Part shown: positions 1-64,000 of the stretch, piece by piece
Layout: the number at the start of each line of letters is the position of its first letter
How positions within the stretch are numbered: the first letter of the stretch is position 1
Assembly (NCBI RefSeq): GCF_036250695.1
Contig: NZ_CP109427.1
Location: forward strand, 1,240,001 to 1,304,000
Direction: 5' to 3'
Length of the DNA: 64,000 nucleotides
Source of the DNA: Streptomyces sp. NBC_01497
GTDB taxonomy: Bacteria; Actinomycetota; Actinomycetes; Streptomycetales; Streptomycetaceae
Made by a program: the position numbers and the translations under genes
Notes under the pieces: model-generated
What the model was told of the DNA's origin: nothing
The model's input: the letters and a program-made list of their open reading frames with translations, nothing else
Database searches by the model: none

Positions 1-839
1 TCGCCCGTCGTGGCGAACACGGCGGCGACCTCCGGCTGCCTGGCCAGGGCCCGTCCGACCGTGTCGAGGGAGCGGGGTTCGGCGGTCACCCACAGGATGG
101 CGTGGGTGGTGTAGCCGATGGCGTCGGTGGAGAACTCCGTGTCGATGTAGACGCCGCCGGAGCGCAGCAGGTGGTCGAGCCTGCGGCGGACCGCGGACTC
201 GGAGAGCCCGCAGACCCTGGCGAGTTCGGCGTGCGGCGCGCGGCCGTCCCGCTCCAGCGTCCGCAGGAGCGCCTCGCCCGCCGCGTCGAGCGAGTCCCGG
301 GTGAGCGGCTGCGCCGGCTCCCCCGCGGCCGCCCACTCGGGGGTCAGCTCCGCGACCAGCTCCGCGTCCGGCGCGGTGTCCTTGCCGAACCAGCTGTTGG
401 GGCCGCGGAAAAACCGGTGCAGCAGCTGGTGCGCGCGGATGTCCGTGATGCTCGGCGTGCGCGGCAGCTTGCCGAGGATCAGTTCCTCGTGTTCCCCCGC
501 ACTGGAGAACGACGTCGTGCAGACGATCTCGGTACCCGCCGAGGTGAGCCCGATCCAGCTGGTGTCGGGGCGCCGCGCCAGGGCACGGGCGACGGCTTCG
601 GCCGCGTCGGGCTTGACCCGGAGGCAGAGCATCCAGCTGTCCTGGCCGAGGAGTTCCGCGTCGCGCACGCCCACGATCCGCAGCTCCATGGCGGAGCTGA
701 GGCGCCGGAAGCGGCGGGCGATCGTCTGGTCGGAGACGCCGAGGACGGCGGCGATCCTGCTGAAGGAGGCGCGGCCGTCGATCTGCAGCGCGTGCAGCAG
801 CCGGAAGTCCAGCGTGTCGAAGGTGTGGGTTTCCGCCAC
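1..839 (-). CDS. Lrp/AsnC-family regulator, tandem domains (3' end outside window)
   Basis: This is a DNA-binding transcriptional regulator, probably ligand-responsive. The GTG start at 839 is fixed by an in-frame TGA two codons upstream. About 279 codons are visible and the gene runs off the left edge. It has two Lrp-like modules: a first helix-turn-helix near residues 17-60 followed by an effector-type domain, and a second HTH near residues 205-245 (LARVCGLSESAVRRRLDHL) followed by the start of another effector domain. Single Lrp proteins are about 150 aa, so this is the double-length form common in Streptomyces. It is divergent from the MFS exporter at 964 with 124 bp between them, so regulating that exporter is the natural inference. 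The ligand is unknown. Confidence 0.85.
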   Translation of the reverse strand, partial: MAETHTFDTLDFRLLHALQIDGRASFSRIAAVLGVSDQTIARRFRRLSSAMELRIVGVRDAELLGQDSWMLCLRVKPDAAEAVARALARRPDTSWIGLTSAGTEIVCTTSFSSAGEHEELILGKLPRTPSITDIRAHQLLHRFFRGPNSWFGKDTAPDAELVAELTPEWAAAGEPAQPLTRDSLDAAGEALLRTLERDGRAPHAELARVCGLSESAVRRRLDHLLRSGGVYIDTEFSTDAIGYTTHAILWVTAEPRSLDTVGRALARQPEVAAVFATTG

Positions 840-963
840 TGCTCAGCCCCTGGATGTCGAGTATCTGCGCGAGGACGCCACAAACCACCGGAAGCCGCCC
901 CCCGGTACCGATCGTAGGGCCGACGGGACCTGCCGTTGACCGAGCGAGAGTACGGAGAGATCC

Positions 964-2463
964 ATGGGTAAGTGGGGGCCGCTGGTCGCGGTCTGTCTCG
1001 GCACGTTCATGCTGCTGGTGGACGTGTCGATCGTCGTCGTGGCGCTGCCCGCGATGGCCGGCGGGCTGGGGGCGTCGCTGAGCGACCTCCAGTGGGTGAT
1101 GGACATCTACGCCCTGGTGCTGGCGGCGCTGCTGCTGGCCGCGGGTGCGGCGGCCGACGTCGTGGGCGGCCGGCGCATATACGCGGCGGGCATGACACTG
1201 TTCGCGCTGGCGTCGCTGGGCTGCGGCCTGTCGACGAGCGCGCCGGAGCTGATCGCGCTGCGCGCGGTGCAGGGACTGGGCGCGGCGGCGATGTTCGCGA
1301 CGACCCTGTCGCTGCTGGCCGCCGCGTACCAGGGCAAGGACAGGTCGATCGCGCTGGGCGTCTGGGGCGCCGTCAACGGCGCCGCGGCGGCGATCGGCCC
1401 GGTACTGGGCGGGATCCTGACGCAGGGGCTCGGCTGGCGGTGGATCTTCTTCATCAACCTGCCGGTGAGCGTCGTCGCGATCTGGCTGACCCTGCGCGTG
1501 GTGCGCGAGGTCGAGCGGGATCCGGCCCGGCGCGTCGACTGGGCCGGTACGGCGTGCTTCGCGCTGTTCGCGGCGGCGGTGACGTACGGGGCGGTGCGTG
1601 CGGGTGCTGACGGCTGGGTGTCGGCGGCGACGGGCATCACGGGCGCGGTCGCGCTGCTCGCGCTGGTGGCGTTCGTCCTGGTGGAGCGGCGGGTGGCGCA
1701 GCCGCTGATGGACCTGGCGCTGTTTCGCAGGGCGTCCTTCGTGACGGTGATGGGGACGGCGCTGGTCTTCAGCGCGTCGTCGTTCACGATCCTCGCGTAC
1801 GTCTCGGTGTGGCTGCAGACGCTGCTCGGGATGAGCCCGATCACGGGCGGTCTCGCGCTGCTGCCGCTGGCGGCGTCCTCGTTCCTGGTGTCGGCGATCA
1901 CCGGGCGGCTGCTGCACGGGGTGCCCGCGCGCTACCCGGTCGGGATCGGCACGGTGCTGGTGGGCGCGGGCGAGTTCGCGCAGGCGGTGCTGGGCGCGGA
2001 CTCCTCGTGGCTGACTCTGACCGCCGGGCTCGTGGTGACGGGCATCGGCGTGGGCCTGGTCTCGCCGGCGCTGTCGGGGGCGGCGCTGGCGTCGGTCCCG
2101 CAGCGCGAGGCTGGCATGGCGGGCGGCGCGCTGAACACGTTCCGCCAGCTCGGCTACGCGCTGGGCATCGCGGTGTTCGGCACGGTGGTGACGTCCCGCA
2201 TGACGTCGTCGCTGCACGGATCGACGGCGCACCCGGCGGACGTGGCGCGGGCGCTGGCCGGCGGCGGTGCGGCGGGGCTGCGCGGGATCGTGCCGCGGGA
2301 GGCGCTGCGCTCGGCGTTCGCGTCAGGGCTGAACACCGCGATGATGATCGCGGGGGCGCTCGCGGTGGTCGCGGGTATCGCGGTGATGATCTGGGTACGC
2401 AGTGACCGGGGCACCGCGACGCCCGCTCCCCGGGAGAGGGAGACGGCCGTCGTCCCGTCGTAA
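964..2463 (+). CDS. MFS transporter, DHA2 (EmrB/QacA-like) drug:H+ antiporter family
   Basis: This 499-aa integral membrane protein has about 14 hydrophobic segments, the DHA2 layout. The DHA2 signature in helix 1 appears as LLVDVSIVVVALPA (residues 17-30), and the loop 2-3 motif A as GAAADVVGGRR near 61-71. It probably exports a small toxic compound using the proton gradient; the substrate cannot be read from sequence. The start ATG is preceded by a GGAGAG ribosome-binding site. It is transcribed divergently from the Lrp-type regulator, a usual arrangement for a locally controlled efflux pump. Confidence 0.88.
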   Translation: MGKWGPLVAVCLGTFMLLVDVSIVVVALPAMAGGLGASLSDLQWVMDIYALVLAALLLAAGAAADVVGGRRIYAAGMTLFALASLGCGLSTSAPELIALRAVQGLGAAAMFATTLSLLAAAYQGKDRSIALGVWGAVNGAAAAIGPVLGGILTQGLGWRWIFFINLPVSVVAIWLTLRVVREVERDPARRVDWAGTACFALFAAAVTYGAVRAGADGWVSAATGITGAVALLALVAFVLVERRVAQPLMDLALFRRASFVTVMGTALVFSASSFTILAYVSVWLQTLLGMSPITGGLALLPLAASSFLVSAITGRLLHGVPARYPVGIGTVLVGAGEFAQAVLGADSSWLTLTAGLVVTGIGVGLVSPALSGAALASVPQREAGMAGGALNTFRQLGYALGIAVFGTVVTSRMTSSLHGSTAHPADVARALAGGGAAGLRGIVPREALRSAFASGLNTAMMIAGALAVVAGIAVMIWVRSDRGTATPAPRERETAVVPS

Positions 2464-2668
2464 CCGACGCGTACGGATTCGGTGGAGATTCCCTCGCGCG
2501 GTACTTACTCTTCAGTCAGATGTCTGTCCGGGCACTGCCGGAATGGGCGATTTTCGGCCGCGCACCTGCGGTGGTTTCGCCCGTTCCGGCCGCCCGGAGG
2601 GCCTCTTTTCCCGTTCCGGGGTGGGGTAGCGTCGCGGCGCTGTGCGGAGCGCGACAAGGAGCAAGTCA

Positions 2669-4492
2669 TTGCGCGAGTTCACCGTTCCTCCCCTCGTGGC
2701 TGCCGCTTCGTCCGGCGGCCTCGCCGACACCATATTTGATCATGCCCGCGACAACCCGGGCCACATCGCGCTCGGCCGCAAGGACGACGCCGGGACCTGG
2801 CACGACGTCACCTCCGCGGAGTTCCGCGACGAGGTGGCGGCCGTCGCCAAGGGCCTGCTCGCCGACGGCGTGCGCTTCGGCGACCGGGTGGGGATCATGT
2901 GCCGCACCCGCTTCGAATGGACCATCGTCGACTTCGCGCTGTGGACGATCGGTGCCCAGTCGGTGCCGATGTACCCGACGTCCTCGGCCGAGCAGGTGCT
3001 GTGGATGCTCTACGACTCGGAGGCGACCGCCTGCCTGGTCGAGCACGAGGACCACGCCATGACGATCGGATCGGTCATCGACCGGCTGCCCGAACTCAAA
3101 CAGATGTGGCAACTGGACAAGGGCGCCATGGACCACCTGCGCACCGCGGGCGCCCACATCGGCGACGACGTGCTGGAGCGCCACCGCGGGGCGGTGACGC
3201 CGGATTCGTGCGCCTCCATCATCTACACCTCGGGCACCACCGGCCGCCCGAAGGGCTGCGTCCTCACCCACGGCAACTTCATGTACGAGACGGACACGAT
3301 GGTGGAGCGCTACGAGGGCGTCTTCCACTCGAAGCCCGGCGACCAGGCGTCCACCCTCCTCTTCCTCCCGCTCAGCCATGTCTTCGGCCGCATGGTGGAG
3401 ATCGCGGCGGTGCGCGGCGGAGTCAAACTCGGCCACCAGCCGGAACTGCGGGCGAGCGCCCTGCTGCCGGACCTCGCCGCGTTCCAGCCGTCGTTCATCC
3501 TGGCCGTGCCGTACATCTTCGAGAAGGTGTACGGCGCCGCGCGGCGCAAGGCCGAGCGCAGCGGGAAGGCGGGCCCGTTCGACAAGGCGGTGGACGTGGC
3601 CGTGCGCTACGCGGAGGCCATCGAGAACAAGGCGTTCGGCACGGGCCCCGGGCCTTCCCCGGCCCTGCGGATACAGCACCAGTTCTTCGACAAGGCCGTC
3701 TACGGCAAGGTACGCACCGCGATGGGCGGGCGGGTGCGGCACGCGATGTCGGGCGGCTCGGGGATGGACCGCAGGCTCGGACTGTTCTTCGAGGGCGCCG
3801 GCGTCACCGTCTACGAGGGCTACGGGCTCACCGAGTCCTGCGCCGCGGCCACCGCCAACCCGCCCGAACGCACCCGCTACGGCACAGTCGGCGTGCCCAT
3901 CCCCGGCATGACCGTGCACATCGCCCACGACAGCGAGGTCTGGCTCAAGGGGCCGAACATCTTCACGGGCTACCTGGGCGACCAGAAGAACACCGACGCG
4001 ACGCTGCATGACGGCTGGCTCGCCACCGGCGACCTCGGCTCCCTCGACGACGACGGCTACCTCACCATCACCGGCCGCAAGAAGGAGATCCTGGTCACCT
4101 CCGGCGGCAAGAGCGTCTCGCCCACCGCCCTGGAGGAACGGGTGCGCGCCCACCCGCTGGTGGGCCAGTGCATCGTGGTCGGCAACGACAGACCGTACGT
4201 CGCCGCCCTGGTGACCCTCGACCAGGAGTCCGTCGAGCACTGGCTGTCCGTACAGGGCAAGCCGCCTCTCGGGCCCATGGAGCTGGTACGCGACGCGGAC
4301 CTGGAGACGGAGATCCGGCGGGCCGTGGTCGCCGCGAACACCGCCGTCTCGCAGGCGGAGTCGATCCGTACGTTCCGGATCCTGGCGCATCCCTTCAGCG
4401 AGGAGCACGGCATGCTCACTCCCTCGCTCAAACTGAAGCGGAAGGCGATCGAGGCCGCGTACACCGCGGAGGTCGACGCGCTCTACCGGTGA
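2669..4492 (+). CDS. AMP-dependent long-chain fatty acid--CoA ligase
   Basis: The enzyme activates fatty acids to acyl-CoA through an acyl-adenylate, in the cytoplasm or at the membrane face. It has the ATP-binding motif YTSGTTGRPKG (about residues 186-196), the YEGYGLTES motif near 381, and the C-terminal ATGDLG...GRKKE region. The length, about 607 aa, fits the FadD15/long-chain group. I prefer the TTG start at 2669 because AAGGAG lies 7 nt upstream and the product then begins MREFT, as in homologues I know. The in-frame GTG at 2642 would add nine residues without a good ribosome-binding site. It is monocistronic or loosely followed by the aldo/keto reductase 142 bp downstream. Confidence 0.88.
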   Translation: MREFTVPPLVAAASSGGLADTIFDHARDNPGHIALGRKDDAGTWHDVTSAEFRDEVAAVAKGLLADGVRFGDRVGIMCRTRFEWTIVDFALWTIGAQSVPMYPTSSAEQVLWMLYDSEATACLVEHEDHAMTIGSVIDRLPELKQMWQLDKGAMDHLRTAGAHIGDDVLERHRGAVTPDSCASIIYTSGTTGRPKGCVLTHGNFMYETDTMVERYEGVFHSKPGDQASTLLFLPLSHVFGRMVEIAAVRGGVKLGHQPELRASALLPDLAAFQPSFILAVPYIFEKVYGAARRKAERSGKAGPFDKAVDVAVRYAEAIENKAFGTGPGPSPALRIQHQFFDKAVYGKVRTAMGGRVRHAMSGGSGMDRRLGLFFEGAGVTVYEGYGLTESCAAATANPPERTRYGTVGVPIPGMTVHIAHDSEVWLKGPNIFTGYLGDQKNTDATLHDGWLATGDLGSLDDDGYLTITGRKKEILVTSGGKSVSPTALEERVRAHPLVGQCIVVGNDRPYVAALVTLDQESVEHWLSVQGKPPLGPMELVRDADLETEIRRAVVAANTAVSQAESIRTFRILAHPFSEEHGMLTPSLKLKRKAIEAAYTAEVDALYR

Positions 4493-4634
4493 GGCGTCGG
4501 CCACACCACCGGCGGTGGGGAATTCCAACGGGGGTGGTGATCGTTCAGCACCGCGGGGCAGGCGGACCCTGCCCCCGTTCGCGTGCCGGGCACCCCGGCA
4601 CCCGGACGACCCCGACGAAAAGGATCGACACCGC

Positions 4635-5465
4635 GTGAGCAGCAAGGTCCCCTCCCTCACACTCAACAACGGCATCGAGATGCCGCAGCTCGGCTTCGGC
4701 GTATGGCAGGTCCCGGACGACGAGGCCGCCGCCGCGGTCGGCACCGCCATCGAGGCGGGCTACCGCAGCATCGACACGGCCGCGATCTACGGCAACGAAG
4801 AGGGCACGGGCAAGGCCATCGCGGCCTCCGGGATCGCCCGTGACGAGCTGTTCGTCACCACGAAGCTGTGGAACTCCGAGCAGGGTCACGACACCACGTT
4901 GAAGGCGTTCGACGCCTCGCTGGAGCGACTCGGCCTCGACTACGTCGACCTCTACCTGATCCACTGGCCGGCACCCGCCCAGGGCCGCTACGTCGAGACG
5001 TACAAGGCGTTCGAGAAGATCCTCGCGGACGGCCGGGCCCGCGCCATCGGCGTGTCGAACTTCCTGCCCGAGCACCTGGAGGTGCTGGCGGCCGAGTCGT
5101 CCGTGGTCCCCGCCGTCAACCAGATCGAACTGCACCCGCAGTTCCAGCAGGCCGAGTCGCGGGCGGTGCACGCGAGCCGCGGCATCGTGACCGAGGCCTG
5201 GTCCCCGCTGGGCCAGGGCAAGGGCCTGCTGGAGGTCCCGACCGTGGCCGCGATCGCCCACAAGCACGGCAGGACCCCGGCCCAGGCCGTGCTGCGCTGG
5301 CACCTCCAGCTGGGCAACGTGGTCATCCCGAAGTCGGTCACGCCCTCGCGCATCCGCGAGAACATCGACGTCTTCGGCTTCGAGCTGGACGACGACGACC
5401 TGGCCGCCTTCGCCGCCCTGGACGAGGGCCGGCGCCTGGGCGGCCACCCCGCGAAGTCCGGCTGA
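4635..5465 (+). CDS. aldo/keto reductase
   Basis: This NAD(P)H-dependent reductase of aldehydes and ketones, 276 aa, resembles the 2,5-diketo-D-gluconate reductase subgroup. The catalytic tetrad is visible: Asp and Tyr in SIDTAAIYGNE, Lys in TKLWN, and His in LYLIHWPAP. The C-terminal IPKSVTPSRIREN segment is the NADPH-binding signature. The GTG start at 4635 follows an AAAAGGAT ribosome-binding site; the open frame extends upstream but without a better start. The substrate is unknown. A strong hairpin follows the stop. Confidence 0.88.
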   Translation: MSSKVPSLTLNNGIEMPQLGFGVWQVPDDEAAAAVGTAIEAGYRSIDTAAIYGNEEGTGKAIAASGIARDELFVTTKLWNSEQGHDTTLKAFDASLERLGLDYVDLYLIHWPAPAQGRYVETYKAFEKILADGRARAIGVSNFLPEHLEVLAAESSVVPAVNQIELHPQFQQAESRAVHASRGIVTEAWSPLGQGKGLLEVPTVAAIAHKHGRTPAQAVLRWHLQLGNVVIPKSVTPSRIRENIDVFGFELDDDDLAAFAALDEGRRLGGHPAKSG

Positions 5466-5507
5466 GCCGGCGGCGCCGGCCGCGAGCGCCGGGCACTTCG
5501 ACCGTAC

Positions 5508-5546
5508 GGGCCTGTCCCGGAGCGCCCCGCGCTTTCGGACAGGCCC
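5508..5546 (+). terminator. rho-independent-type hairpin after aldo/keto reductase
   Basis: Perfect 10-bp arms, GGGCCTGTCC (5508-5517) and GGACAGGCCC (5537-5546), enclose a 19-nt loop that holds a further short GC stem. There is no U-tract, which is usual in Streptomyces. It lies 43 bp after the stop of the reductase. Confidence 0.6.
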
Positions 5547-5605
5547 GGGGCGTTCCCGGCGCGTAGGGTGACGAACGTCCTGACCACGTACGAAGGGAGA
5601 CCGCC

Positions 5606-5911
5606 ATGGCGGCGGAAGCACTCGCGCCGGACGCCGTGCGGGACCGGCTGCGGGACCTGCCCGGCTGGTCCCTGACGGACGGCGGCATCACCCGTACCTA
5701 CAAGCTCACCTCCCACTTCGCGGCCACCGCCATGGTCGTGCACATCGCGCAACTGCAGGAGGAGCTGGGCCACCACTCGCAACTCACCCTCGGCTACAAC
5801 ACCGTCTCGCTCACCGTGAATACGCACGACGCGGGCGGCGCGGTCACGGGCAAGGACATCGAACTGGCCCGCAGGGTCGAGGCGACGGCCGCAGGGCACG
5901 CCGCGGAGTGA
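5606..5911 (+). CDS. 4a-hydroxytetrahydrobiopterin dehydratase (PCD/PhhB-like)
   Basis: This 101-aa protein is the normal length for pterin-4a-carbinolamine dehydratase, which dehydrates the 4a-hydroxy pterin made by aromatic amino acid hydroxylases. The core motif is present as EELGHHSQLTLGYNTVSLTVNTH, with the two adjacent histidines and the later His followed by Asp. The usual HHP has become HHS. Start ATG with GAAGGGAG upstream. No hydroxylase gene is adjacent, so its partner is elsewhere or it has another role. Confidence 0.85.
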   Translation: MAAEALAPDAVRDRLRDLPGWSLTDGGITRTYKLTSHFAATAMVVHIAQLQEELGHHSQLTLGYNTVSLTVNTHDAGGAVTGKDIELARRVEATAAGHAAE

Positions 5912-5996
5912 GACCGCGTCACCACGCGCCGCGTGGCGGCCACCGCACCCGCCGCGCACCGCAGCACCGGAGGACCGCGGGACCCGGGGGGGGAAC

Positions 5997-6800
5997 ATGA
6001 CCGCGCTCGTCCAGGACGCCGGTGTCGGGGGCCTGCTGCGCGACTGGCGTCGCAGGCGCCGGATCAGCCAGCTGGAACTGGCCATGCGCGCCCACTCCTC
6101 GGCGCGCCACATCAGCTTCGTCGAAACGGGCCGCGCCCGGCCGAGTGAGGAGATGGTGCTGCGGCTCGCCGAGCACCTGCAGGTACCGGTGCGCGAGCGC
6201 AACGCCCTGCTCCTCGCGGCGGGATACGCGCCCCGCTTCACCGAGACCGCACTGGACGACCCGGCCATGGCGGCGCTGCGCGACGGCCTGGAGCGGCTGC
6301 TTCGCGGGTACGAGCCGTACCCGGCGGTCGTCGTGGACGGCACGTACACGATGGTGGCGGCGAACAGCGGCGTCACGATGCTGGCGCAGGGGGTGGCGCG
6401 GCACCTGCTCGCGCCGCCGGTGAACACGATGCGCCTGGCGCTCCACCCCGAGGGCCTCGCGCCGCGCATCCGCAACCTGCCGCAGTGGCGCGGCCACCTG
6501 CTGGAACAGATGCGACGGCAGCTCGCGCTGACCCGGTCCGCCGCGCTGCGGGAGCTGTACGAGGAGGTCGACGCGTACCCCGTGCCGGCCGGCGGCCACG
6601 ATCCGGCCGCGCCCGCCGCGGTTCCCGGTTTCGCGCTCCCGATGGTGATCGAGCACGCCGGCGCGGTGCTGTCCTTCGTGTCGTCCATCGCGACCTTCAA
6701 CACCCCCATGGACATCACGGTGGCGGAGCTGGCGATCGAGACCTTCCTGCCGGCGGACCCGGCCACCGTCGCGTTCCTGAGGACCCGGGACAGCCAGTGA
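5997..6800 (+). CDS. XRE-family regulator with MmyB-like ligand-binding domain
   Basis: This 267-aa DNA-binding protein has an N-terminal Cro/C1-type helix-turn-helix (about residues 12-70: LRDWRRRRRISQLELA, then SFVETGRARPSEEMVLRLAEHL). It is followed by a PAS-like MmyB ligand-binding domain (about 90-260), recognised by VVVDGTYTMVAANSGV and the LRxxP-type stretch. Proteins of this architecture are very common in Streptomyces and often regulate a neighbouring gene; here no divergent oxidoreductase is present, so the target is unclear. The start follows a G-rich Shine-Dalgarno (GGGGGG). Confidence 0.88.
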   Translation: MTALVQDAGVGGLLRDWRRRRRISQLELAMRAHSSARHISFVETGRARPSEEMVLRLAEHLQVPVRERNALLLAAGYAPRFTETALDDPAMAALRDGLERLLRGYEPYPAVVVDGTYTMVAANSGVTMLAQGVARHLLAPPVNTMRLALHPEGLAPRIRNLPQWRGHLLEQMRRQLALTRSAALRELYEEVDAYPVPAGGHDPAAPAAVPGFALPMVIEHAGAVLSFVSSIATFNTPMDITVAELAIETFLPADPATVAFLRTRDSQ

Positions 6801-7273
6801 GCGGCGCGGGCAGGCCCGGCGCGCGTCGGCGGGCCCGACGGCGGCCCCCGGGCGGGCGGGCCGGCCGAACCGGGCCCTCGGGCCGGTCCCTCCGGCCCCG
6901 CTCGACGGCACGGTGCCCGGACACGCGGAACGGGCCCCGCGGGCGGCGCCTTCCGCTCCCCCCCTCGCGTACCCCCCCGGTCGCCGGGGGAGTACGCGGC
7001 CGGCTCCCCGGGACCCGTCGCGGGTGGGGCGACGCGGGGTCCCGGCGGCCCTGTCGTCCCGCCACGGGAGAAATACCTCTTTCCGCTCGTCCTGTTGACC
7101 GGCCGGCGGGGTCCGGCGTCCGCCGAGGTCAGCAGCTCGCCGGCGCGCGCGGCGGACAAGGGCGCGCTGCCTGCCACCACTTGTGGATCAGGAGATTCCG
7201 GCTGCGGGGACATGACCCGTTCGGCCCTGGGCAGAAGGGCCCCTGGACGATCCACCGCTGAGAGGTGACATAC
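6801..7273. other. 473-bp gene-free stretch before the sigma factor
   Basis: No convincing gene lies here; the open frames are GC-driven shadows with poor codon bias. It contains the hairpin at 6967-6997 and, nearer the sigma factor, a GGCCCTGGGCAGAAGGGCCC near-palindrome around 7217-7238. The sigma factor promoter must lie here, but I could not pick a confident -35/-10 pair. Confidence 0.5.
6967..6997 (+). terminator. hairpin downstream of the MmyB-like regulator
   Basis: GCGTAC (6967-6972) pairs with GTACGC (6992-6997), continued inward by a C-run against a G-run around a TCG loop, with one mismatch. The result is a stem of about 14 bp. It lies about 165 bp past the stop of the regulator. 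Confidence 0.45.
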
Positions 7274-8137
7274 ATGGCCACCAGCACCCCCCTGGCGTCC
7301 GGCGAGGAAACGACGACCGCGGCCGGGCTGCCGCTGATCGCGGACCCGAGCAGGGTTGCCCCGCGGGACGCACGTGAGCTGTCGAAACTGTTCTTCGACC
7401 GGCTCCAGCTCCTCGAAGAGGGCACTCACGAGTACCAGTACGCGCGCAACACCCTGATCGAGATGAACCAGACCCTGGTCCGGTTCGCCGCGGGACGCTT
7501 CCGCAACCGCGGCGGCGGCGAGATGGAGGACATCTTCCAGGTCGGCACGATCGGGCTCATCAAGGCCATCGACCGGTTCGACCTCTCCCGCGAGGTCGAG
7601 TTCACCTCGTTCGCGGTTCCCTACATCGTGGGGGAGATCAAGCGGTTCTTCCGGGACACGAGCTGGGCGGTGCACGTGCCCCGCAGGCTCCAGGAACTGC
7701 GCGTGGAACTCGCCAAGGCCAAGGAACTGCTCGCCACACGGCTCGACCGGGACCCCACGGTCCGGGAGATCGCGGAGCTGCTGGACCTCTCCGAGGACGA
7801 GGTCGTGGAAGGCCTGGTCGCGACCAACGGCTACACGGCGGGTTCGCTGGACCTGCCCGCCGGCGACGACAGCAGGACCAAGGGCACGGGCCGGACCTTC
7901 GCGGACGTGATCGGCGAGGACGACCCGGACATGGAGAAGGTCGAGAACCTGCACGCTCTCGCCCCGCTGCTGGAGAGGCTGGACGACCGGGAGCGCAGGA
8001 TCGTGCAGATGCGCTTCGGGGGCGAGATGACGCAGTCGCAGATCGGCGCGGAGCTCGGGGTCTCCCAGATGCACGTGTCGCGGCTGCTGAACCGCATCAT
8101 CGCCCGGCTGCGGGACGGGATGCTCGTCGAGGAGTGA
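7274..8137 (+). CDS. RNA polymerase sigma factor, SigB/SigF/SigG subfamily
   Basis: This alternative sigma factor of 287 aa directs RNA polymerase to stress or development promoters. Regions 2.1-2.4 are clear (DIFQVGTIGLIKAIDRFD...FTSFAVPYIVGEIKRFFRD). Region 3 follows (VPRRLQELRVELAKA), and region 4 has the HTH MTQSQIGAELGVSQMHVSRLLNR. That is the SigB/F type, not ECF. The ATG at 7274 has GAGAGGTGAC upstream; an in-frame GTG at 7265 falls inside that ribosome-binding site and is unlikely. Members are usually held by an anti-sigma factor, but no RsbW-like kinase or antagonist gene is adjacent here. Confidence 0.9.
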   Translation: MATSTPLASGEETTTAAGLPLIADPSRVAPRDARELSKLFFDRLQLLEEGTHEYQYARNTLIEMNQTLVRFAAGRFRNRGGGEMEDIFQVGTIGLIKAIDRFDLSREVEFTSFAVPYIVGEIKRFFRDTSWAVHVPRRLQELRVELAKAKELLATRLDRDPTVREIAELLDLSEDEVVEGLVATNGYTAGSLDLPAGDDSRTKGTGRTFADVIGEDDPDMEKVENLHALAPLLERLDDRERRIVQMRFGGEMTQSQIGAELGVSQMHVSRLLNRIIARLRDGMLVEE

Positions 8138-8222
8138 GCCCGGGTGGCCGGGGCGGACCCACCTGCCGCGCGCGGGGGCGCCGTCGCGGGCCGAAGGCCT
8201 GTGTCAGACCCGTGGTGAAGAC

Positions 8223-8245
8223 TTGAGAGTCCGACAGATTCTCAA
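8223..8245. promoter_or_regulatory. inverted repeat TTGAGA-N11-TCTCAA
   Basis: Perfect 6-bp arms at 8223-8228 and 8240-8245, 25 bp before the small gene at 8270. It could be an operator or part of a promoter. No regulator can be assigned. Confidence 0.3.
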
Positions 8246-8269
8246 CGTCACGACACCAGGGGGCTCGGG

Positions 8270-8566
8270 ATGACCGACAGGAGCATGGGAGCGACGGCGG
8301 TGGCCGGCACGGTCGCCGGGGAGCGGACGGCGGCGCGGGCGTACCTGCGGCTGCTGGCCGCGGTCCGGGCCGTCCTCGGCGAGCGGCCGGAGGCGAGCCT
8401 GCCGGAGGCGGGGCCGTTGCTCGCCCTTCCTCTCAAGGAGGCGGACGCGGCGCTGGGCGCCGTCGGTCTGGCCGGCAACGAGAGCGCGTTCCTGCGCCTG
8501 ATCGCCCGCCAGGCCGTGGATGACGATCCCCGGTGTACGGGACGGACCCAGGGCCCGGCGGCCTGA
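8270..8566 (+). CDS. small hypothetical protein
   Basis: This is a 98-aa alanine-rich protein I do not recognise. The central part (about residues 18-80) looks helical and amphipathic; the C-terminus is polar and low-complexity. Codon use has the Streptomyces third-position GC bias, and the ATG follows CAGGGGGCTCGGG, a usable ribosome-binding site. It follows the sigma factor in the same direction after 132 bp and converges on the radical SAM gene. It has no typical anti-sigma or anti-anti-sigma motifs. Confidence 0.55.
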   Translation: MTDRSMGATAVAGTVAGERTAARAYLRLLAAVRAVLGERPEASLPEAGPLLALPLKEADAALGAVGLAGNESAFLRLIARQAVDDDPRCTGRTQGPAA

Positions 8567-8635
8567 CGGCCTGACGGCCCGTGGGCCCGCCCCGGCCGTC
8601 CGAGGGGCCGCCCGCTGCGTCCCGGCCGCGCCGGC

Positions 8636-10222
8636 TCAGACGGGTTCGGTGCCCGGGGTCCTGTCCGCCGCGGCGCCGGGGACCGGTCCCTCGACGGCCG
8701 CCCGCTCCCGGTCCGCACGCTCGGCGGTGGCCCGTTCGGCCGCCACCGGCCTGGTGTGGACGTACAGCGCCCGCCGGTTGCCGATCTCCGCCGTCGCGGC
8801 CGGGGGCAGCGGCAGTTCGTAGCGCACGCCGCGCCGGTGGTCGGCCAGTTGCCGGGCGGGGTTGTAGACGCGGTTGAACTTCCACAGCATGCGGGCGAAG
8901 TTCGTCTGGCCGCGCGCCAGGTTTCCGCCGAGGACGCGCATCGCGCCGAAAGCCGTGCGCAGGCCGAGGTGCTTGCGGTTGATGACGGCCTGGGTGCGGA
9001 CCAGTTCGCGGTAGAAGACGTCGAGTGGCAGTGTCGTCGGCACGACCGCGTGCTGGATGTCGAACAGGCGGTAGTCCCGGGTGGTCAGGCGGCGGGCCTC
9101 GGTGTGCCAGATCTCCGTACCGGGGTAGGGAGTCATGACGGTGAGGTGCACGATCTCCGGTACGGACAACGCGAATTCGCGGATGACCCGGAAGCGCTCC
9201 TCGTCCCAGGCCGGGTCGACGATGAGATTGATGGCGACGTTGATACCGAGCTTGCGGGCCTGCTCCAGGGCCCGGAAGTTGTCGTCGGGGCTGACCCGCT
9301 TGCGGTAGAGGTCGAGCCCCTCGGCGTCGATGGCCTCCATCCCGAGGAACATGTAGCTCAGGCCGAGCCGTGCCCAGCGCTGGAAGACCTCCTCGTTGCG
9401 CAGGAGGACATCACTGCGGGTCTCCAGGTAGTAATGCTTCCTGATCCGGCGCCGCTCCAGTTCGGCCGCGATGGCGTGACCGTGCTCGGGGCGGATGAAG
9501 GCCACGTCGTCCACGATGAAGACGTTCGGCTCCTTGATGCTCGCCATCTCGTGGCCGGCCGCCTCCGGGGACGCCTTGCGGTAGCTGCGGCCGTAGAACG
9601 TCCAGGCGGAGCAGAACGAGCAGTCCCAGGGGCAGCCGCGGGTGAACTCGATGGAGGCGCAGGGGTCGAGTTCGCCGATGAAGTACTTGCGGCGGTGGCG
9701 CATCAGGTCGCGGGCGGGCGCCGGGCTGTCGATGGAGTGCATCATGACGGGCGCGGGACCGCGGCCGTTCACGGTGACGACGCCCGGCACACCCTCGACG
9801 CCGTCCCCGTCCCGTACGGCCTGCAGCAGGGAGACCACGGCGGGCTCACCCTCACCGCGGACGACGGCGTCCACCGCCCCGCGCGCCTGCTCCAGCACGT
9901 CGCCCGCGACGAAGGACACGCTGTGGCCGCCGAGGAAGACGAAGCAGCCCGGCACCTCGCGCTTGACGGCGCGGGAGATGTCGATCGCCTCGGGGATGTT
10001 GGCCAGGTAGTTCAGGGAGATGCCCAGCGCCTCGGGGCGGAAGGAGCGGACCTCCGCCGCGAGCGCGCGCGGGGTGAGGACCTGCAGGTCGACCACGCGG
10101 ACCTCGTGCCCGGCGGCGCGGGCGGCACCCGCCACGCGCTCCAGGCCGAGCGGTTCGAGCCGCAGGAAGATCTCGGAGTACAGCAGGGCACTCGGATGGA
10201 CGAGAAGCAGACGCATGGTCAC
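8636..10222 (-). CDS. hpnR: B12-binding radical SAM enzyme, probable hopanoid C-3 methylase
   Basis: This 528-aa protein has an N-terminal cobalamin-binding domain (about residues 1-140; the opening MRLLLVHPSALLYSEI and LRLEPLGLE resemble HpnR as I remember it). It is followed by a radical SAM domain with the cluster motif C-P-W-D-C-S-F-C (CX3CX2C) near residue 200. HpnR methylates C-3 of bacteriohopanoids using SAM and cobalamin. The last 40 residues are a poorly conserved Ala/Glu-rich tail. No hopanoid genes (shc, hpnC-H) are nearby, so the gene stands alone and bounded by convergent or terminated neighbours. The class B radical SAM assignment is strong; the exact substrate is inferred from remembered similarity. 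Confidence 0.75.
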   Translation of the reverse strand: MTMRLLLVHPSALLYSEIFLRLEPLGLERVAGAARAAGHEVRVVDLQVLTPRALAAEVRSFRPEALGISLNYLANIPEAIDISRAVKREVPGCFVFLGGHSVSFVAGDVLEQARGAVDAVVRGEGEPAVVSLLQAVRDGDGVEGVPGVVTVNGRGPAPVMMHSIDSPAPARDLMRHRRKYFIGELDPCASIEFTRGCPWDCSFCSAWTFYGRSYRKASPEAAGHEMASIKEPNVFIVDDVAFIRPEHGHAIAAELERRRIRKHYYLETRSDVLLRNEEVFQRWARLGLSYMFLGMEAIDAEGLDLYRKRVSPDDNFRALEQARKLGINVAINLIVDPAWDEERFRVIREFALSVPEIVHLTVMTPYPGTEIWHTEARRLTTRDYRLFDIQHAVVPTTLPLDVFYRELVRTQAVINRKHLGLRTAFGAMRVLGGNLARGQTNFARMLWKFNRVYNPARQLADHRRGVRYELPLPPAATAEIGNRRALYVHTRPVAAERATAERADRERAAVEGPVPGAAADRTPGTEPV

Positions 10223-10531
10223 CTCGGGGATCGGCAGCGAACCCGATATACCACCCTCAAAACAACCTAAACGGACTTTTCACCTCACCGGTGCGATCGG
10301 CCCCGGAACGGGCCGGGGTATGACGCGCCGGGGAAGGGGGCCGGACGGCGCCCGCTCCGCCCGGTGCGGGTTGCTCCGTACGGGCCTCACGGCCTCCCCG
10401 GGATGCGGCGCCAGGGGCCCGGGGCCGGGACCGGGACGGGTGCCCCGGAAAGGCCGGGACGCGGACGTGCCGTCCCGCCCGGGCTGCTCAGCCGGGGCGG
10501 GACGGCACGGACACGATCGCGGGGCCGGGGA
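10223..10531. other. 309-bp intergenic region with AT-rich promoter patch
   Basis: The part next to the radical SAM gene (about 10240-10282) is strikingly AT-rich for this genome. On the minus strand it offers TATATC as a possible -10 with CGTTTA 17 bp upstream. This is a plausible promoter, but weakly supported. The far end holds the mannosidase terminator. Confidence 0.35.
10466..10509 (-). terminator. strong 15-bp hairpin after alpha-mannosidase
   Basis: Perfect arms CGTGCCGTCCCGCCC (10466-10480) and GGGCGGGACGGCACG (10495-10509) with a 14-nt loop, 22 bp past the stop of the mannosidase gene. It is a very stable terminator without a U-tract. Confidence 0.7.
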
Positions 10532-13500
10532 TCAGCCGCGCGTGAGCCGCAGCGTGACCAGCTCGAACGGCCGGAGCGCGAGAAGGAATCCGCCGTCGAC
10601 CGGAGCCGGAGCTTCCGAGTCCGCGAGCGGGCGCTCCAGCAGGTCGGTCCGTACCGCCGAGCCGACCGGGAAGCCGGGCACCGAGACCGTGGCCCGCGCC
10701 CTGCCGCCGTGCGCCTCGTAGACCCGCACGACCAGGTCGCCGCTGCGGTCGTCGGCCAGCTTCACCGCGCTCACCACCACCGCGTCGTCATCGACGGTCA
10801 CCAGCGGGGCGACCTCCGTGCTTCCGGTGACGTGGCGCTCGGGCAGGTTCGCGCGGTAGCCCTCGCGCACCGCGTCCCCGATCGTGGCGCCGGGCACCAG
10901 CGCGTGGTGGAAGCGGTGCACGCCCTGGTCGGTCTCCGGGTCGGGATAGCGCGGGGCGCGCAGCAGCGAGGCCCGAACGGTCGTCGTGGTGCCCGCGTCG
11001 GCGCCGGTGCGCACCTGCCGGGTCACGTCGTGGCCGTACGTGGAGTCGTTGACGAGCGCGACGCCCCAGCCGGGCTCCTCCAGATGGACGAAGCGGTGGT
11101 TGCAGGCCTCGAACTTGGCCCACTCCCAGCTGGTGTTCTGATGGGTGGGCCGGTGGACATGGCCGAACTGTGTCTCCGAGGCGTACCGGTCGGCCTTCAC
11201 ATCGAGCGGGAAGGCCAGCTTGAGGAACTTCTCCTTCTCGTGCCAGTCGACCTCGGTGTCGATGTCGAGCCGCTTCGTACCCGCGCGCAGCGAGAGCAGC
11301 TGGACGGCCCGGGAGTCGCCGAAGCCGCGCACGATCCGCACCGCCCCGGCGTCGGCGGTGAGTTCGTCCAGTGCGCTCAGGTCGGTCCCGACGTTGCGGT
11401 AGAACCGGTCGACGTCCCAGGCGTCCCACTGGTTGGGGAAGTCGGGGTGCAGCTGGAGCAGGTTCGCGGCCTGCCCCGGCGCGACGGTCTCGCGTCGCGC
11501 CGCGATGTCGTAGGCGGAGACGACCAGGCCGCGTGCGTCGATCTCCACCCGCAGCAGGCCGTTGTCGAGGACGAAACCGCCGCCCTCGCGCGGCGCCGGC
11601 ACGGCGGGCGTGTCCGGCGCGGCCGGACCGGCGGCACCCGCCGCGACCCCGCCCCTGGCGTGCGGCGCCCCGTTGAAGACCAGCATGGTGCCACCGGAGA
11701 GCTCACCGGCGAGGGCGCGCTGGGCGGCGTCGATGATGCCGTTCAGCTCGCCCGCGACCTTCGCGTAGGTCGCGCGGGCCTCGCGGTGCACCCAGGCGAT
11801 GGACGAGCCCGGCAGGATGTCGTGGAACTGGTGCAGCAGCACCGTCTTCCAGATCCGGTCCAGCTCCTCGTACGGATACGGGAAGGAGGCCCGCACCGCC
11901 GCCGTGGCCGCCCACAGCTCCGCCTCCCGCAACAGGTGCTCACTGCGCCGGTTGCCCTGCTTCGTCCCCGCCTGGCTCGTCAGCGTCGCCCGGTGCAGCT
12001 CCAGATACAGCTCACCCACCCACACCGGCGGATCGGGATACTCCGCCTCCGCCTTCGCGAAGAAGTCGGCGGGTGACTCCCATTGGACCGTCGCGGAGCC
12101 TTCGAGGTTGCGCAGCCGCTTGGCCTTGGCGACCATCTCGCGCGTCGTCCCGCCGCCGCCGTCCCCGAACCCGGTCGGGGCGAGCGAGTGCCGCGCCACA
12201 CCCTTGTCCTTGAAGTTCCGCTCGGCGTGGGCGATCTCGCTGCCCTTCATCGAGCAGTTGTAGGTGTCGACGGGCGGGAAGTGCGTGAAGATCCGCGTCC
12301 CGTCGATGCCCTCCCAGTTGAACGTGTGGTGCGGGAACGTGTTCGTGGCCGACCACGAGATCTTCTGCGTGAGCAGCCACTTCGACCCGGCGGCCTTGAT
12401 GATCTGCGGCAGACCCGCCGCGAAACCGAACGTGTCCGGCAGCCACGCCTCGTCGTTCTCCACCCCGAACTCGTCCAGGAAGAACCGCTTCCCGTGCACG
12501 AACTGCCGGGCCATCGCCTCCGACCCCGGCATGTTCGTGTCCGACTCCACCCACATCCCGCCCGCCGGCACGAACCGCCCGTCGGCCACCGCCTTCTTGA
12601 CCCGGGCGTACACCTCGGGCCGGTGCTCCTTGATCCAGGCGAACTGCTGTGCCTGCGACATCGTGTAGACGAAGTCGGGCTCGTCCTCCAGCAGAGCCGT
12701 CATGTTGGCGCTCGTACGGGCCACCTTGCGGACCGTTTCGCGCAGCGGCCACAGCCAGGCGGAGTCGATGTGCGCGTGGCCGACGGCGCTGATGCGGTGC
12801 GCGGCGGCGGTGGCGGGGGCGGCGAGCACACCGGCCAGCTCCTCCCTGGCCGCTGCCGCGGTGCCGTTCACGTCCTGCAGGTCGACCGCGTCCAGCGCCC
12901 GCTCCACGGCCCGCAGGATCTCCCACCGGCGGCTGCCCTCGACCGGCAGCTCGGCCATGAGCTCGCCGAGGACCTCCAGGTCGAGCACGAGGTTCCACAC
13001 GGTCTCGTCCAGGACGGCGAGGTCCATCCGGCCGAGCACGTACTGCGGGCTGCGGCCCGCGGTCCGCTTGTCGCCGAGGTCGGTGGGTTCGAAGGGGTGC
13101 CCGCCGTCCTGCACGTCGGGGTTGGAGGCCGCCTCGATGTGCCAGAGGACCTCCTCGCCGCCCCGGGCGGGTTTGCCCACCCGCACGGAGGAGCTGCGCG
13201 GGTGGAGGCCCTTCACCGGGCTGCCGTCGGGCCGGTAGACGAGGCCCTCGCACTGGAAGCCCGGGGTGGCCTTCGTGAAGCCGAGGTCGAGCACGGCCTC
13301 CACGGTGCGGCCCGCCCACGCGGCGGGCACCGTGCCGCTGACCTTGAACCAGCTGGTGCCCCAGGGGGCGCCCCAGGGTGTGCCCGGCGCGATCGGTTCG
13401 GTGGGGGCGGCAAGTCCCTCGGCCACCGGTACGGGCTCGTCCGGCGCGGACCAGATCTCGACGGTGAGCGGTATCGACTGGGGGTGGACGGCGGGCCGGA

Positions 13501-13558
13501 TGCGCTCCCTGAGGACGCGCGTCAGGCGTGCTTCGACCAGGCTGCGGTCGTCGTGCAT
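10532..13558 (-). CDS. alpha-mannosidase, glycoside hydrolase family 38
   Basis: This 1008-aa cytoplasmic alpha-mannosidase (no signal peptide) cleaves mannosyl residues with retention. It has an N-terminal beta domain (about 1-250), the GH38 catalytic barrel beginning with the zinc-site motif GHAHIDSAW (about 260-268), the nucleophile Asp in WLPDTFGF (about 374), then the middle three-helix domain and the C-terminal beta-sandwich domains. The ATG at 13558 is preceded by GGGAG. The open frame continues 75 codons upstream, but that part is arginine/proline-rich and unlike the family. It is flanked by terminators on both sides and so is probably monocistronic. Confidence 0.9.
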   Translation of the reverse strand: MHDDRSLVEARLTRVLRERIRPAVHPQSIPLTVEIWSAPDEPVPVAEGLAAPTEPIAPGTPWGAPWGTSWFKVSGTVPAAWAGRTVEAVLDLGFTKATPGFQCEGLVYRPDGSPVKGLHPRSSSVRVGKPARGGEEVLWHIEAASNPDVQDGGHPFEPTDLGDKRTAGRSPQYVLGRMDLAVLDETVWNLVLDLEVLGELMAELPVEGSRRWEILRAVERALDAVDLQDVNGTAAAAREELAGVLAAPATAAAHRISAVGHAHIDSAWLWPLRETVRKVARTSANMTALLEDEPDFVYTMSQAQQFAWIKEHRPEVYARVKKAVADGRFVPAGGMWVESDTNMPGSEAMARQFVHGKRFFLDEFGVENDEAWLPDTFGFAAGLPQIIKAAGSKWLLTQKISWSATNTFPHHTFNWEGIDGTRIFTHFPPVDTYNCSMKGSEIAHAERNFKDKGVARHSLAPTGFGDGGGGTTREMVAKAKRLRNLEGSATVQWESPADFFAKAEAEYPDPPVWVGELYLELHRATLTSQAGTKQGNRRSEHLLREAELWAATAAVRASFPYPYEELDRIWKTVLLHQFHDILPGSSIAWVHREARATYAKVAGELNGIIDAAQRALAGELSGGTMLVFNGAPHARGGVAAGAAGPAAPDTPAVPAPREGGGFVLDNGLLRVEIDARGLVVSAYDIAARRETVAPGQAANLLQLHPDFPNQWDAWDVDRFYRNVGTDLSALDELTADAGAVRIVRGFGDSRAVQLLSLRAGTKRLDIDTEVDWHEKEKFLKLAFPLDVKADRYASETQFGHVHRPTHQNTSWEWAKFEACNHRFVHLEEPGWGVALVNDSTYGHDVTRQVRTGADAGTTTTVRASLLRAPRYPDPETDQGVHRFHHALVPGATIGDAVREGYRANLPERHVTGSTEVAPLVTVDDDAVVVSAVKLADDRSGDLVVRVYEAHGGRARATVSVPGFPVGSAVRTDLLERPLADSEAPAPVDGGFLLALRPFELVTLRLTRG

Positions 13559-13754
13559 GAGGAATGACTCCCGAATGACGGACGTGTGCGGTCGGTGGTG
13601 GCCGCTCGGTGACGGCCGCTTGGTAGTGGCCTGGAAACGCTGGTGATCCCTCTCCCGCGCGGATGGCCCCGAAACACGGACGCGGCGGCGGGCAGGCTCC
13701 GGACGGCACCGCGCCGAGCGCGACAGGGGTGGGACACGGGTGCCGGGCGGGGAC

Positions 13755-13794
13755 GGGGAGAGGGCGCGGGCCGCCGTGCCCACGCCCTCTCCCC
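13755..13794 (-). terminator. 12-bp hairpin between phosphodiesterase and mannosidase genes
   Basis: Perfect arms GGGGAGAGGGCG (13755-13766) and CGCCCTCTCCCC (13783-13794) enclose a 16-nt loop. It sits 57 bp after the stop of the upstream minus-strand gene, separating its transcript from the mannosidase. Confidence 0.65.
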
Positions 13795-13850
13795 CGCTGA
13801 TTACTGCCCCGCGGCGCGCTCGTTCTCTCCTCGCGCCGGTGTCCCGGTCG

Positions 13851-16205
13851 TCACACGGTGCGCATGCCGTCGCCGCTGTCCTCTGTCACCTCGGACACCT
13901 CGGTCACCGCGGACACCCCGGACACCGCGGGTGCTTCGGGCACCGCGGGTACCTCGGGCACCTCGCCGCCGGCGCCCGGGGCGCCCGCCGGGTGACCGGG
14001 GCCCTCGCCGCCCGCCGGGCGGCCCGCCCCCGCAGGCCCCCGCTCGCCGCCCGTCCTCGGGGCCGGGACACCGGCGGGGGGCAGCGGGACCTGCGGGCCC
14101 GAACACTCGCGCAGCCAGCGCCGCAGCACTCGGTGCACCTGCTCGGCGCCCACGAGTTCGACGCGGTCCACCTCCTGCGCGCCGGCGCCGTGCCCCTCGC
14201 TTTCGCGCGCAACGCCGCCGGCGGCGTCCGCCTCGTCGGCGAGGGCCGGGGACAGCGCGCGGGGCGACATCAGGAAGGCGTGCGACTGCTCGCCGCCGAG
14301 CCCGCCGTGCGAGCCGATCTGCTCCTCGAAGGCGTGCACCCGGCCGGTCCCCGGCTCGTACATCGAATTGATCATGATGTCCGCGACATGCGGGAAGCCG
14401 TCGGTGCGGCGGATCGCGGCCGCGGCTCCCGGCGGAAAACCGGTGAGCGGGCCCTCGCCGTCGACGAGTTCGGCCATCGGCACCTCGGCGCCGCCCCGGC
14501 CGAGCACCAGTGACCCGCCCCCTTCGCCCGCGACGAGCAGGAAGCCGATCCCGGGGTGGTGCGCGAGGGTGCTCAGCAGCGCGGGGTGGCGCCGGTCGAT
14601 CTGCTCACGGCTCATCCGACCGGGTACATCGGGGAAGGAGACAAGGCCGAGGTTTCCCGAGGCGAGGACGACCGGCTGCGAACCGGTGACGGCGCCTTCC
14701 TCCGTCGTGCCCTCGTGGACCGGCCGGTGCAGGGCCGCGCGGACCGCGTGCCGCGCCGCGAAGCGGGCCTCGGCGCCGCTCCTGGTGCGTTCGGCCCGGC
14801 GCGGTACGGGCAGCCCGCAGCCGGCCCGTACGAGGTCCTTCAACGTCAGGCCGTAGGCGCCCTCGAAGGTCTCACCGGCGCTCTGCCCGTGGTCGGAGAG
14901 CAGGACGAGGTGGTACGAGCGGGGCGCGTACGCGATGGCCCGCTCGATCGCGCCGACGCACCGGTCGAGCCGGGCGAGGACCCGCAGGGCGTCCCGGCTG
15001 CGCGGCCCCGAGTGGTGGGCCACCTCGTCGTACGCGACGAAGTCGGCGTAGACCGCGGAGCGCCCGGAGAGGATGTCGGCCATCACCGCCGCGACCACCA
15101 CGTCGCGCTCGACGACGGTCGCGAAGGCGCGGATCAGGGGGTAGAGGCCGCCCCGGCCGACCCGGGGGCGCTCGTGGCGCAGCCGGGCGGCGGTGGACTG
15201 GGCCATCTCGCGGACGACCTCGACGGCGAAGGACACGGCCGTGCGGACCGCGTTCGCCGGGTCGCGGAAGTACGCGAAGTACCCGGCGCGGGAACGGTTG
15301 GACCGGCCGCGTCGCGCCGCCATCGACAGCACCAGCGCCAACTGGTCCGCGCCGCCGCTGAAGAGGTTGCCGCGGCTCGCGCCGTCGAGGGTGAGCAGGC
15401 CGCCGTCGCCGGTCCGTCCGACGGCGCGGCGCTGGAGTTCCGCGGCGCTGGCCGGCCGGTTGCTGACCATGGTGCGGCCGGAGTCCTTCTCGTACCAGCG
15501 AAAGGCGGGGACGTCGTGGTTGGTGCCGTGCAGGATCGCCAGCTGGCTCGCGCCGGTCTGGCTCGACCAGTCGGTTCGCCAGTGGGTGAGCCGGTGCGTG
15601 CCGTCGGGGCCGAGCCGTTGTGCGAGGTGCGGGAGCAGCCCGGCCGCGAGTGACTCCACGAGGATTCGGTGGCCCACGCCGTCGAGTTGCACGAAGACGG
15701 TGCCGGGCGGGCCGCCCTCCCCGCCGTCCTCGCCGCTTCTGCGGCGGCGGCGGCCGGCGACCCGGGAGAGCCTGCGCGGATAGGCGCCCTCGTCGCCCGC
15801 GGCGAGCGCGGTCGAGGTCGCCGACGCGACGGCCGACATCACGGCGGCCACGGCGACGGCCGTCTCAGGACCGGCGTCACCGCGCCCGTCGGGGATCAGC
15901 CGGAGCGCGAGCAGCAGCAGCGACCCGTTCAAAAAGAACACCAGCAGACCGAGCAGCAACGCCGGCACCAGCAGCAGCGCCCGCACCAGCAAGGGCCACA
16001 CCAGCGCACTGAGCAGGCCGAAGGCGCCCGCGCCCCACGCGGCGGTGAGCGCCGTCCTCGTGGCACTGTCGCCGTCGGGTGACTGGAGACTGAAGTCGGG
16101 CAGGAGCCCGGCGAGCGCGAGCATCGTCAGCGTGGAGACCGCCCACACCGTGAGCACGCGGAGCAACGCCCTCCCCGCCGTCCGCCATCGGCCTCGCTGC
16201 GCCAC
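13851..16205 (-). CDS. membrane protein with holin-like N-terminus and alkaline-phosphatase-superfamily domain
   Basis: The 784-aa protein starts with four hydrophobic segments (about residues 1-135) of the actinobacterial phage-holin-like/mycobacterial membrane type. A linker follows, then a type I phosphodiesterase/alkaline phosphatase fold (about 170-620). Metal-site residues are visible in VFVQLDGVG, FVAYDEVAHHSG and VLLSDHGQS. It is probably anchored in the membrane and hydrolyses phospho-ester bonds; substrate unknown. The final 140 residues are low-complexity Pro/Gly/Ala, ending in Val/Glu repeats encoded by imperfect short tandem repeats (about 13870-13970). The GTG at 16205 follows GGAGGAA; the open frame extends 140 codons further without a good start. 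Confidence 0.75.
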   Translation of the reverse strand: MAQRGRWRTAGRALLRVLTVWAVSTLTMLALAGLLPDFSLQSPDGDSATRTALTAAWGAGAFGLLSALVWPLLVRALLLVPALLLGLLVFFLNGSLLLLALRLIPDGRGDAGPETAVAVAAVMSAVASATSTALAAGDEGAYPRRLSRVAGRRRRRSGEDGGEGGPPGTVFVQLDGVGHRILVESLAAGLLPHLAQRLGPDGTHRLTHWRTDWSSQTGASQLAILHGTNHDVPAFRWYEKDSGRTMVSNRPASAAELQRRAVGRTGDGGLLTLDGASRGNLFSGGADQLALVLSMAARRGRSNRSRAGYFAYFRDPANAVRTAVSFAVEVVREMAQSTAARLRHERPRVGRGGLYPLIRAFATVVERDVVVAAVMADILSGRSAVYADFVAYDEVAHHSGPRSRDALRVLARLDRCVGAIERAIAYAPRSYHLVLLSDHGQSAGETFEGAYGLTLKDLVRAGCGLPVPRRAERTRSGAEARFAARHAVRAALHRPVHEGTTEEGAVTGSQPVVLASGNLGLVSFPDVPGRMSREQIDRRHPALLSTLAHHPGIGFLLVAGEGGGSLVLGRGGAEVPMAELVDGEGPLTGFPPGAAAAIRRTDGFPHVADIMINSMYEPGTGRVHAFEEQIGSHGGLGGEQSHAFLMSPRALSPALADEADAAGGVARESEGHGAGAQEVDRVELVGAEQVHRVLRRWLRECSGPQVPLPPAGVPAPRTGGERGPAGAGRPAGGEGPGHPAGAPGAGGEVPEVPAVPEAPAVSGVSAVTEVSEVTEDSGDGMRTV

Positions 16206-16318
16206 GGCCCGTTCCTCCGTCCCGGCCCGCGGCTGGTCCCGCGGGCACCGGACCAGGGTGACACAGCGGGCTCGGCCACGTGCCTGCCCGGGCGCGCGCG
16301 GGACGGCGGACGTGCTGG

Positions 16319-16729
16319 TCAGCGGCCGTCGTAGCCGGCTGTAGGCATCGACAGTCTGCGGTGGACGCCCGCCTTCATCCCCGCGTTGTACGACGGTTCG
16401 TCGAGCCGCGCGGTCTCCAGGGGCACGCCCCGGCTCTCGCAGACGGCGGCGAACGCCTCCGCCGAGGTGAACGCGCGCGCGAGAACACGTTCGTTGGGTG
16501 CGACGAACAAGTCGACGACTCCGGCCTCGATGTCCACCCACAGCCCCGGGTGGTCCGGCCGCACCCCGTAGAGCAGCAGGTGCCGGGTGACGGCGAAGCC
16601 CCGCTCCTCGGCCCAGCGCGCGCACATGGCGTGCTGGCTGCGGGTGTCCACGAGAAAGGGTTCGCGCTCCAGCTCAGCGAGGGGAGTCAGGCTGGCGATC
16701 GCCGCCACCCGCACACCGGCCTCTGCCAT
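16319..16729 (-). CDS. conserved hypothetical protein, weakly resolvase-like
   Basis: This 136-aa protein is of uncertain function. The layout SQHAMCARWAEERGFAVTRHLLLYG followed by VDLFVAPNERVLARA recalls the N-terminal fold of serine recombinases, but the catalytic serine region is absent, so it is unlikely to be an active recombinase. The ATG at 16729 is preceded by GGGGGA. The frame is open further upstream, but that sequence is arginine/proline-rich. On the minus strand a TAGTGT (16770-16775) about 40 bp upstream is a reasonable -10. It is divergent from the MBL gene at 17121. Confidence 0.65.
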   Translation of the reverse strand: MAEAGVRVAAIASLTPLAELEREPFLVDTRSQHAMCARWAEERGFAVTRHLLLYGVRPDHPGLWVDIEAGVVDLFVAPNERVLARAFTSAEAFAAVCESRGVPLETARLDEPSYNAGMKAGVHRRLSMPTAGYDGR

Positions 16730-17120
16730 GTCAGTCCCCCGGCTGTCCCGAAAGTCCTTTGTGCAGGCGACACTACCGCGCTCCCGCGGCCCCCGGGGAA
16801 GTGGTGTGCGGGCCTTCGCGGGCGCGCGACGGGGCACGCCGGGGGCGGCCGGCCGGGGCCCGCGCCCACAGCTCCGCGTGGCAGTGCCCGCCCGGCCGTG
16901 CGGAGGCATCCGTTCCGCCACCACCGCGCCCGAGAACGCCCTGGACGGGCCTGGTCACGCCCCCCGACGTGCATCCCCGGGCGTGCCCGGACGCGTTCAC
17001 GGCCCCCGCGGTGGGCACCCGTCCCCCCGGGCGCCCCTGTGGCCTCGTGCTCCGCCCCCGTAGGCTGAGCACCGTGTCCAGCCGAGCCCGCACCCCGGGT
17101 TCGAGGAAGCCGAGGTCGCC
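16730..17120. other. 391-bp divergent intergenic region
   Basis: No credible gene lies here. It should contain promoters for the minus-strand gene (TAGTGT at 16770-16775 as possible -10) and for the MBL-DedA pair (TAGGCT near 17059-17064). No clear operators were seen. Confidence 0.35.
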
Positions 17121-17912
17121 GTGGGAGCCGTCATCACCTGGTGGGGTCATGCCACCTGCACGGTCGAGGACTCCGGCGTCCGGCTGCTGACCGACCCGCT
17201 GTTCGTGCGCCGCTTCGCGCACCTGCGGCGCAGGAAGGGCGCCCTGCCGACCGCGCGGGCGGCGGTGGCGGACGCGGTACTCATCTCCCACCTGCACTCC
17301 GACCATCTGCACGTGGGTTCGCTCGCGCGCCTCGCGCCCGGCACGCTGCTCGTCGTGCCGCGCGGCGCGGCCCGCTCGGTGCCCTCCCTGCGGCGGCTCG
17401 ACGCGCGGCGCAACCCGCGGGGGCTGCGGGTGCGCGAGGTGGTGCCGGGGGACGAGCTGTCGGTCGGTCCTGTGCGGGTACGGGTCGTGCCCGCGCACCA
17501 CGACGGGCGGCGACTGCCCATCGGGCCGCGCCTGTCCCCCGCGCTCGGCTACGTGATCAGCGGTGAGTCCCGTACGTACTTCGCGGGCGACACCGGGCTG
17601 TTCGAGGGGATGGCCGAGGCGGTCGGGCCGGTGGACACGGCACTGCTGCCGGTCGGCGGCTGGGGCCCGAACCTCGGACCCGAGCACCTCGATCCGGAGC
17701 GGGCCGCGCGGGCGGCGGCTCTCCTCGCGCCCGCGTCCGCGGTGCCGGTGCACTACGGCACGTACTGGCCGATCGGCTTCGACGGGGTGCGGCCGCACGA
17801 GTTCCACACGCCGGGAACGGAGTTCGTCGCCCAGGCGGAGCGGCTCGCCCCCGGTGTCACGGTGCGTCTGCTGCACCACGGTGAGAGCACCCGGGCCCAG
17901 GTGGCGCCGTGA
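17121..17912 (+). CDS. MBL-fold metallo-hydrolase
   Basis: This 263-aa metallo-beta-lactamase-fold hydrolase has the zinc motif H-L-H-S-D-H in LISHLHSDHLHVG (about residues 55-67), a later His in VPAHHDGRR, and Asp in TYFAGDTGLF, ending with VPVHYGTYWP. It resembles the UlaG/NAPE-PLD-like group. GTG start with GGAAGCCGAGG upstream. It overlaps the DedA gene by 4 bp (GTGA), so the two are translationally coupled and may act on related lipid or phosphate substrates; that link is inference. A second MBL protein of a related subgroup is encoded nearby at 18693. Confidence 0.82.
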   Translation: MGAVITWWGHATCTVEDSGVRLLTDPLFVRRFAHLRRRKGALPTARAAVADAVLISHLHSDHLHVGSLARLAPGTLLVVPRGAARSVPSLRRLDARRNPRGLRVREVVPGDELSVGPVRVRVVPAHHDGRRLPIGPRLSPALGYVISGESRTYFAGDTGLFEGMAEAVGPVDTALLPVGGWGPNLGPEHLDPERAARAAALLAPASAVPVHYGTYWPIGFDGVRPHEFHTPGTEFVAQAERLAPGVTVRLLHHGESTRAQVAP

Positions 17913-18598
17913 CGGGCGGACCGCTGCTCGCGCACGTGCTCGCGACCCCGCTCCCCCGGCTGCCGGCGGAGTCGGCGCAGCAGGCAGTCGGCTACCCCTC
18001 GGTGTTCCTGCTGGTGGTGCTGGGAGCCCTGGTGCCGGTGGTCCCGACGGGGGCGGTGGTCAGTTCGGCGGCGGTGGTGGCGTTCCACCAGTCCGACCCG
18101 CTCTCGATGCTGTACACGTTCCTGGTGGCGTCGGCCGCCGCGTTCCTCGGAGACATGGCGCTGTACTGGCTGGGCCGGCGTGGCGTCGAGTCGAAGAACG
18201 GGTCCCGGTGGCTGGAGAAGCTGCGCGAGCACGCGCCGCCCGAACGGCTCGCGGGGGCCCAGGAGAAGCTGGCCGACCACGGCATCGCGGTCCTCGTCCT
18301 CTCCCGCCTGGTTCCGGCGGGACGGGTGCCGGTGATGCTCGCGTGCCTGCTGGCGAAGTGGCCGATGCGGTCCTTCGCGCGCGGTGACGTCTGGGCCTGC
18401 CTCGCCTGGGCCGCGACCTACCAGCTGATCGGGGTACTGGGCGGCTCGCTGTTCCCCCGGCCCTGGCAGGGCGTGGCGACGGCGATCGGCCTGACAGTGC
18501 TGGTCGCTGTCGTTCCCGTCGTGTGGCGCAAGGTACGCGCGCCGGAGGACGCCGGTGACGGCGGCGGTGCGGCGGACGGCGGGAGCCAGCGGATCTGA
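17909..18598 (+). CDS. DedA family (SNARE-associated/VTT domain) membrane protein
   Basis: This 229-aa membrane protein has the VTT/DedA core: a reentrant N-terminal segment with PVVPTGAVV, the conserved GDMALYWLGRRG, and the second motif RLVPAGRVPVMLACLLAKW. DedA proteins are proposed lipid scramblases or transporters (undecaprenyl phosphate, phosphatidylethanolamine) that use the proton gradient. The GTG start overlaps the stop of the MBL gene. The C-terminal tail is short and Gly/Asp-rich. Confidence 0.85.
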   Translation: MTGGPLLAHVLATPLPRLPAESAQQAVGYPSVFLLVVLGALVPVVPTGAVVSSAAVVAFHQSDPLSMLYTFLVASAAAFLGDMALYWLGRRGVESKNGSRWLEKLREHAPPERLAGAQEKLADHGIAVLVLSRLVPAGRVPVMLACLLAKWPMRSFARGDVWACLAWAATYQLIGVLGGSLFPRPWQGVATAIGLTVLVAVVPVVWRKVRAPEDAGDGGGAADGGSQRI

Positions 18599-18692
18599 GG
18601 GCGGGCACCTCGGCCCGCTGGACGGGCAGCACGGCACTCCTCGGGCCACCTTCGAAACAGGCGGATCGGGCAGGCCGGGCACGTCGGACGCG

Positions 18693-19763
18693 TCAGGCGG
18701 GCCGCAGGATCCGGGACGTGCCGACCGGGAGGTCCCACAGCTGGTCGCGGGGGCGGCCCGTCCGCTCCCAGGCGGCCCGTACCCGGGTGAGGGGTTCCAG
18801 CACGGGTTCCGAGGAGAGCACGAAGGTCCCCCAGTGCATGGGCGCCATCCGCGCGGCGCCGAGGTCGCGGCAGGCCTGGACGGCCTCCTCGGGGTCCATG
18901 TGTTCCGCGCGCAGCCACCAGCGCGGCTCGTACGCGCCGATCGGCAGCATCGTCATGTCGATGCCGGGGTGGCGGCGGCCGATCTGCGGGAACCAGTCGC
19001 CGTATCCGGAGTCGCCCGCGAAGTGGACCGTGCCGCCGTGCGAGTCGCTCATCACCCAGCCTCCCCAAAGGCTGCGGCAGGTGTCGGTGAGGGAACGCTT
19101 GGACCAGTGGTGGGCGGGCACGAAGTCGAACCGTACGGTCCTGCCGTCGGCGCCCGGCAGTTCCGCGCCCTCCCACCAGTCGAGTTCGGTGACGCGCACG
19201 AACCCGCGGCGCCTGCACCAGCGGGCGAGCCCGGCGGGCACGAACAGCGGGGTGTGGCGCGGGAGTCGCCTGAGGGTGGGCGCGTCGAGGTGGTCGTAGT
19301 GGTTGTGGCTGATGACGACCGCGTCGACGGGCGGCAGATCCTCCCAGCGCACGCCCACGGGGGTGATGCGCGCGGGTGTCCCGAGGATGCGGCGCGCCCA
19401 GACGGGGTCGGTGAGGACGGTGAGCCCGGCTATGCGCACGATCCAGCTGGCGTGGCCGACCCAGGTCAGGCAGATGTCCGTGGTGCGCACCCGGGGCAGC
19501 GGCGCCGGGGCGAAGGGCAGTTGGGGAATGTCGCGGAGGCCGTCGGGGCCGGGGCGTACGGCGCCGTCCTTGACGAAGCGCGCGAACTCGACGACCCCGG
19601 GCAGCGGCGCGGTGAGCCGGTCGGCGAAGGATCTGGGCCAGTGGCGGCGGTGTTCGCCGACCGGGCGGGGCGCCGGAGACCGTCTCGTCGGGTCGACCGC
19701 GGTTCCCCGGCCGGCGCCGGCCGGTTCCTGGTCCGGCTCGCCGTACTGCGTCGATTCCCTCAC
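18693..19763 (-). CDS. MBL-fold metallo-hydrolase, NAPE-PLD-like
   Basis: This 356-aa protein resembles N-acyl-phosphatidylethanolamine phospholipase D homologues of bacteria. The zinc motif is H-N-H-Y-D-H in VVISHNHYDHLDAPTL, with the NAPE-PLD-type PAHHWSKR following and the final HWGTF histidine. The GTG start at 19763 overlaps the stop of the upstream aminotransferase-like gene by 4 bp (GTGA), indicating coupling. The open frame extends far upstream on the same strand, but that is a shadow of the neighbour. The N-terminal 60 residues are charged and probably disordered. Confidence 0.82.
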   Translation of the reverse strand: MRESTQYGEPDQEPAGAGRGTAVDPTRRSPAPRPVGEHRRHWPRSFADRLTAPLPGVVEFARFVKDGAVRPGPDGLRDIPQLPFAPAPLPRVRTTDICLTWVGHASWIVRIAGLTVLTDPVWARRILGTPARITPVGVRWEDLPPVDAVVISHNHYDHLDAPTLRRLPRHTPLFVPAGLARWCRRRGFVRVTELDWWEGAELPGADGRTVRFDFVPAHHWSKRSLTDTCRSLWGGWVMSDSHGGTVHFAGDSGYGDWFPQIGRRHPGIDMTMLPIGAYEPRWWLRAEHMDPEEAVQACRDLGAARMAPMHWGTFVLSSEPVLEPLTRVRAAWERTGRPRDQLWDLPVGTSRILRPA

Positions 19764-21112
19764 AACGGCTCCGTCCCGTGCGTTCCAGGCGTTCCAGGCG
19801 TTCCAGGCGGTTCGGGCAGGGCGTGCGGTGTCGCGGGCCGCCGTGTAACGTCGAGAGCGGCGGCCAGGGTGCTCAACGCCTGTGCCACGTGCGGCAGTTT
19901 GAGCGGTGTTCCCGTGGTGACGGACTCCAGGCGATGACTCGGGGTTGCTCCGAGCAGCGGGCTGGTGGTCAGCCGTACGCGCAGCGCGCCGAGTTCGTCG
20001 CCGAAGCGGTGCCCGCCGAAGACCGGCGTGCCGAGACGGGCTTCGAGGTACTCCTCCAGGTCCATCGAGTCGGTGACGTCTGCGCCCGCGAGCCGGGCAC
20101 GCAGCGGGCCGAGGTCGGCGTAGAGGTGGCGGCCTGCCACCGGGGGCCGCGCGAGGGCGCCGGCGGCGAGCAGCGCGCGGTGCGCGGCGGCGGCGACCTG
20201 GGCGTGGGCGGCCGCGGCGGCGCGGGACCTGGCGCGTACGGCGTCGGGTTCGGTGAGGGCGTGTGCCACGGCGGCCGCGACCGGGGCGGGCACCAGGGCG
20301 CCGAGCGCGGTGAGGATGTCGATGGTGGTGGCGCGCCGGGCCAGGCCGCGCGCGGTGTGCGGGAAGCGGGCGACGGCGGCGGGCCACGCGGCGGGGGCGA
20401 GCGCGCCGACGGCGTCGCAGATCACGGTGGTGTCGCCGGGCCACATCTCGGCCGGGCTGAGCAGCACGGTGGTGGCGCGGTGCAGGGTGTCGCGCCAGGT
20501 CTCGTCGCTGACGAGGTGCAGCCCCTCGCCGACCGCGGCCTCGCACGCGGCGTGCAGCAGGTCGGGAGCGGCGACGGTGCCGGTGGGGTCGTCGGCGGGG
20601 CACAGCAGCAGGACGCGGGGGCGCCCTCCCTCCGAGCGGACCCTGCGGATGGTTTCGAGCAGGGCGTACGGGTCGGGCACGCCGCCGCACTCGGCGGGGG
20701 TGGGCACGTGGTACGCGGGCCGGCCGAGCAGCCGGATCTGGGGGGTCCACCAGGCCGGGCAGGGCCGGGGCAGCAGCACGTCCCCGCCGATGGCGCTGAG
20801 CAGCGCGAACAGCAGGGGCGGGGCGCCGGGCGCGGCGGTGATCTGTCCGGGGCTCGTACGCAGGCCGCGCCGGGACCAGTAGCCGCAGGCGGCCTCGCGC
20901 AGTGCGGGTCCGCCGCCCGGGGGTTCGGGTTCCGGCCGGCTCGCGGCGGCCTGGCACGCCGCGATCAGCTCCGGCAGCGCGGGCAGCCCCGGGTCCGGCG
21001 CCGACGGGCCGAAGCGGACGCGACCGCGGTCCTCGTGGACCGTTCGCCGTGGTTCTGCGCCTCTCGGGTGAGGCCCGTGACCGCCTGCCGTGGTCCCGAC
21101 AGATGGAGTCAT
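19760..21112 (-). CDS. fold-type I aminotransferase-like protein lacking the PLP lysine
   Basis: The 450-aa sequence has the class I/II aminotransferase layout: GGGPALREAACGYWSRRGL, then PADDPTGTV (NNPTG motif), VSDETWRD (PLP-ring Asp region), and a C-terminal domain with RVRL. At the position of the Schiff-base lysine (VSK in ordinary members) the sequence reads VGA, and the whole protein has one lysine, near the C-terminus. It therefore cannot form the usual internal aldimine and may be a binding or regulatory protein. The C-terminus has a GTP/GTPGT repeat from a 9-bp tandem repeat. Start ATG at 21112 with AAGGGC; translationally coupled to the MBL gene. Confidence 0.75.
   Translation of the reverse strand: MTPSVGTTAGGHGPHPRGAEPRRTVHEDRGRVRFGPSAPDPGLPALPELIAACQAAASRPEPEPPGGGPALREAACGYWSRRGLRTSPGQITAAPGAPPLLFALLSAIGGDVLLPRPCPAWWTPQIRLLGRPAYHVPTPAECGGVPDPYALLETIRRVRSEGGRPRVLLLCPADDPTGTVAAPDLLHAACEAAVGEGLHLVSDETWRDTLHRATTVLLSPAEMWPGDTTVICDAVGALAPAAWPAAVARFPHTARGLARRATTIDILTALGALVPAPVAAAVAHALTEPDAVRARSRAAAAAHAQVAAAAHRALLAAGALARPPVAGRHLYADLGPLRARLAGADVTDSMDLEEYLEARLGTPVFGGHRFGDELGALRVRLTTSPLLGATPSHRLESVTTGTPLKLPHVAQALSTLAAALDVTRRPATPHALPEPPGTPGTPGTHGTEPL
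19782..19808. repeat. three tandem copies of a 9-bp unit GTTCCAGGC
   Basis: Copies at 19782-19790, 19791-19799 and 19800-19808, inside the 3' end of the aminotransferase-like gene. They encode Gly-Thr-Pro triplets on the minus strand. The repeat keeps the frame, so copy number can vary without breaking the protein. Confidence 0.7.
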
Positions 21113-21140
21113 AAGCCCTTTATATAGAGATTTGATATTA
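21113..21140 (-). promoter_or_regulatory. AT-rich promoter island upstream of the aminotransferase-like gene
   Basis: This short, very AT-rich stretch in a GC-rich genome contains TATATA followed at once by the ribosome-binding site AAGGGC and the ATG on the minus strand. A -10 here would give a very short leader. No convincing -35 was found. Confidence 0.4.
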
Positions 21141-21282
21141 CTTGCCCCCTCAGGTGCGCCACCGGGTTCCGCCCCGCACCCCTGCTACCCACGCCGGGCT
21201 CACCCTGCACGCGGGGCCGCCCCGGCCCCGCCGGGTACCGGCCGGGCGGGCCCGGCTAGCACCCGGCCGACGGGGTAGGCGG

Positions 21283-22773
21283 ATGCGCATGGCAGACGAT
21301 TCAAGGCTTGCGGGCCTGCTCAGCGACGTGGACAAGCGGGTCTTCAGATTCGCCGCGACCCGGCACTGGCCGGGCGCCGAGCCGGTGCTGCCGCGGCTGA
21401 GCCGCGCGGCCAACCACGGCCTCCTGTGGTTCGGCGCCGCGGCGGGCATAGCGGTCCTGGGCCGCGGGGCGCGCTCCCGCCGGGCCGCAACGCGCGGGAT
21501 CGCCTCGCTGGCGCTCGCCTCGGCCACCGTCAACACCGTGGTCAAGCACGCGGCCCGGCGCGAACGGCCGGTACTCGACGCCGTGCCCCTGGTGCGGCAG
21601 CTGAAGCGGCAGCCCGTCACGACGTCGTTCCCCTCGGGGCACGCGGCGTCGGCGGCGGCCTTCGCGGCCGGCGTGGCCCTCGAATCCTCCGGATGGGGCG
21701 CCGTGGTGGCTCCGCTGGCCGCCTCCGTGGCGTTCTCCCGGGTCTATACGGGAGTGCACTACCCGAGTGACGTGCTGGCCGGCGCCGCGCTCGGCGTCGG
21801 CGCGGCGCTCGCGGTCCGGGGGATCGTGCCGACGCGCTCACAGATGCCCTCGCCGGGCAGACCGTTCGCCGAGGCGCCTCGGCTGCCGGGCGGCGAGGGT
21901 GTGGTGATCGTGGTCAACCGGGCGTCGGGCTCGGCGGAGCTGGCGACGCTGGTGGCCGACGCGCTGCCCCGTGCGGAGATCGTGGAGTGCGGGCCCGGCG
22001 AGGTGACGGCCGCCCTGGACAAGGCGGCGGCCCGCTGCCGCGCACTCGGCGTGGTCGGCGGCGACGGGACCGTCAACCGGGCCGCGGCGGCCGCGGTGCG
22101 CCACCGGGTGCCGCTCGCCGTCTTCCCCGGCGGAACGCTCAACCACTTCGCGTACGACCTGGGAATCGAATCGGTGCACGACACGTGCCGGGCCCTGGCG
22201 GAGGGCGAGGCCGTCCGGGTGGATCTCGGGCGGTTCACGCCGGGCCCGGAGGGCGCCGCGCACGGCTACTTCCTCAACACGTTCAGCCTCGGCGTCTACC
22301 CGGAGCTCGTCACCGTGCGCGAGCGATGGGCGCCCCGCCTCGGCGGCTGGCCGGCCGGGGTGCTCGCCGCTCTGGAGACCCTGCGCCGGGGGCACCGGCT
22401 GGAGGCGGAGTTCGAGGGCACTCGCAGGTCGCTGTGGCTGCTGTTCGCCGGCAACAACATCTACCAGCGGATGGGGCCCACGCCCGGGCACCGGCGCGAC
22501 CTCGCGGACGGGCTCCTGGACGTGCGGATCGTGCACGGCGGAAGCCTGCCGGGCCTGCGGCTGCTCGCGGCCGCACTCGCCGGGCCGCTGAGCCGGTCGC
22601 CCGTGCACGCGGCCGAGCGGATGCGCAGGGTGCGGATCGCGGGTCTCGCGCGGGGCACGTCGCTCGCCTATGACGGCGAGGTCACGCCGGCGCCGGAGGA
22701 ACTGGTGCTGGACAAGGCCGTGGAGGCGTTGACGGTGTACCGGCCGCAGGTCTTCTCGGCCTCCGCGTTCTGA
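21283..22773 (+). CDS. PAP2 phosphatase - diacylglycerol kinase fusion
   Basis: This 496-aa bifunctional lipid protein has an N-terminal PAP2 domain (about residues 1-190) with the three phosphatase motifs: KHAARRERP, SFPSGHAAS and SRVYTGVHYPSD. It also has hydrophobic helices. The C-terminal DAGK/sphingosine-kinase-like domain (about 205-490) has VVGGDGTVNRA and FPGGTLNHFA. One half removes phosphate from a lipid phosphate and the other phosphorylates a lipid, an arrangement widespread in Streptomyces. ATG at 21283 chosen; the open frame begins 47 codons earlier in non-coding-like sequence, and a second ATG two codons on is also possible. Confidence 0.88.
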   Translation: MRMADDSRLAGLLSDVDKRVFRFAATRHWPGAEPVLPRLSRAANHGLLWFGAAAGIAVLGRGARSRRAATRGIASLALASATVNTVVKHAARRERPVLDAVPLVRQLKRQPVTTSFPSGHAASAAAFAAGVALESSGWGAVVAPLAASVAFSRVYTGVHYPSDVLAGAALGVGAALAVRGIVPTRSQMPSPGRPFAEAPRLPGGEGVVIVVNRASGSAELATLVADALPRAEIVECGPGEVTAALDKAAARCRALGVVGGDGTVNRAAAAAVRHRVPLAVFPGGTLNHFAYDLGIESVHDTCRALAEGEAVRVDLGRFTPGPEGAAHGYFLNTFSLGVYPELVTVRERWAPRLGGWPAGVLAALETLRRGHRLEAEFEGTRRSLWLLFAGNNIYQRMGPTPGHRRDLADGLLDVRIVHGGSLPGLRLLAAALAGPLSRSPVHAAERMRRVRIAGLARGTSLAYDGEVTPAPEELVLDKAVEALTVYRPQVFSASAF

Positions 22774-22816
22774 CGTGTGCACCCGTTCCGACGGCTCCGC
22801 GCGTCAGCGGTGCGCC

Positions 22817-22853
22817 CCCTGCACCCTGCACCCTGCGCCCCTGCACCCCTGCA
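22817..22853. repeat. tandem repeat of CCCTGCA-like units
   Basis: Five adjacent 7-8 bp units (CCCTGCA, CCCTGCA, CCCTGCG, CCCCTGCA, CCCCTGCA) in the gap between the PAP2-DAGK fusion and the methyltransferase gene. This is a simple sequence repeat with no evident function. Confidence 0.7.
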
Positions 22854-22959
22854 CCCGGACGCTCCGACAGAGTCCACATGTCGAAACACATCGTCTCATC
22901 ATGCAGAACGGGCTTACGGTGATCCCGTCACGCGACGCCGCGAGAAGGGAAGTCGTCCG

Positions 22960-23769
22960 ATGGCCAGGGAGACCGCCGTATACACCCACGGGCACCATGA
23001 GTCGGTGCTCCGATCACACCGCTGGCGCACCGCCGCCAACTCGGCCGGCTACCTCGTGCCCGAGCTGACGCCGGGCCAGGAGTTGCTGGACGTGGGCTGC
23101 GGCCCCGGCACCATCACCGCCGATCTCGCCGCTCTGGTGGCGCCCGGCACGGTCACCGCGGTCGACGCCTCGGAGAGTGTCCTGGACGCGGCGCGCGGCG
23201 CCGCCGAGGAGGCCGGGGTGGACAACGTCCGCTTCGCGGTCGCCGATGTCCATGATCTGGACTTTCCCGACGACTCCTTCGACGTGGTGCACGCCCATCA
23301 GGTGCTCCAGCACGTCGGCGACCCGGTGCAGGCGCTGCGCGAGATGCGCCGGGTGTGCAAGCCGGGTGGCACCGTCGCCGTACGGGACGCGGACTACGGC
23401 GGGTTCAGCTGGTACCCGGCCCCGCCCGAACTCGACGACTGGCGCGAGCTGTACCGCCGGGTGGCCCGCGCCAACGGCGGTGAACCGGACGCGGGCAGGC
23501 GCCTGTTGTCGTGGGCGCGTGAGGCCGGCTTCACCGAGATCGCGCCGTCGGCCTCGACCTGGTTCTACGCGACACCCGCGGAACGGGTCTGGTGGAGCGG
23601 CCTGTGGGCGGACCGCACGCTGGCCCCCGCCTACGCGGAGCGGGTCACGGCGACCGGTGAGGGCACCGCCGCGCAACTCGACGGCATCGCCCGCGCGTGG
23701 CGCACCTGGGGCGAGTCGGACGACGCCTGTTTCCTCTGCCCCAACGTCGAACTCCGCTGCCGCGCCTGA
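22960..23769 (+). CDS. class I SAM-dependent methyltransferase
   Basis: This 269-aa methyltransferase of the UbiE/Methyltransf_11 type has SAM motif I LLDVGCGPGTITADLA (about residues 36-51), the acidic residue of motif II in VTAVDASE, and motif post-II around FAVADVHDLDFPDDSFDVVHAHQVL. The ATG at 22960 has GAAGGGA 9 nt upstream; the frame is open from 22777 but the added sequence covers the CCCTGCA repeat and is not protein-like. Substrate unknown; probably monocistronic. Confidence 0.85.
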   Translation: MARETAVYTHGHHESVLRSHRWRTAANSAGYLVPELTPGQELLDVGCGPGTITADLAALVAPGTVTAVDASESVLDAARGAAEEAGVDNVRFAVADVHDLDFPDDSFDVVHAHQVLQHVGDPVQALREMRRVCKPGGTVAVRDADYGGFSWYPAPPELDDWRELYRRVARANGGEPDAGRRLLSWAREAGFTEIAPSASTWFYATPAERVWWSGLWADRTLAPAYAERVTATGEGTAAQLDGIARAWRTWGESDDACFLCPNVELRCRA

Positions 23770-23909
23770 CGCACCCACCGGCCGGGGCGGCTCCGGCCTC
23801 CCCCGCCGGTGACCGGACCAGCGCCCGCCGACGCGGGGCGGTGGTCCGGTCACCGATGAGAGGGAACACCCTGTCCCCCGTGGAGGGTTATCCAACTAAC
23901 CTGATCCGC

Positions 23910-24263
23910 ATGGAGATCCTCGGGACCACGCTGCGTATCTACGTCGAAGACCTGGACCGGGCCGTGGTGTTCTACGAACGCCTCACCGGCACCCCGGCGC
24001 TCCGCTCCGAACGCGGGGGTGTGTCCGCCGCCGCGGTGGGGTGCTTCCTGCTGATGAGCGGTCCTGCAGCGGAGATCGACGTCCTGCGCAAGGTGACGGC
24101 GACCATCGCGGTCAAGGACGTCGCGGACACGGCGGCCATCCTCACCGGGAGCGGCGGTCAGGTGCTGGTGGGTCCGGTGTCGACGCCGGGCGGACGCAAT
24201 CTCATCGCCCTGCACCCTGACGGCGCGGTGTTCGAGTACGTGGACCGGACTCCCCAGCCGTAG
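23910..24263 (+). CDS. VOC-family (glyoxalase/bleomycin-resistance-like) protein
   Basis: This 117-aa protein has one vicinal-oxygen-chelate module, with betaalphabetabetabeta repeats seen in LRIYVEDLDRAVVFYERLTG and a final GRNLIALHPDGAVFEYVDR. The metal-ligand pattern is incomplete, so its chemistry cannot be stated. I chose the ATG at 23910, where homologues begin; an in-frame GTG at 23880 would add ten residues. Its 3' end overlaps the convergent NCS1 permease gene by 62 bp. Confidence 0.78.
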   Translation: MEILGTTLRIYVEDLDRAVVFYERLTGTPALRSERGGVSAAAVGCFLLMSGPAAEIDVLRKVTATIAVKDVADTAAILTGSGGQVLVGPVSTPGGRNLIALHPDGAVFEYVDRTPQP

Positions 24264-25620
24264 CGTTCCGTTCGCGCCGTGCGAGGACTCCGTAGAGCAC
24301 CGCCGGTACGACAAGACCGACGATCCATGAGATGTCCGCGCCGCCCAGCGGGCCCACCACCGGGCCGGTGTAGAAGCTCGTGGACAGGAAGGGGAACTGG
24401 GCGGCGAGACCTACGACATAGGTGATCAGCGCGATCGCGCGCCAGCCCCCGTAGCGGCCTTCCGGGTCGGTGAGCGCGGGGATGTCGTAGCGTTCGCGCG
24501 AGATCAGGTAGTAGTCGACGAGGTTGATCGCGGACCACGGTGTGAAGAACGTCAACAGGAACAGCAGGAAGTCGGCGAACGAGTCCAGGAACGAGTCGCG
24601 TCCGAGGAGGGCGACGACCGTTCCGGCGACCATGATGCAGGCGATGTACGCGCCGCGGCCCCGCTGGGAGAGCACCCGCTGTCCCCGGAAACCGCTGACG
24701 CTGGTCACGATCGACATGAAACCGCCGTACGTGTTCAGCACGTTGATGGTCAGCTTGCCGAGCGCGATCGCGAAGTAGAGGAACGCGGCGATCGCACCGG
24801 TGCCGCCGAGGCCCACCACGTAGCCGACCTGGTCGTCGACGAAGGCGTTGCCCGCCGTCGCTGCCACCAGCACGCCGAAGGTCATGGACCACTGCGAGCC
24901 GAGGGCCGTCCCGCCGAGCGTCCACCAGAACGTCGCCCGCGCACTGGTCGTGCGGGGCAGGTAGCGCGAGTAGTCCGCCACGTACGGACCGAACGCGAGC
25001 TGCCAGGACGCGGAGAGCGCCATGGCCAGCAGGAACATCGGCAGCTTGAACTTCTCGTCGTGCAGGACCGTGCCCACGTCGATGTGGTCGAGCAGCCGGA
25101 TGCCGAGATAGACGAAGGCGACCGCGCAGACGATGCTCGCCACCCGGCCGAGCGCGTGGATGATCCGGTAGCCGACGACCGCCATCACGGCGGTCACGAC
25201 GGCGAAGATCACGATCCCGGCCACCGGACCGAGGTGGGTGAGCTTGCCGACCGCCTGGCCCGCGAGCACGCTCCCGCTGGCGAAGAAGCCGACGTACATC
25301 ACGACGACCAGCACCAGCGGCACCACCGCGCCCTTCACGCCGAACTGGGCGCGTGAGGAGATCATCTGCGGCAGTCCGAGTCGCGGGCCCTGGGCCGAGT
25401 GCAGCGCCATCACGGCGCCGCCGACGAGGTTGCCCGCGAGCAGCCCCACCAGCGACCAGACCACGTCACCGCCGAAGATCACCGCGAGGCCGCCGGTGAC
25501 GACGGTGGTGATCTGGAGGTTGGCGCCCAGCCAGAGCGTGAACTGCGAGAACGCCGTGCCGTGACGCTCCTCGTCCGGCACGACGTCGATGGAACGCCGC
25601 TCGACCAGGGACTCGGCCAC
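24202..25620 (-). CDS. NCS1-family purine/cytosine permease
   Basis: This 472-aa membrane transporter has about 12 hydrophobic segments. NCS1 features include FTLWLGANLQITTVVTGG near the start, the ALHSAQGPRLGLPQMISSRAQFG loop, and the SWQLAFGPYVADYSRYLP segment. The likely substrate is a nucleobase or related compound taken up with H+ or Na+. The GTG at 25620 has AGGGAG 6 nt upstream and gives the usual family length; an in-frame ATG lies further upstream. The gene is preceded by a 20-bp inverted repeat (25647-25666). It converges on the VOC gene with a 62-bp overlap of coding ends. Confidence 0.87.
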   Translation of the reverse strand: MAESLVERRSIDVVPDEERHGTAFSQFTLWLGANLQITTVVTGGLAVIFGGDVVWSLVGLLAGNLVGGAVMALHSAQGPRLGLPQMISSRAQFGVKGAVVPLVLVVVMYVGFFASGSVLAGQAVGKLTHLGPVAGIVIFAVVTAVMAVVGYRIIHALGRVASIVCAVAFVYLGIRLLDHIDVGTVLHDEKFKLPMFLLAMALSASWQLAFGPYVADYSRYLPRTTSARATFWWTLGGTALGSQWSMTFGVLVAATAGNAFVDDQVGYVVGLGGTGAIAAFLYFAIALGKLTINVLNTYGGFMSIVTSVSGFRGQRVLSQRGRGAYIACIMVAGTVVALLGRDSFLDSFADFLLFLLTFFTPWSAINLVDYYLISRERYDIPALTDPEGRYGGWRAIALITYVVGLAAQFPFLSTSFYTGPVVGPLGGADISWIVGLVVPAVLYGVLARRERNATAGESGPRTRTPRRQGAGR

Positions 25621-25646
25621 GGACTTCTCCCTTCCTCGGACGACAC

Positions 25647-25666
25647 TCTGCATATGATCATGCAGA
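25647..25666. promoter_or_regulatory. inverted repeat TCTGCAT-N6-ATGCAGA upstream of NCS1 permease
   Basis: Perfect 7-bp arms at 25647-25653 and 25660-25666, 27 bp before the GTG of the permease and overlapping where a promoter or leader would lie. It looks like an operator for a dimeric regulator; which one cannot be told. Confidence 0.5.
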
Positions 25667-25939
25667 GTTCCCTCTGATGAATAGATTGTCAATACTCCGC
25701 ACACCGGTCCCGGCGGCGCCGTCGGTCGAACGCGGGCGTCCGCGCTGTGCCCCGACCCCGACCCCGACCACGACCGCCGGAGCGTGCAGGCGACGACCCG
25801 TCGGCGGACGGGTCTCGTGACACGGGACGTGGGCAGGCAGGCCCAGCGGCGAACAGGAGAGCGGCCGTGGACGAGGGGGCGGCGTCCCGAAGGCGAGCGC
25901 CCGACAAGACGCCGACGCGCGGCGCGCTCCGGCACCGGC

Positions 25940-26150
25940 CTTCGGACCAGACTCACCAGCAGACTCGCGTTCAGCGCCACGATCACCACGCTCGCCGCCA
26001 CCGCGGCGGCCGTGGTCGCGTGCCGGTTCACCCAGGGGCCCCGTCACAGCCCGGTCGCGGGTCAGCGCGACCAGCGGCACCAGAGCGGACGGGATACCGA
26101 AGGACAGGGCGATCTGACTCATCACCAGGGCGTGGGTGGGGCTCATGCCA
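25940..26150 (-). pseudogene. remnant of an Nramp-type Mn/Fe transporter (C-terminal part)
   Basis: On the minus strand a fragment reads MSPTHALVMSQIALSFGIPSA, then LVPLVALTRDRAV. After a one-base shift at the GGGGCCCC run near 26033-26042 it continues VNRHATTAAAVAASVVIVALN. This is the last quarter of an MntH/Nramp protein as I know the family. There is no start, no upstream part and a frameshift, so it is decayed. Confidence 0.6.
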
Positions 26151-26290
26151 CTGCTGAGCACGGCCGGCGCGGGCACCAGCTGCCGTCGTCGACGACCGTG
26201 TGGTCCGCGGCCAGCGTCCCGGCGAGCGCCAGTACCTCCGGCGACCGGTCGACGAGGATCAGCTCGGCCGGGGTGAGCGCGCGCGGCGGG
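26151..26290 (-). pseudogene. possible zinc-alcohol-dehydrogenase fragment
   Basis: The minus-strand translation RALTPAELILVDRSPEVLAL, continuing AGTLAADHTVVDDG, resembles the Rossmann segment of medium-chain dehydrogenases, where the ribose-binding Asp and the LGADH motif occur. It is only about 45 residues, joins directly to the Nramp remnant in another frame, and has no start or catalytic part. The assignment is tentative. Confidence 0.4.
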
Positions 26291-26498
26291 CTTCGGCCGC
26301 CGGGGCAGCGGGCCCTGTGGGCCGCCCGGCAACGGGCCCCGCCGCGCGGCCCGTTCGCGGCGGAGCGTCCACGCACCAGGACACCCGGACCTCGCGGGTC
26401 GACCTGGCCCCCTCACGGTCGCCCCGGAGCTCGCGGTCGGCTCCGGCCCCCTCACGGTCGCCCCTGACCTCGCGGGTCGCCCCCACGTCCCCCGCTCG
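26291..26498. repeat. gene-free stretch with a 20-bp direct repeat
   Basis: GGCCCCCTCACGGTCGCCCC occurs at 26406-26425 and again at 26445-26464 (period 39 bp), with a related GACCTCGCGGGTC motif on both sides. Translated, it gives a simple Arg/Glu/Gly repeat, so it is probably degenerate sequence and not a gene. Confidence 0.55.
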
Positions 26499-26744
26499 TC
26501 ACTCGTCGGGGCGTTCGGCCACCGTGTCCCGCACCGGGCCGGGCAGCGCGGGCCGGCCCGTACGCCCCGCCGACCAGCGGCTGAGCGCGAGTGCGGCCCG
26601 CTCCCACAGCAGCAGGCCTGCCCCCGCCAGCGCGATGCCCCGGCCCGCGTCGCCCTGGCCGGCGAGGGCGAGTACGGGGCCGGACAGCGCCAGGCCCATG
26701 CCGCAGCCGGCGAGCAGGCGGATGCGGTGCTGATGCGGTGTCAT
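26499..26744 (-). CDS. small membrane protein of unknown function
   Basis: This 81-aa protein has two hydrophobic segments (about residues 9-26 and 35-55: LAGCGMGLALSGPVLALA and IALAGAGLLLWERAALAL) with a charged tail. I do not recognise a family. ATG at 26744. It is divergent from the gene at 26954, with about 210 bp between. Confidence 0.6.
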   Translation of the reverse strand: MTPHQHRIRLLAGCGMGLALSGPVLALAGQGDAGRGIALAGAGLLLWERAALALSRWSAGRTGRPALPGPVRDTVAERPDE

Positions 26745-26953
26745 GGGCGAAGTGTGCGCCCGCGCGGCCCGTCGCGCGTCTCACGCTGAGACACGCGACG
26801 CCCGGGGCGGTGCCACGACGGCCGGGCGCCGATATTGCGTGGGGGACGCGGCGCTCCGCCCGTATGCTGCGGGCTGCCCGCTCGTACGGCGTGTCGCGCG
26901 CCGCGCGCCGCGTACGGGGCCCGGGCGAGGGACGAGAGAGGGGCGGGAGGCCG

Positions 26954-27292
26954 ATGAGCACCCAGCACACGTACCGCGTGATCGTGCGCGGCAGCTGGCG
27001 GGAACTGACGGACGGGGCACGGCGCCGGCTGCTCGCCGAGGTGGACGACCACGGCTTGGCGCAGCACCGGTTCACCCCGGAGGGCTCGCTCGTCTACGAC
27101 CGCACGCTCCAGCGCTTCAGCTACCGCTACGAGATCGTCTCCGACGCGGACGAGGGCGAGGAGATGGCCGCCCTGCTCGCGGAGGAGCTGGCGGCGAACG
27201 CCCTGGACGCGCTCGGGTACGGGCACGGCGAGCTGCGCTCGACCGCGACGGACATGGACACGATGAAGATCAACCGGCCGTCGCGGCGGTGA
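26954..27292 (+). CDS. DUF6204-like protein
   Basis: This 112-aa protein begins THTYRVIVRGSW-like (TQHTYRVIVRGSWRELTDG) and carries LVYDRTLQRFSYRYEI, the pattern I associate with DUF6204, a small actinobacterial family of unknown function. The ATG at 26954 has GGCGGGAGG upstream; longer in-frame starts lie in non-coding-like sequence. Its 3' end overlaps the convergent GNAT gene by 23 bp. Confidence 0.78.
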   Translation: MSTQHTYRVIVRGSWRELTDGARRRLLAEVDDHGLAQHRFTPEGSLVYDRTLQRFSYRYEIVSDADEGEEMAALLAEELAANALDALGYGHGELRSTATDMDTMKINRPSRR

Positions 27293-27845
27293 TGCCCCCC
27301 GCCATGTCCGAGGTGATCGCCCACCGCTCGTGGTCGCGCCAGGCGCCGTCGATGAAGAGGAAGTCGGGCGAGAAACCCTCCAGCCGGAACCCGGCCCGCC
27401 GCACGAGCCCGATCGAGCCGGTGTTGGTGGGCTGGATGGAGGCTTCCAGACGGTGCAGGCCGAGCGGGCCGAAGGCGTGCGCCATCACCAGACGCAGTCC
27501 CTCGCTCATCAAGCCCTGCCCGGCCGCGTGCGCGAAGGCGCCGTAGCCGAGGGCGCCGCCGCGCAGCGCGCCGTGGACGATGTTGTTGATGTTGATGAAC
27601 CCGGCGATCCGGCCGTCGAAGCGGGAACAGACGAGGTAGCCGGCGCGGTCCCGGTCCCGCAGCAGCCGGTCCGCGTAGGCCGCGTAGGCGTCGGGCTGGT
27701 CGGGCGGGAACAGCCAGGGCCGGTGGAGGTCCCTGCTGGCGCGGGCCGACGCGGTGAACTCCTCGGCGTCCTCGGGCCTGAAGTGCCGGACGAAGGTGCG
27801 CTCCCCCAGGGCGAGCGCTGTGGTGGCGGTGTTGGTCTCGGGCAT
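27270..27845 (-). CDS. GNAT N-acetyltransferase (RimJ/RimL-like)
   Basis: This 191-aa acetyltransferase is of the RimJ type, which acetylates ribosomal protein or antibiotic-like amines using acetyl-CoA. Features include HFRPEDAEEF near the start, IAGFININNIVHGALRGGALGYG (beta4-loop) and HRLEASIQPTNTGSIGLVRRAGF, the RimJ-type C-terminal motif. ATG at 27845; the longer open frame upstream is Pro/Ser-rich and unlikely. The coding end overlaps the convergent DUF6204 gene. Confidence 0.85.
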   Translation of the reverse strand: MPETNTATTALALGERTFVRHFRPEDAEEFTASARASRDLHRPWLFPPDQPDAYAAYADRLLRDRDRAGYLVCSRFDGRIAGFININNIVHGALRGGALGYGAFAHAAGQGLMSEGLRLVMAHAFGPLGLHRLEASIQPTNTGSIGLVRRAGFRLEGFSPDFLFIDGAWRDHERWAITSDMAGGITAATAG

Positions 27846-27985
27846 CGCGCCATCGTAGACCTGCCCTGACGTGGGTGGACAGCGCTTTGAGCATGGGCGG
27901 GCGGGAGCGTGCGCGGGCTGGGAGGGGCAGCGGCGCCGGGACGCGCGGACCGCCATCCCGCCAGGACCGCCCATCCGGTGGCCCC

Positions 27986-28021
27986 CACCGCCCGATGCTC
28001 GATGAGCCCCACCGCCCGATG
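27986..28021. repeat. direct repeat CCCCACCGCCCGATG
   Basis: The 15-mer occurs twice with a spacing of a few bases in the 246-bp gap between the GNAT gene and the hydrolase operon end. No function is apparent. Confidence 0.5.
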
Positions 28022-28091
28022 AGACGCACGGCCCGGCGGACGGCTCGTGCCGCTCCGCCGGGCGGTCCGGCTCACTCACGCCGGAGCCGGC

Positions 28092-29030
28092 TCACACCAG
28101 GGCCGGCACCTCCAGGGTCAGCGTCGCGCTCTGCGCGTCCAATACGGCGGGCACGCCGAACGGGACGGTCAGCGCCGGGGTCCCGTGTCCGAACCCCAGC
28201 TCCTCCACCACCGGGACGCCGAGCGGCCCGAGCCGGTCGAGGAAGACCTCGCGCACCGCGTCGTACGGGCCGCACGCCTCCCAGGAGCCGAGGGCGATAC
28301 CGGCGACGCCGTCCAGCCAGCCGGACCGCAGCAGCTGGGTGAGGATCCGGTCGAGGCGGTACGGCTCCTCGCCGGTGTCCTCGATCATCAGCAGTCCGCC
28401 CGCCGCCGAGGGGCGCGCGTGCGGGGTGCCGAGGTCGGCGGCGAGCAGGCTGACACAGCCTCCGAGGGTGATCCCGGTGGCACGGCCCGGTACCAGGCAG
28501 CGGGCCGTGGGCAGGCCGAGCGTCCGCACCGACTCGGGGGCGAAGAGCGTGGCCCGCAGGTGCTCCTGGCTGTCCTTGTCGTCGAGGAAGACGGCGGATG
28601 CCGCCATCTGGCCGTGCAGTGTGGCGACGTGGAGCCGGGTGGCGAACGCCTCGTGCAGCGCGGTGATGTCGCTGTACCCGACGAACGCCTTGGGCCGGGC
28701 GGCCCGCATGGCGTCCCAGTCGAGCAGGTCCACCATGCGCTGCGCGCCGTAACCGCCGCGCGCGCAGATGACGGCGGCGTTCCCCGGGTCGCACCAGGCC
28801 GCCTGGAGGTCCCGGGCCCGCTCGGCGTCCCCGCCCGCGAGATAGGGGAAGCCCGGGTGCCGGTCCAGGACGTGCGGCGCGACCACGGGGTCGAGCTCCC
28901 AGTCGCGCAGGAGGTCGAGGCCCGCGTTCAGGCGCTCCTGGGGCACCGGGCCGCTGGGCGCGACGATGGCGACCCGGTCACCCGGCACCAGCCTCCTCGC
29001 TCTGGTCAGCGGCACGGGGGGCCGGGTCAC
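28092..29030 (-). CDS. LD-carboxypeptidase, peptidase family S66
   Basis: This 312-aa serine peptidase is of the LdcA/MccF type, which cuts the L,D-bond of murein tetrapeptides or related peptide amides in the cytoplasm. The triad is visible: Ser in FVGYSDITALHEAF, Glu in LLMIEDTGEEPYRLDR, and His in GFGHGTPALTVPFG. The GTG at 29030 overlaps the stop of the upstream S9 peptidase (GTGA), so it is the last gene of the hydrolase operon 33226-28092. MccF members of the family confer self-immunity to microcin C-like compounds, a possible alternative role. Confidence 0.86.
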   Translation of the reverse strand: MTRPPVPLTRARRLVPGDRVAIVAPSGPVPQERLNAGLDLLRDWELDPVVAPHVLDRHPGFPYLAGGDAERARDLQAAWCDPGNAAVICARGGYGAQRMVDLLDWDAMRAARPKAFVGYSDITALHEAFATRLHVATLHGQMAASAVFLDDKDSQEHLRATLFAPESVRTLGLPTARCLVPGRATGITLGGCVSLLAADLGTPHARPSAAGGLLMIEDTGEEPYRLDRILTQLLRSGWLDGVAGIALGSWEACGPYDAVREVFLDRLGPLGVPVVEELGFGHGTPALTVPFGVPAVLDAQSATLTLEVPALV

Positions 29031-31039
29031 GGAGCCAGCTCCAGCCGGGGGACGTCGGCGCGTTCGAAGCCGAAGGTCTGCGCGTAGAGCGACAGTTCGG
29101 ACTCCAGGCAGCGGACCATGGTGTCCTTCCTGCGGAAACCATGACCTTCGCCCTCGAACGAGAGGTACGCGTGCGGGATGCCCCGCCCCGCGACGGCGGC
29201 CAGGAACCGGTCGCACTGCGCGGGCGGGCAGATCACGTCGTCGAGGCCCTGGAGCAGCAGGAAGGGCGCCTTGATGTTCTCCACGAGGTTGATCGGCGAG
29301 CGCTCGCGGTAGCGCTCGGGCACCTCGGCGTGCGGGCCGATCAGCGACTCCAGGTACTGGGACTCGAAGTCGTGGGTCTCGTCGGTGGCCCAGCCCGCAA
29401 GGTCGAGGATCGGGTAGCTGATGGCGCCGCAGGCCCACACGTCGCGCGCGGTGTCCGAGGTCAGGGAGGCGGCGGTCGTCCAGCCGCCCGCGCTGCCGCC
29501 GCGCACGGCGAGCTTCGTCCGGTCGGCGCTGCCTTCGGCGGCGAGTGCGAGGGCGACGGCCGCGCAGTCCTCGACGTCCACGATGCCCCACTGTTCGCGC
29601 AGCCGGTTCCTGTACTCGCGGCCGTAGCCGGTGGAGCCGCCGTAGTTGACCTCGGCGACGCCGATGCCGCGCGAGGTGAAGTAGGCGATCTCCAGGTCGA
29701 GCACGAGCGGGGTGCGACTGGTGGGGCCACCGTGCACCCAGATCACGTACGGCGGCAGTGCGTCCTCGGGGCCGGTGACGTCGGGGTGGTGCGGCGCGTG
29801 GACGTGCGCGTGGATCTCCCGGCCGCCGGGGCCGGCGAAGACGCGCTCCTCGCCGGCGGGGACGAACGCCGGGTCGATGGCGTCCCGGTGCGCGGAGCCG
29901 ATGACCCGTGCGCCGCCCGTCGCGGTGTCGACCTCCACGATCTCGTAGGAGGTGCGGGCGCTCGCGGCGAGCCCGATGACGGCCCCGCCGTGCGCGGCGA
30001 GCGTGGAGGACCACTCGGTCCAGGGGCCCTCGACGTCGGTGAGGGTGCCGGCCCGCGGATCGAGGATACCGAGCCTGTTGGTGCCGGTGCCGTGGATCGT
30101 GGCGATCCGCCCGTCGGGCAGCGGCAGGAACCACTGCATGCCCACGCGCCACAGCGGGCCCGCGAACTCCTCCTGCCGGGCGGGCAGGAGCGCGGTGGAG
30201 CGGCCTCGCGCGTCCGCGAGGTCGGCGGCGGCGACACGGCGCAGCTCCCACCAGCCGCCGGGGTCCGCGGCGTAGAGCAGCGAGCCGTCCTCGGCCCACG
30301 CGATCTGCGACACCGACTCGTCGGGGCCGCCGAGCACGGACCTGGCACCGGTGAAGGGTCCGCCGTCCGCGGGTACCTCGGCGAGCACCACCTCGGTGCC
30401 GTCCCACGGCATCCGGGGGTGGTCCCAGGCGATCCAGGCCGCCCGGCTCCCGTCGGGGGACAACTGCGGTCCCGTGACGAAGCGGTGGTGTCCGTCGGAC
30501 AGTTCCCGCAGCGCCGCCCGGTCCTCGGCGGCCGAACCGTCGAGAGGTACGGCGACGACGACGCGGCGCACATCGGTGGGTGCCTCGCCGGTGAACTCCT
30601 CCATCACGCACCACGCCTCGCCGCGCTCCGGCAGCACCCTGAGGTCCGCGAAGCGCAGGCCGCCGCCGACGAGGGAGAGCGGGGTGAGCGGGCGTGGCTG
30701 CTCGCCGCCGTCCGGCTCGTAGGCGTACAGGCGCTGGTCGGCGAAGTGGACGAAGACCACGAGGGGGCCGCCGCTTTCGCGGGGCGCCCCGGCCCAGGGC
30801 AGCCCGCCGTACTCGATGACGCGGCTGCGCACGTTCCAGGGGGCGGGCAGCACCGACTCCTCGGTGCCGTCGGGGCGCCGGCGTACCAGGGCGCGCCTGC
30901 CGCCCTCGGCGGGGCGCGGCGCGGTCCACCAGACCTCGTCGCCCACGGTGCCGAGGTATTCGGGCCTGCCGTCGTGCGACGCGGCGAGCGCGGCGTCGAT
31001 CGGCGACGGCCAGGTGCCGTACTGCGAAGTGGTGGCCAT
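29027..31039 (-). CDS. S9-family prolyl oligopeptidase
   Basis: This 670-aa peptidase has an N-terminal beta-propeller (about residues 1-400) and a C-terminal alpha/beta-hydrolase domain. The nucleophile Ser lies in RGGSAGGWTT, the Asp in LQGLDDVICPP and the His in FEGEGHGFR. No signal peptide, so cytoplasmic. It probably removes dipeptides or oligopeptide fragments. The ATG at 31039 follows GAAGGAG. It is 11 bp after the M20 gene and coupled by a 4-bp overlap to the S66 gene. Confidence 0.88.
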   Translation of the reverse strand: MATTSQYGTWPSPIDAALAASHDGRPEYLGTVGDEVWWTAPRPAEGGRRALVRRRPDGTEESVLPAPWNVRSRVIEYGGLPWAGAPRESGGPLVVFVHFADQRLYAYEPDGGEQPRPLTPLSLVGGGLRFADLRVLPERGEAWCVMEEFTGEAPTDVRRVVVAVPLDGSAAEDRAALRELSDGHHRFVTGPQLSPDGSRAAWIAWDHPRMPWDGTEVVLAEVPADGGPFTGARSVLGGPDESVSQIAWAEDGSLLYAADPGGWWELRRVAAADLADARGRSTALLPARQEEFAGPLWRVGMQWFLPLPDGRIATIHGTGTNRLGILDPRAGTLTDVEGPWTEWSSTLAAHGGAVIGLAASARTSYEIVEVDTATGGARVIGSAHRDAIDPAFVPAGEERVFAGPGGREIHAHVHAPHHPDVTGPEDALPPYVIWVHGGPTSRTPLVLDLEIAYFTSRGIGVAEVNYGGSTGYGREYRNRLREQWGIVDVEDCAAVALALAAEGSADRTKLAVRGGSAGGWTTAASLTSDTARDVWACGAISYPILDLAGWATDETHDFESQYLESLIGPHAEVPERYRERSPINLVENIKAPFLLLQGLDDVICPPAQCDRFLAAVAGRGIPHAYLSFEGEGHGFRRKDTMVRCLESELSLYAQTFGFERADVPRLELAP

Positions 31040-31050
31040 GGTCGGCTCCT

Positions 31051-32388
31051 TCACGCGGTCTGGAGGTACTGGTCGAGGACGCGGGCGCCGAAGTGCAGGG
31101 CGGAGACGGGCACCCGCTCGTCCACACCGTGGAACAGGGCCTGGTAGTCGAAGCCCTTCGGCAGCTTGAGCGGCGCGAAGCCGTAGCCGGTGATGCCGAG
31201 GCGGGAGAACTGCTTCGCGTCCGTGCCGCCGGTCATGCAGAACGGGACGGTGCGGCCCTCGGGCGCGAACCGCTCCACGGCGGCCCGCAGTTTGGCGAAC
31301 GTCGGGGAGTCGACGGGTGCCTGGAGCGCGACCTCACGGTGGTCGAACTCCCAGTCCACGTCCGGCCCCGTGAGCCGGTCCATGGTGGCGATGAACTCGT
31401 CGTCGCCGCCGGGCACCATCCGCCCGTCGACCATCGCGGTGGCGTGGCCTGGGATCACGTTGACCTTGTAACCGGCGCCCAGCATCGTGGGGTTGGCACT
31501 GTTGCGTACGGTCGCCTCGACGAGGGAACGGGTGTCGCCGAGCCGGCCGAGGAGTGCGTCGATGTCGAAGTCCGGCTTGTCGAACCCGGTCTCGACGTCC
31601 TGGAGCGCGGCGAGTTCCTCGATGGCCGCGCGGACGGTCGGGGTGATCCGCAGCGGCCACTCGTGCTCGCCGATGCGGGCGACGGCGGCGGCGAGGCGGC
31701 TGACCGCGTTCTCGCGGTTGACCTTGGAGCCGTGGCCCGCCCGGCCGTGCGCGGTGAGCTTGAGCCAGGCGGTGCCGCGCTCGCCCGCGGCGATCGGGTA
31801 CAGCTCCATGCCTCCGGCGTGGTACGTGTACGCGCCGGACTCGCTGATGCCCTCGGTGCAGCCCTCGAACAGGTCGGCGTGCTGGTCTGCGAGGAAGCCG
31901 GAACCGTCCTCGGCGCTGGCCTCCTCGTCGGCGGTGAAGGCGACGACGATGTCGCGCCGGGGGCGGATGCCGTGGCGCGCCCAGGCGCGTACGACCGAGA
32001 GGACCATCGCGTCCATGTACTTCATGTCGACGGCACCGCGTCCCCACACCACGCCGTCGCGGACCTCGCCGGAGAAGGGGTGCACGGTCCAGTCGGCGGG
32101 CTCGGCGGGGACGACGTCGAGGTGGCCGTGGACGAGGAGCGCGTCGGCGGACGGGTCGGTGCCGGCGATCCGCGCGACAACGTTGCCGCGGCCCTTCGCG
32201 CGTTCGAGGATGACGGGGTCGAGCCCGGCGGCGGCGAGTCGCTCGGCCGCGTACTCGGCGGCGGGGCGCTCCTGGCAGTCGCCGCCGCCCCGGTTGGTGG
32301 TGTCGATGCGGATGAGCTCGGAGGTGAAGGTGGTCACCTCGTCGAGCGCGATGTCGTCGATCGCGCCGCTCACGTGCTGCTCAGCCAT
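31051..32388 (-). CDS. M20-family metallopeptidase/dipeptidase
   Basis: This 445-aa zinc peptidase or amidohydrolase of the ArgE/DapE/CPG2 clan has zinc ligands in LLVHGHLDVVP and WGRGAVDMKYMDA, the catalytic Glu pair in TADEEASAEDG, and the final His in QALFHGVDERVP. A lid/dimerisation domain sits in the middle (about 195-320). The ATG at 32388 has GGAGGAG 5 nt upstream, inside the end of the M55 gene (8-bp overlap). It is the second gene of the hydrolase operon. Confidence 0.88.
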   Translation of the reverse strand: MAEQHVSGAIDDIALDEVTTFTSELIRIDTTNRGGGDCQERPAAEYAAERLAAAGLDPVILERAKGRGNVVARIAGTDPSADALLVHGHLDVVPAEPADWTVHPFSGEVRDGVVWGRGAVDMKYMDAMVLSVVRAWARHGIRPRRDIVVAFTADEEASAEDGSGFLADQHADLFEGCTEGISESGAYTYHAGGMELYPIAAGERGTAWLKLTAHGRAGHGSKVNRENAVSRLAAAVARIGEHEWPLRITPTVRAAIEELAALQDVETGFDKPDFDIDALLGRLGDTRSLVEATVRNSANPTMLGAGYKVNVIPGHATAMVDGRMVPGGDDEFIATMDRLTGPDVDWEFDHREVALQAPVDSPTFAKLRAAVERFAPEGRTVPFCMTGGTDAKQFSRLGITGYGFAPLKLPKGFDYQALFHGVDERVPVSALHFGARVLDQYLQTA

Positions 32389-33226
32389 ACTGCTCCTCCA
32401 CTGCGGACGAGGCGATCGTGGTGACGGCCTTGAAGGTACGGATGGCCTCGTACATCGTCGGGGACGTGTACGAGACCCGGCGTTCGCCGCTCGGGGCGAC
32501 ACCGGGGACCACGGTGGAGGCGTCCGCGAGGTGCGCGGCGTCGAACTCCAGCTCCACGGTGAACGGGCCGCCCGCGACCGGCTCGTACCGGCCGGCCAGC
32601 GCGGTGGCCTCCCGCGCGGCGGTGCGGATGTCGGCCGCGGTGCGCGCGGGGGTGCGGCACACGGCGGCGTAGCGCGAGACGTGGTCCTTGACGGCGACCT
32701 TGCGGGCGTCGGGCGCGTAGCCCTGAGCGTCCACACAGGTCAGGTCGTCGCCGGTGACGAGCACGACGGGGACGCCGTACTCGGCGACGACATGCGCGTT
32801 GAGCAGGCCCTCGCTGGCGCGGGTGCCGTTCAGCCAGACACCGGTGATGGAGTTGGCGAGGTAGGTGTGCGCGAGGACGCCCTCGGTGCCGGCAGCGGTG
32901 TGGTAGCCGATGAAGGCGATCGCGTCGACGTCACCGTGCTGCACCCCCTCCACCATGGAGAGGGACTTGTGCCGCCCTGTGAGCATCTGGGCGCGCTCGT
33001 CCAGCTGCTCCAGCAGGAGGTTGCGCATCGACCAGTGGGCCTCGTTGATGAGGACCTCGTCGGCGCCGCCGTCGTAGAAGCCGAGAACCGCCGCGTTCAC
33101 ATCGGAGGTGAACAGGGTGCGGCAGCGCTCCCACTGCGGTGTGCCCGGCAGGACGTCGGCCGGCCAGGTGACACCGGTCGCGCCCTCCATGTCGGCACTG
33201 ATGAGAATCTTCAAGAACCGCCCCAT
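32381..33226 (-). CDS. M55-family D-aminopeptidase (DppA-like)
   Basis: This zinc D-aminopeptidase, about 281 aa, has DppA ligands visible: Asp and Glu in ISADMEGATGV, His in INEAHWSMRNL, and His in FIGYHTAAGTEG. DppA of Bacillus releases D-Ala from D-peptides. Start uncertain: ATG 33226 (used) or TTG 33214, where homologues begin (KILISADMEG); further ATGs lie upstream. It heads the operon M55-M20-S9-S66. Its promoter region carries a 19-bp direct repeat and abuts the left end of the recombinase element. Confidence 0.84.
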   Translation of the reverse strand: MGRFLKILISADMEGATGVTWPADVLPGTPQWERCRTLFTSDVNAAVLGFYDGGADEVLINEAHWSMRNLLLEQLDERAQMLTGRHKSLSMVEGVQHGDVDAIAFIGYHTAAGTEGVLAHTYLANSITGVWLNGTRASEGLLNAHVVAEYGVPVVLVTGDDLTCVDAQGYAPDARKVAVKDHVSRYAAVCRTPARTAADIRTAAREATALAGRYEPVAGGPFTVELEFDAAHLADASTVVPGVAPSGERRVSYTSPTMYEAIRTFKAVTTIASSAVEEQYG

Positions 33227-33310
33227 TCTCCCAGGCCAGTGGGGCTCTGACCCACCGACGTCCATGATGAACGCGTCCAGTAGACCACTCACGGTGCCGG
33301 GCGCCTGACA

Positions 33311-33351
33311 CCGGTCCCGCGCGGTGGTGGCGCCGGTCCCGCGCGGTGGTG
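33311..33351. repeat. 19-bp direct repeat upstream of the M55 operon
   Basis: CCGGTCCCGCGCGGTGGTG is present at 33311-33329 and 33333-33351 (period 22 bp, about two helical turns). It lies 85-125 bp before the M55 gene, in its probable promoter region, and could bind a regulator or be a simple duplication. Confidence 0.55.
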
Positions 33352-33476
33352 TGCCGGGGTGGAAGCCACCGATCCGTTGACCGGACTACCGAAGGACACG
33401 CCGGGCGGGAGCGTATCCCTCGCTTGGCCTAGTCGGTAAACGTTGCGCATCCCGACGACGAAGGAGCGCAACGGAG

Positions 33477-34716
33477 TTGAACGAGCAATCCCGTGATGTT
33501 CGCGCTATTCAGCTGCCCCGATGGGGGCGGGTGGCCGCGGACGAGGGTGTCGTGCCCTGGCTGGTCTTCGATGAGGAGGGGAAGGTCGTGCTGCCGGTAC
33601 GAAGGTTCCTGATCGACTTCATCGCCCGGGACAACCGGACCGGCAGCGTACGCAGCTACGCCTACGACCTGCTCCGCTGGTGGCGCTGGCTGCGCGTGGT
33701 CGATGTCGAGTGGCACCGCGCGACGTCGGTGGAGGTACGGGATTTCGTCCTGTGGCTCCGGGCTGCGACGAAGCCGCGCAGGTCGGCGCGGACACATTCT
33801 GCGGCGACTGTGGGCACCACGAATCCGATCACGAAGAAGACGTACCTGGACGACCTCTACAAGCCGCGGACGATTCGGCACAGCAACGCGGTGCTGCGCA
33901 GCTTCTACGACTTCTGGATCGAGACCGGCGGTGGCCCGCTGGTCAACCCGGTGCCCCTGGCGCGGTCCGACCGGCGCCGGCCGCACGCCCATCACAATCC
34001 GCTGGAGCCCTACCGGGGCGAGGGGCGGCTGCGCTACAACCCGAGTCCCCAAGCGGCGACCGCGACAGATGCCCGACGAGCGGTGGAACGAGCTGTTCGC
34101 GGCCCTGCGCTCGAACCGGGACCGGGCGATCCTGGCCTTGGCCGTCAGCAATGGCGCCCGCGCCTCGGAGCTGCTGGGCGTGCGTGGGGTCGATCTCGAC
34201 TGGGGCGACCAGCTCGTGCGGGTGGTGCGCAAGGGCACGCTCGCCGAGCAGTGGCTGCCGGCCAGCGCGGAGGCGTTCATCTGGATTCGCCTCTACCTGG
34301 CCGAAGGGCCGCCGCTGGACCCACAGGCCCCGCTGTGGTGGACCCTGCGCCGCCGTGACCACGGCGCAGGGCTGGCCTACCAGACCATGAACTACGAGGC
34401 CCTTCGGGCGGTGTTCCGCCGCGTCAACACCCTGCTGGGCACGAACTGGTCGATGCACGACCTGCGGCACACGGCCGCCCTGCGCATGGCACGCGACGAG
34501 AGCCTGTCGCTGCGGGACGTGCAGACCATCCTCGGTCACGCCCACCTGTCCACCACGGCGGACGTCTACTTGGTGGAGGAGGAAGCCCAGGTCATCCGCC
34601 GGGTCCAGGAGCATCTGGCCGAGGTGAGGGACCGAGCGAAACCCCCGCCGCCGACAGTGGCGGGCGGCTACGAAGCCAGCGACCTGGACGTGCTGTTCGG
34701 GGGTGGTCAGGCATGA
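33477..34716 (+). pseudogene. tyrosine recombinase A, single-base frameshift
   Basis: This is a site-specific integrase with the SAM-like N-terminal core-binding domain (about residues 1-180) in one frame and the catalytic domain in the next. The catalytic residues are intact: Arg in NGARASELLG, His-X-X-Arg in MHDLRHTAA, His in LGHAHLSTT and Tyr in ADVYLVEE. Frame 1 runs from the TTG at 33477 (AAGGAG upstream) to about 34050; removing one C from the CCCC run at 34047-34050 joins it to the second frame and gives a 412-aa product. Left alone, frame 1 stops at 34358. This is a disabling indel, a sequencing error or, less likely, a programmed +1 shift. Its stop overlaps the start of recombinase B. 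Confidence 0.8.
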
Positions 34717-37193
34717 GCCGCCGTGCCAACCGCGTGATGCTCGCGGGCACCGGGCCCACCCCCGAGCGGCGCCTGTTCGTCACACACGACGTGAAGGCGG
34801 ACGAGAAGCGCGTCGGCCCCCACGAGCATCTGGGACGTGACGACGTCCTGGCCCTGCTGCCGCTCTCCCCGGTCTGGCCAGCACAGGACTACAGCAACGG
34901 CCGCACGCTGGGCCGATACCGCCTGATCGGGGCCGGGCAGATCCTCGACTGGCTCCTGACCCACCCCGGGGACGGCTGGCAGGCCCGATGGAGGGCGGCC
35001 GATGCCGACTGCGGCAAGGACTGGATCGAGCAGGTCCTCGACCGGACCGACAACGGCCACAGCTACCAGGCACGCAGGTCAGCGCTGCTGAGCGGCCTGA
35101 ACAGCATGTTCATCAGCGGCATTGTGCTGCCCGACTACGAGTTCATGCGTGGCTACAAGGCCATGGCGCTGTTCAAAGACGTCCAGCGAATGTTCCCGCC
35201 GGGGACGCTGGAGCAGATGCGCCGTCACGGCAGCGAGTTGGGCATGACGGGCCGGCACGTCGACGAGGGCCTGCGCGTGATCTCCAAAATGATCCTGCAC
35301 ACCGGCCGTGACGTTGACCAGCTCACTGCGGAGGACGTCTTCGAGGCGCGGGCCTGGGGACGGCGGGCCATTGGCTACTCCTACGACGGAACCCACAGCG
35401 CTTGGGACCTGATGCGCGGCGCCGGGGTGATCCACTCCAAGGACACACTCAAGGACGCGCTGCGGCACGGCCAGCGGCCCACGGCCGAGCTGGTCGACTT
35501 CTACAACCTCCAGAGCACACCCGTGCGCAACCTGCTGGTCCGCTACCTCGAAGAACGCCGGCCCGGCGTCGACTACGGCACCTTCGTCGGCCTGGCCCGT
35601 GAGCTGGCCGGCGTGTTCTGGGCTGACATCGAGGCCCACCACCCCGGCATCGACAGCCTCCGCCTGCCCGACGAAGTCGTCGACGGGTGGAAGCAGCGGC
35701 TGCTCACCTACGTCAACAAGAGCGGTGAGGTCGTGGAGCGTCGCTCCCGCTACGACGTCATGATGCGCGTCCGCGGCTTCTACCTCGACATCCAGGAATG
35801 GGCACACGAAGATCCGTTCTGGGCACAGTGGGCCTGCCCGAGTCCGATCCGCCGCGGCGACGGCGCCGGCAACTTCAAGGTCGTGGCCCAGGTTCAGGCC
35901 CGGATGCACCAGCGGGTCCGCGAGCGGCTCCCTCACCTCGGGCGCCTGGTCGAGGCCGCCGAGCGTGAGCGCGATGAGACGGCCGCGCTGCTGGCGGCCG
36001 CGAAGGCTACCGCGTTCGACGAGTACTTCGAGCACGAGGGCACCCGCTATCTGCGGGTCATGCCCGCTGCCCACAAGGTCACCAGCCGCCCTGACCACGT
36101 CACCCCGCACGTCTACGTCCATGCCGAGGGCAGCACGAAGCGGATCAACCAGAGCATGGCCGAGGACGAGGCGTTCTGGGCCTGGGCCGTCATCGAGACC
36201 CTGCGGCACACCGGAGTACGCGTCGAGGAACTCACCGAGATCACGCACCTGGCGCTTGTCTCCTACAAGCTCCCCGACACCGGCGAGATCGTCCCGCTGT
36301 TGCAGATCGTGCCGTCCAAGAGCAACGAGGAACGGCTACTGCTGGTCAGCCCGGAACTGGCCAGCGTCCTGGCCACGATCATCAAACGCCTTCGGGACGC
36401 CAACGGCGGCAAGATCCCGCTCGCCGCCCGCTACGACGACCACGAGCGTGTCACCGGACCGGTGCTGCCGCACCTCTTCCAACGCCGCCACTACTGGCAG
36501 CCGCAGGTCATGGGGCAGAACACCGTCTCCCGCCTGCTCCGCAAGACACTGGCCCGGATGGGGCTGCGCGATCAGGCCGGCAACCCGATGCGCTACACGC
36601 CCCACGACTTCCGCAGGATGTTCGCCACCGAGGCCGTCACCGGCGGACTGCCTGTCCACATCGCCGCTCGCATTCTCGGACACAAGAGTCTGACGACCAC
36701 GCAGGCATACCTCGCGGTCTTCCAGGACGACCTGATCCGCACCTACCGCGGCTTCCTCGACCGCCGCCGGGCCGAGCGCCCCGTCGAGGAATACCGGGAG
36801 CCCACCGAACAGGAGTGGCGCGACTTCCAGCAGCACTTCGAGTTGCGCAAGATCTCCCTCGGCACCTGCGGGCGCCCCTACGGCACCCCTTGCAAGCACG
36901 AACACGCCTGCATCCGCTGCCCCGTCCTCCAGATCGACCCACGCCAGCGATCGCGGCTCATCGAGATCATCCAGAACCTACGCGAACGCATTCGCGAGGC
37001 CCGCGCCAACGGCTGGCTCGGCGAGGTCGAAGGGCTCCAGGTCAGCTCTGACGCCGCGATGGCCAAGCTCAACAGCCTCAAGAGCACCCCCACCGACGGA
37101 CGACCGCAACTGGTCGACCTCGGCATGCCCGTCTTCACCGACGACACACCGTCGCCGCGTCCGGATACGGGTGAGCCCGGACTCCAAGACTGA
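34713..37193 (+). CDS. tyrosine recombinase B (large site-specific integrase)
   Basis: This 826-aa protein has a long N-terminal region (about 1-450) and a catalytic domain near 480-690. Catalytic residues are Arg in RHTGVRVEEL, Lys in VPSKSNEERLL, His-X-X-Arg in YTPHDFRRMF, His in LGHKSLTTTQ and Tyr in QAYLAVF. A cysteine/histidine cluster follows (CGRPYGTPCKHEHACIRC, about 710-730), a likely zinc-binding DNA-contact module, then a coiled-coil-like tail. It is much longer than phage integrases and similar in size and architecture to TnpB-type partners in two-recombinase elements. Coupled to recombinase A by ATGA. Confidence 0.85.
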   Translation: MSRRANRVMLAGTGPTPERRLFVTHDVKADEKRVGPHEHLGRDDVLALLPLSPVWPAQDYSNGRTLGRYRLIGAGQILDWLLTHPGDGWQARWRAADADCGKDWIEQVLDRTDNGHSYQARRSALLSGLNSMFISGIVLPDYEFMRGYKAMALFKDVQRMFPPGTLEQMRRHGSELGMTGRHVDEGLRVISKMILHTGRDVDQLTAEDVFEARAWGRRAIGYSYDGTHSAWDLMRGAGVIHSKDTLKDALRHGQRPTAELVDFYNLQSTPVRNLLVRYLEERRPGVDYGTFVGLARELAGVFWADIEAHHPGIDSLRLPDEVVDGWKQRLLTYVNKSGEVVERRSRYDVMMRVRGFYLDIQEWAHEDPFWAQWACPSPIRRGDGAGNFKVVAQVQARMHQRVRERLPHLGRLVEAAERERDETAALLAAAKATAFDEYFEHEGTRYLRVMPAAHKVTSRPDHVTPHVYVHAEGSTKRINQSMAEDEAFWAWAVIETLRHTGVRVEELTEITHLALVSYKLPDTGEIVPLLQIVPSKSNEERLLLVSPELASVLATIIKRLRDANGGKIPLAARYDDHERVTGPVLPHLFQRRHYWQPQVMGQNTVSRLLRKTLARMGLRDQAGNPMRYTPHDFRRMFATEAVTGGLPVHIAARILGHKSLTTTQAYLAVFQDDLIRTYRGFLDRRRAERPVEEYREPTEQEWRDFQQHFELRKISLGTCGRPYGTPCKHEHACIRCPVLQIDPRQRSRLIEIIQNLRERIREARANGWLGEVEGLQVSSDAAMAKLNSLKSTPTDGRPQLVDLGMPVFTDDTPSPRPDTGEPGLQD

Positions 37194-37201
37194 CCGTCAG
37201 T
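37189..37201. promoter_or_regulatory. palindrome ACTGAC-C-GTCAGT at the recombinase B stop
   Basis: A perfect 6+1+6 inverted repeat overlaps the TGA of recombinase B and lies 23 bp before the ATG of the next gene. It could be an operator for the downstream gene or a recombinase contact site. Confidence 0.4.
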
Positions 37202-37223
37202 GGTTGCTGGCAGCATCACCGCT

Positions 37224-38270
37224 ATGAACGCCATATTTACCACCCCGCCGCGGCCGTTCGACGTCACCGCGCTCTTCCCTCAACTGGCCCCGCTGGCGCG
37301 CACGGCGACCCGGCTGCACCCGCGACCCGGGTCGCCGACCGTGCACGACAGCTCCGTCGGCGGGCCGCTCCTGTGGCCCACCGACGAGCCGTGGCCGTAC
37401 TGCGAAGAACCGCACGACAGGCATGCGGCGCTCAGGATCAACTCCCCGGATGACATCCGGCTCGAGCGCCGTGTCCTCGCCGCAGCGGCCGAGCGCCTTC
37501 ACCTCGACCCCGAGGCACCCCAGTGGACCCCGGAGGACCAGGAGACCTTGGATCTGATCAGGGCGGGCCGCCCATGGTTCGACGGCCCGATCCCTCTCCT
37601 GCCCGTCGCCCAGTTGTACGCCCGCGACATCTCCTTCCCCTGCCCGCCAGACGCGGACCTGCTCCAAGTCCTGTGGTGCCCCTTCGACCACGAGATGGCA
37701 CACCCGAAGACCGCCCTGTTCTGGCGGTCCTCCGCCACCATCACCGACGTCCTCGACGCACCGCCCGAGCCGTCGATCGTCCAGGACGGTTGCTACCTCC
37801 CGGAGCCGTGCCTGTTCTCACCGGAGCAGGTCACCGACTACCCGAACCCCAGCGAGTTGAGCAAGGAGCTTCGGGAGCAGCTGGACGACGAGAGCAGCTG
37901 GGAGACGATCGACCCCGCGCAGTACAACGCGTACGCCTACGATCCGGGCGAGCTCTACCTGAACAACCTCTGCACCGCCCCCGGCTGGAAAACCGGCGGC
38001 TGGACCCGCTGGAGCCCCACCGACCCCGTCGACCGCGCCTGCCCGGAGTGCGGCACCGAGGCGGTCCCTCTCCTCACCATCGCCTCATGGGAATGGGACG
38101 GCGGCAGCGCGACCTGGATCGCCGAGGAGGACCGGCCGACCCCGGGCCCGCCGCCCCTAGGCGCCCGGGACGGCAACTTCACCTTGATCGACATCACCGG
38201 CGGCAACAACCTGCAACTCCACGTCTGCCCGTCTTCCCCTCACCACCCCCACTTCGAACTGCTCCAGTGA
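37224..38270 (+). CDS. conserved hypothetical protein, possibly YwqG/DUF1963-like
   Basis: This 348-aa protein is probably cytoplasmic (no signal peptide or membrane segment). Features that recall bacterial YwqG/DUF1963 proteins are an N-terminal GGPLLWPTDEPWPYCEE, FDGPIPLLPVAQLYARDI, a YLPEPC segment and a C-terminal LLTIASWEWDGG. A Cys-X2-Cys pair (RACPECGTE) suggests a metal site. The function is not known. The ATG at 37224 is used; an in-frame GTG at 37200 would add eight residues, and neither has a clear ribosome-binding site. It is carried inside the recombinase element as probable cargo. Confidence 0.7.
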   Translation: MNAIFTTPPRPFDVTALFPQLAPLARTATRLHPRPGSPTVHDSSVGGPLLWPTDEPWPYCEEPHDRHAALRINSPDDIRLERRVLAAAAERLHLDPEAPQWTPEDQETLDLIRAGRPWFDGPIPLLPVAQLYARDISFPCPPDADLLQVLWCPFDHEMAHPKTALFWRSSATITDVLDAPPEPSIVQDGCYLPEPCLFSPEQVTDYPNPSELSKELREQLDDESSWETIDPAQYNAYAYDPGELYLNNLCTAPGWKTGGWTRWSPTDPVDRACPECGTEAVPLLTIASWEWDGGSATWIAEEDRPTPGPPPLGARDGNFTLIDITGGNNLQLHVCPSSPHHPHFELLQ

Positions 38271-38274
38271 GCTC

Positions 38275-38293
38275 GTGCGGAAGTCCTCCGCAC
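38275..38293 (+). terminator. small hairpin just after the cargo gene
   Basis: GTGCGGA (38275-38281) pairs with TCCGCAC (38287-38293) around a 5-nt loop, 5 bp after the TGA. Confidence 0.35.
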
Positions 38294-38405
38294 CGACGCC
38301 TACGCCACAATCGACACCGCGATCGACTGTCCGGTAAGCCGTCTTGGCCAACTACCGGAGATCCAAACGACGGGCCCAAGCGGCCCCAACACCAATGTCA
38401 CAACG

Positions 38406-38432
38406 AGCGGCCCCGTCACAGACGGGGCCGCT
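38406..38432 (+). terminator. strong 12-bp hairpin terminator of the recombinase element
   Basis: AGCGGCCCCGTC (38406-38417) pairs perfectly with GACGGGGCCGCT (38421-38432) around a 3-nt loop and is followed by TTCGTGTC. This is the most canonical terminator in the window and ends plus-strand transcription of the element. Confidence 0.75.
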
Positions 38433-38455
38433 TTCGTGTCGAGGAGGCCTGAACC

Positions 38456-38596
38456 TTGATCGTTCTCTTAGTCCGGAAAAGGGCCAGCGGCCTCACTGAA
38501 ATCCTTGCTCGAGCACTTCGCGAACGTGGCCGTGAGGTCGAAGTCGAGCACCTCCACGTCCAACTCCCCCGGGTTCTGAAGACGGCCGCCTCATGA
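38456..38596 (+). CDS. small ORF spanning the left copy of the 16-bp repeat (unknown)
   Basis: A 46-codon frame starts with TTG and has GGAGG about 10 nt upstream. It encodes IVLLVRKRASGLTEILARALRERGREVEVEHLHVQ-type sequence, basic and helical, ending ..KTAAS. The repeat CTTAGTCCGGAAAAGG encodes LVRKR near its start. It contains a rare TTA codon. I do not recognise it; it may be the 5' stub of a larger gene cut by recombination. Confidence 0.3.
   Translation: MIVLLVRKRASGLTEILARALRERGREVEVEHLHVQLPRVLKTAAS
38467..38482. repeat. 16-bp direct repeat CTTAGTCCGGAAAAGG, copy 1 (att-like)
   Basis: Identical to the copy at 38850-38865, 383 bp away. It is the leftmost of the two right-end repeats of the putative element and a candidate recombination core. 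Confidence 0.6.
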
Positions 38597-38625
38597 TCGA
38601 GCCCTCGGCCTGGCAGACGCGACAG

Positions 38626-38847
38626 TCAACAAGTTGGTACGGGGTCACCAGCGGAGCTGTCGCCAAACGTGTTGCCTGCGGTGAGGCCCTCGACGAACGA
38701 GCGGAAGTCATCAGCCAGGGCGAGCTCAGAGCCGTGGTCGGTCTCGAACCATGTGACCGAGGGCTCACCATCTCGCCCGCAAGTTCGGTAATCGAGCCCG
38801 ATCCAGCAGTGCCCGCTCAGCGGCACTGGCCTCAGCTGCAAGATCAT
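38626..38847 (-). pseudogene. truncated SMI1/KNR4-like protein (C-terminal fragment)
   Basis: Seventy-three residues remain. The stretch WIGLDYRTCGRDGEPSVTWF followed by LADDFRSFVEGL matches the C-terminal part of SMI1/KNR4-superfamily (SUKH) proteins, many of which are immunity proteins to contact-dependent toxins. The N-terminal half is missing. The first Met codon is 2 bp from repeat copy 2, and an in-frame TAA lies inside the repeat, so the gene was cut there. Confidence 0.55.
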
Positions 38848-38849
38848 TT

Positions 38850-38865
38850 CTTAGTCCGGAAAAGG
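38850..38865. repeat. 16-bp direct repeat CTTAGTCCGGAAAAGG, copy 2 (att-like)
   Basis: A perfect copy of 38467-38482. It lies at the break of the SMI1-like fragment; to its right the sequence reverts to typical non-coding chromosomal DNA. Confidence 0.6.
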
Positions 38866-39119
38866 ACGGCGGGGCCGGGACGCTCCGCGGACTGCGAGGG
38901 GACGACTCGGCGGACCGCCGGTCGGTGACCGGTCGGCGGGCACGGCGCAGGGGGGCCGGGACGGGGAGAAGCGCCGCGGCCCTGAGCGGGCGAGAGGCCT
39001 GACGTCGGCGGGCGTGGACCGACCGTGCGCGAAGCCCTGGTGCTCGCCCAGCCGGCGACGAGGTGCCCGGCCGCGCGACACGAGGGGAGCAGTAGGAGGG
39101 GACAGCAGGAGCCCGGGGG
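38866..39119. other. gene-free region downstream of the cold-shock gene
   Basis: About 250 bp of GC-rich sequence without a supported gene. It includes near-palindromic GGTCGGTGACCGGTCGG around 38922-38937. Confidence 0.4.
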
Positions 39120-39533
39120 CTACGTCTCGACCCAGCCGTGGTCGGCGGCGAGCTTCGCGAGGTGGCGCCGGATCCCCAGGATCTGCTCGGCCGTGATCCC
39201 GGGCGCGGCGCTGAGCAGGGCTTCCGTGACCTCTTCTGTGAACTCGCGGGCGGTCAGGATGTCGCAGAGCCCGTCGTCCACCGGGGTACGCGGCTCCGGG
39301 TGGTGTGCGGCGGGCGCGAACCTGTCGCCCTCCAGCACACTGACGTGGGCGGCTTTGAGGCCCTTGTCCCCGTTCTCCACGTCGAACTCGACGGTCACAC
39401 CGGGCGTGAGCTGGGACTTGTCCACCACGAGGTCGTTCACATGCAGGAAGACGTCGTCACCGCCACCGCTGGGGGCAACGAAACCGTAGCCGCGGACCGC
39501 GTCGAACCGGATGACCTTGCCCGTTGCCACCAT
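39120..39533 (-). CDS. cold-shock domain protein with C-terminal extension
   Basis: This 137-aa RNA/ssDNA-binding protein has an N-terminal cold-shock domain (about residues 3-70) with RNP1 (RGYGFVAP) and RNP2 (DVFLHVND) motifs. A helical extension follows (about 85-137: LTAREFTEEVTEALLSAAPG, then QILGIRRHLAKLAADHGW). Plain CspA-type proteins are about 67 aa; this longer actinobacterial form is thought to act as an RNA chaperone. The start is ATG 39533 or the adjacent GTG 39530 with ATGGGGTG upstream. Confidence 0.86.
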   Translation of the reverse strand: MVATGKVIRFDAVRGYGFVAPSGGGDDVFLHVNDLVVDKSQLTPGVTVEFDVENGDKGLKAAHVSVLEGDRFAPAAHHPEPRTPVDDGLCDILTAREFTEEVTEALLSAAPGITAEQILGIRRHLAKLAADHGWVET

Positions 39534-39810
39534 GCACCCCATCACTCGCGCCGGCCCTGCCGGCATGCCGCCCCCGTGGTGGCACCCTGACCCGCCACCG
39601 CGCGTCACGCTACCGCACCCTCCGTCAGGGGTGAAGGCGGTGGCGGAGGGCGGCGGCTGCGGCCGGTGGCCCGGTCCCGGGACCGCCGCGGCGCTGCGAG
39701 CCGGGCGCGGGCCGCGGGCAGGCGGGCACGCGCCGGCTGCTCGCGGGCCGCGTGCCGCGGTTCCCGCACCGGATGTTGCGTACGCCCTCCGGTGGGGCAG
39801 GAACTGCCCC

Positions 39811-40782
39811 ATGACACTGAGCCGTCGCTCCCTCATACGCTCCGCCGCCGCCGTCGCCACCACCGCTCTCGTGACCGGCGGCGGCATCGGGTCCGCGCGT
39901 GCGTCGACCGCCGTCCGCGCCGGCGCGGCCACCGGCAGCGCGTTCCCCGCCGACTGGATGGGGGCGCTGCCGGACACCCTGTCGCTGCTGCGGATGACGG
40001 TCCCCGGCACCCACGACTCCTGCTGCACCGACCCGGCCAACGGCACCGAGTGGTCGCACACCCAGAACTGGGGGATCACCGAGCAACTCCAGCGCGGCAT
40101 ACGCTTCCTGGACATCCGGGCCAACGGCCTCCAGGACCATCTCGGCGACGCGTTCGGGATCTACCACTCCTCGTTCTACCAGGGCATCACGTTCGACGGC
40201 GTGCTCGCGCAGTGCCGCGACTTCCTGCAGCAGCATCCGCACGAGACGATCGTGATGCGGCTGAAGAAGGAGGACGGCACCAGCAACGACGTCGGGGCCG
40301 GCTTCAAGGACGTGATGAACGTGTACCTCGACACGAAGGGCTGGCGCCCCTGGTTCCTGCTCGCCGACCAGGTGCCCTCGCTCGGCGAGGCGCGCGGGCG
40401 GATCGTCCTGATCACGCAGTTCGACAACGACCTGCCGGTTCTGCGGTGGCCGGGCGGCGACAACGACTTCCTGTCCAACCAGTGGTTCTCGCTCCAGGAC
40501 ATCTACCAGGGACTGTCCTCGCCGTCCCAGAAGACGGCAAAGGTCAGCCGGCAGTTCGACAGCGTCGCCGGGGATCAGGACTCGGCGCTGATGTACATCA
40601 ACTTCACCAGCTACGCGGGCGGCGGCTGGCCCAAGGTCAACGCGGACGCGATCATGCCCGGAGTGCAGAGCTACCTGAACGGGCGGCTGTCGGACCGCAC
40701 GCACCTCGGCGTCGTCCCCATGGACTTCCCGGACTTCCACTCGGACACGCTGAGCGCCCTGATCGACTGGAACTGGCACTGA
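39811..40782 (+). CDS. secreted phosphatidylinositol-specific phospholipase C-like protein
   Basis: The 323-aa protein carries a Tat-type signal (SRRSLIRSAAAVATTALV, residues 4-21) and is probably exported. The PI-PLC X domain shows the two catalytic histidines in TVPGTHDSC and FGIYHSSFYQG, with DIRANG and MRLKKEDG metal/substrate segments between. It should cleave phosphatidylinositol or a glycosyl-PI anchor with a cyclic phosphate intermediate. ATG at 39811; the open frame upstream is non-coding in character. It sits beside another secreted phosphoesterase. Confidence 0.87.
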   Translation: MTLSRRSLIRSAAAVATTALVTGGGIGSARASTAVRAGAATGSAFPADWMGALPDTLSLLRMTVPGTHDSCCTDPANGTEWSHTQNWGITEQLQRGIRFLDIRANGLQDHLGDAFGIYHSSFYQGITFDGVLAQCRDFLQQHPHETIVMRLKKEDGTSNDVGAGFKDVMNVYLDTKGWRPWFLLADQVPSLGEARGRIVLITQFDNDLPVLRWPGGDNDFLSNQWFSLQDIYQGLSSPSQKTAKVSRQFDSVAGDQDSALMYINFTSYAGGGWPKVNADAIMPGVQSYLNGRLSDRTHLGVVPMDFPDFHSDTLSALIDWNWH

Positions 40783-40858
40783 CGACAGCCGGCGTCCCGG
40801 CGCCGGCGGGGTACGGGGCGGCCATGCGCGCGCCCGTACCCCGCCGGATCGGCCGGGC

Positions 40859-42697
40859 TCAGCCGTGGGCCCCGCTGCGGCGGCGTAGTGCGAAGGCGGC
40901 GACGGAGGCCACCACCAGGGCTCCGCCGATGGACACGGCGACCCACGGCGCGCCGCCGCTGCCGCCGGGCGCCGCCATACGCAGCGCCGTGTTCTGTTCC
41001 CGCAGGCCGGTGATGCTCGCGGTGACGGGTGCGACGGCCCGGATCGGTCCGAGGGAACGCACGGAGCCGTCGCTGTTCAGCAGCGTCTGCCGGTTGTTGG
41101 GATGCCGGAAGTCGAACATGCTCGCGAGGCTTCCGGCGCGGCTGTCGAAGGAGTGGTCACCGATGGCCCGCGTCCCCCAGTTCTGCTCGATGAACCGGGT
41201 GATGGAGGCCTGCTCCGTCTTGGTGTGGTCGACGTGGTTGACCTTGCTGAACGGTGAGATCACGAGCAGCGGCTGCCGCGCGCCGGGCCCGCACCGGTCC
41301 TTGTAGCCGCCCGCAGCGGGCGGTCCCGTCTGGCACATCGGACTGTCCGTGGCCGCTCCGGTGGATGTCGGCGTGGAGTCGGTCGACCCGTTCAGCACCG
41401 GGGATGCGACGTGGTCGTACCAGCCGTCCGAGTCGTCGTAGGCCACGACGACCGCCGTGTCCTTCCACTGCGGCGACTGCTGGATCTTGTTGATCTGCCC
41501 GACGAGGAAGTGCTGTTCGTCGATGGGGTCGGAGTAGCCGGCGTGCCCGTCCTGGTACGAGGGCGCCTTCAGGAAGCTCACGGACGGCAGCCGCCCGGCC
41601 TGCAGGGCCGCGTCGAAGTCGGTGAGGTCGTAGTTGTGGTTGGCGCGCCCGGCGTGGCCGATCTCGGCGACGGAACGCGGCGCGAGGTGATGCGGGTTGG
41701 CGGTGGTGGCGTAGTACTGGAACGGGTCGTGGTGCGGGCTGTAGTCGACGGAGGAGGCGCCGCCGACATTGGCGTGGGTGGTGCCGGTGCACTTCGCGTG
41801 GTCGGCGCTGTCGCCGTTCCAGGGGGTGCTGGGCCGGAACCCGCCCTGGAACCAGCCCCAGCTGACGCCCTGCTCGTTGAGCCGGTCACCGATGTTCTTG
41901 CCGGTCAGCATCGCGAGTGAACTCTTGCTGGTGTGATCGCTGTCGGAGCAGTCGTCGAAGGCCGGGTCCGGGTCGTTGATCAGGGTGCCCACCCCGTTCT
42001 TGCCGGGGGAGGCCACGGCGGCGGGGTCGGGTGTCGCGGTGCGCTTCGGGTGCTCGGTCGAGGAGGCCGGGTCCGTGGAGACGACGCCGTGCGTCTGTCC
42101 GGAGACCAGCTCGATCGCGCCGGGCGTCGAGGGGCCGTACGCCGAGCCGAACGAGTTGTCGCTCAGGGCGTAGTGCTGCGCGTAGTTCCACAGGGCGGTG
42201 ACGGTGTTGCCGTCGTAGTAGTCCATGACGAGGCCCGGCTCGTAGTACAGGTTGCCGGAGCACCGGCCCGAGTCGGTGTTCTCAACGAACTTGTCGGCCT
42301 TGCCGCCGTTGTAGGCGTACTGCTCACGGTCGTAGTCGTGCCGCTGGTCGCAGGTGACGGCCTGGTCGGGGCCGAGCCGCTTGGGGGGGTACTGGTTGGG
42401 GTTGTCGGTGAGCAGACCCGCCGTGCGCAGGTTGTCGATCCCCCGGGGGGTGCCCGGTGAGGCGGTGAACGGGGTGCCGTCGGCGTTGGCGGCGTGCGGG
42501 TACGTCGCGAAGTAGTGGTCGAACGAGATGTTCTCGTCGAACAGGACCACCAGGTGCTTGACCGGCGTGGTGGTCCCCCCGCCGTGACTCGTGCCGTTCG
42601 CGTGCGCGGTGCCGCCGGTGGCCAGCGTGGCGAGCGCCGCGGCCCCGAGCCACGCGCCCCACCTCCGGCTGCGCGCGGTCCTGCCTGTCCAGCCCAT
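40859..42697 (-). CDS. secreted phospholipase C / phosphoesterase family protein
   Basis: This 612-aa exported protein belongs to the phosphoesterase family that includes bacterial non-haemolytic phospholipase C and acid phosphatase AcpA. It has a signal peptide (about 1-33), then the family opening KHLVVLFDENISFDHYFATYP with the metal-binding Glu/Asn, a later YDDSDGWYDHV, and ends with one hydrophobic helix plus basic residues (LVVASVAAFALRRR), a membrane or wall anchor without LPXTG. ATG at 42697 with GAGGG upstream. The upstream region carries GTTCA repeats in 11-bp register that resemble PHO boxes. It releases phosphate from phospholipids, probably during phosphate limitation (inferred). 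Confidence 0.87.
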   Translation of the reverse strand: MGWTGRTARSRRWGAWLGAAALATLATGGTAHANGTSHGGGTTTPVKHLVVLFDENISFDHYFATYPHAANADGTPFTASPGTPRGIDNLRTAGLLTDNPNQYPPKRLGPDQAVTCDQRHDYDREQYAYNGGKADKFVENTDSGRCSGNLYYEPGLVMDYYDGNTVTALWNYAQHYALSDNSFGSAYGPSTPGAIELVSGQTHGVVSTDPASSTEHPKRTATPDPAAVASPGKNGVGTLINDPDPAFDDCSDSDHTSKSSLAMLTGKNIGDRLNEQGVSWGWFQGGFRPSTPWNGDSADHAKCTGTTHANVGGASSVDYSPHHDPFQYYATTANPHHLAPRSVAEIGHAGRANHNYDLTDFDAALQAGRLPSVSFLKAPSYQDGHAGYSDPIDEQHFLVGQINKIQQSPQWKDTAVVVAYDDSDGWYDHVASPVLNGSTDSTPTSTGAATDSPMCQTGPPAAGGYKDRCGPGARQPLLVISPFSKVNHVDHTKTEQASITRFIEQNWGTRAIGDHSFDSRAGSLASMFDFRHPNNRQTLLNSDGSVRSLGPIRAVAPVTASITGLREQNTALRMAAPGGSGGAPWVAVSIGGALVVASVAAFALRRRSGAHG

Positions 42698-42739
42698 ACC
42701 GATGGCCCTCCGATCCTCGCGGGTGACGCCGAGACGACA

Positions 42740-42802
42740 TTCAGATGAACGCCGAGAGTCTGCCGAATGAACGGCCCGCTGGCCAGACGCCGTACCGTGA
42801 AC
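42740..42802 (-). promoter_or_regulatory. candidate PHO-box repeats upstream of the phospholipase C gene
   Basis: Reading the minus strand, GTTCATTCGGC (42762-42772) and GTTCATCTGAA (42740-42750) are exactly 22 bp apart, that is two 11-bp units, with an intermediate weak unit. A third GTTCACGGTAC lies at 42792-42802. PhoP of Streptomyces binds 11-bp direct repeats starting GTTCA. Only two of the four registered units match well. Confidence 0.45.
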
Positions 42803-42976
42803 GGTCCGGCTTGTCCCGGCCCGTCCCCCCGTCCGGCCCATGTCCCGGACGGGACGCCGTCCGCCGGCGCCTCCCCTCCCCGCCTTCCTCGCCTTCGCCG
42901 CGCATCCGTTGACATGTCCAGGTACGGTTGCTGGGATGGGGTACGACGCTTTCCGTCCCCCAGCTGGAGCGTTCCC

Positions 42977-45547
42977 GTGCCGATCTCTCGCCGTGTCCTC
43001 CTCTCCGGTCTGCCGGCCGGGGTCCTGGCGGCCGCCGCCGCGCCGCTGCGGGCCGCGGCCCTCTCCCCCGGTGCCGCCCCCGCGGGCGATCCCGCCGTGA
43101 CGGCGGCGAACACCGTGGCGCTGCTCGCGGGAACCGCCGCGAGTTCGGCGCGGCCCGAGGCAGCCGCCCGGCTCGCCGCCATCGAGTCCACCGCGCGCGG
43201 GCGGCTCGCCGCTCTGGACGCCGCCGGGGACGGCGAGTTGTTCGAGGGCCTGCCGCTCGGCACCAGCGACCCCAACCTCCGGGCGTCGTACCAGTACCTG
43301 TACGACATCGCGCTGGCGACCCGCGTGCCGGGGGCCGCCGGGTCAACGCTGCGCGGCGACACGGCTGTTCAGGACCGGGTGATCGACGCCCTCGCCGAAC
43401 TCCATGACGACTGGTACGGGGACCAGGCACGCGGCTACTACGGCAACTGGTACACCTGGGAGATCGGCATCTCCTCGGCGGTCAGCCGGACGCTCGTGCT
43501 CCTCGCCGACCGGCTCGCCGGCCGCCTGCCCGCTCTGACGGCGGCGTACGTGGCGTCCATGGACGGCTACCTGCGCAACGGCAAGGACGGCGACGTCGAC
43601 CTCGACTCGCGCTTCCACACCGGTGCGAACCTCGCGGACATCACGACCAACCGCGTCCTGCAGGGGAGCGTGCTCGCCGATTCCCGGCGGATCGCCAAGG
43701 CGGTCGCCGACCAGCTGACCGTGCTCGCCACGATCAACCCGTACCACCTCGACCATCAGGTGACGGACGGGTTCTACGCGGACGGCTCGTTCCTGCAGCA
43801 CGCCTCGGTCGCCTACACCGGCTCCTACGGCAGGGACCTGCTGGGCCGGGTCGTGGACACCGTCACGATCCTGGACGGCGCCGGTTACACCGACGTCGCT
43901 CCCGTGGTGGCCGTCGCGCGGGGCTGGATCGTCCGCTCGTTCGCCCCGGTGATCTTCGAGGGCTGGATGATGGAGATCGTGAAGGGCCGCGGTGTCTCCC
44001 GGACGACCTCCGGGTACGCGGACACGGCCGCGATCATCGAGGCCGTCGTGGGTCTCAGCGGCTACGCGACAGGCGCCGACGCCACCGCGCTGCGCGGCTA
44101 CGCGCGCTTCCTGCACCAGGCGTCGCACGCGGCTCCCACCCCCGCCGGGTTCGTCTCCCCCGTGCGCGCCGTGCGGTACGCCGACATCCTCGCCGACACG
44201 TCACTGCCCGCCCGGGACCTGGCGGGGGCGCGGGGCAACCACGCGTTCGGGGCGATGGACCGGACCGTCCACCGGCGGCCGGGCTGGGCCTTCGCGCTGG
44301 CCCGCAGTTCCACCCGGGTCAGCGCGTACGAGTACATGAGCGGCGAGAACCTCATGCCCTGGTTCCAGGGGGCCGGCGCCCACCACCTGTACCTCCGGGG
44401 GCAGGACCAGGCGCAACGCTTCGGTGCGGACCACCTCGCCACCGTCCCGCCCTACCGCCTCGCGGGGGTCACGGCGCCGGTGGAGGCCCGCCGGACGGTG
44501 CCGCAGCTGTACGGCACGCAGTGGTTCGACGACCCGGCGGCCGGCTTCACGGCGTCGTCGGACTCCCAGAACGCGTACGTCTACTTCCCGCGTTCCACCA
44601 ACTCCTTCTCCGGCGGCGTGAGTCTGGACGGCTTCGGCACCGCCGGCCTCGTCCAGGGCGACGACGCGGCCTACGCGGCCCAGCAGGCCGGAGAGCTCCC
44701 GGACGGCTTCGTCGCGTACCGCGGTGCGGAGGCCGTCAAGTCCTGGTTCCTGCTGGACGAGGAGGTCGTGGTGCTCGTCGCGGGCGCCGGTGACGCGGCG
44801 GGTCGCGGAGTCACCACCACGCTCGACACCCGCGTCAGCGACCCCGCGGACCCGGTCCGCGTCACCGGCCTGCGCCGCGACGGCCGGGCCTGGACGCCCG
44901 GCGAGGCGGCCGTGCCGCTCGCCTGGCTGCGCTGGTCCGACGGTGAGGACGGGCCGTCCGTCGGCTACGTCTTCCTCGACGGGCCGCCGCCCGTCGTCAG
45001 CCTGGAGACGGTCACCCGCAGCAGGCGGCTGGTCCGGGCGGCCAACCCGGACACCCCCGTCACCAAGCGGGTCTTCTCCGTGGCATACGAGCAACAGCCG
45101 GGTGCGGCCCGGATGTCGGCGGCCTACGCTCTCCTCCCGCTCGCCTGCGAACGGCGGTTGTCCGCGTACGGCGGTGACCGGCACTCCCCGGAGGTGCTGG
45201 CCAACACCACGCGCCTGCAGGCCCTCGCGCACCGGGGGCTCGGCCTGACGGCGCTCAACGCCTTCACCTCGGGTACGCATCGCGTACCGGGCCTGAGCGT
45301 GGACGGCCCGGTCTCGGTGCTCGTACGGCGCGTGGACCGGGGCAGCGTCACCGTCGCGTTCGGGGACCCCACCACCGAGCTCGACCAGGTGGCCGTGACG
45401 TTGCACGGGGAGCCGCTGTCCGTCGTCTCGGCCGACGACGGGGTGCGTGTGCGGCGCGTCCCCGGTGGGACGCGCGTGGTGGCCGACACCCGGGAGGCCT
45501 ACGGCCGGAGCCTCACCGTGACGCTGCGTGCGAGCCGCAGGCCGTAG
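42977..45547 (+). CDS. secreted polysaccharide lyase family 8 (hyaluronate/chondroitin/xanthan lyase type)
   Basis: This 856-aa exported lyase has a Tat-type signal (ISRRVLLSGLPAGVLAAAAA), an alpha/alpha-toroid catalytic domain (about 45-390) and C-terminal beta-sandwich domains. Active-site residues fit PL8: Asn in TGANLADITTN, His in FLQHASVAYTGSYG with the following Tyr, and Trp/Tyr in NWYTWEIG. It cuts uronic-acid-containing polysaccharides by beta-elimination; hyaluronate is the usual Streptomyces substrate, but xanthan or chondroitin cannot be excluded. GTG at 42977 with GGAG upstream. It is divergent from the phospholipase and overlaps the convergent PAS gene by 35 bp. Confidence 0.87.
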   Translation: MPISRRVLLSGLPAGVLAAAAAPLRAAALSPGAAPAGDPAVTAANTVALLAGTAASSARPEAAARLAAIESTARGRLAALDAAGDGELFEGLPLGTSDPNLRASYQYLYDIALATRVPGAAGSTLRGDTAVQDRVIDALAELHDDWYGDQARGYYGNWYTWEIGISSAVSRTLVLLADRLAGRLPALTAAYVASMDGYLRNGKDGDVDLDSRFHTGANLADITTNRVLQGSVLADSRRIAKAVADQLTVLATINPYHLDHQVTDGFYADGSFLQHASVAYTGSYGRDLLGRVVDTVTILDGAGYTDVAPVVAVARGWIVRSFAPVIFEGWMMEIVKGRGVSRTTSGYADTAAIIEAVVGLSGYATGADATALRGYARFLHQASHAAPTPAGFVSPVRAVRYADILADTSLPARDLAGARGNHAFGAMDRTVHRRPGWAFALARSSTRVSAYEYMSGENLMPWFQGAGAHHLYLRGQDQAQRFGADHLATVPPYRLAGVTAPVEARRTVPQLYGTQWFDDPAAGFTASSDSQNAYVYFPRSTNSFSGGVSLDGFGTAGLVQGDDAAYAAQQAGELPDGFVAYRGAEAVKSWFLLDEEVVVLVAGAGDAAGRGVTTTLDTRVSDPADPVRVTGLRRDGRAWTPGEAAVPLAWLRWSDGEDGPSVGYVFLDGPPPVVSLETVTRSRRLVRAANPDTPVTKRVFSVAYEQQPGAARMSAAYALLPLACERRLSAYGGDRHSPEVLANTTRLQALAHRGLGLTALNAFTSGTHRVPGLSVDGPVSVLVRRVDRGSVTVAFGDPTTELDQVAVTLHGEPLSVVSADDGVRVRRVPGGTRVVADTREAYGRSLTVTLRASRRP

Positions 45548-46169
45548 GCGCCGGCTGCTGCGGCACGTATCGGACAGGGGTGACCGGAACCTGCCGGCGG
45601 TGGCTGAACTCCAGCACCGGGTAGCCCAGTTCGAGGATCCGCTCGGTGATGCGCGCGGCCTCGGCCCGGCCCATCGCCGGCAGTATGTACGGCAGTTGCG
45701 CGGCCAGACGCGGCGCGTCGGGGAACTGGGCGGGACGGGCGAAGCCCGGCATGGTCCGCGTACCGTACGACGACGGCAGCGCCCCGGGGCGGGACGGACG
45801 GCGGCCGCCCGCCGCGAGCACGAGATGCCCGGCCCCGCCGGCGCGGGCCAGGGGGTAGGCCCACCACAGGACATCGGTCCTGGCCCCGTCCGGCGCGGAG
45901 ATCGTGGCCCGGCCCGCCCTGGGGAGCGCCCCGGCCGCCGTGTCCCCGTGCGCGAGGCCGCCCTCGTCCTCGGCGAGCGCGCCCGCGACCGGCAGCAGAT
46001 CCTCGGCCTCACGGCCCGTCGCCTCGTGAGTGGAGTGGCCGAAAAGCCTCCTCGCGCCCGTCGACCAGTGTGAGACCAGGCCGTCACGGTCCACGACGGC
46101 CACGGCGAGCGGCATCCGGCCCGCCGCGGCGACCTGCCGCGACAGACGCGGCGGAAAACCACTGTCCAT
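45513..46169 (-). CDS. PAS-domain protein
   Basis: This 218-aa protein has one PAS domain (about residues 10-110: PLAVAVVDRDGLVSHWSTGARRLFGHSTHEATGRE), as found at the N-terminus of Streptomyces SpoIIE-type phosphatases. No phosphatase, kinase or other output domain follows, so it is a stand-alone sensor or adaptor. The ATG at 46169 has AAGGAG upstream. The coding end overlaps the PL8 gene on the other strand. Confidence 0.78.
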   Translation of the reverse strand: MDSGFPPRLSRQVAAAGRMPLAVAVVDRDGLVSHWSTGARRLFGHSTHEATGREAEDLLPVAGALAEDEGGLAHGDTAAGALPRAGRATISAPDGARTDVLWWAYPLARAGGAGHLVLAAGGRRPSRPGALPSSYGTRTMPGFARPAQFPDAPRLAAQLPYILPAMGRAEAARITERILELGYPVLEFSHRRQVPVTPVRYVPQQPAPTACGSHAASR

Positions 46170-46350
46170 GGGGTGAGGACTCCTTCCGTGCCGCCAGGAG
46201 ATCCGCGGCCCTGGACACCACGGTACGGCTACGGCGGGGCGCTGAGGGGGCGATTCGCCAAGACATGCCCCGCCCCGGTGCCGCCGATTTGTTGACTGAA
46301 ATTCAGTCAATCACCGGCCGCCATCCGGAAGCCCCGCCGGAACCCGCCGT

Positions 46351-48864
46351 TCAGTCCTCGTGCCCCAGTTGGAGATCGCGCTCCGTGCGTCCGCCGCCCG
46401 CTACCTGGAGGACCGTGGCGACCGGCGGGTAGCCGGCCGCGATCACCGTGTACTCACCCGACGACAGGTCCACGAAGCGGAAGGTGCCGTCGGGTCCCGT
46501 GGTGAGCGTGTCCACCACATTGCCCGCCGCGTCCAGCAACGTGACGCGCGCGTCCTCGACGGGCCGTCCGCCCGACGCCCGTACCGTACCGCGCAGCACG
46601 GCACCGCCCGCGAGCTCGACGTCCTGCCTGGTCTCGCGCGAGGACTGGACGCTCACCGGCAGGGCCGCGGGCCGGAACGCCGGCGCGCTCGCCGCCAGCG
46701 TGTACTCACCGGCGACGAGTTCGCCGATCACGTACAGGCCCTCGCGTCCGCTGCGCGTGGAGGCGACGACCTCGCCGCGCACGTCGGTGAGGGTGACGGC
46801 CGCGTCCCTGACGGGCGTGCCGTCGGCCGTGACCACGGAGCCCGCGAGGCGTCCCGCGCCGCCGAGCACCACGTCCAGTTCGACGGCGCGCTCGCCCACG
46901 GTCACCGTGACGGCCTGCGGCTGGTGGCCGCCCGCGGCGGCGATCATCACGTACGAACCGGCGCCGGGCACGGTGAGCGCGTAGCGCCCGTCCTCGCTGC
47001 TCGCACCACGCCCGATCTGCCGGCCGTGCACGTCGATGAGGGTGAGCGCGGCGCGCGGCACGACGGAGCCGTCGTAGTGCATGACGGTCCCGCAGACCGC
47101 GACACCCGCGCTGAAGGGGCCGGCCGCGGCGGGCGGGACCGCGGTCGCGGCGTACCCGGCCGTGTCGTAACCGCTGGTGTCGTGTCCGGGCGCGGCGGCG
47201 CGTGCGGCGGGGATGTCGGTGGTCTCGGTGGCGGAGGCGTTGTGGGACACCAGCGGTCTCTCCTTGAGGAAGAAGGCGATCAACAGGCCGAGGACGAGCA
47301 CCGGCACGAGGTAGAGGAAGATGCGGGGCATGGCGTCCGCGTACGCGTCGACGTAGGCGTCGCGCAGCGCGGGGGGCAGGGCGTGGACCATCTGCGGGGT
47401 GACGGACTCGGGGCTCGGCAGCCCGCCGCCCGCGGGCAGCCGGTCGGCGAGTGCGTCGGCGAGGCGGTTCGCGAAGATCGTGCCGAAGACGGCGGCGCCG
47501 ACGCTTCCCCCGATCTGCCGGAAGTAGTTGTTGGCGCTGGTGGCGGTCCCCAGGTCGGCGGGGCGCACGGAGTTCTGCACGGCGAGCACCAGCACCGGCA
47601 TCACCAGGCCGATACCGATGCCGAGGACGGCCTGCGCCACGCCCGTCGTGAGGTCGGACGTGTCGGCGCCGAGCCGGGAGAGCAGCCACATGCCCAGGGC
47701 GGACACGGCGGAGCCGAGGAGCGGGTAGACGCGGTAGCGGCCGGTACGGCTGATGAGCTGCCCGGACACGATGGAGGCGACGACGACGCCGCCCATCATC
47801 GGCAGCATCATCAGCCCGGAAGCGGTGGCGCTGACGCCGTCGACCATCTGCAGGAACGTCGGCAGGTAGCTGGCCGCGCCGAACAGGGCGACGCCGATGA
47901 CCGCGCCGATCAGCCCGGAGACGGTGAAGACGGAGTCGCGGAACAGCCGGAGCGGGATGATCGGTTCTGCGGCGAAACGCTCGACGACGAGGAACAGCAC
48001 GGCTGTTCCGGCGGCACCGGCGGCGAGTCCGAGGATGACGCGCGAGCCCCACGCGTACTCGGTGCCTCCCCAACTGGTCAGCAACACCAGGCAGGTGGAG
48101 GCGGCGGCCAGCAGCAGCGCGCCGAGCACGTCGAGCCGCCCTCTGGCGCCGCGCTTCGGCAGTTTGAGCACGAGCGAGACCACGACGAAGGTGAGCAGCC
48201 CGAAGGGCACGTTGAAGTAGAAGCACCAGCGCCAGGTGGCGTGGTCGGTGAAGAAGCCTCCGAGCAACGGGCCCGCCACGGAGGCGAGTCCGAACGCGGC
48301 ACCGATGAGGCCCATGTACCGGCCGCGCTCGCGGGGCGGCACGATGTCGCCGATGATCGCCTGCACGCCGATCATCAGCCCGCCGGCGCCGATGCCCTGC
48401 ACCGCGCGGAAGGCGATGAGTTCGTCCATCGAGCGGGCCCAGCCGCACAGGGCGGAGCCGATGACGAAGACGAGGATCGCGAACTGGAAGACGCCCTTGC
48501 GGCCGAAGAGGTCACCGAGCTTGCCGTAGATGGGCAGGCCCACCGTGGAGGTCAGCAGGTAGGCGGTGATCGCCCACGACATCCGGTCGAGGCCGTGCAG
48601 GTCCCCGACGATCTTCGGCAGCGCCGTGGCCACGATCATCTGGTCGAGCGCGGCCAGCAGCAGCGCCAGCATCAGGCCGATGAAGACGAGCCGCACCCTG
48701 CGCGGGTCCAGGGCGCCGCCGCCGAGTGCCGCGCCACCGGGCGGCGCGGGCCTCCCGGGGGCCGGCAGGACTTCGGCCGGGGGCGACGCGGAGGCGGGGC
48801 CGGGGCCCCGGCCGTGCCCGGCGCCGCTCGCCGTTTCCTTCACCAGAGTGGTCGTACCGCCCAC
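46351..48864 (-). CDS. DHA2 MFS exporter fused to carboxypeptidase-regulatory-like domains
   Basis: This 837-aa membrane protein has an N-terminal 14-TM MFS exporter (about residues 50-540) with [21 protein letters not shown], the DHA2 motif, and [14 protein letters not shown], motif A. Three consecutive immunoglobulin-like carboxypeptidase-regulatory/CnaB-like repeats follow (about 595-830), each with a VxLxDxxG pattern such as [21 protein letters not shown], then VTLTDVRGE and VTLLDAAGN. The tail probably sits on one face of the membrane and may bind a partner or cell wall. The GTG start at 48864 follows GGGGAG. Confidence 0.86.
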
Positions 48865-49128
48865 GTAATGCTCCCCTCGTCACACCTACGCGGCGTCATT
48901 CCTCGCATTACACGCCAAGCGGGAGCAAGCGAATGAGGGGGCTGCGCAGGGGCGGGTGAGGGGGCGCGCGATCGCTGAGATCGTGCGCCGGGGCGCTCAA
49001 CTGGGGCTTTCCGGACGGCACGCGCCGCGTTGACACGGGGCCGCCGTCCGGAGAATCCACCCGTATCGGTGACTCGGGCGACTAGCGCGCTGACCCGCGC
49101 GGGCCGGCCGAGTCAGCTGGGCTCATGC

Positions 49129-49590
49129 TCAGACGTCACCCGAGGGCTTGCCCTCGGTCTCCTCGGCGAGCCTGGCCAGGATCTGGTCGTAGAGCGCGGC
49201 CAGGCCCTTGGGCGCGAACTTGCGCTCGAAGAAACCGCCGATGCCGCCCGCGCCGTTCCACACGGAGGTGACGACGGCCTTCGAACGGCCCTCACCCGCC
49301 GGGGTGACGACCCAGGTGGTGACCATGGAGGAGTTGCGGTCCTTCTCCACGAGCTGACCGTCGACCGGCTCCGTCACCTCCAGGAGGCAGTCGCGGACCC
49401 GCTTCTCGGTCGCCTGCAGCCTCCAGTGGACGAGCGTGCCCTCGCCGTCGCCGCCCTCCCGGATCTCGTACTCGGTGAAGTTGCCGGGCAGCAGCTTGTG
49501 GCGTGTCTCCTTGTAGTCGGCCAGCGCGTCGAACACGTCCTCCGCCTTCGCCGCGATGACTCGCTCCGTCGTGGCTTCGACCTGCGCCAT
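49129..49590 (-). CDS. SRPBCC-family protein (polyketide cyclase/START-like)
   Basis: This 153-aa helix-grip-fold protein has the pattern VEATTERVIAAKAEDVFDALADYKETRHKLLP and a C-terminal helix FAPKGLAALYDQILARLAEE, typical of SRPBCC/Polyketide_cyc2. It binds a hydrophobic ligand that cannot be named. The ATG at 49590 has GGAGGAA 6 nt upstream. Divergent from the Rv2578c-like gene. Confidence 0.84.
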   Translation of the reverse strand: MAQVEATTERVIAAKAEDVFDALADYKETRHKLLPGNFTEYEIREGGDGEGTLVHWRLQATEKRVRDCLLEVTEPVDGQLVEKDRNSSMVTTWVVTPAGEGRSKAVVTSVWNGAGGIGGFFERKFAPKGLAALYDQILARLAEETEGKPSGDV

Positions 49591-49764
49591 GGCTGTTCCT
49601 CCAGCACTCGGTTCCTTGGTGGGGCACGGCAAGCCAACCACCCCGCGCCCACCGGCCCAAATCGGGGTCTCCAGGGGCTCGGGCAAAGGGGCCGACAAGG
49701 GAGCCGACGAGCGGCCGGCACGTGGCGTCCGAACGGCGCGTCCGAACGGCGTGCACGATCAAGG

Positions 49765-49776
49765 GAACATTTGTTC
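49765..49776 (+). promoter_or_regulatory. LexA-type SOS box GAAC-N4-GTTC
   Basis: GAACATTTGTTC is a perfect match to the core of the Gram-positive/actinobacterial LexA box (CGAAC-N4-GTTCG), 34 bp before the start of the radical SAM gene. TATTGT just after it could be a -10, so LexA would block the promoter. Confidence 0.7.
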
Positions 49777-49810
49777 TATTGTCGAACGGAGCACTACCGA
49801 GGAGGCACGC

Positions 49811-50917
49811 ATGCGCTGGGACCATCTGACCGACCAGGACGCCGATGACGCGACCCGAGCGGACGGCGGCGCCGGGGGCGGCGCGGCACGCGGCACCGGC
49901 GCCCGACCCGACGCGGCCCTCGCCCTCTTCGCCACGGACGCCGTGACCACCAGGACCTTCGACACGCCGGAATTCCGGGGGATCACCTTCCACGAGGTCA
50001 GGGCCCGCTCCATCGTGAACCGCGTGCCCGGCGCGTCCCGCATGCCCTTCGAGTGGACCGTGAACCCGTACCGGGGGTGCTCCCACGCCTGCGTCTACTG
50101 CTTCGCGCGCAAGACGCACAGCTACCTCGACCTCGACACCGGGCAGGGCTTCGACTCCCAGATCGTCGTCAAGATCAACGCGCCGGAACTGCTGCGCCGC
50201 GACCTGGCGTCGCCCCGCTGGCAGGGGGCGCACATCGCGATGGGCACCAACGTCGACTGCTACCAGCGGGCCGAGGGCCGCTACTCCCTGATGCCCGGGA
50301 TCATCGCCGCGCTGCGGGAGCGCGCGAACCCGTTCTCCATCCTCACCAAGGGCACGCTGATCCTGCGCGACCTCGACCTGCTCCGGGACGCGGCCACCGT
50401 CACCGACGTGGGCGTGTCCGTGTCGGTCGGCTTCACCGACCGGGACCTGTGGCGCACGGTCGAGCCGGGGACCCCCGCGCCCGAGCGGCGCCTCGATGTG
50501 GTGCGGGCGCTGTCGGAGACGGGCATCGGCTGCGGGGTGCTGATGGCGCCGGTCCTGCCGTACCTGAGCGACAGCCCCCGACAACTGCGGGCGACCGTCC
50601 GGGAGATCGCGGCGGCCGGCGCCGCTTCGGTGACCCCGCTGGCCCTGCACCTGCGGCCCGGCGGCTCGCGGGAGTGGTTCATGACGTGGCTGCGGCACCA
50701 CCACCCCGCGCTGGTCGGCGCGTACGAGCGGCTGTACGGCGGCGGTTCGTACGCGCCGACGTGGTACCAGCGGCGCATCACCAAGGCCGTGCACGAACTG
50801 GCCGACGAGTACGGGATCGGGCCCCGGGGCCGTTCGTTCCGGACACCGCTGCCGGACGCGGTGAGCGGGGACCAGCAGGACGCGGCGCCGGAGCCGACCC
50901 AGCTGACGCTGCTCTAG
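49811..50917 (+). CDS. radical SAM protein, Rv2578c family (SplB-like)
   Basis: This 368-aa iron-sulfur enzyme has the cluster motif C-S-H-A-C-V-Y-C in NPYRGCSHACVYCFARKTH (about residues 88-106). The domain is related to spore photoproduct lyase-like proteins (Rv2578c of Mycobacterium). The reaction is not established. It lies behind a perfect SOS box, suggesting a role after DNA damage. The ATG at 49811 follows GAGGAGG; the N-terminal 40 residues are Gly/Ala-rich. Confidence 0.86.
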   Translation: MRWDHLTDQDADDATRADGGAGGGAARGTGARPDAALALFATDAVTTRTFDTPEFRGITFHEVRARSIVNRVPGASRMPFEWTVNPYRGCSHACVYCFARKTHSYLDLDTGQGFDSQIVVKINAPELLRRDLASPRWQGAHIAMGTNVDCYQRAEGRYSLMPGIIAALRERANPFSILTKGTLILRDLDLLRDAATVTDVGVSVSVGFTDRDLWRTVEPGTPAPERRLDVVRALSETGIGCGVLMAPVLPYLSDSPRQLRATVREIAAAGAASVTPLALHLRPGGSREWFMTWLRHHHPALVGAYERLYGGGSYAPTWYQRRITKAVHELADEYGIGPRGRSFRTPLPDAVSGDQQDAAPEPTQLTLL

Positions 50918-51018
50918 GGACCGCGGCTGCCGGGCCTCGCGAGCCGGGCGCGGCTCTCCGCGGACGCGGCCGGTACATCACGTGGCCCGCCGGCGGTGGC
51001 GTCGGAGATGATGGCGCC

Positions 51019-51426
51019 ATGAGCGATCTCACCCATGTGACCTCGCCCGGGGGCGTGGCCCCCGGCAGCGGGTACAGCCATGTCGTGCTCGGCACGGGCA
51101 CGTTCGTCGCGGTGTCGGGGCAGTGCGCGTTCGACGGGGAGGGCCGGATCGTCGGCGAGGGCGACCCGGCGGTCCGGGCACGCCGGGTGTTCGAGAACCT
51201 GCGCCAGTGCCTGGCGGTGGCGGGGGCCGGCTTCGACGACGTGGTGAAGCCGGGGTACGGGGTCGGGGACGTCGCTCAACTGCCCGCCGTGCGGGCCGCC
51301 CGTGGCGCCGCCCTCGGCACGGCGCGCCCGCCGGCGCGTTCCGCCGTCCAGGTGGCCGCGCCGATCCGGCCCGCACCGCTGGTGGAGATCGACGCGTTCG
51401 CCGTGGCCGGCGGGGGGCCGGCATGA
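51019..51426 (+). CDS. RidA/YjgF family protein
   Basis: This 135-aa protein is of the RidA superfamily, which hydrolyses reactive enamine/imine intermediates. Family pattern: YSHVVLGTGTFVAVSGQCAFDGEG, FENLRQCLAVAGAGFDDVVK, and the C-terminal PLVEIDAFAVAG. The arginine that defines deaminating RidA members (R105 in E. coli) seems replaced by the RPAP segment, so it may be a non-RidA (Rid4-7 type) member. The stop overlaps the GNAT start by 4 bp (ATGA). Confidence 0.85.
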   Translation: MSDLTHVTSPGGVAPGSGYSHVVLGTGTFVAVSGQCAFDGEGRIVGEGDPAVRARRVFENLRQCLAVAGAGFDDVVKPGYGVGDVAQLPAVRAARGAALGTARPPARSAVQVAAPIRPAPLVEIDAFAVAGGGPA

Positions 51427-52001
51427 CGGACGCGCCACAGGCCACGGGCGCGACGGACACGACGGTCCGCGCGATGACCCTTGAGGACTGCCCGGCGGTC
51501 GCGGCCGTCCGGGTGTGCGGCTGGCGGTTCGCGTACGAGGGCCTGATGCCGCGGGCGCACCTGGAGGCGATGAGCGTCGACGCGGACACCGAACGACGGC
51601 GGGAGCAGTTCCTCGCGGGGGCGGGCCGCGTCGTCAACCTGGTCGCGGAGCGCGCCGGGAGGGTGATCGGCTGGGGCTGCTACGGGCCGAGCCGGGACAC
51701 CGGCGTGCCCGGCGGCACCGCCGAGCTGTACGCGCTGTACGTGCTGCCCGAGCACCTGTCGCGCGGCGTGGGCCGGGCGCTGACGGCGGAACTGCTGGAC
51801 CGGGCCGCCGCGGCGGGCCACCCGCTGATGCAGCTGTGGGTCGTGGCGGGCAACGCGCGGGCGCGCCGCTTCTACGCGCGGGCGGGCTTCGCGCCGGACG
51901 GGGCGGAGGAACCCTACGACGTCGCGGGCGTCGAGGTGCCGGAGGTGCGGTACGCGAGGGCGCTCAGCGCGCCACCGGCCGCGGCGGACAGCCGGGGATG
52001 A
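51423..52001 (+). CDS. GNAT N-acetyltransferase
   Basis: This 192-aa protein has the acetyl-CoA-binding pattern of GNAT enzymes: LYALYVLPEHLSRGVGRALTAELL (motif A with a R/Q-X2-G-X-G/A-like loop) and LWVVAGNARARRFYARAGFAPDG (motif B). Substrate unknown. Coupled to the upstream RidA-like gene by ATGA. Its last 88 bp overlap the convergent HEAT-repeat gene. Confidence 0.86.
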   Translation: MTDAPQATGATDTTVRAMTLEDCPAVAAVRVCGWRFAYEGLMPRAHLEAMSVDADTERRREQFLAGAGRVVNLVAERAGRVIGWGCYGPSRDTGVPGGTAELYALYVLPEHLSRGVGRALTAELLDRAAAAGHPLMQLWVVAGNARARRFYARAGFAPDGAEEPYDVAGVEVPEVRYARALSAPPAAADSRG

Positions 52002-52525
52002 CCGAGGGCCGCGCGCAGCACGGGCGCGGCGCGCGGGTCGGCGAGCGTCCCGAGACCCTCCACACAGGCGAGAGCGACACGCCAGTGGGGTGCGTCGGGC
52101 GCGAGCAGTCCTTCGAGGGTCTCGATCAGCGCGGGCGCCGACTCGGGTGCGCGCAGCGCCGTCAGCAGCCGGACGGGGTGCAGCGCGTAGGCCGTGCGCA
52201 GCGGATTGGTGGCGAGCGCCGCCGCCGCGCGGGCGGTGCGCGGGTCGGCGAGCCGCGTCAGGGCGTACGAGGCTGCGACGCAGCGCTCGGGGTCCCGGTG
52301 GTTGAGCAGCAGGACCAGCGTCTCGAAGGCACGGCGGTCGCGGGCGCAGCCGAGCCGGAAGGCCGCGATCTCCCGGGCCCAGAGGGGTTGTTCGGGTGCG
52401 ACGAGGGTGGCCGCGAGTGATTCCGCGTCCTCGGTGCCGAGCAGGTCCTCGCACTCGGGCGCGGCGTCCGACTCCTCGCGCACCCGGTCCGCGAGGGCAC
52501 GGAAGTCCTCGTCGGTGACGTCCAT
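51914..52525 (-). CDS. HEAT-repeat protein
   Basis: This 203-aa all-helical protein has alternating helices of about 15-17 residues such as AREIAAFRLGCARDRRAFETLVLLL, RCVAASYALTRLADPRTARAAAALA and WRVALACVEGLGTLADPRAAPVLRAAL. The latter match PBS-lyase-like HEAT repeats (acidic ADPRA turns). It is probably a scaffold for protein binding; specific role unknown. ATG at 52525. The end overlaps the GNAT gene on the opposite strand. Confidence 0.8.
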   Translation of the reverse strand: MDVTDEDFRALADRVREESDAAPECEDLLGTEDAESLAATLVAPEQPLWAREIAAFRLGCARDRRAFETLVLLLNHRDPERCVAASYALTRLADPRTARAAAALATNPLRTAYALHPVRLLTALRAPESAPALIETLEGLLAPDAPHWRVALACVEGLGTLADPRAAPVLRAALGHPRLSAAAGGALSALAYRTSGTSTPATS

Positions 52526-52684
52526 GCGGCTCAGGGTAACTGCGCGACAGGGGTGATTGAGGGCACATCGGAAACTCCGACTCCGAGGGCTGGCGCGCTC
52601 GTTACCCGTCGGTTAACCTCATATGAGCGGCGACCGGTGACGCGGTCGTCCGGGGCGCCGTCGGTTCGGCACCCACGGTGACAG

Positions 52685-52708
52685 CAGTAGCAGTAGCAGT
52701 AGCAGTAG
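52685..52708. repeat. hexanucleotide microsatellite (CAGTAG)4
   Basis: Four perfect copies in a row, flanked by partial units. Rare in Streptomyces DNA. On the plus strand it would read as Ala-Val or Ser-Ser codons, but no gene is supported. Confidence 0.7.
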
Positions 52709-53130
52709 CAGGCCCGGACGTGACGTACGGACCCATCAGTTCCGGACGCGCGGAACCACCCCCACCCGGGTCACCCACGGACGCACCACGCCCGCAAGCA
52801 GCACGGACGCACGGCGTTCCGGCGCACGCCACGATCGGCGCCGGGCGGCACTGCGGCAACGGCTCAGCGCTCCCGTCGCCCCCGGGCGGCGGGCCCCGCG
52901 CGGGCACGGCGCGTGCTCGCGGCGGGCGACAGCCCGGCTCCGCACCCGTGCCGCCTCCGCCCTTCGCCGCCCGGACGCCGGGGACGAACACCGCACACCG
53001 CACACCCCGCGCCCGAGCGTCCGCCCCGCCTCCCGACCGCACGCACGCACTCCCCCCGCGCGGCGCACGCACCACGGCGCGCCGCACCGCAGCACACGAC
53101 GTGACCACGGGACAGGGTCCGTCGGCTCCT

Positions 53131-53155
53131 CCGGCACCGCCGTCGGCGGTGCCGG
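53131..53155 (+). promoter_or_regulatory. 11-bp hairpin in the leader of the 3-hydroxyacyl-CoA dehydrogenase gene
   Basis: CCGGCACCGCC (53131-53141) and GGCGGTGCCGG (53145-53155) pair perfectly around GTC, 30 nt before the ATG. It could act as an RNA stem, attenuator or mRNA-stability element; its arms contain GGCAC/GTGCC, but with an 11-nt spacer rather than 3. Confidence 0.4.
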
Positions 53156-53185
53156 GCCGACGCCTTCCTCCCCTGGAGTCCCGTC

Positions 53186-54940
53186 ATGGACATCAACACC
53201 GTCGCCGTCATCGGCCTGGGCACCATGGGTCAGGGCCTCGCCGAGGCCCTGACCCGTTCGGGCCGCGAGGTCATCGGCATCGACACCGACCCGGCCGCCG
53301 CCGCGAGGGCCGCCGCCGCACTCGACGCCTCCACCGCCCGCGCGGTCGCCCGCGGCGACCTGACACAGGAGCAACGGCGGACGACTCGGGCCGGGTTGCG
53401 CACCTTCACGGACCTGCGGGCCGCCGCGGACGCGGACCTCGTGGTGGAGGTGGTGCCGGAGTCGTACGACGACAAGCTCGGGGTCCTGCGCGCCCTCGAC
53501 GGCATCGTGCGGCCCGACGTGGTGCTCGCGACCGGGACCAACGCGCTGTCCGTCACCCGCCTCGCCGCCGCCACCGCCCGCCCGGAGCGGGTGGTCGGCA
53601 TGCACTTCTTCCACCCCGCCCCGGTGATGCGGCTGGTGGAGGTGGTGCGCACGGTCTTCAGCTCGCCCGCCGCCCTGGACATCGTCACGGCCCTCGCCCG
53701 CGACCTGGGCAAGGAGACCGTCGCGGCGGGCGACCGGCCGGGGTTCGTCGCGGACGGGCTGCTGTTCCGCTATCTCAACAGGGCCGCCGCGATGTACGAG
53801 TCGGGGTACGCGTCCCGCGACGACATCGACGCGGCGATGCGATTCGGCTGCGGCCTGCCGATGGGCCCGCTCGCGCTGCTCGACCTCATCGGCATCGATA
53901 CGGCGCGCACCGTGCTGGAAGCCATGTACCAGCACTCCGGCGACCTGGCGGACGCGCCGGCACCCGTGCTCGGCCGCCTGACCGGGGCGGGGCTGACGGG
54001 CCGGAAAGCCGGCCGCGGCTTCCACCGCTACGCGGCGGACGGCACGCGCCCCGCCGCGCCGCGCCGCGCCCCGTCCGGCGGGCCGGCGGTCGGCACGGTC
54101 GGCGTCGCGGGGTCCGGCACGATGGCCGCGGGTATCGCGGAGGTGTTCGCGACGTCCGGGCACCAGGTCGTACTGGCCGGCCGCACCGCTGGGAAGGCGG
54201 CCGCGGCGAAGGAGAGGATCGCCTCGTCACTTCGTCGCTCTGTCGACAAGAAGAGGATGACCGTGCAGAGCGCGGAGGCGGCGCTGGGCCGGGTCACGGC
54301 GGCCGAGTCACTGGAGGCGCTCGCCCCGGCGGATCTGGCCCTGGAGGCCGTCGCGGAGGACCTGGACGTGAAGCGGGGCCTGTTCCGCGTCCTGGACGGG
54401 ATCTGCCGCCCGGGCGCGGTGCTCGCCACCACGACCTCCTCCCTCCCTGTCGTCGCGTGCGCCCGGGCCACCGGCCGGCCCGAGGACGTCGTCGGCATGC
54501 ACTTCTTCAACCCGGCGCCGGCGATGCGCCTCGTCGAGGTCGTCACCACGGTGCTGACCTCACAGACGGCCCACGCCCGGGTGCGTGACGCGGCGCTGGC
54601 CGCGGGCAAGCACCCGGTGGACTGCGGTGACCGGGCCGGCTTCATCGTGAACGCGCTGCTGTTCCCCTACCTCAACGACGCCGTGAAGATGGTGGAGGAC
54701 CACTACGCGACCCCGGACGACATCGACACCGCGATGCGGCTCGGGGCGGGGTATCCGATGGGCCCCTTCGAGCTGCTCGACGTCGTCGGCCTGGATGTCT
54801 CGCTCGCGATCGAGCGCGTACTCCACCGGGAGTTCCGCGAGCCGGGCCTCGCGCCGGCGCCGCTGCTGGAAGCGCTGGTGTCGGCAGGCTTCCTGGGCCG
54901 CAAGTCGGGTCGCGGCTTCCGCACCCACGCGCGCCGTTGA
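53186..54940 (+). CDS. 3-hydroxybutyryl-CoA dehydrogenase, double module
   Basis: The 584-aa protein consists of two full dehydrogenase modules in tandem, each with a Rossmann NAD domain and a C-terminal helical domain. Nucleotide-binding motifs are VIGLGTMGQG (about 8-17) and VAGSGTMAAG (about 303-312). Both halves keep the signature GMHFFHPAPVMRLVEVV or GMHFFNPAPAMRLVEVV with the catalytic His. It interconverts acetoacetyl-CoA and 3-hydroxybutyryl-CoA, feeding crotonyl-CoA into Ccr. Such fused forms are usual in Streptomyces ethylmalonyl-CoA clusters. It is followed by the tetR gene after 45 bp, with the first GGCAC operator in the gap. Confidence 0.88.
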   Translation: MDINTVAVIGLGTMGQGLAEALTRSGREVIGIDTDPAAAARAAAALDASTARAVARGDLTQEQRRTTRAGLRTFTDLRAAADADLVVEVVPESYDDKLGVLRALDGIVRPDVVLATGTNALSVTRLAAATARPERVVGMHFFHPAPVMRLVEVVRTVFSSPAALDIVTALARDLGKETVAAGDRPGFVADGLLFRYLNRAAAMYESGYASRDDIDAAMRFGCGLPMGPLALLDLIGIDTARTVLEAMYQHSGDLADAPAPVLGRLTGAGLTGRKAGRGFHRYAADGTRPAAPRRAPSGGPAVGTVGVAGSGTMAAGIAEVFATSGHQVVLAGRTAGKAAAAKERIASSLRRSVDKKRMTVQSAEAALGRVTAAESLEALAPADLALEAVAEDLDVKRGLFRVLDGICRPGAVLATTTSSLPVVACARATGRPEDVVGMHFFNPAPAMRLVEVVTTVLTSQTAHARVRDAALAAGKHPVDCGDRAGFIVNALLFPYLNDAVKMVEDHYATPDDIDTAMRLGAGYPMGPFELLDVVGLDVSLAIERVLHREFREPGLAPAPLLEALVSAGFLGRKSGRGFRTHARR

Positions 54941-54948
54941 GGGTCGGC

Positions 54949-54961
54949 GGCACAGAGTGCC
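54949..54961. promoter_or_regulatory. operator-like palindrome GGCAC-AGA-GTGCC before tetR
   Basis: A perfect 5+3+5 palindrome 25 bp upstream of the tetR start, matching two more copies upstream of ccr (56029-56041, 56071-56083). Its position next to a TetR gene suggests autoregulation. Confidence 0.6.
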
Positions 54962-54985
54962 ACCTGCATGGAGTACGTTCACCGT

Positions 54986-55792
54986 ATGTCGCAGCCGGCC
55001 AAACCCTCACGTACACAGACGAACTCCGAGGCCCCCGTGAGCGCCGCCGGCACCAAGGCCGCCGCCCAGCGCCTGAAGATGCGCCGCGAACTGGCGGCCG
55101 CGGCGATGGAACTGTTCGCGACAAAGGGGTACGAGGCGACCACGGTCGACGAGATCGCGGCGGCGGCCGGGGTCGCGCGCCGGACCTTCTTCCGCCACTT
55201 CCGCTCCAAGGAAGAGGCGATCTTCCCCGACCACGACGACACGCTCGTGCGCGCGGAGGCCGTGCTCAACGCGGCCCCGCCGCACGAGCACCCGCTCGAC
55301 ACGGTGTGCCGGGGCATCAAGGAGGTCATGCGGATGTACGCGGCGTCGCCCGCGGTGTCCGTGGAGCGCTACCGCCTGACCCGTGAGGTGCCGACCCTGC
55401 GGGAGCGGGAGATCGCCTCCGTGGCCCGCTACGAGCGGCTGTTCACGCGCTATCTGCTGGGCCATTTCGACGAGCACGCCCACGCCGGCGACAGCGACGA
55501 CCCGCTGCTGGCCGAGGTGGCGGCGTCCGCGGTGGTCACCGCGCACAACCATGTGCTGCGCCGGTGGCTGCGGGCCGGCGGCGAGGGCGACGTGGAGGCA
55601 CAGCTCGACCACGCCTTCGAGATCGTCCGCAAGGCCTTCGGCACGGGCTTCGCGGCGGGCGCGCCCATCAGCGCGGAGCGGCCGCCCGCCGCGGCGCACA
55701 CGAGCGGGGACGTGCTGGTCGCGGTGGCCCGTACGGACGCCCCGCTGGACGAGGTCATGCGGACGATCCAGCGGGCGCTCGGGTCCGCCTGA
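54986..55792 (+). CDS. TetR/AcrR-family regulator of the ethylmalonyl-CoA cluster
   Basis: This 268-aa repressor-type regulator has an N-terminal HTH (about residues 33-77: AAAMELFATKGYEATTVDEI, then AAAAGVARRTFFRHF). A large ligand-binding domain follows. It sits between the dehydrogenase and ccr genes, with operator-like palindromes on both sides, so it probably controls the pathway in response to an acyl-CoA or related metabolite (inference). The ATG at 54986 has GGAG about 12 nt upstream; an in-frame ATG at 54968 would add six residues. Confidence 0.86.
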   Translation: MSQPAKPSRTQTNSEAPVSAAGTKAAAQRLKMRRELAAAAMELFATKGYEATTVDEIAAAAGVARRTFFRHFRSKEEAIFPDHDDTLVRAEAVLNAAPPHEHPLDTVCRGIKEVMRMYAASPAVSVERYRLTREVPTLREREIASVARYERLFTRYLLGHFDEHAHAGDSDDPLLAEVAASAVVTAHNHVLRRWLRAGGEGDVEAQLDHAFEIVRKAFGTGFAAGAPISAERPPAAAHTSGDVLVAVARTDAPLDEVMRTIQRALGSA

Positions 55793-55860
55793 CGTCCGGG
55801 CGGCCCGGGCCGCGAACCGCCTGGAGCCGCGAGCCATCGGGCGTCCGGCACCGGCGTCCG

Positions 55861-55898
55861 CCCCGTCGCGGGGGCTTCCGCCCTCCCCCGTCGCGGGG
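55861..55898 (+). terminator. paired hairpins CCCCGTCGCGGGG after tetR
   Basis: Two identical 13-bp hairpins, 25 bp apart, within a 17-bp direct repeat (CCCGTCGCGGGGCTTCC-like). They probably end the dehydrogenase-tetR transcript. Confidence 0.4.
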
Positions 55899-56012
55899 CT
55901 TCCTCCCCGGCCGCATCCGTCGCACCCGCTCTTCGCTTCCCCGCCCTGCACCGCCCTTCACCGCCCTCCCCGGGTCATCCGTGGGAGGGCGGCGGTGTGT
56001 CGCACAGCGAAC

Positions 56013-56026
56013 GATGATCGATCATC
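56013..56026. promoter_or_regulatory. 14-bp perfect palindrome GATGATCGATCATC
   Basis: A perfect palindrome two bases from the first GGCAC-N3-GTGCC site upstream of ccr. It may be a second regulator's operator. Confidence 0.4.
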
Positions 56027-56027
56027 C

Positions 56028-56083
56028 TGGCACTCAGTGCCATTAAATTGCCTTCCAACCCTTGCAAGGCGGCACGGGGTGCC
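56028..56083. promoter_or_regulatory. two GGCAC-N3-GTGCC operators upstream of ccr
   Basis: Sites GGCACTCAGTGCC (56029-56041; extended to TGGCACT/AGTGCCA) and GGCACGGGGTGCC (56071-56083), with centres 42 bp apart, that is four helical turns. A CTTGCAAG palindrome lies between them (56061-56068 region). The same motif precedes tetR. The pair is positioned for cooperative binding across the ccr promoter. Confidence 0.6.
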
Positions 56084-56247
56084 ATACCGTCACGTTATCC
56101 GGCCTGTCCCCGCGGGCGTCACCCCCGCGTCGCCGGATCGCCTGCGTCACAGGCACTCCCACCGCGCCCACCGGCGCGCGCACCACCCGCCGAACCGACG
56201 GCACCCTCCACCGCCCCCAGCTCAGTCAGCCCCATCCGGAGGTTCCC

Positions 56248-57603
56248 GTGAAGGACATCCTGGACGCCGTCCAGTCCCCCGACACCACGGCCGCGGACTT
56301 CGCGGCGCTCCCGCTGCCCGAGTCCTATCGCGCCGTCACCGTCCGCAAGGACGAGACCGCGATGTTCGAGGGCCTTGCCACCCGCGACAAGGATCCCCGC
56401 AAGTCGCTGCACGTCGACGACGTGCCGGTGCCCGAACTCGGGCCCGGCGAGGCGCTCGTGGCGGTGATGGCCAGTTCCGTGAACTACAACTCGGTGTGGA
56501 CGTCGCTGTTCGAGCCCCTGCCGACCTTCGCCTTCCTGGAGCGGTACGGCCGGCTCAGCCCGCTCGCCGCCCGGCACGACCTGCCCTACCACGTCATCGG
56601 GTCCGACCTCTCGGGCGTCGTGCTGCGCACCGGTCCCGGCGTCAACGCCTGGCACCCGGGCGACCGGGTCGTCGCGCACTGCCTCTCCGTCGAGCTGGAG
56701 AGCTCGGACGGGCACAACGACACCATGCTCGACCCCGAGCAGCGCATCTGGGGCTTCGAGACGAACTTCGGCGGCCTCGCCGAGCTCGCCCTCGTCAAGT
56801 CCAACCAGCTGATGCCCAAGCCGGACCACCTCAGCTGGGAGGAGGCCGCGGCGCCCGGGCTGGTCAACTCCACCGCGTACCGCCAGCTCGTCTCCCGCAA
56901 CGGCGCCGGGATGAAGCAGGGCGACAACGTCCTGATCTGGGGTGCGAGCGGCGGACTCGGCTCGTACGCCACGCAGTTCGCACTCGCGGGCGGCGCCAAC
57001 CCCATCTGTGTGGTGTCGAGCCGGCAGAAGGCGGAGCTGTGCCGGCGCATGGGCGCCGAGGCCGTCATCGACCGCAACGCCGAGGGGTACAGGTTCTGGC
57101 GCGACGAGCACAGCCAGGACCCGCGCGAGTGGAAGCGGTTCGGCGCGCGCATCCGCGAACTGACCGGCGGCGAGGACGTCGACATCGTCTTCGAGCACCC
57201 GGGCCGGGAGACGTTCGGCGCGAGCGTGTACGTCGCCCGCAAGGGCGGCACCATCGTCACGTGCGCCTCCACGTCCGGCTACACGCACGAGTACGACAAC
57301 CGCTACCTGTGGATGTCCCTGAAGCGCATCGTGGGCTCCCACTTCGCCAACTACCGTGAGGCCTGGGAGGCCAACCGGCTGATCGCCAAGGGGCGCATCC
57401 ACCCCACCCTGTCGAAGGTGTACGCGCTGGAGGACACCGGCCAGGCCGCGTACGACGTGCACCACAACCTGCACCAGGGCAAGGTCGGTGTCCTCGCGCT
57501 GGCGCCCCGCGAGGGCCTCGGGGTGCGGGATCAGGAGATGCGGGCCCGGTACGCCGACGCCATCGACCTCTTCCGCACCGAGCGGACGGCGGTCGCCGCA
57601 TGA
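56248..57603 (+). CDS. ccr: crotonyl-CoA carboxylase/reductase
   Basis: This 451-aa medium-chain reductase converts crotonyl-CoA plus CO2 and NADPH to (2S)-ethylmalonyl-CoA, the key step of the ethylmalonyl-CoA pathway and a source of polyketide extender units. The NADPH-binding loop is WGASGGLGSYATQFALAGG, and the family-specific GFETNFGGLAELALVKSNQLMPKP and ASSVNYNSVWTS are present. GTG start at 56248 with GGAGG 7 nt upstream; the open frame continues upstream through the operator region but is not protein-like. Its last 4 bp (ATGA) overlap ecm. Regulated probably by the TetR protein through the paired palindromes. Confidence 0.94.
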   Translation: MKDILDAVQSPDTTAADFAALPLPESYRAVTVRKDETAMFEGLATRDKDPRKSLHVDDVPVPELGPGEALVAVMASSVNYNSVWTSLFEPLPTFAFLERYGRLSPLAARHDLPYHVIGSDLSGVVLRTGPGVNAWHPGDRVVAHCLSVELESSDGHNDTMLDPEQRIWGFETNFGGLAELALVKSNQLMPKPDHLSWEEAAAPGLVNSTAYRQLVSRNGAGMKQGDNVLIWGASGGLGSYATQFALAGGANPICVVSSRQKAELCRRMGAEAVIDRNAEGYRFWRDEHSQDPREWKRFGARIRELTGGEDVDIVFEHPGRETFGASVYVARKGGTIVTCASTSGYTHEYDNRYLWMSLKRIVGSHFANYREAWEANRLIAKGRIHPTLSKVYALEDTGQAAYDVHHNLHQGKVGVLALAPREGLGVRDQEMRARYADAIDLFRTERTAVAA

Positions 57604-59618
57604 CATCCCCCGCCCCCAGGGACCAGCCCTGGCTGATGCGCACCTACGCGGGACACTCGACGGCCGAGGCGTCCAACGCCCTGTACCGGCAGGGCCTCGC
57701 CAAGGGCCAGACGGGCCTCTCGGTCGCCTTCGACCTGCCCACCCAGACGGGTTACGACCCCGACCACGTGCTCGCGCGGGGCGAGGTCGGCCGGGTCGGG
57801 GTGCCCGTGTCCCACCTCGGCGACATGCGGCGGCTGTTCGACGGGATCCCGCTGGACCGTACGAACACCTCCATGACCATCAACGCGACCGCGCTGTGGA
57901 TGTTCGCGCTGTACCAGGTGGTGGCGGAGGAGCAGGGCGACGACGCGCCCGGCTGCCTCACGGGCACCACGCAGAACGACATCGTCAAGGAGTACCTGTC
58001 CCGGGGGACGTACGTGTTCCCGCCGGGGCCGAGCCTGCGGCTGACCACGGACCTCATCGCGTACACGGTGGCTCGCGCGCCCCGCTGGAACCCCGTCAAC
58101 ATCTGCAGCTACCACCTGCAGGAGGCCGGCGCGACGCCCGTGCAGGAGGTCGCGTACGCGCTCTCGACGGCGATCACGGTGCTGGACGCGGTCAAGGCGG
58201 GCGGACAGGTGTCCGAGGAGGCGTTCGGCGAGGTCGTCGGGCGGATCTCGTTCTTCGTGAACGCGGGCGTCCGGTTCGTCGAGGAGATGTGCAAGATGCG
58301 CGCCTTCACGCGGCTGTGGGACGACATCACCCGCGAGCGGTACGGCGTCGAGGACGCGCGCCGGCGCCGGTTCCGCTACGGCGTGCAGGTCAACTCCCTG
58401 GGACTGACGGAGGCGCAGCCGGAGAACAACGTGCAGCGCATCGTGCTGGAGATGCTGGCCGTGACCCTGTCGAAGGGCGCACGCGCCCGCGCGGTGCAAC
58501 TGCCCGCCTGGAACGAGGCGCTCGGGCTGCCGCGCCCCTGGGACCAGCAGTGGTCGCTGCGCGTCCAGCAGGTACTGGCGCACGAGAGCGACCTGCTCGA
58601 ATACCCGGACCTGTTCGACGGGTCACCGGTCGTCGAGGAGAAGGTGGCCGGCCTGGTGGCCGGGGCGCGCGCCGAGATGGCCCGCATCGAGGAGCGCGGC
58701 GGGCTGCTGGCAGCGGTCGAATCCGGCTACCTCAAGGGCGAGTTGGTCGCCTCGCACGCCCGGCGGCGAGCCGCCGTCGAATCCGGCGAGGCGAAGGTCG
58801 TCGGGGTGAACTGCTACGAGGCGAGCGAGCCGAGCCCTCTGACCGCCGACCTCGGCACGGCGGTCCTCACCGTCGACCCGGCGACCGAGGCGTCCGTGGT
58901 GAAGGCGCTGGCCGGCTGGCGCGCGGGCCGCGACGAGGAGCGGGCGGCCTCGGCGCTCGTGGCGCTGGAGAAGGCGGCGGCCGGAACGGACAACCTGATG
59001 GACGTGAGCCTCGCGTGCGCGCGAGCCGGCGTCACGACGGGCGAGTGGGCCGGGGCGCTGCGCACGGTGTTCGGCGAGTTCCGCGCGCCCACCGGGGTGG
59101 GCGGCGCGCCGGTCGCGGAGGCGGCGACGGCGGGGTCACCGCTGGCGGCGGTCCGCGCGAAGGCGGCCCGTACCGCGGCGGAGCTGGGTGTCGGCCGGCT
59201 CCGCCTGCTGGTCGGCAAACCGGGCCTCGACGGGCACTCCAACGGCGCCGAGCAGATCGCGGTGCGCGCCCGGGACGCCGGTTTCGAGGTGGTGTACCAG
59301 GGCATCCGGCTCACCCCCGCGCAGATCGTCTCGGCCGCGCTCGCCGAGGACGTGCACTGCGTCGGCCTGTCGATCCTGTCCGGCTCGCACACCGCGCTCG
59401 TCCCCGACGTCCTGGCGCGGCTGCGCGAGGCGGGCGGCGGCGACATCCCCGTGGTGGTCGGCGGCATCATCCCGGCCACGGACGCGGCGGCCCTGCAAGC
59501 GGCCGGTGTGGTGGCCGTATTCACTCCGAAGGACTTCGGGATCACCGACATCATCGGCCGTATCGTCGATTGCGTACGGCAGGCCAACCAGCTCGACCCC
59601 CAGGAGGTCCCCGCATGA
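57600..59618 (+). CDS. ecm: ethylmalonyl-CoA mutase, coenzyme B12-dependent (MeaA-type)
   Basis: This 672-aa mutase converts (2R)-ethylmalonyl-CoA to (2S)-methylsuccinyl-CoA. The N-terminal TIM barrel (about 1-500) starts MRTYAGHSTAEASNALYRQG and includes the substrate loop FDLPTQTGYDPDH. The C-terminal B12 domain has the cobalamin motif GLDGHSNGAEQIAVRARDAG (DXHXXG) and GLSILSGSH. This single-subunit form, with barrel and B12 domain together, is the Ecm/MeaA group and not methylmalonyl-CoA mutase. ATGA overlaps link it to ccr before and to the lyase gene after it. Confidence 0.92.
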   Translation: MTSPAPRDQPWLMRTYAGHSTAEASNALYRQGLAKGQTGLSVAFDLPTQTGYDPDHVLARGEVGRVGVPVSHLGDMRRLFDGIPLDRTNTSMTINATALWMFALYQVVAEEQGDDAPGCLTGTTQNDIVKEYLSRGTYVFPPGPSLRLTTDLIAYTVARAPRWNPVNICSYHLQEAGATPVQEVAYALSTAITVLDAVKAGGQVSEEAFGEVVGRISFFVNAGVRFVEEMCKMRAFTRLWDDITRERYGVEDARRRRFRYGVQVNSLGLTEAQPENNVQRIVLEMLAVTLSKGARARAVQLPAWNEALGLPRPWDQQWSLRVQQVLAHESDLLEYPDLFDGSPVVEEKVAGLVAGARAEMARIEERGGLLAAVESGYLKGELVASHARRRAAVESGEAKVVGVNCYEASEPSPLTADLGTAVLTVDPATEASVVKALAGWRAGRDEERAASALVALEKAAAGTDNLMDVSLACARAGVTTGEWAGALRTVFGEFRAPTGVGGAPVAEAATAGSPLAAVRAKAARTAAELGVGRLRLLVGKPGLDGHSNGAEQIAVRARDAGFEVVYQGIRLTPAQIVSAALAEDVHCVGLSILSGSHTALVPDVLARLREAGGGDIPVVVGGIIPATDAAALQAAGVVAVFTPKDFGITDIIGRIVDCVRQANQLDPQEVPA

Positions 59619-60619
59619 CCAGCCCGTCTTCTCCCGCGTCCGCCGGCCCCTCGTCCGCCGACGCCGTGGACCGGTTGCGCCCCCGGCGCTCGTGCCTCGC
59701 GGTGCCCGGCTCCAGCCCGCGCTTCCTGGACAAGGCCCAGGGCCTGCCCGCGGACCAGGTCTTCCTCGACCTGGAGGACGCGGTGGCACCGCTCGCGAAG
59801 GAGGGCGCCCGGCACAGCATTGTGGACGCGCTCAACAAGGGGGACTGGACAGGTAAGACGCGTGTCGTCCGGGTCAACGACTGGACGACGAGCTGGACGT
59901 ACCGGGACGTCATCACGGTCGTGGAGGGCGCCGGGCAGAACCTGGACTGCGTGATGCTGCCGAAGGTGCAGGACGCGGAGCAGGTGCGGACGCTGGACCT
60001 GCTGCTGACGCAGATCGAGCGGACGATGGGCTTCGAGGTCGGCCGGATCGGCATCGAGGCGCAGATCGAGAACGCGCGGGGCCTCGTGAACGTGGACGCG
60101 ATCGCCGCGTCGTCGCCGCGCCTGGAGACGATCGTGTTCGGGCCCGCCGACTTCATGGCGTCCATCAACATGAAGACGCTGGTGGTGGGCAAGCAGCCGC
60201 CCGGCTACGACGCCGACGCGTACCACTACATCCTGATGCGCATCCTGATGGCCGCCCGCACCCACGACCTGCAGGCCATCGACGGTCCCTACCTCCAGAT
60301 CCGCGACGTGGACGGCTTCCGCGAGGTCGCGGGACGCGCCGCCGCGCTCGGTTATGACGGGAAGTGGGTACTGCACCCGGGTCAGATCGACGCTGCCAAC
60401 GAGGTGTTCTCGCCGGCGCAGGACGACTACGACCACGCGGAGCTGATCCTCGACGCGTACGAGTACTACACGTCGGAGGCCGGCGGCAAGAAGGGCTCCG
60501 CGATGCTCGGTGACGAGATGATCGACGAGGCCAGCCGCAAGATGGCGCTGGTCGTCTCGGGCAAGGGCCGCGCCGCGGGTATGCGGCGCACCACCTCCTT
60601 CGAAGCCCCGGAGGTTTGA
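59615..60619 (+). CDS. mcl1: HpcH/HpaI (CitE)-family malyl-/methylmalyl-CoA lyase
   Basis: This 334-aa Mg-dependent aldolase splits beta-methylmalyl-CoA to glyoxylate and propionyl-CoA in the ethylmalonyl-CoA pathway. CitE features include RRSCLAVPGSSPRFLDKA, VFLDLEDAVAP (metal-binding Glu/Asp), IGIEAQIENARGLVNVD and GKWVLHPGQI. The start overlaps ecm by ATGA. The first 25 residues are Ser/Pro/Ala-rich. Possible alternative: a general malyl-CoA lyase; the neighbourhood favours the pathway enzyme. Confidence 0.88.
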   Translation: MTSPSSPASAGPSSADAVDRLRPRRSCLAVPGSSPRFLDKAQGLPADQVFLDLEDAVAPLAKEGARHSIVDALNKGDWTGKTRVVRVNDWTTSWTYRDVITVVEGAGQNLDCVMLPKVQDAEQVRTLDLLLTQIERTMGFEVGRIGIEAQIENARGLVNVDAIAASSPRLETIVFGPADFMASINMKTLVVGKQPPGYDADAYHYILMRILMAARTHDLQAIDGPYLQIRDVDGFREVAGRAAALGYDGKWVLHPGQIDAANEVFSPAQDDYDHAELILDAYEYYTSEAGGKKGSAMLGDEMIDEASRKMALVVSGKGRAAGMRRTTSFEAPEV

Positions 60620-60625
60620 GCGGCG

Positions 60626-61135
60626 ATGAGGTTCGGCCGGACGTTTGAGGAGTTCGAGGTCGGTGCCGTGTACAAGCACTGGCCGGGCAAGACGGTCACG
60701 GAGTACGACGACCACCTGTTCTGCCTGCTCACGATGAACCACCACCCGCTGCACCTGGACAGCAATTACGCCGAGAAGACCACCGATTTCGGCCGCAACG
60801 TGGTGGTGGGCAACTACGTCTACTCGCTGCTGCTCGGCATGTCGGTGCCCGACGTGTCCGGCAAGGCCATCGCCAACCTGGAGGTCGAGTCGCTGCGGCA
60901 CGTGGCGCCCACCTTCCACGGCGACACGCTGTACGGCGAGACGACGGTGCTGGCGAAGACACCGTCACGCTCCCGCCCGGACCGGGGGATCGTGCAGGTC
61001 CAGACGCGGGGCTACACGCAGGAGGGCACCGTGGTGTGTGTTTTCCGCCGCAAAGTGATGGTGCCGACGGCACAGTACGTTCAGCAGCGCGGCGGCGAGC
61101 AGCCCGGCCGCCCCGAGCCGCAGGAGAGTGACTGA
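60626..61135 (+). CDS. mch: MaoC-like hydratase, probable mesaconyl-CoA hydratase
   Basis: This 169-aa hot-dog-fold hydratase has the MaoC pattern: FGRTFEEFEVGAVYKHWPGKTVTEYDDHLF, MNHHPLHLDSNYAEKTDFGRNVVVGNYVYS-type residues, and YGETTVLAKTPSRSRPDRGIVQV. In the pathway it hydrates mesaconyl-CoA to beta-methylmalyl-CoA. It has one hot-dog domain, about half the length of proteobacterial Mch (two domains). It starts 6 bp after the lyase stop, with GAGGTTTGAGCGG upstream. Confidence 0.85.
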   Translation: MRFGRTFEEFEVGAVYKHWPGKTVTEYDDHLFCLLTMNHHPLHLDSNYAEKTTDFGRNVVVGNYVYSLLLGMSVPDVSGKAIANLEVESLRHVAPTFHGDTLYGETTVLAKTPSRSRPDRGIVQVQTRGYTQEGTVVCVFRRKVMVPTAQYVQQRGGEQPGRPEPQESD

Positions 61136-61136
61136 C

Positions 61137-62348
61137 ATGGGCCGACTCGCCGGGACAGCGGGACTGACCGACGTGCAGCGCGAGATCATCGCGACGGTGA
61201 GGGACTTCGTCGACAAGGAGATCCTGCCGGTCGCGACGGAGCTGGAGCACCGCGACGCGTACCCGTCGGCCATTGTGGAGGGCCTGAAAGAGCTCGGCCT
61301 CTTCGGGCTGACCATTTCGGAGGAATACGGCGGGCTGGGCGAGTCCCTTCTCACGTACGCGCTGTGCGTGGAGGAGCTCGCGCGTGGCTGGATGTCGGTG
61401 TCCGGCATCGTGAACACGCACTTCATCGTCGCGTACATGCTGAGCAAGTACGGCACGCGGGAACAGAAGGACACGTTCCTGCCGCGCATGGCGGCGGGCG
61501 AGGTGCGGGGCGCCTTCTCCATGTCGGAGCCGGGCCTCGGCTCCGATGTGTCGGCGATCACGACAAAGGGGACACGCGACGAGGCGTCCGGCGGCTACGC
61601 GCTGACCGGCCAGAAGATGTGGCTCACCAACGGCGGCACGTCCTCCCTCGTGGCGGTGTTGTGCCGGACGGACGAGGGGCAGCCGGCGGACGCGCCGCCA
61701 CACCGGTCGATGACGACGTTCCTGGTGGAGAAGGAGCCCGGGTTCGGCGAGATCCGGCCAGGGCTCACCATCCCGGGAAAAATCGACAAAATGGGCTACA
61801 AGGGCGTCGACACCACCGAGTTGATCATGGATGGCCTTCCGGTTCCCGCCGACCGGGTGCTCGGCGGAACGACCGGCCGAGGGTTTTACCAAATGATGGA
61901 CGGCGTCGAGGTGGGCCGCGTGAATGTCGCGGCGCGTGGTTGCGGAGTCGCACAGCGCGCCTTCGAACTGGGCATTTCGTACGCGCAGCAGCGCCACACC
62001 TTCGGCAAGCCGATCGCTCAGCACCAGGCCATCCAGTTCAAACTGGCCGAGATGGCCACCAAGGTCGAAGCCGCGCATGCGATGATGGTCAACGCAGCAC
62101 GCAAAAAGGACTCCGGGGAACGAAACGACCTGGAGGCAGGGATGGCGAAGTACCTCGCCTCCGAGTACTGCAAGGAAGTCGTCGAGGATGCCTTCCGGAT
62201 CCACGGCGGCTACGGCTTCTCCAAGGAGTACGAGATCGAGCGCCTCTACCGGGAGGCCCCGATGCTGCTCATCGGCGAGGGTACCGCCGAGATCCAGAAA
62301 ATGATCATCGGCCGCCGACTGCTTGAGGAGTACCGAGTGCAGGGATGA
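61137..62348 (+). CDS. mcd: acyl-CoA dehydrogenase, probable (2S)-methylsuccinyl-CoA dehydrogenase
   Basis: This 403-aa FAD-dependent dehydrogenase should oxidise methylsuccinyl-CoA to mesaconyl-CoA. Typical motifs: GAFSMSEPGLGSDVSA and KMWLTNGGTS for FAD/substrate, QRHTFGKPIAQHQAIQFKLAEM, and the C-terminal RIHGGYGFSKEYEIERLYREAP with GTAEIQKMIIGRRLL. It is shorter than proteobacterial Mcd (about 550 aa), but its place at the end of the ccr-ecm-mcl-mch operon argues for that role. ATG at 61137 with GGAGAG 8 nt upstream; the in-frame GTG at 61128 is less likely. Confidence 0.87.
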   Translation: MGRLAGTAGLTDVQREIIATVRDFVDKEILPVATELEHRDAYPSAIVEGLKELGLFGLTISEEYGGLGESLLTYALCVEELARGWMSVSGIVNTHFIVAYMLSKYGTREQKDTFLPRMAAGEVRGAFSMSEPGLGSDVSAITTKGTRDEASGGYALTGQKMWLTNGGTSSLVAVLCRTDEGQPADAPPHRSMTTFLVEKEPGFGEIRPGLTIPGKIDKMGYKGVDTTELIMDGLPVPADRVLGGTTGRGFYQMMDGVEVGRVNVAARGCGVAQRAFELGISYAQQRHTFGKPIAQHQAIQFKLAEMATKVEAAHAMMVNAARKKDSGERNDLEAGMAKYLASEYCKEVVEDAFRIHGGYGFSKEYEIERLYREAPMLLIGEGTAEIQKMIIGRRLLEEYRVQG

Positions 62349-62715
62349 GCGCGACGGGCGGCTCGTACGGCCCGTTCCCGATTCGGCGGATTCGCACCGG
62401 TTCGCCGGGCGGGCCCCTCGCCGGGAGGCGTACGGATTCCGTAAGGTTCCCGCCGGGCCGGGCTCGGCCCGGAAGCGGACCTTGCACCGGATTCGTATGA
62501 AGACCGTACAGATCACGCCAGGGAACGCTCGGAGCCAGACGTGCGTCCAAGTCTCCAAGAGCCCCTGGGGACACACGTGAACGCGCGGGACAAGGCCTCG
62601 CGAAGGCCCGACTGGGCTGCTGGCTTGCTCAGTTGTGGTTCGCTACCGATAGCATCGGTGGAAGGCCGCCGTCCCCCTGTTGCCAGCGCGGCATCATCCG
62701 CTACGAAGGTCATCC
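62349..62715. other. 367-bp gap between mcd and psd
   Basis: No gene. It contains the psd promoter zone: TTGCTC (62625-62630) and TAGCAT (62650-62655) with a rather long 19-bp spacer, and the ACCGAT palindrome (62645-62659). Confidence 0.45.
62645..62659. promoter_or_regulatory. inverted repeat ACCGAT-AGC-ATCGGT upstream of psd
   Basis: A perfect 6+3+6 palindrome that overlaps a plausible -10 hexamer (TAGCAT), 56 bp before psd. Likely an operator or hairpin in the leader. Confidence 0.5.
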
Positions 62716-63372
62716 ATGCCCCACAGTCCATCCGGCCCAACCTCCGCACCTCGCGGTCGCGTCCGCCTCGCGCGGGGATCGTCGCCGTGGCTCCTGCCGA
62801 CCGTCGCCACCGCGGCGCTCGGTCTGGCGCGCGCCCGCCGTTCCAGAGGTGCGGCCGCCGTAGCAGTGCCCGCCACCGCGCTCGCCGCGGGCATGCTGTG
62901 GTTCTTCCGCGACCCCGAGCGCGACATCGCTCAGGGCCGTCTGATCTCCCCCGCCGACGGTGTGGTGCAGAGCATCATGCCGTGGAAGGACGGCCGCACC
63001 CGGGTCGCCATCTTCATGAGCCCGCTCAATGTGCACGTCAACCGGGCGCCGCTGGCCGGCACCGTGACATCGGTGCAGCACATCCCCGGCGGGTATGTGC
63101 CGGCGTTCAACAAGGAGAGCGAGAACAACGAGCGCGTTGTCTGGCACTTCGACACCGAACTCGGCGACATCGAGATGGTCCAGATCGCGGGCGCGGTGGC
63201 ACGACGTATCGTTCCCTACCTGCCCGAAGGCACGAAGGTCGAGCAGGGCGAACGCATCGGTCTGATCCGGTTCGGCTCGCGCGTCGACCTCTACCTCCCC
63301 GGCGACGTGGACGTCGCGGTCGAGGTGGGCCAGAAGACGACCGCGGGGGTGACTCGAATTGACCGTGATTGA
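62716..63372 (+). CDS. psd: phosphatidylserine decarboxylase (archaeal-like short form)
   Basis: This 218-aa pyruvoyl-dependent enzyme converts phosphatidylserine to phosphatidylethanolamine, the main Streptomyces zwitterionic lipid. The self-cleavage Gly-Ser is in LIRFGSRVDLYLP (about residues 182-194). The N-terminal hydrophobic segment and WFFRDPERDIAQG, NRAPLAGTV and NERVVWHFDT match the short Psd family. ATG at 62716 with GAAGGT upstream. It overlaps the pssA start by about 14 bp (TTG 63359). Confidence 0.9.
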   Translation: MPHSPSGPTSAPRGRVRLARGSSPWLLPTVATAALGLARARRSRGAAAVAVPATALAAGMLWFFRDPERDIAQGRLISPADGVVQSIMPWKDGRTRVAIFMSPLNVHVNRAPLAGTVTSVQHIPGGYVPAFNKESENNERVVWHFDTELGDIEMVQIAGAVARRIVPYLPEGTKVEQGERIGLIRFGSRVDLYLPGDVDVAVEVGQKTTAGVTRIDRD

Positions 63373-64000
63373 TCCGGACACCAGGACCGGCTGGGCGACG
63401 GAGGACGAGGAGAGCGATGAGGCGGAGAACATGCCGCTGTCGCTGCGCCTGTCGATAGCCGATGCGCTCACCCTCGGTAACGCCACCTGCGGCTTCATGG
63501 CGGTGTACTTCACCACCACCGGCATCCTGATCCCGCATCTGACCGGCAGCGACGAGAGCGGCGGCATGGCCCGCCACTCCGCGGCGACCGCCGTCATCCT
63601 GATGCTGTGCGCGGCGGTCTTCGACCTCTTCGACGGCCTGGTGGCGCGGAAGCTGCGCAGCTCGCCGATGGGCGCGGAGCTGGACAACCTCTCCGACCTG
63701 ATCAGCTTCGGCCTGGCACCCGCGTACTTCGTCCTGGTGTACGGCCTGGTCGAGAGCGACGCGCACCAGCGGTTCTCGGTGGTGGCCGCCGTGGTCGTCC
63801 TGCTGGCGGTGGTGCTGCGGCTGGCGCGGTTCTCCTGCGTCACGGTGCGCAACGGGATGTTCCAGGGGATGCCGAGCCCGTTCGGCGCCCTGACGGTCGT
63901 CTCGATCGTCCTGCTGGAGTTGCCGTTCGTCCCGACACTGCTGGCGATCGTGGGCGTGGCCTGGCTGATGGTGAGCCGGGTCGAGTACCCGAAGCCCCGC
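63359..64000 (+). CDS. pssA: CDP-diacylglycerol--serine O-phosphatidyltransferase (3' end outside window)
   Basis: This membrane enzyme makes phosphatidylserine from CDP-diacylglycerol and serine. The CDP-alcohol phosphotransferase motif D-G-X2-A-R-X8-G-X3-D-X3-D is complete in DLFDGLVARKLRSSPMGAEL followed by DNLSD. Several hydrophobic helices follow; 214 codons are visible and the gene continues. The TTG at 63359 (GGGGGTGA upstream) or GTG at 63365 starts within the end of psd, so the pair is translationally coupled and synthesises phosphatidylethanolamine in two steps. Confidence 0.92.
   Translation, partial: MTVIDPDTRTGWATEDEESDEAENMPLSLRLSIADALTLGNATCGFMAVYFTTTGILIPHLTGSDESGGMARHSAATAVILMLCAAVFDLFDGLVARKLRSSPMGAELDNLSDLISFGLAPAYFVLVYGLVESDAHQRFSVVAAVVVLLAVVLRLARFSCVTVRNGMFQGMPSPFGALTVVSIVLLELPFVPTLLAIVGVAWLMVSRVEYPKPR

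Follow-up and report, generated by a model that had tools for sequence, protein, structure and literature searches.

The window analysed here, a 64,000-nucleotide stretch of the Streptomyces sp. NBC_01497 chromosome, carries a pair of tyrosine recombinase genes followed, at their right, by two perfect copies of a 16-mer. An earlier note on this DNA described the locus as an integrative element with att-like repeats, possibly belonging to a poorly described actinobacterial family. The locus raises the question of what kind of element this is, where it begins and ends, and what the repeated sequence represents. Judged by its sequence, the insert is a transposon related to Tn554 that encodes two tyrosine recombinases; this class was already named in 2012 (PMC3414803), so that the family is not new. 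It extends for about 5.49 kb from a left end (LE, 33,377) to the second of two right ends (RE2, 38,863). Our overall reading, in which we have considerable confidence, is that of a known-family, Tn554-related transposon with 13-6-13 ends, a doubled right end and a composite structure, in a family that also uses tnpB as a target. The mobile two-recombinase element of the earlier note, with its kinship to Tn554, is thereby retained, and the 16-mer is recognized as a right end; the left end, the small recombinase and the att reading required revision.

The recombinase pair and its cargo

The long recombinase gene, tnpB (34,713-37,193; this and all features below are on the plus strand), is an intact open reading frame of 826 aa, and the ATGA overlap with the preceding frame was confirmed. 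Both recombinases matched Pfam Phage_integrase; the short one, in its N-terminal piece, also matched Phage_int_SAM_1. Searches against PHROGs and NCBIfam yielded nothing more specific than integrase or XerC/D-like hits, none of which reached the NCBIfam cut-offs, and no close relatives were detected in viral contigs by the sequence patterns used. The predicted catalytic residues of TnpB are R503, H631, R634, H657 and Y666, and the Cys/His cluster that had been noticed in this protein consists of C719 and C727-K-H-E-H-A-C-I-R-C736-P. An AlphaFold2 model of TnpB, obtained with a 30-sequence alignment (mean pLDDT 74.3, pTM 0.63; residues 708-732 below 50), had its best PDB matches among tyrosine recombinases (Tn1549 integrase, XerA and Cre), none reaching an E value of 0.001; the predicted structure agrees with the recombinase class and is uninformative on the Cys/His motif.

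The short recombinase gene, tnpA (33,477-34,716), is frame-broken: the 412-aa protein previously assigned to it does not correspond to an open reading frame, the N-terminal and catalytic parts being in different frames with a break near 34,050. Expression of tnpA via a programmed frameshift could be envisaged, given a run of four C seen by eye near this position and the distant relative L031, in which the frame is likewise disrupted in the region that separates the two domains. However, of the 29 relatives in which both halves could be matched, 27, including the close L057 and L059, have them in one frame, and the second exception (L003/L036) is broken at another place; we accordingly judge a programmed frameshift highly improbable. 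The tnpA gene of a 97%-identical element in S. filamentosus JCM 4122 is an open reading frame, and in L057 the short and long recombinase genes are both open.

Downstream, the cargo gene (37,224-38,270) is present as described and encodes a 348-aa hypothetical protein that is common in Streptomyces, with some relatives named DUF1963. The reported terminator corresponds to a GC-rich hairpin followed by TTTCGT (38,407-38,431), which is terminator-like by eye.

The comparison with related genomes proposed in the earlier note did not recover an empty site for the window copy in 8 relatives, where this place is variable; the right flank was found beside the left flank in none of 13 relatives, with short matches elsewhere in the genome in 8 of the 13. 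Together with the broken tnpA, the missing empty site would fit fixed chromosomal genes rather than a mobile element. Against this, near-identical copies occur in different places, the 97%-identical TnpB of S. filamentosus occupying another position; furthermore, 113 of 295 genus genomes contain no TnpB match and 182 contain any, and among the matches listed most are below 60% identity or partial. Fixed genes are thus an exceedingly improbable explanation.

Ends, target genes and the doubled right end

Read from the junctions of relatives, the ends consist of two inverted arms of 13 bp that enclose a 6-bp core, TTAGTYCRGNNAA-NNNNNN-TTGACYGRACTAA. The right junction contains the hexamer of the target, whereas the hexamer at the left junction is bound to the lineage. 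The target gene is split with no longer duplication or loss, one hexamer being kept per junction, and joining the flanks restored an open target frame in all six elements joined (the host of L117, a seventh candidate in which RE was not found, was left out of this count). A gene with the RapZ C-terminal domain is the target in five sister elements (L057, L059, L036, L120 and L058; Pfam was run on the RapZ pieces of L120, L057 and L058, and the L120 target is annotated as RNase adapter RapZ), and L056 is inserted in a subtilase gene, with the domain on both sides. Sister copies do display clean splits, of rapZ and of a subtilase gene. The right hexamer fits the target: it is GGGCCA in the uninterrupted rapZ of L044, and in tnpB insertions it forms Ala-Cys codons, with C733 invariant. 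Identity of the left hexamer goes with TnpB likeness, being found in 4/4 pairs with at least 95% TnpB identity, 8/13 at 80-95%, 4/36 at 65-80%, 5/291 at 50-65% and 2/559 below 50%, where some pairs share a target. TnpA and TnpB would act jointly, cleaving the core and inserting the element from a circular form. The family can now be annotated by its ends, and the 13-6-13 att and the natural attB sites, as read from sequence, are testable.

In the window, the left target arm GGTGGAAGCCACC (33,358-33,370), which is similar to the site at which L057 entered rapZ (GCGGGAAGCACA), is followed by the left core GATCCG (33,371-33,376), a hexamer shared with the 97%-identical S. filamentosus element at its different place (right core there, GGGCCG), and by LE, TTGACCGGACTAC (33,377-33,389), an inverted match of the right end at 10 of 13 positions. 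The exact sequence TTGACYGRACTA at LE is its sole occurrence in the whole genome. The left repeat of the earlier note (33,428-33,442) is conserved but sub-terminal, lying 51 bp within the element: alignments of sister elements extend about 50 bp outward from it, to where the target gene begins, and the true end is TTGACCGGACTA at 33,377, an inverted match.

At the right, the two exact copies of CTTAGTCCGGAAAAGG are present at 38,467-38,482 and 38,850-38,865. With up to three mismatches allowed, at least two matches were obtained in 1 of 100 shuffles. The exact 16-mer is rare, being found in 3 of 295 genus genomes (two copies in the window genome and one each in those of L046, where it again abuts rapZ, and L054), compared with 0 of 295 for the reversed 16-mer. 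The two copies mark the right ends RE1 (38,468-38,480) and RE2 (38,851-38,863), both TTAGTCCGGAAAA; at RE2, a stretch of 37 bp shares 97% identity with the right end of L056. RE1 is followed by the core GGGCCA and the last 37 codons and stop of a RapZ-C-domain target gene (38,481-38,596; family assigned from relatives), which it abuts at the same core position as in the sister elements. RE2 is followed by GGACGG (38,864-38,869), the right core presumed to derive from the target by analogy with sister elements.

Since the 16-mers form an exact direct repeat with a spacing of 383 bp, they could be the att repeats of a small separate insert (38,483-38,850), the whole being a plain attL/attR integrative element. 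Yet the identical right-end sequence closes independent full elements elsewhere, the DNA behind the first copy is a target-gene tail and the left end matches in inverted rather than direct orientation. On these grounds we reject a small insert of its own between the two right ends, and the att interpretation is very hard to sustain; the 16-mers are instead two stacked, successive right ends. The 3' tail adjoining RE1 comes from a RapZ-C-domain gene, the gene hit by five sister elements, and is a remnant of a gene into which this element or a forerunner once inserted; the insert is therefore a composite. The broken tnpA and the two right ends with a rapZ tail between them suggest that the window copy is probably immobile now.

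As neither an empty site nor flank pairing was found for the window copy, its boundary is placed by reference to two other composites, L107 and L123, which indicate that RE2, not RE1, would be the boundary; the uninterrupted site would then join GGTGGAAGCCACC to GGACGGCGG. In L107, the flanks of LE and RE2 join to one open secretion-ATPase frame, with T2SSE on both sides, and RE1 followed by a tnpB tail is internal (ACIRRPMLRPDPRR). In L123, the flanks of LE and RE2 match those of the single element L116; in the L116 and L123 flank joins, two of the three forward frames hold stops or look unconvincing. The tnpB of L123 is chimeric: the L123 DNA resembles L116 (0.83-0.93) over 3.3 kb, after which it becomes L102/L147-like (0.91-0.96 at 3.6-4.2 kb), the pattern expected if homologous recombination follows nesting.

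To account for the doubled right end, we propose that an element landed in a rapZ gene near the right end of another element and that the two then fused, either through homologous recombination between tnpAB copies, with collapse of the nest, or through a move that used the more distant right end. In the second case, a unit would have transposed from LE to RE2, skipping RE1 and using the right end of its neighbour, with the rapZ tail as new cargo. The cleanly split gene bounded by LE and RE2 in L107, with RE1 and the tnpB tail inside, is in line with such unit transposition, and so is the window genome: the left end of the element lacks the 5' part of the mobile rapZ, and a genome search with that part gave no more than a 43% match, in a 391-aa frame; hence, the tail probably arrived with the element. 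However, the chimeric tnpB of L123 is what homologous collapse predicts, and collapse could account for L107 as well, given the similarity between its internal tnpB tail (ACIRRPMLRPDPRR) and L107's own. The window element compared with L057 displayed no visible chimera, save lower identity at the 3' end of tnpB. On balance, unit transposition is a serious contender, albeit the less probable one.

tnpB as a landing site

The junctions demonstrate, at the level of sequence, that the same system also inserts into tnpB, at the codons of the Cys/His motif (HEHACxRCP). In the window, this site is unoccupied (36,897-36,923; codons HEHACIRCP, core GCCTGC at 36,906-36,911). Insertions in tnpB were identified with both flanks at six loci (L147=L040, L102, L110, L117, L118 and L119) and with one flank at 13 further junctions, and joining the flanks restored the tnpB frame in all five cases tried. 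End motifs were found within 30 bp of TnpB fragment ends in 22 of 32 cases at aa 722-748 versus 0 of 50 elsewhere, against a background of 14 in 2000 random 60-mers. Removal of duplicate loci left 20/29 versus 0/47, and removal also of the loci picked for such fragments left 15/18 versus 0/44; L044-L051 had been chosen because their fragments begin near aa 730, and L046, L048 and L049 have no end motif there.

Among the six elements with both flanks in tnpB, the Arg735 codon in the element's own site is AGA/AGG in four (L110, L117, L118 and L119) and CGT in two (L040/L147 and L102). Recoding of its own tnpB site might thus allow an element to avoid itself. We keep this only as a weak idea because AGA/AGG is also present in three elements with a non-tnpB left flank (L101, L106 and L151), and two tnpB fragments with AGA are themselves targets of insertion (L123); further AGA/AGG cases are L041, L114, L132, L136, L148, L152 and L160.

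A broader scenario is that the tnpB Cys/His codons constitute a mutual attachment site, used in either orientation, and that elements repeatedly nest at this site and in rapZ and then collapse by homologous recombination, a process that would continually generate double-right-end composites, captured tail cargo and chimeric recombinases, with tnpB-preying lineages having partly recoded their own site to avoid self. We put this forward as a speculative possibility that is rather unlikely to hold as a whole. Insertion at a conserved codon motif of tnpB, together with a chimeric recombinase, nevertheless offers a natural experiment on the division of labour and specificity change in paired enzymes.

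Comparison with known systems

The suggested assignment to a poorly described actinobacterial family does not hold, as PMC3414803 already reports Tn554-related actinobacterial elements with one long and one typical recombinase. Its families Famint36 and Famint41 comprise adjacent short and long tyrosine recombinases, the long one of 611-828 aa, without TnpC, and the window element is similar in having adjacent recombinases, one abnormally long (826 aa), and no visible TnpC. Two records listed there match TnpB directly, NC_008697 (46.0% identity, 97% covered; H14) and NC_008270 (39.9%, 94%; H27). In its section on these elements, that paper infers mobility and attB sites from identical copies and does not give ends, core, target genes or nesting. 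Among the papers listed in the literature searches, judged mostly at the level of titles and abstracts (including PMC3414803, PMC8138268, PMC10214605 and PMC12486829), such targets and nesting are not described, and titles and abstracts yielded nothing on Tn554 together with RapZ.

Among the 24 TnpB matches listed, five Staphylococcus/Enterococcus records match within residues 460-792, at 21-23% identity. Tn554 proper has TnpC, whereas inspection of the open reading frames downstream of tnpB, as far as the right end, revealed none in the window element or L057. The target of Tn554 is radC. According to PMC3414803, Tn554 has a unique site; unlike this single-target element, the relatives studied here are found in rapZ, a subtilase gene, a T2SSE gene and tnpB. 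Tn554 inserts without target duplication (reference cited in PMC10214605), and likewise we observed no target duplication and a short core, with flank joins that keep the frame.

The element resembles recombinase-in-trio (RIT) elements in that several tyrosine recombinases would act together; however, RIT encode three, with lengths of 315-410 aa, and carry 34-bp repeats (PMC10214605), compared with two recombinases here, one of 826 aa. With SE it shares, as judged from the junctions, a 6-bp spacer and imperfect inverted repeats (13-19 bp in SE), as well as one ordinary and one large recombinase. SE, from several orders of Gammaproteobacteria, differ in having four core genes, intA, tfp, intB and srap: here, the ATGA overlap leaves nothing between the recombinases, and inspection of open reading frames in L057 revealed no further conserved gene. 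The foreign hexamer of SE is also on the side opposite to that in the window family. Similarly to the window element, Tn554 and Tn552-II of staphylococci are transposons that combine paired tnpA and tnpB genes with ends separated by a short spacer, and they target genes (PMC12486829). In Tn554, the donor att is brought in at the right (PMC12486829), whereas in the family studied here the right junction has the target hexamer and the left junction the lineage-bound one, the tnpA side being the left in both, so that the hexamer polarity is opposite to that reported for the staphylococcal elements.

Recombinase genes and ends of the element

The Tn554-related transposon of the window encodes its long recombinase, TnpB, as an intact 826-aa open reading frame (34713-37193), the start of which overlaps the stop of the preceding frame in ATGA, both as an earlier note had described. 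In an alignment of the window protein with 29 relatives (n = 30), R503, H631, R634, H657 and Y666 are invariant, and the best PDB matches of the predicted structure (mean pLDDT 74.3) are tyrosine recombinases, none at E 0.001 or better. The 412-aa small recombinase of the same note does not exist as a single frame: a break near 34,050 puts the SAM-like N-terminal portion of tnpA (33477-34716) out of frame with the catalytic portion. Among the 29 relatives in which both halves were matched, 27 keep a single frame, including the close S. filamentosus (L057) and S. fumigatiscleroticus (L059) elements, so that the break is either a defect of the window copy or an assembly error. These counts make a programmed frameshift highly improbable, even though tnpA of L031 also loses its frame in this stretch between the two domains; the other exception, L003/L036, breaks elsewhere. 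Across window 33371-37150, the left end and tnpA are 0.84-0.90 identical to L059 but tnpB only 0.69-0.86, which would fit different histories of the two genes. The relatives L148-L152 match TnpB only from residue 250-270 onward, and their N-terminal part may be different or shorter. The cargo gene (37224-38270) encodes a 348-aa protein of a kind widespread in Streptomyces, with 1961 of the 8000 candidates scored matching at E 0.001 or better.

S. filamentosus JCM 4122 has a TnpB 97% identical to that of the window, yet encoded at a different genomic place. The ends were defined by comparing this element with L059, L056 (Streptomycetaceae MP113-05, same place as L037), L058 (Kutzneria), L036 (genome G025) and L120 (plasmid pS1D4-14.1), which gave TTGACCGGACTA as left end (LE), at window 33377, and TTAGTCCGGAAAA as right end (RE), an inverted match at 10 of 13 positions in the window. 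The two 16-mers previously noticed are real, exact copies, each containing one RE, and the supposed left repeat at 33428 turned out to be a conserved sub-terminal sequence rather than LE. More distant relatives keep an end with an altered middle, TTGACTGAACTA or TTGACCGAACTA. With up to 2 mismatches, TTGACCGGACTA occurs in the first 420 bp of 12 of the 29 loci L003-L031 and was not found there in the other 17, several of which perhaps end too early.

Between LE and tnpA of the G025 element, within the sub-terminal sequence, lies a 1.3-kb insertion-sequence-like piece (L036, 3140-4440) with the ends GGCCGTGTTTTAG / CTAAAACACGGCC. A subfamily (L038, L040, L041; TnpB identity 51-66%) has an RE like TAGTCCGGATAAT and seems to have another target gene in common; the genome of the window has a similar end standing alone, TAGTCCGGATAAG, at another locus (L174). 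Genome G009 carries the exact 16-mer (L054, ~6246) far from its listed TnpB match.

Target genes and the 6-bp core

Joining the flanks restored an open frame in all six copies joined, whose LE-to-RE lengths are 4458, 5376, 9453, 4957, 5041 and 5384 bp. In five, the interrupted gene has a RapZ C-terminal domain and is split behind its GG(R/K)H codons; in L056 it is a subtilase gene (Pfam, run for L056 on both sides and for L120, L057 and L058 on target pieces); the L120 target is annotated as RNase adapter RapZ.

A hexamer lies at both junctions, and the reading frame alone cannot say which is the target's. Wherever this can be judged, the junction sequences identify the right hexamer as that of the target, because in four Streptomyces rapZ insertions it is GGGCCG, GGGCAT, GGGCAT and GAGCAA, close to GGGCCA of the uninterrupted rapZ of L044, because in tnpB insertions it encodes Ala-Cys, including the invariant C733, and because it yields GTVHAN in L107. 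By sequence comparison, the left hexamer tracks lineage: among 43 elements, some pairs of which have a common target, it is the same in 4/4 pairs with TnpB at least 95% alike, 8/13 at 80-95%, 4/36 at 65-80%, 5/291 at 50-65% and 2/559 below 50%. TnpA and TnpB both have the catalytic residues of tyrosine recombinases; judging from their families, they would recognise the inverted arms, with strand exchange taking place around the 6-bp core. As the junctions read, the element goes in between the target's left arm and the target's core, so that the right junction keeps the target hexamer and the left one has the element's own. The targets are short conserved coding motifs, which provides sites in secretion genes, in plasmid genes (rapZ) and in other elements.

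No empty site for the window element was found among 8 relatives, nor via the right flank in 13. Relatives differ in the interval from D-aminopeptidase to MFS transporter (window 33293-46350; genes named by eye): it spans 145 bp in L165, against 1.5-3.8 kb in L163, L167 and L168, and the place is therefore variable and insertion-prone.

Insertion into tnpB of related elements

In many genomes TnpB is reduced to its final 80-90 residues, and many such fragments start at a cut in the HEHACxRCP codons. Six loci preserve both sides, with host tnpB, an element carrying its own tnpB, and the host remainder (L147 (=L040), L102, L110, L117, L118 from Rhodococcus DN22, and L119), in reverse orientation in L147, L110 and L118; all five host flanks joined (all but L110) gave an open frame through C-x-HEH-x-C-x-RCP. 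One-sided junctions number 13 more (L042, L044, L045, L047, L050, two in L051, L107, L114/L115, two in L123, L158, L160), with a poorer motif match in L050, L114 and L158.

An end motif (up to 1 mismatch, within 30 bp) accompanies 22/32 fragment ends at aa 722-748 versus 0/50 elsewhere and 14/2000 random 60-mers. The counts are 20/29 versus 0/47 without duplicate loci, and 15/18 versus 0/44 when L044-L051, fetched for such fragments, are also left out; the nine of 29 ends where the motif was absent are in L046, L048, L049, L050, L051 (two), L110, L114 and L158. Among 150 listed TnpB matches unselected for such ends, 14 of 129 internal ends fall at aa 724-744, a count that no other 21-residue stretch exceeds. 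The window's own tnpB has this site unoccupied (36897-36923). At codons 734-736, elements lodged in a tnpB (L110, L117, L118, L119) often have GTC AG(A/G) TG(C/T) in their own tnpB, not RTC CGC TGC; AGA and AGG are rare arginine codons in Streptomyces. Counter-examples exist, both to this spelling and to the tentative idea that such lineages partly recoded their own site and are thus spared from landing in themselves.

Composite elements and relation to known transposons

Directly after RE1 of the window (38468) come a core and the final 37 codons of the rapZ target gene. RE2 (38851) lies 383 bp beyond, with 37 bp 97% identical to the RE of the subtilase-inserted element. The left flank is not rapZ; the 13 bases before its core nonetheless resemble the rapZ site. 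The 5' part of the target gene has only a 43% match in the window's genome, taken as the chromosomal rapZ, and the rapZ tail therefore probably arrived with the element. No other exact copy of TTGACYGRACTA was found in this genome, and TAGTYCRGNNAAG has two weaker matches besides RE1 and RE2 (four for the reversed control). Identity to L057 is even and then drops to 0.82 in the last 120 aligned bp of tnpB, where identity to L036 is 0.87-0.90, which hints weakly at mosaicism. The end of a minus-strand gene may lie in window 38597-38850 (by eye), after the rapZ tail and before RE2. In L044 (4907-6170), a rapZ-like gene, uninterrupted but frame-shifted, begins within ~40 bp downstream of a tnpB tail, and a poor RE match comes ~580 bp later; rapZ can thus occupy the cargo position of an element.

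An RE scan within 6 kb of 66 TnpB genes found one at up to 1 mismatch near 33 and two near six (window, L107, L123, L099, L102, L147), the second match in L147 being the LE of another element read backwards. The double-RE layout of the window recurs in L107 and L123. In L107, the flanks of LE and RE2 join into a single open type II/IV secretion ATPase frame (ALNTGHEGGC|GTVHAN), and RE1 lies 217 bp before RE2, followed by a tnpB tail. In L123, these flanks resemble the ones around the single element L116, and RE1 with a tnpB tail is internal; its DNA is L116-like (0.83-0.93) for 3.3 kb and then L102/L147-like (0.91-0.96 at 3.6-4.2 kb), the switch falling inside tnpB, as expected if a host element and one nested in it had undergone homologous recombination. 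Nesting would supply the raw material for composites, a reading that the L123 chimera supports and that may extend to the window.

The earlier note suggested that the family may be poorly described; the transposon family has in fact been described (PMC3414803). We found no description of the ends, core polarity, targets or mutual insertion in the available part of that paper or in a literature search at the level of titles and abstract openings. For Tn552-II (PMC12486829) and SEs (PMC10214605), the parts of these papers available report that the donor core finishes at the right. The core polarity here looks opposite.
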